A DNA stretch of 23,367 nt from a virus. Made by a program: the position numbers and the translations under genes. Where the stretch lies: positions 1 to 23,367 of the IMG/VR virus record IMGVR_UViG_3300011116_000368, one strand, 5' to 3'. Within the stretch, counting starts at the first letter, position 1; every line of letters begins with the position of its first letter. Below, one piece after another: positions 1-23,367 of this stretch. Under the pieces are notes generated by a model that was given only the letters and a program-made list of their open reading frames with translations, searched no databases and was not told where the DNA came from.

Positions 1-416
1 TTCACACGCTCTGTAGGATTCTCGGGAGATGCAAATCCGTTCTCACTCTCGTCTTCGATATCGATGTACATGACTCTGATGTGATTTGGATTGTAATCAA
101 CTTCGGAGTCTCCCCTGTATTCCTTGGCAATGAATTGATACTGAGAATCGATCTCGCCATAGATGGTGAATCCCTCTAGTCTACCGTACTCATCCATAAA
201 CTCCCGCATCTCATACTGATTCGGAAAATCAATTTCACGGAGAGCCATACCATTGATGGTCTTGTACTTTAGAGGCTCTGTTGATTTAGAGTCTCGTTTG
301 ACAAAGAGGGAAGGACGAAACGGAACAGACTCATGAATTCGTCTGCCGTCATCATCCCACCCTCGGTGCAGGATCTTTCCGCCTTTGCAGGCAACATGTG
401 TGTAGAATTTAGTCAT
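1..416 (-). CDS. 43: DNA polymerase gp43, N-terminal part (runs off the window)
   Basis: Family B replicative DNA polymerase of the T4 type, copying the phage genome with the gp45 clamp and gp44/62 loader. Only the first 138 residues are in the window; the frame stays open to base 1. The start MTKFYTHVAC resembles T4 gp43 (MKEFYISI), and residues 114-121 (RVMYIDIE) match the exonuclease I motif, with D119 and E121 where T4 has the metal-binding D112 and E114. The ATG overlaps the stop of the upstream cochaperonin gene (ATGA), so the two are probably translationally coupled. Position at the end of the 45-44-62-regA cluster matches T4, except that six genes lie between regA and 43. Confidence 0.9.
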   Translation of the reverse strand, partial: MTKFYTHVACKGGKILHRGWDDDGRRIHESVPFRPSLFVKRDSKSTEPLKYKTINGMALREIDFPNQYEMREFMDEYGRLEGFTIYGEIDSQYQFIAKEYRGDSEVDYNPNHIRVMYIDIEDESENGFASPENPTERV

Positions 417-682
417 TCACGCTCTACTGCTAGGATCCAATCTTGGTGTACTATATCACATCCACCATGACCTCGTCTACCATTTTTTGTCAGATCCCAA
501 AGAACTTTATCTCCGATCTGAATATCTTCCGTGAGTTTGTCTCCTACTGAAACGACAACACTCCAGATGTTCTTGTTCGTAATCTTCTCTGTATAAATGA
601 TGCCCTCTTTGGTCTTCTTCTGTTGACCAAGTCCAGGAGTCTTTACGCTGACCCATTTCCCAATCGGTCTAAAGTTGCTCAT
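413..682 (-). CDS. GroES-like cochaperonin (Cpn10 fold)
   Basis: An 89-residue protein that aligns by eye with GroES along its whole length: an N-terminal IGKWVSVK strand, a shortened mobile-loop region followed by GIIYTE, a central VVSVGDK and IGDKVLW, and a C-terminal DWILAVER matching the family's ending. It would cap the host GroEL ring and help fold phage proteins such as the capsid protein, as T4 gp31 does. The sequence is closer to ordinary GroES than to gp31. A strong ribosome binding site (GGAGGTGA) lies four bases before the ATG, inside the end of the methyltransferase gene, which it overlaps by 14 bases. Its 3' end overlaps the polymerase start. Confidence 0.8.
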   Translation of the reverse strand: MSNFRPIGKWVSVKTPGLGQQKKTKEGIIYTEKITNKNIWSVVVSVGDKLTEDIQIGDKVLWDLTKNGRRGHGGCDIVHQDWILAVERE

Positions 683-1625
683 TCATCACCTCCAAAAGGT
701 TTGGTTTGATTTGCTCTGCAATTCGGTCTTCTGCGATCTTGACATACTCGGGATTAAGTTCCGTTCCGATATAGTTGCGACCATTCCTTAGGGCAACCAC
801 AGCGGTCGTACCGCTGCCTGTGAACGGGTCAAACACCGTGCCGCCGACAGGACAGCCTGCAAGGACGCAGGGCGTGATGAGTTCCTCGGGGTACACGGCG
901 AAGTGTGCGCCCTTGTATCCCCGTGTATTCACAGTCCAAACTGATCGCTTGTTTCGCTTGCCATCGGATGCCCACACACGATCAGGCTCCAATCCAGGAT
1001 CCCGTGCGCCTTTTTCCTTGGGCTGTGTGACATTCTTGTTGCCCGGTGCATGTGGTTTACCTACTGCATCTTCTTTGATTACATTGTGGTCATAGAAGTA
1101 ATGGGGTTTCTTAGACAGCATAAAAATGTATTCATGTGCCCTTGTACAACGGTCCTCAACGCTTTCTGGCATTGGGTTCGGTTTGCTCCAAATAATATCC
1201 TGCCGTAGATACCAACCGTCCGCCTGAAGCGCAAACGCCACACGCCACGGAATCCCGATCAAGTCCTTCGTCTTCAATCCCTTTTGATCCTTACGGTTAC
1301 CAGGAACGAAGTTACTTGGCATACCTCTTTGACCACCGATAGTTTGTGGTGGTGGGGCACAATTCTTAGATGACATGTAAGAATCGCCAAGGTTTAACCA
1401 CAGAGTTCCATCATCACGAAGAATGCGTTTCACTTCACGGAAAACCTCCACCATCTTTTGAACATATGCATCAACGGTATCTTCTTGTCCGATCTCACAC
1501 TCACCACCATCGTATGATCGAAGACCAAAGTACGGTGGTGATGTGATGCAAGTATGCACAGACCCTTCAGGCAGCGTCTTCATACCTTCGACGCAGTCTC
1601 CGAGAATGATGCGGTGTGATATCAT
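669..1625 (-). CDS. Beta-class DNA methyltransferase (N4-cytosine or N6-adenine)
   Basis: A 318-residue SAM-dependent amino-methyltransferase. Catalytic motif IV (TSPPY) is at residues 28-32 and the SAM-binding motif I (FDPFTGSGTT) at 265-274; motif IV before motif I defines the beta class. SPPY rather than DPPY favours N4-cytosine methylation but does not settle it. The region between (about 85-230) is likely to hold target recognition. The start overlaps the SpeD stop (ATGA). No restriction enzyme gene adjoins it, so it is probably an orphan methylase protecting phage DNA or affecting regulation; the nuclease candidate at 7531-8775 is too far away to pair with confidence. Length is ordinary for the family. 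Confidence 0.9.
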   Translation of the reverse strand: MISHRIILGDCVEGMKTLPEGSVHTCITSPPYFGLRSYDGGECEIGQEDTVDAYVQKMVEVFREVKRILRDDGTLWLNLGDSYMSSKNCAPPPQTIGGQRGMPSNFVPGNRKDQKGLKTKDLIGIPWRVAFALQADGWYLRQDIIWSKPNPMPESVEDRCTRAHEYIFMLSKKPHYFYDHNVIKEDAVGKPHAPGNKNVTQPKEKGARDPGLEPDRVWASDGKRNKRSVWTVNTRGYKGAHFAVYPEELITPCVLAGCPVGGTVFDPFTGSGTTAVVALRNGRNYIGTELNPEYVKIAEDRIAEQIKPNLLEVMNEQL

Positions 1626-2017
1626 CCAATATCTCCGTATTTCATTCCACGGACGAAGAAATGCTCTTCGTGTTGATCAAACCCGAAGCACTCTCTAGCA
1701 TATTCAAGAATAATATTCTTGTCGAACTTATTACATGAGTAGACATCAAGGGTAATAAAATGAGTGGGTTCGATAGAGTGAATCTGAATACCGCTCTCAA
1801 TAAGTGGAATCCAACCACTCACCCCTGTCTTCTCAGGATAAACTTCAACTCCATTCTTTGTTGGTGCATGGATGACAAATGGCTGACTCATACGGGTCAT
1901 ACCAATTTTATCTACCACCCTTTCAAGAAAGCGATAGTGAAGTTCCAAATCGTCCGCTGCACCGGCACGGCAACCGTACATGTCTAGGTAATACGAATAT
2001 CCAAATGGCTTACTCAA
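1622..2017 (-). CDS. speD: S-adenosylmethionine decarboxylase-like proenzyme (SpeD family)
   Basis: A 131-residue member of the pyruvoyl-dependent AdoMet decarboxylase family. Working enzymes cut themselves before a serine that becomes the pyruvoyl group. Here E74-S75 is the predicted cut, with H80 and C95 at the spacing of the catalytic His (+5) and Cys (+20) in bacterial class 1b enzymes. The usual ESH is ESG, a change beside the cut. The start is taken as TTG at 2017: AAGGAG sits eight bases before it, and TTGA overlaps the stop of the upstream gene. The ATG at 2047 lies upstream of that ribosome binding site and is less likely. AdoMet decarboxylase supplies the aminopropyl donor for spermidine; some divergent family members use arginine or ornithine instead. 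Cyanophages also carry speD. Confidence 0.8.
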   Translation of the reverse strand: MSKPFGYSYYLDMYGCRAGAADDLELHYRFLERVVDKIGMTRMSQPFVIHAPTKNGVEVYPEKTGVSGWIPLIESGIQIHSIEPTHFITLDVYSCNKFDKNIILEYARECFGFDQHEEHFFVRGMKYGDIG

Positions 2018-2424
2018 TTGTTGATCTCCTTTTGAACTTTGATCCAATACTTCTTCGTCTTTGACTTCTTATGACCAGAAGGTCCACCATTGTGGATCCT
2101 TGCTAGGTCTTCTGCTGTTGCATTCTTCGGAGCATATCGACTCAAGTAAGCAATGACAACTCTCTTTGCGTAATCAGGATCATAGCAATCTTTGTATGAT
2201 CCACCGAGGGTCTTGTCATACTGAACCGCATCCTTCCAATAAATTTCCCAAATCTGGTAAGGTCCGATTGCTCGTCCGTTATCACCCACGGCTCTATCGT
2301 CCCCACCACTCTCAACCTGACGAATAGCAGCGAGTAGTTCGGGAGTCAGGGCAGCAGGCACACGCACGGGCGCAGGCGCACACGCAAGCGCACACACGCA
2401 CACGCAGGAGAGAATCCAATTCAT
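2014..2424 (-). CDS. Exported lysozyme-like / lytic transglycosylase-like wall hydrolase
   Basis: A 136-residue protein with an N-terminal hydrophobic, Cys-rich signal peptide (residues 1-16, NWILSCVCVCALAC) and a lysozyme-like domain: AIRQVESGG with probable catalytic E38, then GDNGRAIGPYQIW, then RIHNGGPSG. This motif series is shared by goose-type and SLT-type peptidoglycan hydrolases. It probably degrades peptidoglycan from the periplasm, as an endolysin or entry enzyme. ALAC could be a weak lipobox, so a lipoprotein is possible. The start at 2424 is preferred over upstream ATGs because AAAGGA precedes it by eight bases and it follows the previous stop by four. The DNA for the signal peptide is a low-complexity CACACGCA-type tract. 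Confidence 0.75.
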   Translation of the reverse strand: MNWILSCVCVCALACAPAPVRVPAALTPELLAAIRQVESGGDDRAVGDNGRAIGPYQIWEIYWKDAVQYDKTLGGSYKDCYDPDYAKRVVIAYLSRYAPKNATAEDLARIHNGGPSGHKKSKTKKYWIKVQKEINN

Positions 2425-2428
2425 GAAG

Positions 2429-2761
2429 TCAGTCCTTTCGGGTTGAGTTCTTCTTGTCCTGAACAAAGGAGTGAAACAAAACTGCGTAGTTGATGATGTC
2501 AACACAAGTGTCCTCAAGACTTTCGTCCTTGACTTGGAAAGCCCCCGCTTCAACGAAAGAGGAGAGTCTCGATAACTTGTCCGTCATTCGGACAAGCATT
2601 CCTGCTTCAGTTGTGCAGATGCCCATCGCTTCACAACGGGTGAAGTTGGCAAATGGTTCCGTACCAGCCTTACCGGCATAGTCGGCGTTCTTTCGCTTCA
2701 TGAGTTCATGAGCCTTCTTTGTCAATTCGTTATGGGACTTCAATAGTTCGTCACGGGTCAT
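2429..2761 (-). CDS. DUF1599-like protein (nucleotide modification associated domain 1)
   Basis: A 110-residue all-alpha protein. Recognisable blocks are KNADYAG (24-30), PFANFTRCEAMGI, LVRMTDKLSRL and KDESLEDTCVDIINYAVLF. This pattern fits the DUF1599/Nmad1 family, which is common in phages. The E-x-x-D arrangement resembles the metal sites of MazG-like all-alpha NTP pyrophosphatases, but the reaction is not established. It lies between dUTPase and the wall hydrolase, which fits a nucleotide-metabolism role. AAAGGAA lies seven bases before the ATG. The 63 bases upstream, to the dUTPase stop, hold no clear promoter. Confidence 0.65.
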   Translation of the reverse strand: MTRDELLKSHNELTKKAHELMKRKNADYAGKAGTEPFANFTRCEAMGICTTEAGMLVRMTDKLSRLSSFVEAGAFQVKDESLEDTCVDIINYAVLFHSFVQDKKNSTRKD

Positions 2762-2824
2762 AAGGACATTCCTTTCATCGGCATGTTGAATATCGAACTT
2801 AAGATTAATTCGGAAATGAATTTA

Positions 2825-3367
2825 TTAAGACTTTCCTGTGGATCCAAATCCACCATTTCTAGAAGTTTTGGGTTGTGGTTTTTGGCAAGAATAAAAGTTG
2901 GCTCTATAAGTTGGAACTATCTCGCCTTGACAAATTCTGTCTCCGTGATTAATTCGAATCGGAATTTTGCTTGAGTTGTAAACTAAAACCATCAACTCAT
3001 CGGTGTAATCGGAATCAATAATTCCTTCGGCGTTACATAACATCAGTCCTCCGTGGATGGATAGACCTGACCTCATGTGCAGTCGCATTGACCACCCATC
3101 AGGGATGTCAAATGCTAGTTGTGTCGGAATCATAGTTCTAGAGTGAGGAGGGAGTGTCACATACTTTGTGTCAGAATTTAAATCAGACGCAGCCAAAAGC
3201 ATATTGCCCTTGCTTTCGTCTGTAAAAGATTTAATCAGACATTTACCATTAACAAAACACGCTTTGATGTCAAAGCATGCAGATCCCTCAGTTGCGTAAA
3301 TCGGATCAAATGCGCCGGGATGAATTTTGTGAAAACCGACAGATATCGTGCGATTATAATCGCTCAT
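2825..3367 (-). CDS. dut: dUTPase (deoxyuridine triphosphatase)
   Basis: A trimeric dUTPase that hydrolyses dUTP to dUMP and pyrophosphate, keeping uracil out of DNA and feeding dTMP synthesis. All five motifs are visible in 180 residues: GSACFDIKA (28-36), RSGLSIHGG (99-107), GIIDSDYTDE (115-124), GDRICQGEI (142-150) and the C-terminal RNGGFGSTG (170-178). The usual DYRGE of motif 3 is DYTDE. About 30 extra residues (38-68) lie between motif 1 and the next conserved strand. GAGGT precedes the ATG by about eight bases. It lies just after regA in the replication cluster. Confidence 0.93.
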   Translation of the reverse strand: MSDYNRTISVGFHKIHPGAFDPIYATEGSACFDIKACFVNGKCLIKSFTDESKGNMLLAASDLNSDTKYVTLPPHSRTMIPTQLAFDIPDGWSMRLHMRSGLSIHGGLMLCNAEGIIDSDYTDELMVLVYNSSKIPIRINHGDRICQGEIVPTYRANFYSCQKPQPKTSRNGGFGSTGKS

Positions 3368-3400
3368 AATTTAAACCTCATCTTGTTGAAGATCTTACAT

Positions 3401-3820
3401 CTATTTTTCGCCGCCGTCAACCGATTTTTTTCTAGTTCCGATACTATATTTCGGAATTAGTTCCCAATCTTTCTTCTCTGAATGTGGAAGTATCTTCATA
3501 TGATTGATTGGACAAACTGGATCTTTTGTGGCGTTCTTGTTTACTATTTTTAGTAAACCCCAATCCTCTAAAAGATTTGCTATTGTGTTTCTACGTCCTT
3601 TGTCCTGGTCGGGGAGAGAATCAGACAGTCCATCTAAAGCAAATAATTCTTTAAAATGAACTATGTAATACTTACCCTTCTTATGAAGTATGTGACAAGA
3701 TTGATAAAGTTTTTTCTCAGTTTTTGATGAGACTCCTATTCTAGTTAGAGTCTCCTTAATCTTCAAAAAGTTTTGAGGATCTTGCAATTCTACTTCCACG
3801 AATGTATCTACTAAAGACAT
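3401..3820 (-). CDS. regA: RegA translational repressor
   Basis: An RNA-binding repressor that in T4 blocks translation of many early mRNAs, including those of clamp and loader genes. Similarity to T4 RegA is clear throughout: FLKIKETLTRIGV, LYQSCHILHKKGKYYIVHFKE, RRNTIANLLEDWGL and the C-terminal WELIPKYSIGTRKK. Length is 139 residues against 122 in T4. AGGAG precedes the ATG by five bases, and a late-type promoter overlaps the gp62 stop just upstream, so regA may also be expressed independently of the loader genes. Confidence 0.95.
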   Translation of the reverse strand: MSLVDTFVEVELQDPQNFLKIKETLTRIGVSSKTEKKLYQSCHILHKKGKYYIVHFKELFALDGLSDSLPDQDKGRRNTIANLLEDWGLLKIVNKNATKDPVCPINHMKILPHSEKKDWELIPKYSIGTRKKSVDGGEK

Positions 3821-3851
3821 GATAACTCCTGACCATAGTGAGGTTCAGTAG

Positions 3852-4247
3852 TTATTTAGGAATACGATCTCCTCCACGGCCTCTGCGGAGTTGTTGTTTC
3901 TGCTCCTCTGTCAATAGTGACAAGTATTCTGCTGCCCGTCTTTGGTTGACTTTGTAAAGTTCCATGACCAAAGGCAACATCTCGTCTTCCTCACGCTTCA
4001 TCCACTTGTCATATCGGCGGCGACGGCGGACAGATCCATATAGGAAGTCATACTGCAACTTCTTGTCTAAAGTCCACCGTTCATTCATGGAATTGGCGTA
4101 AAGAATGGTATCGGGACTAAATGACAAGGAACGATTGACCATGTAGGGGAGATAGTCTCTCTCTACTTCAGGCTGCACCTGAATCAGGTTCTCTGTCTTT
4201 TCGTTTATGCTCTTTACGAAATCGAATGGCGAAAGTCTTTTACTCAT
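3852..4247 (-). CDS. 62: Clamp loader small subunit gp62
   Basis: The small subunit that joins four gp44 ATPases to open and load the gp45 ring. Recognised by position (immediately before regA) and by resemblance to T4 gp62 in the middle: FLYGSVRRRRRYDKWMKREED against T4's AAVPRGKRYGKWAKLVED. It is shorter than T4 gp62 (131 against 187 residues), losing mainly C-terminal sequence and ending in a basic, Gly/Arg-rich tail. The start MSKRLSPFDF at 4247 overlaps the end of the upstream gene; MSMSKR at 4253 is equally possible. There is no strong ribosome binding site, so translational coupling is likely. Confidence 0.8.
   Translation of the reverse strand: MSKRLSPFDFVKSINEKTENLIQVQPEVERDYLPYMVNRSLSFSPDTILYANSMNERWTLDKKLQYDFLYGSVRRRRRYDKWMKREEDEMLPLVMELYKVNQRRAAEYLSLLTEEQKQQLRRGRGGDRIPK
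3853..3859 (-). promoter_or_regulatory. T4-type late promoter upstream of regA
   Basis: Minus-strand CTAAATA (context CCTAAATAACTACT) overlaps the gp62 stop codon, about 33 bases before the regA ATG. It matches the late consensus TATAAATA recognised by a gp55-type sigma factor together with the clamp. Assignment rests on sequence and on recurrence of the same element in other gaps. Confidence 0.5.
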
Positions 4248-4977
4248 GCTCATCAGGTAAGTCCAAATCATCTAGATTGATTCCGTCAGGTGACGAGAGA
4301 TTCACAATCAGTCTAACAGGAATGTAGATCCACTTCATTTTGTTGTTGTCATAGTAGGAGTTCAACAAGAACTGATCGTACCCGTTGCTACCATGGTACC
4401 TCGGGATGAGAGGACACTCAATATAATTGTCAGACACAATGTTATTCTTGTGAATGATCTGTGTCTTGACATGACTTCCATTTAGGGTCTCGTATTCAAT
4501 ATCTAATGTGTATGGATAGATCCGTTCAAGAATTTTGTATATCCAACTACCAAGCATCATATCTGACATACCTGTGATCTCGACATAAGAATTGAGACCA
4601 CCAGTGTCTTGTCCTTTAGTGGTTTGAATTGCCTTTACTGAGAAGTAGTTGTTTCTTTCCTCAAGAAATTTACGACGAACAACTTCACATTCCTTGCTGA
4701 ATGTTTCGTAGTGATATTTTTTGTTGAGGCTCTCAGAGACCTTCATCACCTTTGACAGATCCTCGTCATTAAGAATGCTAGACATCAGCATAATTTTAGA
4801 TAGAGGAGTTGCCTCAGAAACTTCAGATGCGGTAATGGTGTCAATCTCATCCCATGCCTTCTGATTAATTTCACGAACCGAAGTCTTAAACTCGGTCACG
4901 AAACTCTTAATGTCGTACTTCTTACCGATCTCATGGATCTTGATTGACAAATCGTTGAGGCTTTTTACTGCTTCCAT
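4240..4977 (-). CDS. Unknown protein between gp44 and gp62
   Basis: A 245-residue protein I do not recognise. It has no signal peptide or membrane segment. The N-terminal half is charged and likely helical (about 1-110); the second half looks mixed alpha/beta, with several Tyr/Asn-rich strands and a very acidic end (DLDDLDLPDEHE). AAAGGAGG lies five bases before the ATG and a late-type promoter lies about 30 bases upstream, so it can be expressed separately from gp44. Its end overlaps the gp62 start. In T4 genes 44 and 62 are adjacent and coupled, so this gene interrupts that pair. A replisome accessory or a late morphogenetic role are both guesses. Confidence 0.7.
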   Translation of the reverse strand: MEAVKSLNDLSIKIHEIGKKYDIKSFVTEFKTSVREINQKAWDEIDTITASEVSEATPLSKIMLMSSILNDEDLSKVMKVSESLNKKYHYETFSKECEVVRRKFLEERNNYFSVKAIQTTKGQDTGGLNSYVEITGMSDMMLGSWIYKILERIYPYTLDIEYETLNGSHVKTQIIHKNNIVSDNYIECPLIPRYHGSNGYDQFLLNSYYDNNKMKWIYIPVRLIVNLSSPDGINLDDLDLPDEHE

Positions 4978-5007
4978 GACTGCCTCCTTTAGAGGATAGT
5001 ACGAATG

Positions 5008-5014
5008 TATTTAT
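5008..5014 (-). promoter_or_regulatory. T4-type late promoter upstream of the 4240-4977 gene
   Basis: Minus-strand ATAAATA (context CCATAAATACATTC) lies in the 56-base gap after the gp44 stop. It is followed by a short leader with AAAGGAGG before the ATG at 4977. Confidence 0.55.
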
Positions 5015-5033
5015 GGTGCTGTCTCTGTCCAAA

Positions 5034-5969
5034 TCACTTAAAGGTGCAATCAGCAGCAAGTGATATGCAACAAGCAGCAAGGTTCACTTCCTGATCGGCA
5101 ACGAATGCTGCTTTATACTGATACTCTGCGATAATGAGAACCGCTTGTGGAATCGAATCTGGTGTTAAGTGATCCTGTAATCCATCATAAATGGATCGGA
5201 AGATATGAGTCGTGTCCTTGTCACTATTTTCAATCACCCACTTACGAATGTCTGTAAAACTCTTGGCCTTGAGTGCCTTTGCCAAAGCCTTGATACTGAC
5301 ATTTGCATCTGATGATAGAACACCAACATCGATCTTCCCTCCAACGGAATATCTCTGCAACTCGTTAAGAGTCTTTCTGAAGTCGGGAAAGTTCTTAATG
5401 ATAAGATCGGCAAGCACCTTATCGTTGTACTCAATTCCTTCACCGTCAAGAATGTTCTTCACTCGCTGACTGAACTTCGATGCAACACTAACCTTTTCAG
5501 AATTAAGGATTCTGAAGTCAATGACGGTGCATCTACTGTGCAGGGGTTCAATGATTCGGTTCTTGAAGTTGCAAGTGAGAATGAATCTACAGTTGGCAGC
5601 AAACTCTTCCATGAACCCACGAAGAGCGGGCTGTGTAGATGAGGGATTCAGATAGTCTGCCTCGTCCAAGATTACAACCTTGTTCCCTCCGCTGATAGAA
5701 ACGGTAGAAGCAAAGTTGCGAATCTTGGTACGAAGGACATCAATACCACTCTCATCCGATGCATTGATGAACAGCATGTCCAAGTTCATCTCATTGCACA
5801 ATGCACGGGCTACTGTGGTCTTACCCGATCCTGCACTTCCAGTTAGGATCATGTTTGGAATCTGACCCGCCTTGACAATGTCATGGAAGGTCTGCTGAAT
5901 CCTCTCGGGAAGGATGCAGGAATCAATATCTTTCGGACGATACTTCTCTACCCAAAGGAAGTGGTTCAT
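5034..5969 (-). CDS. 44: Clamp loader ATPase gp44
   Basis: The AAA+ large subunit that loads the sliding clamp. Visible features: WVEKYRPK (residues 6-13), typical of RFC-type loaders; Walker A GSAGSGKT (44-51); Walker B VVILDEAD; and the arginine-finger SRC motif (LHSRCTVIDF). The C-terminal third is the helical collar domain. Length (311 residues) is close to T4 gp44 (319). It starts four bases after the gp45 stop, so clamp and loader are co-transcribed as in T4. Confidence 0.95.
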   Translation of the reverse strand: MNHFLWVEKYRPKDIDSCILPERIQQTFHDIVKAGQIPNMILTGSAGSGKTTVARALCNEMNLDMLFINASDESGIDVLRTKIRNFASTVSISGGNKVVILDEADYLNPSSTQPALRGFMEEFAANCRFILTCNFKNRIIEPLHSRCTVIDFRILNSEKVSVASKFSQRVKNILDGEGIEYNDKVLADLIIKNFPDFRKTLNELQRYSVGGKIDVGVLSSDANVSIKALAKALKAKSFTDIRKWVIENSDKDTTHIFRSIYDGLQDHLTPDSIPQAVLIIAEYQYKAAFVADQEVNLAACCISLAADCTFK

Positions 5970-5973
5970 TCAT

Positions 5974-6663
5974 TCATCCTGCGCTCATGGCGATCCAATA
6001 TTGAACTGGTACAGTCTTGCCCTTGAAGTTAGCAACTGCCTTGGACGCAATCGAAACTTCATAATCGTCCTGAATCATCTTTAGAGTGTCGATTGTGAAC
6101 CAGAACGGGAACGGAGCGTCACTGTCGTTCTCCTGTACCAAGAGTTGCCAACTGTTACCAGTAGGATTCTTCTTGTCGCACACTCGGATGGCGACCATGT
6201 CTTCCTCATTCGTCACACACATATCAGGGGCTTGAAGAATCGAAGCCGCCTTCATGACCGATCCAAGATCCTTGTCACTCATGGTAAAGTTGACAACCGA
6301 TTGCGGCATCTTGATCTTCTTATCTCCCTTGTTCTGAATGAACTCAGGATTGGTATAGAAGTACTTCACAGAACGATTGTTTCCGTCGCCATCAGATGCG
6401 ATGACAAGATGCGTGTCCTTGAATTCAAAGACAGGATCCTTGAAGAGGCTGACAATACCAAGGAACTGAGCCATATCATAGATGGCGAACTCAATGGGGA
6501 ATTCTTCGGTGACCTGTGCCTCTGCGAGGATTCGATTGGAAGGACAAACGGTATTGAGTTTGCTCCCCTTGCGAATGAGCAGGCTTGGGTTGATGGATGC
6601 AAAGTTCTTGAGAATAGAAAGAGTCTCGGGAGAGATCTTCACGCATGTGCCGGTATCTGTCAT
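5974..6663 (-). CDS. 45: Sliding clamp gp45
   Basis: The trimeric DNA clamp that gives processivity to gp43 and, in T4, also activates late transcription. 229 residues, as expected (T4 228). The N-terminal region has the T4 pattern (SPETLSILKNFASINPSLLI) and the rest fits a two-domain clamp fold; order 45-44 supports it. A strong AGGAGG lies just before the ATG. It has its own sigma70-like promoter, and this ribosome binding site is one arm of a 12-base inverted repeat described separately. That gives a clear route to regulated clamp synthesis. Confidence 0.93.
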   Translation of the reverse strand: MTDTGTCVKISPETLSILKNFASINPSLLIRKGSKLNTVCPSNRILAEAQVTEEFPIEFAIYDMAQFLGIVSLFKDPVFEFKDTHLVIASDGDGNNRSVKYFYTNPEFIQNKGDKKIKMPQSVVNFTMSDKDLGSVMKAASILQAPDMCVTNEEDMVAIRVCDKKNPTGNSWQLLVQENDSDAPFPFWFTIDTLKMIQDDYEVSIASKAVANFKGKTVPVQYWIAMSAG

Positions 6664-6665
6664 AT

Positions 6666-6710
6666 TTCCTCCTTGTGAGATGCGAAGAGTATACAGCCCA
6701 CAAGGAGGAA
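6666..6710 (-). repeat. 12-base perfect inverted repeat masking the gp45 ribosome binding site
   Basis: The arms are 6699-6710 (minus strand TTCCTCCTTGTG) and 6666-6677 (CACAAGGAGGAA), separated by 21 bases. The downstream arm contains the AGGAGG used by gp45. The upstream arm lies in the spacer of the gp45 promoter, so RNA started at that promoter lacks it, while read-through RNA from the protease gene has both arms and can fold. Confidence 0.8.
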
Positions 6711-6715
6711 GTCAA
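6688..6715 (-). promoter_or_regulatory. Sigma70-like promoter of gp45
   Basis: -35 TTGACT at 6710-6715, 16 bp spacer, -10 TATACT at 6688-6693. Predicted start is near 6681, giving a leader of about 18 bases that carries AGGAGG. The promoter directly follows the stop of the protease gene. Confidence 0.75.
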
Positions 6716-7462
6716 TCAGTCAGGTGCTATAGCCGAAAGATTATTTGCTGCAAGCCAATCCAATACTCTATTTGTAGGTACAACCATGAGAATACGGGTT
6801 CCATAGTTTATTCTTACAACGATACCAATACATTCACCAGTATCTCTTGTGAACACACCACCGCCACTAGAACCAGGCGCACCGTTTGATGTGATCTGAA
6901 TATGATGCTCCTTCGTCCATTCTACTTTGCGTCGATTGTTACACACGATTCCATCAGTTACTGTGTTGATCTCTCCAAGAGGATTACCAACAGCGTAAAT
7001 TTCTCTTCCGATTCTCGCTTCATTTCTATCAAATACTGTGTCCATCGAATCGACCATTTTGTCTGCGTTCTCTAGTCCAACTATTGCCGCATCAAGAGAT
7101 TCGTTGTGGGCAAGAAGAATTCCTTTCCACGCATGCGTAGGCGTGTCAGAATCATACGGTGTGAAAGCCACAGATATCTTTCCCTTTCCGAATTCCTTTT
7201 CGTCTTGCAGAACATGTGCAGCAGTCATGACAAACCAACAGCCGTCTTTCTTGTAGAGAACACCCGACCCTAGACTCTTCTTTCCCTCTAAGGTTTCATA
7301 AAGAATCACTACAGAATGTGATAACACTCTCTCTGCCACATTCTTAGCATCCCCATAAACGACCACGGGAGCCTCGGCTGTTTTTGCCTTGACTCCCGCA
7401 CGATCTACAGATGTACTTACTGTGACTGCAAGTAGCAGTCCTACTACCCAAAGGCTTCTCAT
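6716..7462 (-). CDS. Exported trypsin-like (HtrA-type) serine protease
   Basis: A 248-residue chymotrypsin-fold protease with an N-terminal signal peptide (residues 1-18, RSLWVVGLLLAVTVSTS). The catalytic triad is complete: H83 in MTAAHVL, D124 in SLDAAIV and S199 in GAPGSSGGGVF. The order and the NPLGE loop resemble the protease domain of HtrA/DegP; there is no PDZ domain. It would act in the periplasm or envelope, perhaps during lysis, entry or particle processing. It is distinct from the T4 prohead protease gp21. A late-type promoter and AAAGGAGGTG precede it, pointing to late expression. Confidence 0.85.
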   Translation of the reverse strand: MRSLWVVGLLLAVTVSTSVDRAGVKAKTAEAPVVVYGDAKNVAERVLSHSVVILYETLEGKKSLGSGVLYKKDGCWFVMTAAHVLQDEKEFGKGKISVAFTPYDSDTPTHAWKGILLAHNESLDAAIVGLENADKMVDSMDTVFDRNEARIGREIYAVGNPLGEINTVTDGIVCNNRRKVEWTKEHHIQITSNGAPGSSGGGVFTRDTGECIGIVVRINYGTRILMVVPTNRVLDWLAANNLSAIAPD

Positions 7463-7496
7463 AGAACACCTCCTTTGGGGGTTTAGCCCTACAGTA

Positions 7497-7503
7497 TATT
7501 TAG
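7497..7503 (-). promoter_or_regulatory. T4-type late promoter of the serine protease
   Basis: Minus-strand CTAAATA (context AACTAAATATACTG), followed by a roughly 34-base leader ending in AAAGGAGGTG before the ATG at 7462. Confidence 0.6.
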
Positions 7504-7530
7504 TTTTCCAAGTCGTTTGATTACAAGAAC

Positions 7531-8775
7531 TTATGGAATAGACTGAAGGAAATGTACCATTTGCTCAGTTGTGTCAAACTTGTAAGGAGAATCAGCAAAA
7601 TTCTTAGATGTGATTCGGGTTGTAAACTGAAGAGTGGGACTTGTAGTTCTGTGGGTTATGTCCATGCGAACCGACCACTTGTACGGTTTGTCCGTGGGCT
7701 TGATCTCTTTGATGCTGGCAAGTCTGGCAACTTCATTTCCCTTAGCATGTGAAATTTCGGGAGGTAGTTTGTCATTATCATCAAACATATAGAGTTTGGC
7801 CTGACTGGATGGCGTATTTCCTGCCCAATCTTCCATGTAAATTCTCTTTGCTCTGATAGTAGTAGGATCTTGATTGCAGTAGAGATGCCGCACGACAGAC
7901 ACGGTTGATGCTCGGGTATCTGCTTTTGTGTACGATCCTCCGCTTGCTTTGAGTCGAATCTCCACCTGTGCGGCACCCTTACACGCATCGGATAGTCTTG
8001 GAATACCCCTAATGGCGGGTGCGCCACTCAATCCCGTTGAGAATAGTCCTCTTCCATTGATGTAAATGAAATGAACTTTCTTTTGTCTCAAGATATCTTC
8101 ATAGAATAAGATGTTGGCAGAGTCTTCAATATACTCATTGATATTGAAGACAAGTTTATCCCCGTTTTGAGTGAAGATAGTCCCTTTATTTCCAACATCC
8201 TTCCATCCAATCTTGGAGACCTTTCCGAAAGGTAGTCTTCCAGCAACGATGGTCTTCTTATGAAGTTCGGTTGGATCCACAGAAGTTCGAAGATATTCCT
8301 GTATGCGTCGAATCATCTCAAACTTCTTAGTGTGAATTGCTCTCACAATTCCCAGCCAGATTTCTTTATCAACTTGAATCTTCTTTCTTCCACTCTGTAC
8401 CCAGGATGTCTCAGTAACTTCATCTCCACTAGTTGGATCAAAGTTATTCCGTAATCCAATCTGCGTTCCCTGTGCGCTTTCGTCTTTGATCTCAATGTTG
8501 ATATCACCTGAGAATGATGATCCCGCCACCTTGCGTACTTTGATAACCAAGTCAGGTTTATCATTGTCATTACCCGCACTATCTCCAACTGAAAATCTGT
8601 CTTGGCGAGTGCTTTGTAGTAGATTGTTAGCAGCACACTTCATGGATGTTGCAATAGACTTCTCTAGTGCAAACCCATGTCCGCTTATAGGGGGACATGT
8701 TCCCTCCGAAATGAGAATTTCAGGCTCAAGATATTCTTGTTGACGAATGAAATCGGAGAGGCAAATGGGGTTCAT
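7531..8775 (-). CDS. Candidate PD-(D/E)XK nuclease
   Basis: A 414-residue protein, not firmly recognised. Residues about 37-110 carry the ordered signature of a restriction-endonuclease-like fold: a helix with Glu (GFALEKSIATSM), then DKPDLVIKV, then INIEIKDE, then a Gln (QGTQIG), giving E, PD, ExK, Q. The remaining 300 residues show no motif I know. The start MNPICLSD at 8775 was chosen because a late promoter ends exactly five bases before that ATG; MFSDRLN at 8802 would begin upstream of the promoter. There is no ribosome binding site, so the transcript may be leaderless. Degradation of host DNA, exclusion of other phages, or a packaging role are possible. Confidence 0.55.
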   Translation of the reverse strand: MNPICLSDFIRQQEYLEPEILISEGTCPPISGHGFALEKSIATSMKCAANNLLQSTRQDRFSVGDSAGNDNDKPDLVIKVRKVAGSSFSGDINIEIKDESAQGTQIGLRNNFDPTSGDEVTETSWVQSGRKKIQVDKEIWLGIVRAIHTKKFEMIRRIQEYLRTSVDPTELHKKTIVAGRLPFGKVSKIGWKDVGNKGTIFTQNGDKLVFNINEYIEDSANILFYEDILRQKKVHFIYINGRGLFSTGLSGAPAIRGIPRLSDACKGAAQVEIRLKASGGSYTKADTRASTVSVVRHLYCNQDPTTIRAKRIYMEDWAGNTPSSQAKLYMFDDNDKLPPEISHAKGNEVARLASIKEIKPTDKPYKWSVRMDITHRTTSPTLQFTTRITSKNFADSPYKFDTTEQMVHFLQSIP

Positions 8776-8780
8776 AGTCA

Positions 8781-8787
8781 TATTTAG
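8781..8787 (-). promoter_or_regulatory. T4-type late promoter placing +1 at the start codon
   Basis: Minus-strand CTAAATA followed by five bases (TGACT) and the ATG at 8775. In T4 late promoters transcription starts five bases after this octamer, so the start codon coincides with the predicted RNA 5' end. Confidence 0.6.
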
Positions 8788-8824
8788 GCGATCTGAAAAC
8801 ATCAGAAACGATTGCTATTTTAAG

Positions 8825-8896
8825 AGCCACCTATCGGATTTGAACCGATGACCTGTTCATTACAAGTGAACTGCACTACCGCTGTGCTAAGGTGGC
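8825..8896 (-). tRNA. tRNA-Thr(UGU)
   Basis: Full cloverleaf: acceptor GCCACCT/AGGTGGC, anticodon stem GTTCA/TGAAC with loop CTTGTAA (anticodon UGU) and T loop TTCAAAT. CCA is not encoded. It stands alone, away from the other tRNAs, downstream of the 8935-9231 gene. Confidence 0.95.
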
Positions 8897-8900
8897 GAGA

Positions 8901-8918
8901 GTGGCCCCGAAAGGCCAC
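8901..8918 (-). other. GC-rich hairpin between a small gene and tRNA-Thr
   Basis: GTGGCC and GGCCAC form a six-base-pair stem with a six-base loop, four bases upstream of tRNA-Thr. It has no T-run, so it is a poor terminator; it may protect the mRNA end or guide tRNA processing. Confidence 0.4.
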
Positions 8919-8934
8919 ATTGAGAAATTCAGAT

Positions 8935-9231
8935 TTAGAGGTCTAGTCTCTTCGTTCGGCCCTTAACGACCGAACCGCTACTATTGCGAGAAATTCGATT
9001 GTCGAGTTCATTGTAGATTCCACCGATCTCACGACGAATCTCGTCAATCTGATCACTAAAACTGCGACGAATTTCGTCAAGTTCTTGTTCGTGATATCGT
9101 GAATTATCACGAAGATCAATTGAGTCACGGTAACGCTGAAACTCACCATTCTTCTTGAGCCAGAGAACGAAGAAGACTCCTGCCCAAATGCTTGTACAAA
9201 CACTCACCCAGAAACTAACATTGTGCATCAT
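8935..9231 (-). CDS. Small membrane-anchored coiled-coil protein
   Basis: A 98-residue protein of unknown function. Residues 5-24 form one hydrophobic transmembrane helix (VSFWVSVCTSIWAGVFFVLW), followed by a charged, heptad-like coiled coil (about 45-83, rich in Glu, Arg and Ile) and a basic tail. It probably sits in the inner membrane with the coiled coil in the cytoplasm. AAAGGAGGT lies five bases before the first of two consecutive ATGs, so MMHNVS is chosen. A near-consensus sigma70 promoter lies just upstream, so early expression is likely; tRNA-Thr follows on the same transcript. Confidence 0.75.
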   Translation of the reverse strand: MMHNVSFWVSVCTSIWAGVFFVLWLKKNGEFQRYRDSIDLRDNSRYHEQELDEIRRSFSDQIDEIRREIGGIYNELDNRISRNSSGSVVKGRTKRLDL

Positions 9232-9253
9232 TATGCACCTCCTTTGTTGTACT

Positions 9254-9281
9254 ATTATAGGGATCGAACTGATTATGTCAA
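9254..9281 (-). promoter_or_regulatory. Near-consensus sigma70 promoter
   Basis: -35 TTGACA at 9276-9281, 16 bp spacer, -10 TATAAT at 9254-9259, both hexamers perfect. It drives the 8935-9231 gene and tRNA-Thr and starts immediately after the previous stop codon. Confidence 0.85.
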
Positions 9282-9683
9282 TCAGATTATCGTGAGAGAG
9301 CAATAGATTCTGTTGCCCATTCCACGGTAGGTTGCGAAGATCAAAAGATATCTTTCACCCTTCGCCCTCCAGAGTATTCCGGATTTGCTCATTCGTTTAG
9401 TGGTCTTACTTTGCCATCCAGCAACTCTTGAATACTCTTGTATTTCTGACTTCATCTTCGTGGGTATGGTTCCTCGGAAGAAGTATCCCTTGATTGAACC
9501 TGTCCAAACATTCGATTCCTTCATCATCGAAACTAGTTTGTTCAGATGATTGAATCCGGCCATCTTAGACTTTCCGTCTTTTCCAAGATGCATGGATACC
9601 TCTGCCATTTGATCGCTATCGGGAGCGCAATCAGCAGATTGGCATTTCCTTACTCTCGCTATGTTTCGAATTGCTTTAGCCAC
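9282..9683 (-). CDS. Unknown basic protein, GTG start
   Basis: A 133-residue basic protein I do not recognise. It starts with GTG, overlapping the end of the upstream gene by eight bases, so it is probably coupled to it. An N-terminal Cys pair (residues 14 and 19) precedes a Met/Lys-rich middle, and the C-terminal half looks like beta strands (RYLLIFATYRGMGNRIYCSL). No signal peptide is evident. Its stop directly abuts the -35 box of the next promoter. Confidence 0.65.
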   Translation of the reverse strand: MAKAIRNIARVRKCQSADCAPDSDQMAEVSMHLGKDGKSKMAGFNHLNKLVSMMKESNVWTGSIKGYFFRGTIPTKMKSEIQEYSRVAGWQSKTTKRMSKSGILWRAKGERYLLIFATYRGMGNRIYCSLTII

Positions 9684-10080
9684 CGCTCTTCTTCTTTAGA
9701 AGTGTGATCTTGCGTTTGATAGTGGGACGGTTCATAAATTCTTCGACTTCTGCAAGGCCATTAATTTTGTATGCGAAATAAATGCTTGATCTACGACCTT
9801 CAATATCGGTCAACATGACCAACATATCCTTTGAAGGTCTGACACCAATCATATCTGTGAATCGAACAAGATCTTGCTTGATCATCTTTTTGATTTGCGA
9901 CAGATTGTATGTTCCCAATCCCTTCAGATAGATTTCAGGATCATCCACAGATGAACTAAAGTCTATGGTCTGTGCCACTTTGCCACCAACATTGAAAACC
10001 TTCGAATCAGTTTGCTCATTAACCACATTGTTAATGGCATCAATCATTTCTTTACTAGTGTTTTTGAAGGGGTTGTTCAT
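9676..10080 (-). CDS. Unknown protein, late class
   Basis: A 134-residue protein of unknown function with no motif I recognise. It is probably soluble: a polar N terminus, a central LKGLGTYNLSQIKKMIKQDLVRFTDMIG, a strand-rich MLVMLTDIEGRRSSIYFAYK and a basic end (KRKITLLKKKSGG). A late-type promoter ends six bases before the ATG and there is no ribosome binding site. Its end overlaps the GTG start of the next gene. Confidence 0.65.
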   Translation of the reverse strand: MNNPFKNTSKEMIDAINNVVNEQTDSKVFNVGGKVAQTIDFSSSVDDPEIYLKGLGTYNLSQIKKMIKQDLVRFTDMIGVRPSKDMLVMLTDIEGRRSSIYFAYKINGLAEVEEFMNRPTIKRKITLLKKKSGG

Positions 10081-10086
10081 GGTGGT

Positions 10087-10093
10087 TATTTAT
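10087..10093 (-). promoter_or_regulatory. T4-type late promoter with almost no leader
   Basis: Minus-strand ATAAATA followed by six bases (ACCACC) and the ATG at 10080. The predicted start is at or one base before the ATG. Confidence 0.6.
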
Positions 10094-10099
10094 GATGGT

Positions 10100-10384
10100 T
10101 CAATCCTCAAACAAAGCAGTCAGCCCATCTTCCATCTTTGAATAATTAATTACCTTTTCTTCCTTGGACTGAATAGATGTTTCACTTCCATCATCCTTCC
10201 ATCTGATAGGCTCGTAGATTGTCTTGGACGAGGACTTTCTATGGAAGTCATTGAGCCACTTGGCTTCCTTCTTGGCGGCTTCCTCGCTCTCGTAGACGGC
10301 TACGATGTTAGACCTCTCAACCAAGTGTCCCTGTAGGTCATCACCATGCATAATACCGATTGCCCATAGTTTACGCTTTGCCAT
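10100..10384 (-). CDS. Unknown small protein downstream of tRNA-Val
   Basis: A 94-residue protein starting MAKRKLWAIGIMHGDD, of unknown function. It is charged, with a helical middle (SEEAAKKEAKWLNDFHRK) and an acidic end (MEDGLTALFED). An upstream in-frame ATG at 10612 runs through three tRNA genes and is rejected. The ATG used here lies five bases after the end of tRNA-Val; the only good ribosome binding site (AGGAAG) is inside the tRNA acceptor stem. It is probably co-transcribed with the three tRNAs from the promoter at 10650-10677. Confidence 0.7.
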   Translation of the reverse strand: MAKRKLWAIGIMHGDDLQGHLVERSNIVAVYESEEAAKKEAKWLNDFHRKSSSKTIYEPIRWKDDGSETSIQSKEEKVINYSKMEDGLTALFED

Positions 10385-10389
10385 ATTAA

Positions 10390-10462
10390 TGCTTCCTATA
10401 GGATTCGAACCTACGACTTCTTCCGTGTAAAGGAAGCACTCTAGCCGCTGAGTTAAGGAAGC
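10390..10462 (-). tRNA. tRNA-Val(UAC)
   Basis: Acceptor GCTTCCT/AGGAAGC, anticodon stem CTTCC/GGAAG with loop TTTACAC (anticodon UAC), T loop TTCGAAT. Third in the Tyr-Leu-Val cluster; CCA is not encoded. Its 3' acceptor strand doubles as the ribosome binding site of the next gene. Confidence 0.95.
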
Positions 10463-10466
10463 AAAA

Positions 10467-10550
10467 TGCCGAAGGTGGGAGTCGAACCCACACGCTCTTC
10501 CGAGCAGCGGATTTTGAATCCGCCGTGTCTGCCATTCCATCCACTTCGGC
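10467..10550 (-). tRNA. tRNA-Leu(CAA)
   Basis: Type II tRNA with a long variable arm. Acceptor GCCGAAG/CTTCGGC, anticodon stem GCGGA/TCCGC with loop TTCAAAA (anticodon CAA), T loop TTCGACT. Five bases separate it from tRNA-Val. Confidence 0.95.
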
Positions 10551-10551
10551 G

Positions 10552-10636
10552 TGGTGGGAGAGGAGGGACTCGAACCCCCGAAGGCCGAAGCCGGGAGATT
10601 TACAGTCTCCACCCATTGCCACTAGGGAACTCTCCC
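10552..10636 (-). tRNA. tRNA-Tyr(GUA), CCA encoded
   Basis: Type II tRNA. Acceptor GGGAGAG/CTCTCCC, anticodon stem GGAGA/TCTCC with loop CTGTAAA (anticodon GUA), long variable arm, and an encoded ACCA end, which I did not find in the other tRNAs here. First in its cluster, about 14 bases after the -10 box. Confidence 0.95.
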
Positions 10637-10649
10637 AAATCATGCGCCA

Positions 10650-10677
10650 ATTGTAACGCCCAATCAGAAAATGTCAA
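10650..10677 (-). promoter_or_regulatory. Sigma70-like promoter of the Tyr-Leu-Val tRNA cluster
   Basis: -35 TTGACA at 10672-10677, 16 bp spacer, -10 TACAAT at 10650-10655, in the gap after the HAD nucleotidase stop. Predicted start is about seven bases before mature tRNA-Tyr. Confidence 0.8.
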
Positions 10678-10680
10678 TCA

Positions 10681-11214
10681 TCAAAGGCCAAGTTTCTTCA
10701 ACTCTGCAATTGTTTGATTTGCACTCTTGTGATAGATTGCAATCCCGCCCACAGCAGTCCACTCTTGAACATTCTTCTTCCAATCATCGATCAAAATGTT
10801 TGGCTTACCATTCGTTGTTGCATAATCTTTCTTCTGGTGTCGAAGAACAATATTTGAGAAGTATGGCTTGGGATTTAGATTCTTCTCAATCCATTTCAGT
10901 TTATCTGCCTTTGATGACGGTTGCCATGTAGTTGTGTGTGCAGAAAGAATCTCGACTTTGTGCTTACTGATATAGTTCCATAACAATTTACCATCCGGCA
11001 TCCAAGGTAGTTTTGCGAACAGATTCGGATGTTCCTCGTCCATTCTTTTCTTGAGTGGATTGATGTGAGAGTCGAAGTTTTTGTTGGATAAGTTGGGAAT
11101 GTTGTAGAGTTTGGCTACTCCTGCAACAAGATCAACTAACACCCCATCCATATCGCAGTAGATCGTTGGTTTGTGCTGAAATGCTTCAGGGAAGTATTCT
11201 AGAAAGTCTTTCAT
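10681..11214 (-). CDS. HAD-superfamily 5'(3')-nucleotidase-like phosphatase
   Basis: A 177-residue HAD hydrolase. Motif I is CDMDGVLVD with nucleophile D21 and acid D23; motif II is ILSAHTT; a downstream Lys lies in RHQKKDYA; motif IV is ILIDDWKKNVQEW. This set and spacing fit the NT5C-type deoxyribonucleotidases found in many T4-like phages, which hydrolyse nucleoside monophosphates. Substrate cannot be read from the sequence. The ATG overlaps the stop of the upstream PAP2 phosphatase (ATGA), so two phosphatases from unrelated folds are translationally coupled. The sequence begins MKDFLEYFPEA, loosely like the capsid-targeting peptides elsewhere here, but F-P-E does not fit the protease rule. 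Confidence 0.85.
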   Translation of the reverse strand: MKDFLEYFPEAFQHKPTIYCDMDGVLVDLVAGVAKLYNIPNLSNKNFDSHINPLKKRMDEEHPNLFAKLPWMPDGKLLWNYISKHKVEILSAHTTTWQPSSKADKLKWIEKNLNPKPYFSNIVLRHQKKDYATTNGKPNILIDDWKKNVQEWTAVGGIAIYHKSANQTIAELKKLGL

Positions 11215-11894
11215 ATGACTGTCTCCATCAATTTGTTTTTCACAGCGTAGATCGCTGCTCGTTTTCCTGCCTCAAGATCCGATGGATAGTGAACACCGGC
11301 AACTACTCTAGAGTCTCCAATTCGATCTGCAATATCACTAAACTTCTCTGTATACTCAGGGTGTTTCTGCGATAGAATCGTAGCAAACATCCAAGCATCA
11401 AAAGAGTGTCCAGATGGATAAGCGGGAGTTGACGGATCCTTGATTCGAATAACGATTTTCTTACCATACTCTGGTGCGATCTGAAAGGGTCTGGCCCGAT
11501 TAAAATGCACCTTCAAGTAATTAAGAAACCCATCTGTCTTGTCGGTCAATTCATGGAACCAATCTCTTCCATAATACTTTCCAGTAAGAGACTCCGTTTC
11601 GTCTGACCACATGTCGTAATGGTCATCTAGATTGTCCATCCTCTGTGCGAATTCTCTCTCTTCGATAGTGGCTTCCGCCATTCTATTGATGATGTAGTTC
11701 AGTTCATTGATGGTCTTGGTGCTGCTGTTGGGCGGCGGCACATCAAGAACTCTCGACACAGGAACTCCTGACATCAAAAACTTGCTTAGTGATTTTGATG
11801 GATCGTTCTTGTGCTGATCAATCTGTACAAGATACTTTGACTTCATGTATCCGACGATTGTGTCTATCGAATGAATCTGTTGAAACTTTAACAT
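11211..11894 (-). CDS. PAP2-family phosphatase (class A acid phosphatase-like)
   Basis: A 227-residue protein with the complete PAP2 active-site signature: KX6RP (K128 to P136), PSGH (160-163) and SRX5HX3D (S195 to D206). These residues hold the phosphate and form the phosphohistidine intermediate through the last His (H202). There are no transmembrane helices and no clear signal peptide, so it is more like the soluble acid phosphatase/haloperoxidase branch than the membrane lipid phosphatases. It may act on nucleotides or sugar phosphates, fitting the coupled HAD nucleotidase. No ribosome binding site is obvious; the upstream stop is four bases away, so re-initiation is likely. Confidence 0.88.
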   Translation of the reverse strand: MLKFQQIHSIDTIVGYMKSKYLVQIDQHKNDPSKSLSKFLMSGVPVSRVLDVPPPNSSTKTINELNYIINRMAEATIEEREFAQRMDNLDDHYDMWSDETESLTGKYYGRDWFHELTDKTDGFLNYLKVHFNRARPFQIAPEYGKKIVIRIKDPSTPAYPSGHSFDAWMFATILSQKHPEYTEKFSDIADRIGDSRVVAGVHYPSDLEAGKRAAIYAVKNKLMETVI

Positions 11895-11897
11895 CGA

Positions 11898-12266
11898 TCA
11901 TTTCAGTCTGAGTAGATACTTAGTCTGATTCACCGCACCGAGCATCTCGTCACGAATATTCATCAAATCGGTGTTCTTACCGTCTAGCATTTGTGGAACA
12001 TCCTGCGACAGGTAAACAATAAACTCGTCAAGGAAAGCGACAACGGTCTTATTGTCCTTGTAGTTCTCTGCAACGAATGTAAAGTTGTCTTTGGCGGATG
12101 GAACTCCACCCTTCGTTCCAGCGAGTGTCTCAATGAATTGGTCTGTTAATCCATCAAGGGATTCATACAATTTACCGAGTGCTTTATGTTCGGCGTAAGA
12201 CTTGGTTTGCCAGTGATAAACTCTAAGTTGATTCTGTACAGTAAGTAGTTTGGTAATGATGTTCAT
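11898..12266 (-). CDS. DUF5856-like, ferritin/Dps-fold candidate
   Basis: A 122-residue all-alpha protein. RVYHWQTKSYAEHKALGKLYESLDGLTDQF recalls the helix of Dps/ferritin-like proteins (HWxxxxxxxHxxxxxxxD/E), and the family is widespread in T4-like marine phages as DUF5856. Iron binding or DNA protection is inference only: the residues present (H19, H27, E34, D38) could support a metal site, but some Dps ligands are not evident. A late promoter ends exactly five bases before the ATG, and no ribosome binding site is present. Confidence 0.6.
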   Translation of the reverse strand: MNIITKLLTVQNQLRVYHWQTKSYAEHKALGKLYESLDGLTDQFIETLAGTKGGVPSAKDNFTFVAENYKDNKTVVAFLDEFIVYLSQDVPQMLDGKNTDLMNIRDEMLGAVNQTKYLLRLK

Positions 12267-12271
12267 GTCAC

Positions 12272-12278
12272 TATTTAT
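12272..12278 (-). promoter_or_regulatory. T4-type late promoter placing +1 at the start codon
   Basis: Minus-strand ATAAATA, five bases (GTGAC), then the ATG at 12266. The promoter overlaps the stop codon of the small gene upstream. Confidence 0.6.
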
Positions 12279-12415
12279 GACTTGGCTCTGCGGGACTTTC
12301 GGGCGGTCTTGGGTTTACGCTTTTTACCGAATATCGCATCCCAATTCTTCGACCACTTTGAATAATCTACCTTTCGGTAGGCATCTCCCTTTCCTGCGCT
12401 ATGTTTACTCCCCAA
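12275..12415 (-). CDS. Small basic protein, TTG start
   Basis: A 46-residue reading frame with a TTG start: it begins MGSKHSAGKGDAYRKVDYS, continues KWSKNWDAIFGKKRK and ends in a basic Lys/Arg tail. A purine-rich AGAGGGGG lies six bases before the TTG, and the frame overlaps the end of the glycosylase-like gene by 11 bases. The AYRKVDY...IFGKK pattern is familiar to me from short conserved T4-like phage proteins, but I cannot name a family. It fills a 138-base gap that would otherwise be empty. Strong basicity suggests nucleic acid binding. Confidence 0.55.
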   Translation of the reverse strand: MGSKHSAGKGDAYRKVDYSKWSKNWDAIFGKKRKPKTARKSRRAKS

Positions 12416-12950
12416 TCTGAACCCCCTCTATCCACCAGTTTGGCACTTGGACATTCTTCCACTTGGCAAATCTCGCCTTATCACCGAGGTAGTAGTTGCG
12501 ATAGGCGGTGACCGCATCTTCAGAGCGATACTTGTCGGGCATCGCCTGTGCGAACGGTGTGAGATCGCCAAGTGGAATGTTTTTAGGGCAACTACTGAGG
12601 TGAACAGAAATCAACTTCTCCATGGCATGGATCTTGTGATACCGAAGGTTGTACTCCATAAGCATGGCAGATGCATGCTGGTACAGCCATAGGTAATTCT
12701 TGTTTGTACGCATAACCCATTGTGTGCAAGGGTGATGCACCATAGTTGCGAGACACAGCGTCTGATTGCTGTGATCCCAATGCTTCACATTCCTGCCCGT
12801 CTTGGTCACACGGGTAGTTGGCTCACCGTCTAGAACACGATGCGCTGTTGACATCATCTGTGCGCTCTCGACAATCATCTTTACGACATGCTTGTCGCAA
12901 AGGTTTCGTGCGGCCACTTGTGGGGCAGGGTCTAGTACGAAGATGTTCAT
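12405..12950 (-). CDS. Pyrimidine dimer DNA glycosylase-like protein
   Basis: A 181-residue protein of a type common in cyanophages and other large phages, often annotated as pyrimidine dimer DNA glycosylase. Its N terminus is diagnostic: MNIFVLDPAP then CDKHVVKMIVESAQMMSTAHRVLDG. The C-terminal half has KNYLWLYQHASAM, PDKYR and YRNYYLGDKARFAKWKN. Direct similarity to T4 DenV is too weak to see, so the repair activity comes from family annotation rather than from catalytic residues. A good sigma70-like promoter ends six bases before the ATG with no ribosome binding site, so early, possibly leaderless, expression is likely. Confidence 0.65.
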   Translation of the reverse strand: MNIFVLDPAPQVAARNLCDKHVVKMIVESAQMMSTAHRVLDGEPTTRVTKTGRNVKHWDHSNQTLCLATMVHHPCTQWVMRTNKNYLWLYQHASAMLMEYNLRYHKIHAMEKLISVHLSSCPKNIPLGDLTPFAQAMPDKYRSEDAVTAYRNYYLGDKARFAKWKNVQVPNWWIEGVQIGE

Positions 12951-12956
12951 AGAGTA

Positions 12957-12984
12957 ATTGTAACAGCAATTCGAACGATGTCAA
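12957..12984 (-). promoter_or_regulatory. Sigma70-like promoter, start codon at predicted +1
   Basis: -35 TTGACA at 12979-12984, 16 bp spacer, -10 TACAAT at 12957-12962, then TTACTCT-type spacing of six bases to the ATG at 12950. It lies just after the 3' end of tRNA-Pro. Confidence 0.75.
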
Positions 12985-12987
12985 GAA

Positions 12988-13061
<74 letters not shown>

Positions 13062-13063
13062 TA

Positions 13064-13134
13064 CTGATCCGCCTGGATTTGAACCAAGACAAGGAGAATC
13101 AAAATCTCCTGTGCTACCTTTACACCACGGATCA
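13064..13134 (-). tRNA. tRNA-Gln(UUG)
   Basis: Acceptor TGATCCG/CGGATCA with discriminator G, anticodon stem GGAGA/TCTCC with loop TTTTGAT (anticodon UUG), T loop TTCAAAT. A weak U1-A72 pair and G73 are typical of tRNA-Gln. One base separates it from tRNA-Asn. Confidence 0.93.
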
Positions 13135-13135
13135 A

Positions 13136-13207
13136 CTGGTCTGACAGGATTCGAACCTGTAACCTATCCGTTAACAGCGGATCGCACTACCGTTGTGCTA
13201 CAGACCA
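13136..13207 (-). tRNA. tRNA-Asn(GUU)
   Basis: Acceptor TGGTCTG/CAGACCA with discriminator G, anticodon stem ATCCG/CGGAT with loop CTGTTAA (anticodon GUU), T loop TTCGAAT. Confidence 0.94.
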
Positions 13208-13212
13208 ATAAA

Positions 13213-13302
13213 CGGACAGAGAGGGATTCGAACCCCCGGATGGCTTCAAGAACCATCGGCGGTTTAGTAAACCGCAGCATTAGACCACTCTGCCATCTGT
13301 CC
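13213..13302 (-). tRNA. tRNA-Ser with anticodon ACU
   Basis: Type II tRNA with acceptor GGACAGA/TCTGTCC, discriminator G and a long variable arm, all serine-like. The anticodon stem-loop is GCGGT, TTACTAA, ACCGC, giving anticodon ACU with U33 and A37 in place. AGY serine codons are normally read by GCU, and A34 is rare in bacterial tRNAs outside Arg(ACG). Confidence 0.88.
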
Positions 13303-13309
13303 AAACAAA

Positions 13310-13385
13310 GCGTAGTGAGGGACTTGCACCCATGCTCAATCACCGCTTGCAAGTCGATGATCCTATCAGCCTAACGCTGCTACGC
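13310..13385 (-). ncRNA. tRNA-sized RNA in the tRNA array that does not fold as a canonical tRNA
   Basis: A 76-base segment in the exact slot of a tRNA, seven and three bases from the flanking serine tRNAs. Its ends pair (GCGTAG/CTACGC), and a T-arm-like GGG-TGCAAGT-CCC hairpin is present. There is no acceptable D arm; the central hairpin has a seven-base-pair stem (ATCATCG/CGGTGAT) with loop ACTTGCAAG. Read as a tRNA it would have anticodon UGC (Ala) with an A31-G39 mismatch, but a normal Ala(UGC) exists at 13702. The two loops are complementary over seven bases. Either a decayed tRNA or a different RNA. Confidence 0.5.
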
Positions 13386-13388
13386 AAA

Positions 13389-13476
13389 CGGATGGGGAGG
13401 GATTCGAACCCCCGTTGGAGTGTAACTCCAAAGTAGTTTTCAAGACTACCGCATTCGACCACTCTGCCACCCATCC
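13389..13476 (-). tRNA. tRNA-Ser(UGA)
   Basis: Type II tRNA. Acceptor GGATGGG/CCCATCC with discriminator G, anticodon stem GTAGT/ACTAC with loop CTTGAAA (anticodon UGA), long variable arm, T loop TTCGAAT. Confidence 0.95.
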
Positions 13477-13482
13477 TAAATC

Positions 13483-13686
13483 TCACTCTGACAAAAATTG
13501 ATTCTGTTCTTTCACGCTTCTCTTCGCATCTTCAAGGATCTTGCGATCAGCATCAGCATATCCCTCCTTGTACTCCCGCCAATAAGGATCATCAGTCGTA
13601 CCCGATCCAAATGGGCAACGGCTCCTAGATCCGCTCTGTCTGTCGCTGTATCCGTCACGGTATCCTTGTCCTGCATTATAGTTCAT
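13483..13686 (-). CDS. Small protein resembling ribosome modulation factor
   Basis: A 67-residue protein in the middle of the tRNA array. GYRDGYSDRQSG, then RCPFG, then YWREYKEGYADADR echoes the layout of ribosome modulation factor (RMF): GYxxG, CPY, WxxGWxxA. RMF dimerises and inactivates 70S ribosomes in stationary phase; a phage version could tune host ribosomes. GYxxGYxD motifs also occur in unrelated small phage proteins, so similarity is suggestive only. CAGGAG lies seven bases before the ATG, so the gene is clearly set up for translation. It is co-transcribed with Ala and Gly tRNAs upstream and Ser tRNAs downstream. Confidence 0.6.
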   Translation of the reverse strand: MNYNAGQGYRDGYSDRQSGSRSRCPFGSGTTDDPYWREYKEGYADADRKILEDAKRSVKEQNQFLSE

Positions 13687-13701
13687 GGTTTGTCTCCTGA
13701 G

Positions 13702-13773
13702 TGGATCGAAGGGGATTTGAACCCCTAACCCCTGCCTTGCAAAGGCAGTGTTCTACCGTTGAACTATCGACCC
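13702..13773 (-). tRNA. tRNA-Ala(UGC)
   Basis: Acceptor GGGTCGA/TCGATCC (one G-U), discriminator A, anticodon stem CTGCC/GGCAG with loop TTTGCAA (anticodon UGC), T loop TTCAAAT. Confidence 0.95.
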
Positions 13774-13776
13774 GAA

Positions 13777-13848
13777 AGAGGATGACGGGAGTCGAACCCG
13801 CAACATTTGGCATGGAAGGCCAACACTCTGCCATTGAGTTACATCCTC
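13777..13848 (-). tRNA. tRNA-Gly(UCC)
   Basis: Acceptor GAGGATG/CATCCTC, discriminator T, anticodon stem TTGGC/GCCAA with loop CTTCCAT (anticodon UCC), T loop TTCGACT. Confidence 0.95.
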
Positions 13849-13852
13849 AAAC

Positions 13853-13872
13853 CCCTTGCATCCCTGCAAGGG
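13853..13872 (-). other. Eight-base-pair hairpin just upstream of tRNA-Gly
   Basis: CCCTTGCA and TGCAAGGG form a perfect stem with a four-base loop, followed by GTTT and then the tRNA-Gly 5' end. It lies after the stop at 13896. The short T stretch makes it a weak terminator; attenuation before the tRNAs or a processing signal is also possible. Confidence 0.5.
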
Positions 13873-13895
13873 TACATGTCATAAGAGACTTTTGA

Positions 13896-14105
13896 TCAGC
13901 CACCGAACGCCGTAGTCAGACCGGTCGAAAGATGCGACCAAACACTGACAACAAAATTCTTAAGGAAGACCACACCGTTCCATGCGAACGGAAGAAGTCC
14001 AAGCGTGATCAGAAGGCTACGATTGATGCCGACCTTCGAAAGAAGGCACGACAACTTATCGCAACCACCAAACAACGGACACGAACCAGTCTCATTCTTA
14101 GCCAT
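13896..14105 (-). CDS. Small membrane protein with Cys-rich N terminus
   Basis: A 69-residue protein of unknown function. The N terminus carries three cysteines (C9, C15, C20), followed by one or two hydrophobic segments (about 30-57, LLITLGLLPFAWNGVVFLKNFVVSVW). It is probably an inner-membrane protein. The ribosome binding site is strong (AAAGGAGAT, then AAA, then ATG). It lies between the tmRNA and tRNA-Gly and probably shares their transcript. Confidence 0.65.
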   Translation of the reverse strand: MAKNETGSCPLFGGCDKLSCLLSKVGINRSLLITLGLLPFAWNGVVFLKNFVVSVWSHLSTGLTTAFGG

Positions 14106-14131
14106 TTTATCTCCTTTGTTAGAGTTGAATT

Positions 14132-14149
14132 GGGGATGGCTAGATCCCC
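14132..14149 (-). other. Hairpin directly after the tmRNA 3' end
   Basis: GGGGAT and ATCCCC form a six-base-pair stem with loop CTAGCC, starting three bases after the tmRNA discriminator base. There is no T-run; it may set the tmRNA 3' end during processing. Confidence 0.4.
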
Positions 14150-14152
14150 GAA

Positions 14153-14546
14153 TGGAGGCGGGGGGAATCGAACCCCCGTGCTAATACAATCCTTACAAGA
14201 ACCACTTTACCTACATGCTTCCCCTTTAGAATTCCCCATGAGGCCAAGGGTTCCTCATGAGGCTCTCACATGTTTCTCATACGCACACGGCACATGTGAG
14301 TTAAGCCGTTTGTCCCTGGTGCGAGTCCCGAATTTTAAGAGTTGGACTATCGGGATCATCCAACTCTTTCTCACCGTTTTTTAGGCGGCGAGGGCAAGGC
14401 GACGCTGACGAGCAGCGGGCTTTGCGTAAACGAATCTGCGCTTCTTATTGGCAGTTGTTGTTTGGTCACATTTTTAAAGGAGCCTAGTAACCATCTCCTG
14501 CATGCTGTTCTTGTATGTCTTGTCTAGTCGATACCTGTTCGCCCCC
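14153..14546 (-). ncRNA. ssrA: tmRNA (ssrA), ribosome-rescue RNA
   Basis: A 394-base one-piece tmRNA. Its ends form a tRNA-Ala-like acceptor (5' GGGGGCG with 3' CGCCTCC, a G-U at position 3 as in E. coli), followed by AACAGGTATCGAC like the conserved 5' region. The 3' part has AAGCATGTAG and a GGGGG-TTCGATT-CCCCC T arm. The tag reading frame is 14381-14452: 23 codons starting ANKKRRFVYA and ending RQRRLALAA before TAA. The LAA end is the classic protease signal, and the tag is unusually basic and long. CCA is not encoded. The 5' end abuts the stop codon of the upstream gene. It would free stalled ribosomes and mark unfinished proteins; pseudoknots were not traced. Confidence 0.95.
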
Positions 14547-14861
14547 TTAGTTTTGTGTTTCGTACTTACGCTTCCATTCAGAGATAGGAATCATAACGAT
14601 TTCTTCTCCAAACAGATTTGGTTCTCTTGTTGCCCACATGTTCAATGTGTCGGAAGCAATCTTGAGATACTTAACTTCGTCCTCATCAAGAATCCGACTT
14701 GTTGGGTCTCCCTGAATGGCTTCCCAAATTTGGAATTCGATTCCATTCTTCCATGCGGCTCCGTAGTTTCTTTCGCTGATTTCCCGAATCTTGGTCACGA
14801 TGTAATCAGCGAGGACTTCACGAATGCAAGTACTTTGAGATGTCTGTGTAGAGTTTTCCAT
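14547..14861 (-). CDS. Unknown protein directly upstream of tmRNA
   Basis: A 104-residue protein starting MENSTQTSQSTC, of unknown function. It looks soluble and mostly helical, with blocks EVLADYIVTKIREIS and DEDEVKYLKIASDTLNMWA. The start at 14861 is used because an upstream in-frame ATG (14897) would lie inside the promoter. The leader is only about nine bases without a ribosome binding site. The stop codon TAA is followed immediately by the first base of the tmRNA, so translation and tmRNA maturation share one transcript. Confidence 0.65.
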   Translation of the reverse strand: MENSTQTSQSTCIREVLADYIVTKIREISERNYGAAWKNGIEFQIWEAIQGDPTSRILDEDEVKYLKIASDTLNMWATREPNLFGEEIVMIPISEWKRKYETQN

Positions 14862-14876
14862 GTCGATGTTGGAGTA

Positions 14877-14904
14877 AGTATAAAGGACTTTGTGCAATTG
14901 TCAA
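14877..14904 (-). promoter_or_regulatory. Sigma70-like promoter of the tmRNA-tRNA transcript
   Basis: -35 TTGACA at 14899-14904, 16 bp spacer, -10 TATACT at 14877-14882. It overlaps the stop of the upstream gene and probably drives the 14547 gene, tmRNA, two small genes and the main tRNA array. Confidence 0.75.
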
Positions 14905-15191
14905 GAGACACGAATCAGAATGTAAGCATAATCTTTTCCAGTTGGAATCGAACTGATACTAACGATCTTACGATCATCTTTCACTACACCAAATGTATCA
15001 GTGATCGTATCGTTCAATTGAACAAATGGACCACCTTCTAAGTCGATGTATTCGATGGTCTTGGGATCATCATTGAAGCATCCCCTAGTAAACATCGTGA
15101 CTCCCTCAAGAGAATAGAGATTCTCTTCGATCTTCTTTATGATTCTATCCTGACCGTATCGGCTCTTGAATGCCCAACTATTCTTTTTCAT
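14901..15191 (-). CDS. Unknown small protein
   Basis: A 96-residue protein starting MKKNSWAFKSRYGQD, unknown. The second half looks like a small beta-rich domain (TIEYIDLEGGPFVQLNDTITDTFGVV, then IVSISSIPTGKDYAYILIRVS). The start at 15191 overlaps the previous gene by 14 bases; an earlier in-frame ATG at 15311 would overlap that gene heavily and encode an unlikely basic stretch. AAGGTG lies about nine bases upstream. Confidence 0.55.
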   Translation of the reverse strand: MKKNSWAFKSRYGQDRIIKKIEENLYSLEGVTMFTRGCFNDDPKTIEYIDLEGGPFVQLNDTITDTFGVVKDDRKIVSISSIPTGKDYAYILIRVS

Positions 15192-15399
15192 TTTCAGTTT
15201 CACCTTCGTGCTGCGGCGTAAACTCCACACCATCTTCTTTCGTAAAGTCTGCCGCATACTCACCCGCTTTACGCCAAAGAGCAGGATCCATTTCTTTGAC
15301 ATAGGAAGCAAAGTTAAGAGAGAACTTGACCAGTGCGATCAAGGTCTTTCTATCCTCCTTTTCCCAGTGGATTCCACTCTTATCGTCTTCCATATACAT
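15178..15399 (-). CDS. Unknown small acidic protein
   Basis: A 73-residue acidic protein of unknown function with an N-terminal charged stretch, a helical centre (TLIALVKFSLNFASYVKEM) and a Glu-rich end. It lies after tRNA-Leu(UAA). No strong ribosome binding site is seen before ATG 15399 or the next ATG at 15393 (MEDDKSG), either of which may be the start. Confidence 0.55.
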   Translation of the reverse strand: MYMEDDKSGIHWEKEDRKTLIALVKFSLNFASYVKEMDPALWRKAGEYAADFTKEDGVEFTPQHEGETENEKE

Positions 15400-15421
15400 C
15401 TACTTATGTTACTTCTTCGAA

Positions 15422-15504
15422 TGACCAAGGGGGGGATCGAACCCCCACGCCGTTAAGGCGGCAGATTTTAAGTCTGCTGCGTCTGCCAGTTCCGCCACAA
15501 GGCC
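15422..15504 (-). tRNA. tRNA-Leu(UAA), weak acceptor stem
   Basis: Type II tRNA with anticodon stem GCAGA/TCTGC, loop CTTAAAA (anticodon UAA), long variable arm and T arm GGGGG-TTCGATC-CCCCC. The acceptor GGCCTTG/CTTGGTC has two adjacent T-T mismatches at positions 5 and 6 and one G-T pair, so it may be impaired. Confidence 0.88.
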
Positions 15505-15523
15505 AATGATTCCTTTCCTTAAA

Positions 15524-15607
15524 TGACTTTGGTGGGAGTCGAACCCACAAGGATGTTACTCCGAAGGTTTCTAAAACCTTTGCGTATGCCAGTTCCGCCA
15601 CAAAGTC
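15524..15607 (-). tRNA. tRNA-Leu(UAG)
   Basis: Type II tRNA. Acceptor GACTTTG/CAAAGTC fully paired, anticodon stem AAGGT/ACCTT with loop TTTAGAA (anticodon UAG), T loop TTCGACT. Its 5' half is very similar to the neighbouring tRNA-Leu(UAA), suggesting duplication. Confidence 0.95.
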
Positions 15608-15610
15608 GAA

Positions 15611-15683
15611 TGCTTCGGGTGGGGATCGAACCCACGACTTACTGGTTAAAAGCCAGTTACTCTACCAACTGAGTTACCGAAGC
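15611..15683 (-). tRNA. tRNA-Lys(UUU)
   Basis: Acceptor GCTTCGG/CCGAAGC, anticodon stem ACTGG/CCAGT with loop CTTTTAA (anticodon UUU), T loop TTCGATC. Confidence 0.95.
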
Positions 15684-15688
15684 GAAAG

Positions 15689-15762
15689 CGTCCCCGACAG
15701 GATTCGAACCTGTGACTTACTGCTTAGAAGGCAGTTACTCTATCCAACTGAGTTACGGAGAC
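15689..15762 (-). tRNA. tRNA-Arg(UCU)
   Basis: Acceptor GTCTCCG/CGGGGAC with one T-G pair, discriminator G, anticodon stem ACTGC/GCAGT with loop CTTCTAA (anticodon UCU), T loop TTCGAAT. First tRNA of the array, ten bases after the previous stop. Confidence 0.95.
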
Positions 15763-15772
15763 AGGTTTGGTT

Positions 15773-16123
15773 TTAGGCGTTCTCAGATTTGTTTGGAGGA
15801 TACTCAACCCCGACAACAAACGAAGTAAGATTGTTTATATCGAATGATCTCCATCCATCCTTCTCCAAATCCCAAACAGAGATGTTGGTGAGAGGGCGAG
15901 GTCTCTGCTCCTTCTGTCTCTTGTAAGACTCTGCCGCTTGCTCAATGGTGCGAGGGGGAAGACAGTCACTACGAAGAGTGCAGTACATCTGCCGCTCGGT
16001 GCCATCTGACTTGGTGAAGTTGATCAAACAAATATGTTCTGACAACGCCTGTCGAAGAAGGTACACAGATTCGGTCAGTTGTGCGAGTTCATTAGTGGTA
16101 AGTTCGTCATTGAGGTTGTTCAT
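15773..16123 (-). CDS. Unknown protein heading the tRNA array transcript
   Basis: A 116-residue protein starting MNNLNDELTTNELAQL, unknown. A helical N-terminal half (to about residue 50) precedes a region that may be beta-rich (ISVWDLEKDGWRSFDINNLTSFVVGVEYP). The start is set by a good sigma70-like promoter whose -10 ends six bases before this ATG; the longer frame to 16240 uses TTG and overlaps that promoter. There is no ribosome binding site, so the mRNA may be leaderless. Confidence 0.65.
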   Translation of the reverse strand: MNNLNDELTTNELAQLTESVYLLRQALSEHICLINFTKSDGTERQMYCTLRSDCLPPRTIEQAAESYKRQKEQRPRPLTNISVWDLEKDGWRSFDINNLTSFVVGVEYPPNKSENA

Positions 16124-16129
16124 ACCGTA

Positions 16130-16158
16130 AGTATACCCCCGACCCAAACAAATGTCAA
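16130..16158 (-). promoter_or_regulatory. Sigma70-like promoter, start codon at predicted +1
   Basis: -35 TTGACA at 16153-16158, 17 bp spacer, -10 TATACT at 16130-16135, then TACGGT and ATG at 16123. It drives the 15773 gene and probably the Arg, Lys and Leu tRNAs. Confidence 0.75.
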
Positions 16159-16748
16159 GCCCGTTCTTCCAACTTAGTACGCAAGTATTCGGCATACATC
16201 TCAACCCAAGTCTTTGGTACTCCATAGGATTCAAATACAAATGGCTTTCCCTTCATGCGTGAATAAAATTCCCCAACCTTCATGGGCTTGAATTCGCCCA
16301 CAGAAACTTCTCTGCCAAGACCGGGAAAGTCAACAGAATTTCCTTCTTCGTCTGTCGCCTGAGTTCCAATAAGGTATGCTTTCTTATCGTTGTAGGGCTT
16401 GTAAAGAATCGAGTCCTGATTGTACTTCGACCCTAGTTTCTTAAGAATGCCCTTGAGATTTCCGTTATCGGCCATCTTTTCACCAATGACCAAATAGCAT
16501 CTCTCCTTAACATCCTTCGCCTTATCGGTCTTGTATCCTTCGATATAGTGACCTTCAAGACGATAGAAACCGAATCCCGATGCACGAATGTCGGACTCCA
16601 ACTTCCGACTTCGGTCTAGATTCTCGGACTTGGTGTATCTACCACGGGAAGCAGAGATGATTCCAATGTTCCTCTCTACCGTGTGTTGGTAGAGCCGAAC
16701 CATCGATGCTTCGTTAATCAAGTAAGTATTGCAGTTTTCCAAGATCAT
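16155..16748 (-). CDS. Unknown protein, DUF3293-like
   Basis: A 197-residue protein. RLYQHTVERNIGIISASRGRYTKSENLDRSRKL... followed by a Gly-rich strand and an FVxxx-type GEKMADNGNLKGILKKLGSKYNQDSILY block resembles DUF3293-type phage proteins (N..R...L, then Q.S.L). Function is unknown. The ATG at 16748 overlaps the upstream stop (ATGA); relatives may start at MVRLYQ (16703). If the longer start is right, the first 14 residues end in YLINEA, which fits an [IL]-x-E cleavage site. Confidence 0.65.
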   Translation of the reverse strand: MILENCNTYLINEASMVRLYQHTVERNIGIISASRGRYTKSENLDRSRKLESDIRASGFGFYRLEGHYIEGYKTDKAKDVKERCYLVIGEKMADNGNLKGILKKLGSKYNQDSILYKPYNDKKAYLIGTQATDEEGNSVDFPGLGREVSVGEFKPMKVGEFYSRMKGKPFVFESYGVPKTWVEMYAEYLRTKLEERA

Positions 16749-17350
16749 CCCTCGTCAGGTTCTTCAAGATAGTAATCACGATCATCGTGGTGCGGTTCAT
16801 CATCGGGCTTGTTGTCCATCTGATTGAACATCTGATTGATTGCATCGGTCAGATACTTGTTTAGGTCATCACCAAATGCCTTGTTGATGTCCTTTGGATT
16901 CTTGTTGACCTTCTTGAACTTCCAGTTTCCATCAGAACCCATGTAACCTTCGAACCACAGTTGGTTCATATAGTTATTCTTGATGGAATTGTTCTTTAGG
17001 CGATTCATCTCATCAATGAGAGATTCGAAGTAAGCATTTCCCATGAGTTGATCGTCAACTCCACCCGATCTCTCAACCATACTCTTCTCTACGGTTGCAA
17101 CACTTTGCTTGCTCATCTTTGTCACATCTTCAACCATCTTGCGATTTTCCATCATCGCATTGATGAACCCCTTGGGAATACTCTTGTACTTGTCGGCCTC
17201 AATTGCCATTCCCTCACCATACAGTTCGGCAGCAACAGACAACTCTGTGATTGTCTTATTGAGAATTCGAACAAGTCTAATGAGTTCTTTTTTCTCACGG
17301 GCTAGTTTGCTATTCGCTTCAAGAAGAGTGTAGAGGTTTTGATTGTTCAT
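16745..17350 (-). CDS. Unknown acidic helical protein
   Basis: A 201-residue protein of unknown function. Residues 1-120 are helical with coiled-coil character (ANSKLAREKKELIRLVRILNK, then long Lys/Glu/Met stretches); the C-terminal tail is strongly acidic, with HHDD and YYLEEPDEG. It starts MNNQNLYTLLEA. A weak sigma70-like promoter (TTGAAC, 16 bp, TAAACT) ends six bases before the ATG. The nearest purine-rich motif (GGAG) is 12 bases away, too far for a good ribosome binding site. The stop overlaps the start of the next gene. Confidence 0.7.
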   Translation of the reverse strand: MNNQNLYTLLEANSKLAREKKELIRLVRILNKTITELSVAAELYGEGMAIEADKYKSIPKGFINAMMENRKMVEDVTKMSKQSVATVEKSMVERSGGVDDQLMGNAYFESLIDEMNRLKNNSIKNNYMNQLWFEGYMGSDGNWKFKKVNKNPKDINKAFGDDLNKYLTDAINQMFNQMDNKPDDEPHHDDRDYYLEEPDEG

Positions 17351-17356
17351 GCTGAT

Positions 17357-17384
17357 AGTTTACTCCATTGTTTGCTATGTTCAA
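17357..17384 (-). promoter_or_regulatory. Weak sigma70-like promoter
   Basis: -35 TTGAAC at 17379-17384, 16 bp spacer, -10 TAAACT at 17357-17362, six bases before the ATG at 17350. Same geometry as the stronger promoters at 12957 and 16130. Confidence 0.45.
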
Positions 17385-17391
17385 ATGAATA

Positions 17392-18408
17392 TCACTTAGA
17401 TTTGCTGGTTTCAGGATATATCAAATCAAGAGTTTTTGATAATGCTTCTTTATCCTCATTCGGAGCCAAGAGACTCATGAACCAATTGATTCTCTCCATC
17501 TGACTATCATCTATTCCTTGCTTTCCTGCCTTCTTCAGACGGAAGTATGAAAAGTCTTTTGCCCATTCAGTAGGAAGTTTATTCCAATCTCTCTCAACTC
17601 CCTTTTCGTATGGCTTTCCAACATAACCCGGCAGTAGCAAATTTCCTTCTTTGTCTCTCGCAGCAAGTGACTGTCCACCGACCTTTTTTGTATCAGTTCC
17701 AGCATATTGCCAAGACATGTCCCCCAATTTTTGTTTTGGTCCACCAATGATCACCGCAACATCACCATTGATGTTTAATTTACTATAATCTCCGAATACC
17801 AACTTGTCCATTGTCATTTTTGCGCCGATGTGCGTATCCAATAAAATGTCGTTGAAGATCCTTCTTCCTCTTTGGTAATTCTGACGAAGAGCAATTTTAT
17901 AGTCAGTCAAAACCCAAACGATATGAATATTTTCTGGCTTGTACCCCGCAGCACGAAGAGTACCTACAATTTCATAAGCATCTTTTTGTGACTTAAGAGT
18001 GCAGTCGAACATCAAATTTGGTAAGTATGTTCTAGTTCCACCTGGATTAAACAATATCTGTGAGATTCGCTTCTCTTCAGGATCAAAATTCTTCATGAGT
18101 TGATGCAACTTGGATGTATGCTCAGGGTTTCGCATGTCCATTCCAGTTACTTGTGGAAGTAGAACTTGCATTTTCGGACTCAGCCCAACTCTTTGAGCAG
18201 ACTTAGATAACTTAATCACTAGTTCTTTAAGGTCATCAACATTTAGAATTTTGTAGTTTTCGCCCTGAATAAAGTGATTTGTGGCAAATGTTTTTCCTGA
18301 TCCTGCTCCTCCTGAAAGAATTACCACTTGCTCATACTTCTTTCCACCACCAAGAATAAGCAACTTTTCTTCTAAGTACTCTCTGAATTTATTGTATGTC
18401 TTAATCAT
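17392..18408 (-). CDS. P-loop kinase (zeta-toxin-like) with capsid-targeting-like N terminus
   Basis: A 338-residue P-loop protein. Walker A is GGAGSGKT (33-40), then NVDDL, then MFDCTLKSQKDAYEIVGTLRAAGY, then VWVLTDYKIALRQNYQRGRRIF. This layout (P-loop, D, T..., R-rich lid) is typical of zeta-toxin or polynucleotide-kinase-like phosphotransferases; substrate is unknown. The N terminus MIKTYNKFREYLEE resembles T4 internal-protein targeting peptides, with L-E-E at 12-14. GGAG precedes the ATG by about six bases. It directly follows three genes with clearer targeting peptides, so it may be packaged and injected. Confidence 0.7.
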   Translation of the reverse strand: MIKTYNKFREYLEEKLLILGGGKKYEQVVILSGGAGSGKTFATNHFIQGENYKILNVDDLKELVIKLSKSAQRVGLSPKMQVLLPQVTGMDMRNPEHTSKLHQLMKNFDPEEKRISQILFNPGGTRTYLPNLMFDCTLKSQKDAYEIVGTLRAAGYKPENIHIVWVLTDYKIALRQNYQRGRRIFNDILLDTHIGAKMTMDKLVFGDYSKLNINGDVAVIIGGPKQKLGDMSWQYAGTDTKKVGGQSLAARDKEGNLLLPGYVGKPYEKGVERDWNKLPTEWAKDFSYFRLKKAGKQGIDDSQMERINWFMSLLAPNEDKEALSKTLDLIYPETSKSK

Positions 18409-18419
18409 TCTGCTCTCCG

Positions 18420-18881
18420 TTAAACTTTCAACTTCGGATCAGAAGTTTTGAAATCTGCTTTCTTCATAGCAGTCATCATCACCATCTTCTTCATACTACC
18501 TTGCCAATCTAAAGTGAAAGGCATGTTCAAATCTTTACTGACATCGTGAATTACTGCTTTCCAATCAACAGGATGTGCGCTAATTTGTGATGCATACTTT
18601 GCATATGTTTTACGGAAAGCATCTTGGATTTCAGGAACACTAACTGTTCCACCATATCCTCTGCTTCCATTAATTCTTTCCCAAAAGTGTTGAGTAAATG
18701 CTATATCAAGTTTCGCAGTCTTAAACAAGTTGTCAAGAACTGATTCTAGTCTCTTTAGATCGTTTTTAGTAATAAACTGTTGGGGATTAGATGCGGATGC
18801 ATATGCGCCCGTGGTAGGTCGGTCGGTGACAATGCCCTCATCTAAAGTGGCTTCTATTATGTAAGACTTAAATGATTTCAT
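18420..18881 (-). CDS. Candidate packaged protein with capsid-targeting peptide (MKSFKSYIIE)
   Basis: A 153-residue protein. The first eleven residues, MKSFKSYIIEA, closely match the capsid-targeting peptide of T4 internal proteins (MKTYQEFIAEA), with the prohead-protease rule [IL]-x-E met at residue 10 and Ala following. The rest forms a small domain, including AFTQHFWERINGSRGYGG, and ends KMVMMTAMKKADFKTSDPKLKV. This resembles a recurrent T4-like phage domain and, loosely, RelE/barnase-type nucleases (His, Arg and C-terminal T/K pattern); activity is not shown. It follows the upstream stop by six bases; the ribosome binding site is weak. Confidence 0.7.
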   Translation of the reverse strand: MKSFKSYIIEATLDEGIVTDRPTTGAYASASNPQQFITKNDLKRLESVLDNLFKTAKLDIAFTQHFWERINGSRGYGGTVSVPEIQDAFRKTYAKYASQISAHPVDWKAVIHDVSKDLNMPFTLDWQGSMKKMVMMTAMKKADFKTSDPKLKV

Positions 18882-18887
18882 CTCTCG

Positions 18888-19403
18888 TCATTTCACCAGA
18901 TTCAGTAAATCAGAGACCATCACGATGAGTTTCATGATCTCTGCTCCTATACTGATTCGCTTCTTACCTATTTTGTCCTGATCTGTTACTGTTGCTTTGG
19001 AATCTGACTCCTCAAGTTTCTCGTCCAATTCCCAAGGACCGTAGTGTCCATTAGAAAGCATTTTCTTTCTCATATCAGAGAAAGCATACTTTTTATACGC
19101 TCCCTTTTCATTTGGATTAATTTTTCCGATTGCATAGTATAATTTCTTGTTCATCTCAATCTTTCTACCATTTGAGTAATCGTAGACTTTGTCTTGATCC
19201 TCGACCCAAGCATGAGGAAATCGTTTGCCTTTGACTTTTCCCTGACCGTAAACTAGAGCATGGACAAGTATTGGACTGCCCTTTGCTTTCATTTTTTTAC
19301 CGAAGAAATCTGTATAGAACCTCAACATAAGTTTTGCTGCTGCTTCCATACAGTCTCCGTTGCCAATATTGTTTTCCGTAAGATACGATTTAAATGATTT
19401 CAT
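18888..19403 (-). CDS. Candidate packaged papain-fold protein (MKSFKSYLTE)
   Basis: A 171-residue protein beginning MKSFKSYLTEN, a T4-type capsid-targeting peptide with predicted cleavage after E10. The body has an ordered Cys-His-Asp set: C18 in GNGDCMEAA, H64 in RFPHAWVED and D75 in KVYDYSNG, spaced as in papain-fold or transglutaminase-like enzymes. Protease, amidase or deamidating activity is inference. The ATG at 19403 overlaps the previous stop (ATGA) and has GAGG five bases upstream; an in-frame ATG at 19421 would add MAVEDK and bury the targeting peptide. Confidence 0.75.
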   Translation of the reverse strand: MKSFKSYLTENNIGNGDCMEAAAKLMLRFYTDFFGKKMKAKGSPILVHALVYGQGKVKGKRFPHAWVEDQDKVYDYSNGRKIEMNKKLYYAIGKINPNEKGAYKKYAFSDMRKKMLSNGHYGPWELDEKLEESDSKATVTDQDKIGKKRISIGAEIMKLIVMVSDLLNLVK

Positions 19404-19690
19404 CTTGTCCTCGACTGCCATGCTGGCGTTTGTGGTAAACTTTTTGAGTTGACTGCCTCTTCTTTGTTAGCAGAAACTGCTTTCATCCAGTTCAAGATGA
19501 ACTCTCTCCTCTGATTTGCTAAGTCCGCATTTTGAACTTCCCAAGGCTTCATCTTTTTCTTATCTGCCTCTGTATAATTCTCAACATCAAAGTCAGTTGC
19601 AACTCTGTCCAAAGCAAATCCCGCTCCACTCCCTAAGTAGATCATATTTGCTGTGGTATTCTCATTAATATGTTGTCTAAATGATTTCAC
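19400..19690 (-). CDS. Small candidate packaged protein (MKSFRQHINE), GTG start
   Basis: A 96-residue protein starting MKSFRQHINEN, the third member of the series, with I-N-E at residues 8-10. After cleavage about 86 residues would remain, rich in Ala and charged residues with no known domain (NMIYLGSGAGFALDRVATDFD, KPWEVQNADLANQRREFILNW). The start codon is GTG. A late promoter ends exactly five bases before it and there is no ribosome binding site. Its end overlaps the next gene of the series. Confidence 0.7.
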   Translation of the reverse strand: MKSFRQHINENTTANMIYLGSGAGFALDRVATDFDVENYTEADKKKMKPWEVQNADLANQRREFILNWMKAVSANKEEAVNSKSLPQTPAWQSRTR

Positions 19691-19695
19691 GGGAG

Positions 19696-19702
19696 TATTT
19701 AG
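19696..19702 (-). promoter_or_regulatory. T4-type late promoter placing +1 at a GTG start
   Basis: Minus-strand CTAAATA, five bases (CTCCC), then GTG at 19690. It would drive the run of candidate packaged proteins late in infection. Confidence 0.6.
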
Positions 19703-19713
19703 CCATATTGAAA

Positions 19714-19735
19714 GCGGGAGGGTTTCCCCTCCCGC
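19714..19735 (-). terminator. Hairpin terminator with GAAA loop
   Basis: Perfect nine-base-pair stem GCGGGAGGG/CCCTCCCGC with a GAAA tetraloop on the minus strand, followed by TTTC. It lies between the stop at 19770 and the late promoter at 19696, so it separates two late units. The T stretch is short, so it may also act as a 3' end stabiliser. Confidence 0.7.
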
Positions 19736-19769
19736 CCCTTGCCAAGGTCGATGTGTCTGTTTGCTATGT

Positions 19770-20261
19770 TTATAAGACTACTGAAGATGTGACAGAAGAT
19801 GCAATTTCTGACAGGTAGTTTGCGAAGATTCCGCTCATTTCTTTCTTTGCATCTTCGACAGTACCAATCTTCGGATCTACTTGAACATTCCATGTGCTTG
19901 ATCGAATTGAATTGTTTGGGTTTTTGCTATGCCATTCATCAAACTCTGCACGAATTTGATAACTAGTTCCGGGCATAATCAAAGCATCTCTATTGTAACC
20001 GTAGTTCGTCCAAACACCGTCCATAAAAATGACAGGAGTTTTATTCACCGAGTCCCAAACGAGAATCGATCTGACAAGTTCCTTTTTTATTTGAACTCCG
20101 TCTTGAGTGGTCTCTTGACCTTCCCCTCTAATATCGAAGAACTCCTTGAGACACTTGCCCTTCCATCGATTTTGAACTTCAATATCAATCGAATCTGTTG
20201 GTTCAGGGTTGTGATAAATTGGAGATGCCGGTGTGGTAATTAAGACTCTGCTGACGCTCAT
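19770..20261 (-). CDS. Unknown late protein
   Basis: A 163-residue protein starting MSVSRVLITTPASPIYHN, unknown. Mostly beta-rich in appearance (VRSILVWDSVNKTPVIFMDGVWTNYGY, SYQIRAEFDEWH) with an Ala/Ser-rich helical end, which would fit a structural or virion-decoration protein. GAAGGAA lies about eight bases before the ATG at 20261. An upstream in-frame ATG at 20300 lies before the late promoter and is rejected. Confidence 0.65.
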   Translation of the reverse strand: MSVSRVLITTPASPIYHNPEPTDSIDIEVQNRWKGKCLKEFFDIRGEGQETTQDGVQIKKELVRSILVWDSVNKTPVIFMDGVWTNYGYNRDALIMPGTSYQIRAEFDEWHSKNPNNSIRSSTWNVQVDPKIGTVEDAKKEMSGIFANYLSEIASSVTSSVVL

Positions 20262-20280
20262 ATTCAAATTTCCTTCGGGG

Positions 20281-20287
20281 TATTTAT
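20281..20287 (-). promoter_or_regulatory. T4-type late promoter of the 19770-20261 gene
   Basis: Minus-strand ATAAATA (context GCAATAAATACCCC), followed by a 19-base leader with GAAGGAA. It overlaps the end of the small membrane protein gene. Confidence 0.6.
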
Positions 20288-20514
20288 TGCTTGCTCTCAA
20301 GATCGTTCAAAATCTTAGGAGTATTACGGACCATGACCACAAACCAAATCAGACCTCCAATCAAGCAAGATGTTCGGAAGTATGAAAGAGAGAGGCTGTC
20401 CTTCGTGAACTCATACAGGGCGAACCAAGCCATGTTCAGTCCGATTGAAAGTGCAAGGGTTGTGATTGCGGTTAGAAGGAATGCGACGATGATTGTGGGC
20501 TTATTGTATTTCAT
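20284..20514 (-). CDS. Small membrane protein, two helices
   Basis: A 76-residue protein starting MKYNKPTIIVAFLLTAITTLALSIG, unknown. Two transmembrane helices (about 6-27 and 48-64) with a short charged linker and a Lys/Glu-rich C terminus. AAAGG precedes the ATG by six bases. The in-frame ATG at 20607 would overlap the promoter and is rejected. The mRNA leader contains a strong hairpin. Confidence 0.7.
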   Translation of the reverse strand: MKYNKPTIIVAFLLTAITTLALSIGLNMAWFALYEFTKDSLSLSYFRTSCLIGGLIWFVVMVRNTPKILNDLESKQ

Positions 20515-20530
20515 ATGTGCCTTTGTTGGT

Positions 20531-20564
20531 GTGCGAACCCCCGTCGCATGGGGGAAGGTCGCAC
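20531..20564 (-). promoter_or_regulatory. Leader hairpin of the small membrane protein
   Basis: GTGCGA pairs with TCGCAC (six pairs) and CCCCC with GGGGG (five pairs), with a small internal bulge and a seven-base loop. It ends about ten bases before the AAAGG ribosome binding site, so it could control access, stability or sensing. Confidence 0.5.
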
Positions 20565-20578
20565 CGAGGATTATGTAA

Positions 20579-20607
20579 AGGATAACGCCCCTTGCGGGGC
20601 GTGTCAA
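20579..20607 (-). promoter_or_regulatory. Sigma70-like promoter with a palindromic spacer
   Basis: -35 TTGACA at 20602-20607, 17 bp spacer, -10 TATCCT at 20579-20584. The spacer holds a perfect hairpin, CGCCCC-GCAA-GGGGCG (20586-20601). The hairpin could also terminate the upstream 734-residue gene, or be an operator. Confidence 0.55.
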
Positions 20608-20639
20608 GAAGTTCTTTGAAATTCCTGCTCCTGATCAGA

Positions 20640-22844
20640 TTAGAATCGTTTACTTAGTGCCTTGAGTAAGTAAGAAGCACCGTCACCACTCTTACTCAGT
20701 CTAACTTTGCCGTTCTTGACGCATTCTTGTGCGCCGATTCCGAAACCACTTGATCCACAGCCCCACTCATTTCCTCTGCTCTTGAACTTTACCATTCTAC
20801 GGACTTGATCACAGTCACGGTAAGCAGCGAAGAATTCTTCCATGTTTCCCTTTGTGAAGTCCTTACTGAAAGAAACGGAAGTGTTGCTCTCCACGGTTAT
20901 GGCTACACCGTTGCTCTTTGCCACTTTACGAATCTCGTTTGCAAGGTTTGCCGCTTCTTCTACTTTGGATTCGTGTATGTTTTTCCAACTGTCAGAATCA
21001 ATTTCCTCAAACAACATATCGATAATTTCGTCATCTACTTCAACACTAGAATCGATGTCGCTTTCATTAAGCATCTTGACTGCATTATCAAATTGCTCAA
21101 ATCTAGGATCACTCTTTGCTTCTAGTGCGAGTTTATCCATTCTATACTTCTTCTTGTATTCATCCTCGCTCATTTGTCCCGACCTGACTTTCATCAAATC
21201 GTCCTGCATTTTCTTGATCTTTGCTATGTCTCCAGTTACGAGCGCAGCATCAGCCGCAAGCGCAGCAGCGGTTCCATATCCAGGAAATGTCGATGCTACT
21301 CCACCGACTAATTCAATAGCGGCTTTGATGTACTCTCCCTTGGCAAGTCTATTGACAGCAAAAACCGTTCCAAGTGCTAGACCAACAATTGGAATCTTGG
21401 ACAAGAGCATTCTTGCTCCTTCCTTTCCTAGAACCTTAAGCGCAATTCGCAACAAGGTTTGCTTCCCTATTGTCTGCACAACTTTCAGTCCTGCTCTATT
21501 CACTGCTTGGCTCGTTGCTTGTCTTTTAATTTTCTTGATTGCAACTCCCTTGGCAATTTTATCAAATTCAGATTGACCGGGAATTTTAATTTTGCCATAC
21601 TCTTTTGGTTCTTCACCTTCCCCATCTTCAATGTCTGCTTCGATTTTGCTCTTGTACTTCGCATAGTCCTGCGGCTTCAAGAATCCCTTGATTTCTTTTG
21701 CTGCATATTCACGGTCTTTCTTGTCAAACAGATCATCGAAATTATCTAACACGGTATCTACATCGGTACGATCATAGAACCCAAATGACTTTCCCCCTTC
21801 GATTGTGCCTTTGAGACCACCTTTTCTATATGCTTTTTCGATGGCATCAAGGAACACATCTCTTCGGCCTCCTGCTTTTGCGAGTGTCTCATGAATCTGC
21901 TTCCAATCAACACTTTCGCTCATCTTGCTAACCATGTTATCCCCAATCTTGTACATCCACAAGGAAACGGCTTTTAGTAATTCCTTAGGAGCATAACGAA
22001 CCTCTTTGTCTGTGAGTATACGAGTGGATGAACCGGGATACGCAATTAGAACTTTCTCCACCTGATTTGTGCCTTTGTAAAAGAACATTGTGTATGGAGA
22101 GACTGAAGTTTTCGTATTCGGTTTCGCTGGCTTCTGAATGAATCCAACGGTTTTACCAGATATGATAACCATGTATCCCTCGACACTACCTTCCTTGAAA
22201 GGTTCGAAGGTATACTTACCGATTACCGCTTCAGTCAGTTCTTCGCTATTCTCTTCAACACTCTCAGCCTTCACATACTTGACATGGTTGCGGATCGCCC
22301 ACTTCTCCATGACAGGCTTGCCGTCCGCACCCTCATCGACTGCGATGTAGCAGACGGTTCCCTTGACATTGGCTGCTCTCCATTGGGTGAGTCCCCCGCC
22401 GGGGTCAGAGACACAGACTTCGTGCATGAGACCATGGCTTTTACCCCATGAGTCGGTTGAGTTGCGGTACTCAAACCGCTTCTTCTTGGTTGACTCGGTG
22501 AAAGCACCAACGATTCCCTTTGTGTCCAAGGGAGCGTATGCTTCCTCAACTTCCTCTTTAGTTGATAGTAACTTTGGAGAATTGGCTTTGAAAATATCTC
22601 TTGCACTCACCTCAACTGTTTTACCTGTCTTAAAAATTTTGACTGTGAATGTACCACCTGGCTCTTTACCCGCTTTCCATGAAATCAATTCGCCTCTATC
22701 GTTTCCTGGTGGAACCCAAAGAGACTCTCCCTTCTTGAACCCTTTAGGAAAGCGTGGGTCTTTCGCCTCTTCGATATCGACCTCTTGCCCGTAACCATAC
22801 TTTTCGGCTTCTTCTTTAATGATGCGTTGCCAATGTTGCCACAT
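20640..22844 (-). CDS. Large probable virion protein with membrane-active-like region
   Basis: A 734-residue protein of unknown function. Residues 30-100 look like small beta domains with Trp and Gly (WVPPGNDRGELISWKAG). A hydrophobic, Gly/Ala-rich region at about 463-540 (RIALKVLGKEG, IPIVGLALGTVFAVNRLAKG, then GGVASTF and PGYGTAAALAADAALVTGD) resembles segments in internal virion, tape-measure and toxin-delivery proteins. WKQIHE (314-319) and WKNIHE (620-625) repeat, and N-terminal WQRIIKEE is similar; these and LTE-A (203-206) fit the [IL]-x-E protease rule, so it could be processed. AAGGGG precedes the ATG. Confidence 0.7.
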   Translation of the reverse strand: MWQHWQRIIKEEAEKYGYGQEVDIEEAKDPRFPKGFKKGESLWVPPGNDRGELISWKAGKEPGGTFTVKIFKTGKTVEVSARDIFKANSPKLLSTKEEVEEAYAPLDTKGIVGAFTESTKKKRFEYRNSTDSWGKSHGLMHEVCVSDPGGGLTQWRAANVKGTVCYIAVDEGADGKPVMEKWAIRNHVKYVKAESVEENSEELTEAVIGKYTFEPFKEGSVEGYMVIISGKTVGFIQKPAKPNTKTSVSPYTMFFYKGTNQVEKVLIAYPGSSTRILTDKEVRYAPKELLKAVSLWMYKIGDNMVSKMSESVDWKQIHETLAKAGGRRDVFLDAIEKAYRKGGLKGTIEGGKSFGFYDRTDVDTVLDNFDDLFDKKDREYAAKEIKGFLKPQDYAKYKSKIEADIEDGEGEEPKEYGKIKIPGQSEFDKIAKGVAIKKIKRQATSQAVNRAGLKVVQTIGKQTLLRIALKVLGKEGARMLLSKIPIVGLALGTVFAVNRLAKGEYIKAAIELVGGVASTFPGYGTAAALAADAALVTGDIAKIKKMQDDLMKVRSGQMSEDEYKKKYRMDKLALEAKSDPRFEQFDNAVKMLNESDIDSSVEVDDEIIDMLFEEIDSDSWKNIHESKVEEAANLANEIRKVAKSNGVAITVESNTSVSFSKDFTKGNMEEFFAAYRDCDQVRRMVKFKSRGNEWGCGSSGFGIGAQECVKNGKVRLSKSGDGASYLLKALSKRF

Positions 22845-22847
22845 GTG

Positions 22848-23367
22848 TCATTCCCCTTCTATTTCAAAATTGTTTAGTGACTCAAGTAAGTCTTGGAATC
22901 CCTGATCGATCAGAACACTTTCCATTACGCTTGCCATATTGACTACAACAGCGGCACGGGTTGAAGACGGCACATGCCCCTTCTGAATTGCTTCATCATC
23001 AGGATCTATTTCTATGACTCTCGTCAGTCTCATATTGGATTTCACACTTCTTCTGAGAAGTTTCTCAAGAGTCATTGCGAAGTCTTTTGCTTTCGGCATG
23101 TTCGTAAAGGAGACCCAGAACGAAGATCCAAACTTCTTAATTGGCAGAGACTTTGAGAAGCCAAGCATTCCCATGAGATCTCGGAACCGATTCTCAAACT
23201 GTTGTGGACTATACCCACGCATTGATTGGACGGGCATGTCCACAGCAGGGGCTTCGTTGACTTCTGTTGACTCGACAAACAGACCCAACTTAACTTTAGC
23301 GGCTCTAGCCAACTGATCCATCGACATTCTTCCGCCTTGAGATGCCCACATGTCGAACATTACTCTT
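22848..23367 (-). CDS. Unknown protein, 5' part outside the window
   Basis: At least 170 residues; the frame is open to the window edge, so MFDMWASQGG (23360) is probably internal rather than the start. A helical N-terminal part (MDQLARAAKVKLGLFVES) is followed by a Pro-rich linker and an alpha/beta domain (FENRFRDLMGMLGFSKS, SSFWVSFTNMPKAKDFAMTLEKLL). No family recognised. It ends three bases before the start of the 734-residue gene, so they are probably coupled. Confidence 0.65.
   Translation of the reverse strand, partial: RVMFDMWASQGGRMSMDQLARAAKVKLGLFVESTEVNEAPAVDMPVQSMRGYSPQQFENRFRDLMGMLGFSKSLPIKKFGSSFWVSFTNMPKAKDFAMTLEKLLRRSVKSNMRLTRVIEIDPDDEAIQKGHVPSSTRAAVVVNMASVMESVLIDQGFQDLLESLNNFEIEGE

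Follow-up and report, generated by a model that had tools for sequence, protein, structure and literature searches.

The stretch of DNA analysed here (the window) is a virus record of 23,367 bases that carries regA, gp44 and gp45, on the basis of which it can be assigned to the T4-like phages. The nearest cultured relatives of its gp44, at 55-57% identity, are those of the Pelagibacter phages Mosig and HTVC008M and the Methylophilales phage Melnitz, and its similarity to cultured phages at the DNA level is minimal. The minus strand of the window encodes a cluster of 15 tRNAs (8824-15762(-)), none of which has a CCA directly after its predicted 3' end, and within this cluster lies a one-piece tmRNA gene of 394 nt (14153-14546(-)), for which CCA is not encoded either. 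Its tRNA neighbors, as called by ARAGORN, are a tRNA-Leu(taa) upstream (15421-15505(-)) and a tRNA-Gly(tcc) downstream (13777-13848(-)). Immediately preceding it, in the same orientation, is a small ORF (14547-14897(-)) with a 90% identical relative in contig L122. A sigma70-like candidate promoter, TTGACA-16-TATACT (14877-14904(-)), is located about 358 nt before the tmRNA; comparable sites occur in related contigs at -359 (TTGACA-17-TATAAT) and -334 (TTGACA-16-TACAAT), i.e. 334-359 nt upstream of the tmRNA in the lineages termed A and B below, while none was found upstream of the tmRNA in lineages C and D and the number of these sites in the region does not exceed that in shuffled sequences. 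Elsewhere, the window codes for a trypsin-like protease (PF13365; 6716-7462(-)) with an apparent N-terminal signal segment that adjoins the sliding clamp gene, for a 423-aa ORF (7531-8802(-)) lacking a match in Pfam or in 50,697 phage records, and for a PHROG 5268 protein (17392-18408(-)), for which a Morganella phage relative carries an annotation as a protein with a zeta-toxin domain.

The tmRNA is a bacterial RNA that frees stuck ribosomes and marks the unfinished protein for destruction. The initial annotation had recognized a complete tmRNA at this locus, and this reading is upheld by independent searches: ARAGORN calls a tmRNA at exactly 14153-14546(-) with the predicted tag ANKKRRFVYAKPAARQRRLALAA*, and a covariance-model search, set beforehand as a check, recovered a full-length match to Rfam RF00023 (14150-14546(-); 97.8 bits, E 2e-37, against a gathering score of 47). 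The acceptor stem is formed by a 5' strand GGGGGCG (14540-14546(-)), which contributes the G of a G3:U70 pair, and a 3' strand CGCCTCC followed by the discriminator A (14153-14160(-)). Adjacent to the latter is the T-arm, GGGGG TTCGATT CCCCC (14161-14177(-)), with its GGGGG/CCCCC stem. Four H-type pseudoknots, the absence of which would have counted against a tmRNA, can be drawn from the helices and in part by reading the sequence: PK1 (14463-14499(-); AGGAG/CTCCT and GGTTAC/GTGACC), PK2 (14326-14368(-); AAGAGTTGGAT/GTCCAACTCTT and TCCCGA/TCGGGA), PK3 (14265-14323(-); CGCAC/GTGCG and CTCACATGT/ACATGTGAG) and PK4 (14222-14262(-); CCTCATGAGG/CCTCATGGGG from the helices, and CCCTT/AAGGG read from the sequence). 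A hairpin, CTCGCCG/CGGTGAG (14370-14392(-)), spans the stop codon of the tag. The MFE z-score is -2.4, and dinucleotide shuffles would not be expected to contain the 5' motif of the tmRNA. A permuted, two-piece tmRNA of the kind seen in Melnitz was considered and ruled out, given the standard gene order and the lack of any permutation in the ARAGORN report.

Orthologous tmRNAs were recovered from other uncultured phages, which fall into four lineages: A (the window and L113), B (L114, L117, L119 and L120), C (L154/L171 and L359) and D (L155, L474 and L476). The gene is common to viral contigs with sliding clamps 98% or 80% identical to that of the window; it was not found in three of the contigs at 80% (L115, L116 and L118), of which L115 starts just before the tRNA-Gly, i.e. 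at the expected place of the tmRNA. It is also present at the corresponding place in the distant contigs L154, L171 and L155, whose neighboring protein is about 40% identical, and in L359, L474 and L476, which were found by pattern. Throughout, it lies after a tRNA-Leu and, wherever the contig continues, before a tRNA-Gly(tcc). All orthologues score 77.7-103.8 bits with RF00023, above the cut-off; the lowest of these, in L155 (10484-10823), was missed by ARAGORN, and surveys with ARAGORN alone therefore undercount phage tmRNAs.

Comparison of eight distinct sequences revealed that all 18 counted pairs are kept and that four of these have changed on both sides, a covariation score that none of 500 shuffles reached and that fell when the partner strand was slid; the count took in pairs of the acceptor, the T-stem and the second stem of PK1, with PK2-PK4 of lineages C and D left out. 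The G-U at G3:U70 is present in all eight, while elsewhere in the acceptor a G-C pair is replaced by U-A, and the second stem of PK1 changes from GGTTAC/GTGACC to CCATGC/GTATGG across lineages. Within lineage B, the 11-bp stem of PK2 likewise displays a compensatory G-C to A-U change.

The tag frame runs from the resume codon GCC, at the position of the GCA in the Rfam consensus, to the degron end and its stop (GCC...GCC TAA; 14381-14452(-)), and encodes ANKKRRFVYAKPAARQRRLALAA*. The earlier reading of a 23-codon frame ending in LALAA thus agrees with the ARAGORN frame, and the end persists as (L/Y)ALAA in the syntenic orthologues of all lineages, which encode ANNKSRFVYAKPVARQRRLALAA, ARFNKKQSRRLALAA, AKFNKKQSRRLALAA and the short form ANKQTRRYALAA. 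Between lineages A and C the codons for RRLALAA differ at six sites, all of them synonymous (P ~4e-4 under uniform random substitution; ~0.10 for RR alone). Three of the four tag differences between lineages A and B are non-synonymous (N for K, S for R and V for A), two of which remove positive charges, indicating a looser constraint on the upstream half. Nor is the tag as a whole clearly better conserved than the remaining RNA: the two are 94.4% and 95.3% identical between the window and L114, as against 100% and 92.7% between L155 and L476. Taken together, the covariation in the acceptor and PK1 and the retention of RR(L/Y)ALAA through synonymous changes make both the RNA structure and the tag peptide look selected.

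The charge of the tag is out of the ordinary. It contains eight Lys/Arg (one fewer than the approximate count first given) and no Asp/Glu, a combination seen in none of the 5,248 stretches of 23 residues in the proteins that the window encodes. We compared it with other ARAGORN-predicted tags, namely 123 distinct ones from viral contigs picked by pattern and 143 distinct ones from bacteria, mainly samples of five phyla that exclude Actinomycetota, Bacteroidota, Cyanobacteriota and Bacillota. The bacterial tags range in net charge from -5 to +3 (mean -1.3) and the viral ones from -8 to +8, with the upper end of the viral range formed by the present phage clade (+8, +6, +5 and +5), together with L255 (+6), L190 (+4) and L438 (+4; a two-piece prediction whose tag contains acidic residues). 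The proposal of an unusually basic tag is therefore supported: the +8 and +6 of the clade lie above all 143 bacterial tags from the five phyla, and basic tags are found again and again across four phage lineages; the clade's short form stands at +3. An RRxALAA end is exclusive to the clade among the sampled tags. The length of the tag, also remarked on initially, is ordinary and was discarded as an oddity, since 17% of the sampled bacterial and 21% of the sampled viral tags have at least 23 residues. A tmRNA database of 97,179 sequences gives 10 as the most frequent tag length, and a search by term of the paper describing it found no passage on tag charge (PMC11915505). Strongly basic tags were also noticed in L255 (7857-8222; GKKIVKFSPRRAALKVA) and L190 (5039-5423(-); GNKNRVRAFGFKSRELALAA), which are unrelated to the window phage as far as seen; the tmRNA of L255 is also found among tRNAs.

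In its full-length match to RF00023, G3:U70 pair, T-arm, four pseudoknots, Ala resume codon and (L/Y)ALAA end, the window tmRNA resembles the one-piece ssrA of bacteria, from which it differs in being phage-borne within a tRNA cluster, in lacking an encoded CCA and in its strongly basic, acid-free tag. Phage tmRNAs in general are already known: they were counted in 402 of 18,146 phage genomes, or 2.3% (PMC9004378), and they occur in cultured phages, so that their description as rare in phages holds only with this qualification. Among these, Melnitz also combines a tmRNA with a T4-like genome, but its ssrA is two-piece and placed under a glutamine riboswitch (PMC9004378), whereas the window gene is not permuted and no such riboswitch was found in the window. 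The tmRNAs of Streptomyces phage Faust (tag ANSKNASAYALAA) and Enterococcus phage 113 share the T-arm end of the window tmRNA, but their similarity to it is confined to about 30 bases at the 3' end; the tag of Faust, unlike that of the window, is not strongly basic. The 50,697 cultured phage records yielded no homologous tmRNA beyond this 3' end. Pseudomonas phage pf16, again T4-like, carries another part of the ssrA/ClpXP pathway, an SspB-like protein (PMC5587285); it is without a tmRNA, while no SspB was found in the window-type phages.

Could the tag simply be a copy or close derivative of a host tag, with its basic character reflecting the host? The ssrA genes of Melnitz and its relatives do group with bacterial lineages (PMC9004378), and the short form ANKQTRRYALAA has an ordinary AN...YALAA frame. 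However, the exact 5' end of the tmRNA is absent from the genomes of ~85,000 species, 13 genome contigs match it more loosely and encode unrelated tags where a tag is predicted, and no bacterial orthologue was found. Moreover, the 143 distinct bacterial tags from the five phyla reach +3 at most and include no RRxALAA end, and tag length and upstream sequence vary among the phage lineages. We accordingly regard a host-derived tag as rather unlikely.

The anatomy, synteny and covariation of the RNA and the conservation of its tag lead us to consider it quite probable that the gene specifies a functional, phage-borne one-piece tmRNA that is transcribed, matured, charged with alanine and used for tagging by way of host SmpB. 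It would be transcribed together with the surrounding tRNAs and matured to the CCA end by host enzymes; the G3:U70 pair points to charging with alanine. Searches of the related records, one of them of 147 kb, found no smpB, clpP or sspB, so that the phage presumably relies on the SmpB and the proteases of its host. The charged RNA would then be delivered with host SmpB to stalled ribosomes, where the nascent chain would receive Ala followed by ANKKRRFVYAKPAARQRRLALAA. The likely benefit is that ribosome recycling would be sustained during infection.

In view of the tRNA cluster, the tmRNA may plausibly help to keep up supply while host RNAs are under attack (PMC10264068, PMC11090510), and in its stronger form this idea would make the tmRNA mainly an anti-defense device, replacing host tmRNA or tRNAs lost to nucleases during infection, with the tag being incidental. 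Its place in a 15-tRNA cluster fits such a role, phage tRNAs have been proposed to counter depletion of host tRNAs (PMC10264068), and an interaction with tmRNA has been predicted for certain restriction systems (PMC11090510). A purely structural replacement, however, would not need the peptide-level constraint apparent in the C-terminal tag codons, and we give this stronger form a limited chance of being correct.

As for the fate of the tagged protein, all lineages present the C-terminal ClpXP ssrA degron, (L/Y)ALAA, and ClpX depends most on the C-terminal Ala-Ala (PMC7652416). The retention of this end in every lineage makes ClpXP-type degradation the default expectation and argues for ordinary degradation of the tagged product, which would remain a ClpXP-type substrate, and against the earlier suggestion of a different protease; the RNA affinity suggested alongside it likewise found no support. 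The acid-free, Arg-Arg-bearing stretch would most likely alter delivery of the tag or the grip on it, for instance through failure to bind an SspB-type adaptor, rather than recruit a new protease; the lack of an acidic segment of the SspB type, together with the poor grip of ClpX on charged side chains that abut a folded domain (PMC6677533), could affect delivery or speed. One could go further and propose that the clade has reprogrammed its trans-translation tag, the acid-free Arg-Arg sequence being selected to alter the fate of tagged proteins during infection (by a change of adaptor, by slowed degradation or by binding to nucleic acids) without loss of ribosome rescue, a proposal that we put forward only tentatively and think unlikely as a whole. 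More doubtful still is a tag that protects or re-purposes proteins, in which weaker handling by ClpXP/ClpAP or an affinity for nucleic acids would allow recycling without ordinary degradation, or rerouting: acid-free Arg-Arg tags in four phage lineages, their absence from the bacterial sample and the poor grip of ClpX on charge would suit it, whereas the preserved ClpX-recognized end and the failure to find a phage protease or adaptor speak against it. Finally, ssrA serves as an integration site for many phages, which carry pieces of the gene, but it is very improbable that the window tmRNA is a host ssrA in decay or without activity, in view of the complete structure, the compensatory changes, the synteny across diverged phages and the lack of an integrase among the annotated genes of the window.

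Within the papers and collections searched, the basic, acid-free tag appears to be new, as does the conservation of its RR(L/Y)ALAA end throughout a clade of phages. A tag chemistry that is consistently unlike that of the sampled bacterial tags and is kept in related phages offers a simple handle on why phages carry tmRNA.

Follow-up and report, generated by a model that had tools for sequence, protein, structure and literature searches.

A run of three genes with predicted T4-type capsid-targeting peptides in an environmental virus genome: putative late operon of packaged and injected head proteins

The locus and its three genes

The sequence studied, hereafter the window, is a virus record of 23,367 nt (IMGVR_UViG_3300011116_000368 from IMG/VR, positions 1 to 23,367), whose replication genes gp43, gp44, gp45, gp62 and RegA are of T4 type; the head genes gp20-gp24 were not found in this 23-kb fragment. 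The features of the gene run are the following:

19696..19702, minus strand: late-promoter box CTAAATA (T4/Aeh1-type), beginning 12 nt before the gene 3 GTG
19400..19690, minus strand: gene 3, first of the run; 96-aa protein, MKSFRQHINE-N, GTG start, small body
19661..19690, minus strand: predicted capsid-targeting peptide of gene 3, predicted cut after E10 (I-N-E)
18888..19403, minus strand: gene 2; 171-aa protein, MKSFKSYLTE-N, papain/transglutaminase-like body with invariant C18, H64 and D75
19374..19403, minus strand: predicted capsid-targeting peptide of gene 2 (L-T-E)
18420..18881, minus strand: gene 1; 153-aa protein, MKSFKSYIIE-A, RegB/RelE-like predicted fold
18852..18881, minus strand: predicted capsid-targeting peptide of gene 1 (I-I-E)

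The start of gene 2 overlaps the stop of gene 3 via an ATGA, gene 2 is separated from gene 1 by 6 nt, and 11 nt lie between gene 1 and a kinase-like gene (17392-18408), which is followed by a helical protein and then by an S-adenosylmethionine-lyase-like protein. Gene 2 has a second in-frame ATG at 19421, upstream of the ATG at 19403; the latter is preceded by the Shine-Dalgarno-like GAGGACAAG and is the start used by the relatives. The GTG at 19690 is the first start codon of gene 3 after a stop. The original prediction, of three consecutive genes with similar N termini, E at residue 10 and an [IL]-x-E cleavage rule, was borne out: the three reading frames are present on the minus strand, and all the products carry the motif. 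Residue 7 of gene 3 is His rather than an aromatic residue; its orthologues have Y, F, W or H at this position, as in MKSFKQYIHE (L005/L006), MKSFSRFIRE (L007), MMRFRHWLNE (L010) and MKSFLQHVME (G002), and His7 peptides occur elsewhere among the relatives (MKSFKQHINE, MRTFKQHMNE, MKSFKQHISE). Beyond these orthologues, gene 3 has no known relatives. A DNA-level search of annotated phages with the window gave no match; Pfam, PHROGs and NCBIfam returned nothing useful for the three proteins beyond phrog_23027 for body 1 (the part of gene 1 behind the peptide), and a profile search of solved-structure sequences found nothing.

The three genes adjoin and their first 30 nt are 60-77% identical, as might be expected of diverged paralogues that merely inherited a similar N terminus; directly past the peptide, however, identity falls to 27-37%, and between genes 1 and 2 it drops from 77% in the first 30 nt to 30% in the next 60 nt. 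Moreover, bodies 2 and 1 differ in predicted fold, form separate families elsewhere and co-occur as domains of one fused protein, which makes common descent of the three genes an extremely improbable explanation and agrees with the claim that the bodies are unrelated.

The peptide and the T4 capsid-targeting sequence

Mutants of the T4 IPIII peptide assigned targeting to residues 4 and 7 and processing to residues 8 and 10, and the T4 gp21 protease cleaves after L/I-x-E (PMC9026906). Genes 1 and 2 agree with the T4 capsid-targeting sequence (CTS) at positions 4, 7, 8 and 10, gene 3 at three of them, the exception being His7. A strict rule, M-x-x-[FYW]-x-x-[FYW]-[ILVM]-x-E, was applied blindly: in T4, with 681 start codons and 1274 internal codons covered, it selected only ipII, ipIII and 61.1, all at starts, while in the window and six relatives it matched 17 of 2591 start codons near ORF starts versus 4 of 7311 internal ones (Fisher p 2e-7). 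It had been stated that T4 internal proteins begin MKTYQEFIAE-A; this is correct for IPII and IPIII, but not for IPI, which begins MKTFKEFTSTTTPVSTITE and is without E10. The product of T4 gene 61.1 (NC_000866 18966-19130, L214) begins MKTFKEFIKE-D; its fit to the strict rule equals that of ipII and ipIII, which makes it a candidate for a further tagged T4 protein.

In the 174-kb cyanophage S-SM1, the strict rule selects exactly one ORF, the cytidylyltransferase SSM1_190/T4-GC190 (MKKFSAFLNE-A), and T4-GC190 is one of the 41 proteins detected by mass spectrometry in purified S-SM1 virions (Sullivan et al. 2010, PMC3037559). A random S-SM1 protein has a chance of about 17% (about one in six) of being on that list, so that the agreement, concerning one protein, supports the assignment and does not prove it.

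Recurrence of the tag and of the gp21 protease

IMG/VR was scanned with a degenerate DNA pattern for M-K-[S/T-like]-F-K-x-Y-[I/L-like]-x-E, one of the possible spellings of the peptide. It is present in at least 120 viral contigs, compared with 1 for a residue-permuted control, and 125 of the 133 matches listed sit at ORF starts. A search for the same peptide on other bodies in relatives had been proposed as a check: once the peptide is removed, the bodies of the matches listed fall into 53 clusters without mutual similarity at E 1e-3, including adenylate kinase, a RelA/SpoT-type HD domain, HNH and DUF6267, and runs of 3 to 6 adjoining tagged genes occur in L104, L161, L172 and L199. In the open-access literature, to which the search was confined, no description was found of the tag on environmental T4-type phages at such scale.

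Some tagged genes merit mention in their own right. L096:279-842 encodes a tagged (MKSFKQYISE) RelA/SpoT-type HD protein (HD_4 3.6e-16, spoT_relA 2e-25), possibly an injected alarmone hydrolase, and similar proteins are found in L350 and L353; L149:8298-8897 is an adenylate kinase with the tag MKRFKSYIKE (ADK 3e-41). L145:6928-7557 and its relatives form a tagged family of approximately 200 aa, which accounts for 50 of 127 bodies among the IMG/VR matches listed and whose representative had no Pfam or PHROG match. Cellular genomes were rejected as a source of the tag: across 257 Gb it is present in 48 contigs, and many of these are phage-like or have it at an aquaporin-like start. One aquaporin-like family begins MKSFKKYLAEF, thus the motif alone can be a coincidence.

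The protease that would process these peptides accompanies them. PF03420/gp21 is encoded in 10 of the 12 large tagged contigs; the relatives G001 (168 kb) and G003 (195 kb) encode both gp21 and gp23, and L-x-E sites near the expected end of the gp23 propeptide appear consistent with L-x-E specificity. Since the window is a fragment lacking gp20-gp24, the presence of gp21 is documented in the relatives only.

The peptide might instead tether the bodies to the virion, at the head core, neck or baseplate, as structural components and not as delivered effectors. Indeed, where the S-SM1 report lists T4-GC190, it presents the protein simply as a virion structural protein and draws no link to a targeting peptide (PMC3037559); one tagged protein of G003, MKTFSKLLSE, is encoded between gp20 and gp21, within the assembly cluster and at the position taken in T4 by core genes 67 and 68; and T4 IPIII also aids head assembly (PMC9026906). 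On the other hand, the bodies are unrelated and enzyme-like (adenylate kinase, RelA/SpoT-type HD, HNH, zeta-like kinase, Cys-His-Asp domain), the cargo sets vary among relatives while structural genes do not, and the T4 proteins of the same class, IPI-III, are injected, and each was recently found to inhibit a different GmrSD enzyme, GmrSD being a type IV restriction enzyme (PMC12373910). A purely structural role is thus considered unlikely, and delivery of the bodies is preferred.

Late-promoter box and predicted timing of expression

T4 late promoters have TATAAATA at -13 to -6, and those of Aeh1 have CTAAATA from -12 (PMC1524935). The CTAAATA box that precedes gene 3 is kept before its orthologues in G001 and G002. 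In G001, late boxes precede 39 of 186 genes versus 1.9 expected, including gp22, gp23 and tail genes. At the tagged loci, a late box lies within 60 nt of 66 of the 122 tagged genes and of 232 of the 1163 other ORFs, an excess that shrinks, to about 32% of tagged genes, when each cluster counts once. On the promoter consensus, genes 3, 2 and 1 would be made late, at the time of head assembly, and late synthesis suits packaged proteins more than proteins used within the same infection.

In loci L084-L203, 152 of 344 late boxes begin 11-14 nt ahead of the start codon (103 at exactly 12); the corresponding figures are 10 of 41 in G001 and 11 of 38 in G002, against 1 of 34 in T4, 0 of 34 in S-SM1 and 1 of 47 in G003. 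Given the T4 spacing, the late mRNAs of a large group of T4-type phages are predicted to be leaderless. The common N terminus could be a nucleic-acid or translation signal, such as a downstream element of leaderless late mRNAs, rather than a sorting peptide, and a late box 12 nt ahead of the start is indeed common among the tagged genes. Genes 1 and 2, however, are inside the operon, each with its own Shine-Dalgarno-like site, and G003 and S-SM1 have tagged genes without the 12-nt peak. In addition, the codons of the conserved positions vary freely, with synonymous variation at positions 4, 5, 7 and 8, while residues 7, 8 and 10 are conserved as amino acids, indicating that the constraint acts on the peptide. 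A translation signal is therefore a very improbable explanation, and the N terminus is best read as a sorting peptide.

The bodies of genes 1 and 2

The invariant residues of gene 1 are D50, D59, F62, T63, H65, F66, R69, R74, N119, P121, T137, M139, K141 and F144. The AlphaFold model of body 1 (pLDDT 81.8) matches a viral protein of BFVD annotated "site-specific RNA endonuclease", a name that we take to be that of RegB (E 9.8e-5, TM 0.57/0.62), whereas the top matches among solved structures, the YoeB/ParE, RelE and HigB toxins, are not significant. T4 RegB has a RelE/YoeB fold with catalytic H48 and H68 (PMC3014915). The FTQHFWER stretch of body 1 aligns with YSQHLLDR of RegB, placing the invariant H65 on catalytic H48, in a weak profile match (score 19.2, where the highest-scoring of 60 shuffles reached 17.4); the alignment stops short of RegB H68, and by eye K or R occupies that place. 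The model thus points to a RelE/YoeB-like fold, and the fold match and the H65/H48 correspondence, together with K or R in place of H68, make an RNA-directed role likely and catalysis uncertain. The RNase-like domain that had been proposed is supported by the predicted fold, with one catalytic histidine aligned, while H68 is without an evident counterpart. Body 1 is a widespread module with at least 493 occurrences in IMG/VR, either by itself or as the closing part of cytidylyltransferases and other proteins; indeed, some homologues of T4-GC190 in IMG/VR contigs have it at their C terminus.

In body 2, C18, H64 and D75 are invariant in 32 relatives and form an ordered Cys-His-Asp triad. Its model (pLDDT 85.6) gave as best solved matches an endolysin, SseI and USP14, all with E >=0.3 and thus not significant; these weak matches are cysteine hydrolases. 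The Transglut_core3 profile matches six members of the family, with a best E of 0.11, and tblastn against annotated phages with body 2 gave no match. The papain-like assignment is accordingly upheld at the level of the three invariant residues, and not at that of fold, where no solved structure is significant.

The two bodies are also found joined: L003, L004, L005, L006, L008 and L009 encode body 2 and body 1 as one protein of 302-309 aa with a single tag, whereas a body 1 encoded separately, behind a tag of its own, is found in the window, L007 and L010; other viruses have body 2 without a tag, as a free-standing protein of 110-150 aa. Such behaviour is expected of an address tag whose cargo is interchangeable. 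In the fused relatives, the linker contains an L/V-x-E-G-I-V stretch, a potential gp21 site; cleavage of a polyprotein at this point is a mere possibility, the result not being significant for a short linker in closely related sequences.

Neighbouring genes

Three other genes of the window were considered in relation to the tag:

17392..18408, minus strand: zeta-toxin-like P-loop kinase; N terminus MIKTYNKFREYLEE, CTS-like, off-register
16155..16748, minus strand: S-adenosylmethionine lyase-like protein (PF23780 1.6e-12), at the end of the run
10681..11214, minus strand: deoxyribonucleotidase-like HAD protein, MKDFLEYFPE-A, with F for I/L at position 8

Homologues of the kinase have the strict peptide in G003 (MKSFKSYIKE), G005 (MKSFLQYLDE) and L011 (MKKFNEFITE); the window kinase was rejected as a strict tag carrier, since its FREYLEEKL belongs to the kinase family and L011 has both. 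The helical gene at 16745-17350 was likewise rejected as cargo, the E not being kept in L016. The S-adenosylmethionine (SAM) lyase-like protein keeps [IL]-N-E-A near its N terminus, without the strict peptide, and is possibly cargo: a SAM lyase would be useful early, hence its late synthesis would be sensible if the protein were carried into the next cell, a step weakened by an N terminus off the rule. Its homologues are found in cyanophages, Campylobacter phages and Lak phages. The orthologue of the deoxyribonucleotidase-like protein in G007 has the strict peptide MKDFQQYLTE-A, which makes the window protein a probable further cargo.

Positions 10681-12266 form a second late-box run, whose genes encode a DPS-like protein (late box 12 nt upstream of the start), the near-strict-tagged deoxyribonucleotidase-like protein and one resembling PAP2 phosphatases. 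At 20640-22844, a 734-aa protein begins MWQHWQRIIKE-E, a loose fit to the tag, and this start is kept in L003 and L004; a region of this protein matches large phage "endolysin/peptidase" families.

Proposed function

Taken together, the run is very probably a late operon of head cargo that is packaged, cleaved and injected. The capsid-targeting reading put forward in the original prediction is sustained by the match to T4 mutational data, the recurrence on unrelated bodies, the co-occurrence with gp21, the late box, the fusion and fission of the bodies and the S-SM1 proteomics. Packaging of the three products is strongly supported by sequence inference; for this phage we infer that they dock on the prohead core, are cut after E10, stay in the head, are injected and act on host defence or host functions. 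A gp55-type late promoter at approximately 19,700 would drive genes 3, 2 and 1, and probably genes beyond. Each product would be made with a ten-residue capsid-targeting peptide, whose residues 4 and 7 would dock on the prohead core, and the gp21 protease of the phage would cut after E10 (I/L-x-E). The mature body would stay in the head beside the DNA, enter the next host cell with the genome and act there before any phage gene is expressed: body 1 probably as a RegB/RelE-fold protein that binds or cuts RNA, body 2 probably as a Cys-His-Asp hydrolase or acyltransferase. Likely roles would be the neutralisation of a host defence or the takeover of host functions; inhibition of GmrSD enzymes by the T4 internal proteins is the best precedent, and the window bodies may have other targets.

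Proteins of this kind are known from long-standing work on T4, so the three genes would be new members. A broader reading, for which we see an even chance, is that the injected effectors of environmental T4-type phages are grouped in late islands with exchangeable content, which can be read from the ten-residue tag; these islands would comprise RNA-directed RegB/RelE-fold proteins, cysteine enzymes, kinases, a RelA/SpoT-type alarmone hydrolase and perhaps SAM lyases. If so, the internal proteins of T4 would represent only a minor part of an extensive set of injected proteins, with which a phage is armed before any of its genes is transcribed; to our knowledge, the non-DNA cargo injected by T4-type phages is mostly unknown. 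Provided that the tag works as in T4, the ten-residue rule would list injected candidates from metagenomes, in dozens of families, which can be tried singly against host defences.

Comparison with known systems

An annotated homologue of body 1 is in a 602-aa protein of Sinorhizobium phage phiM12 (phrog_23027), whose C-terminal 117 residues are homologous to it (33% identity); there, however, the module is the tail of a large multidomain protein without the strict peptide. RegB is similar to body 1 in predicted structure, which is RegB/RelE-like, and in the position of H65 at H48, and differs in H68, for which body 1 has no evident counterpart; RegB is expressed from an early promoter, and we know of no report of it as a packaged protein. 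S-SM1 T4-GC190 shares the same strict peptide and is present in virions, but its main body differs.

T4 Alt, an ADP-ribosyltransferase injected from the head, resembles the window products in being an enzyme carried in the head and injected, as proposed for them, and differs in having its own short propeptide, MELITELFDE, outside the strict rule, and an unrelated domain. The T4 internal proteins IPI-III share with the window genes a ten-residue N-terminal peptide in which positions 4, 7, 8 and 10 hold equal residue classes and which is followed by unrelated bodies, as well as adjoining genes and a gp21 protease (here, in the relatives). Unlike them, gene 3 has His7 and the window cargo is predicted to be packaged; the bodies also differ, and while T4 has three such proteins, these phages have more, some with enzyme-like folds.
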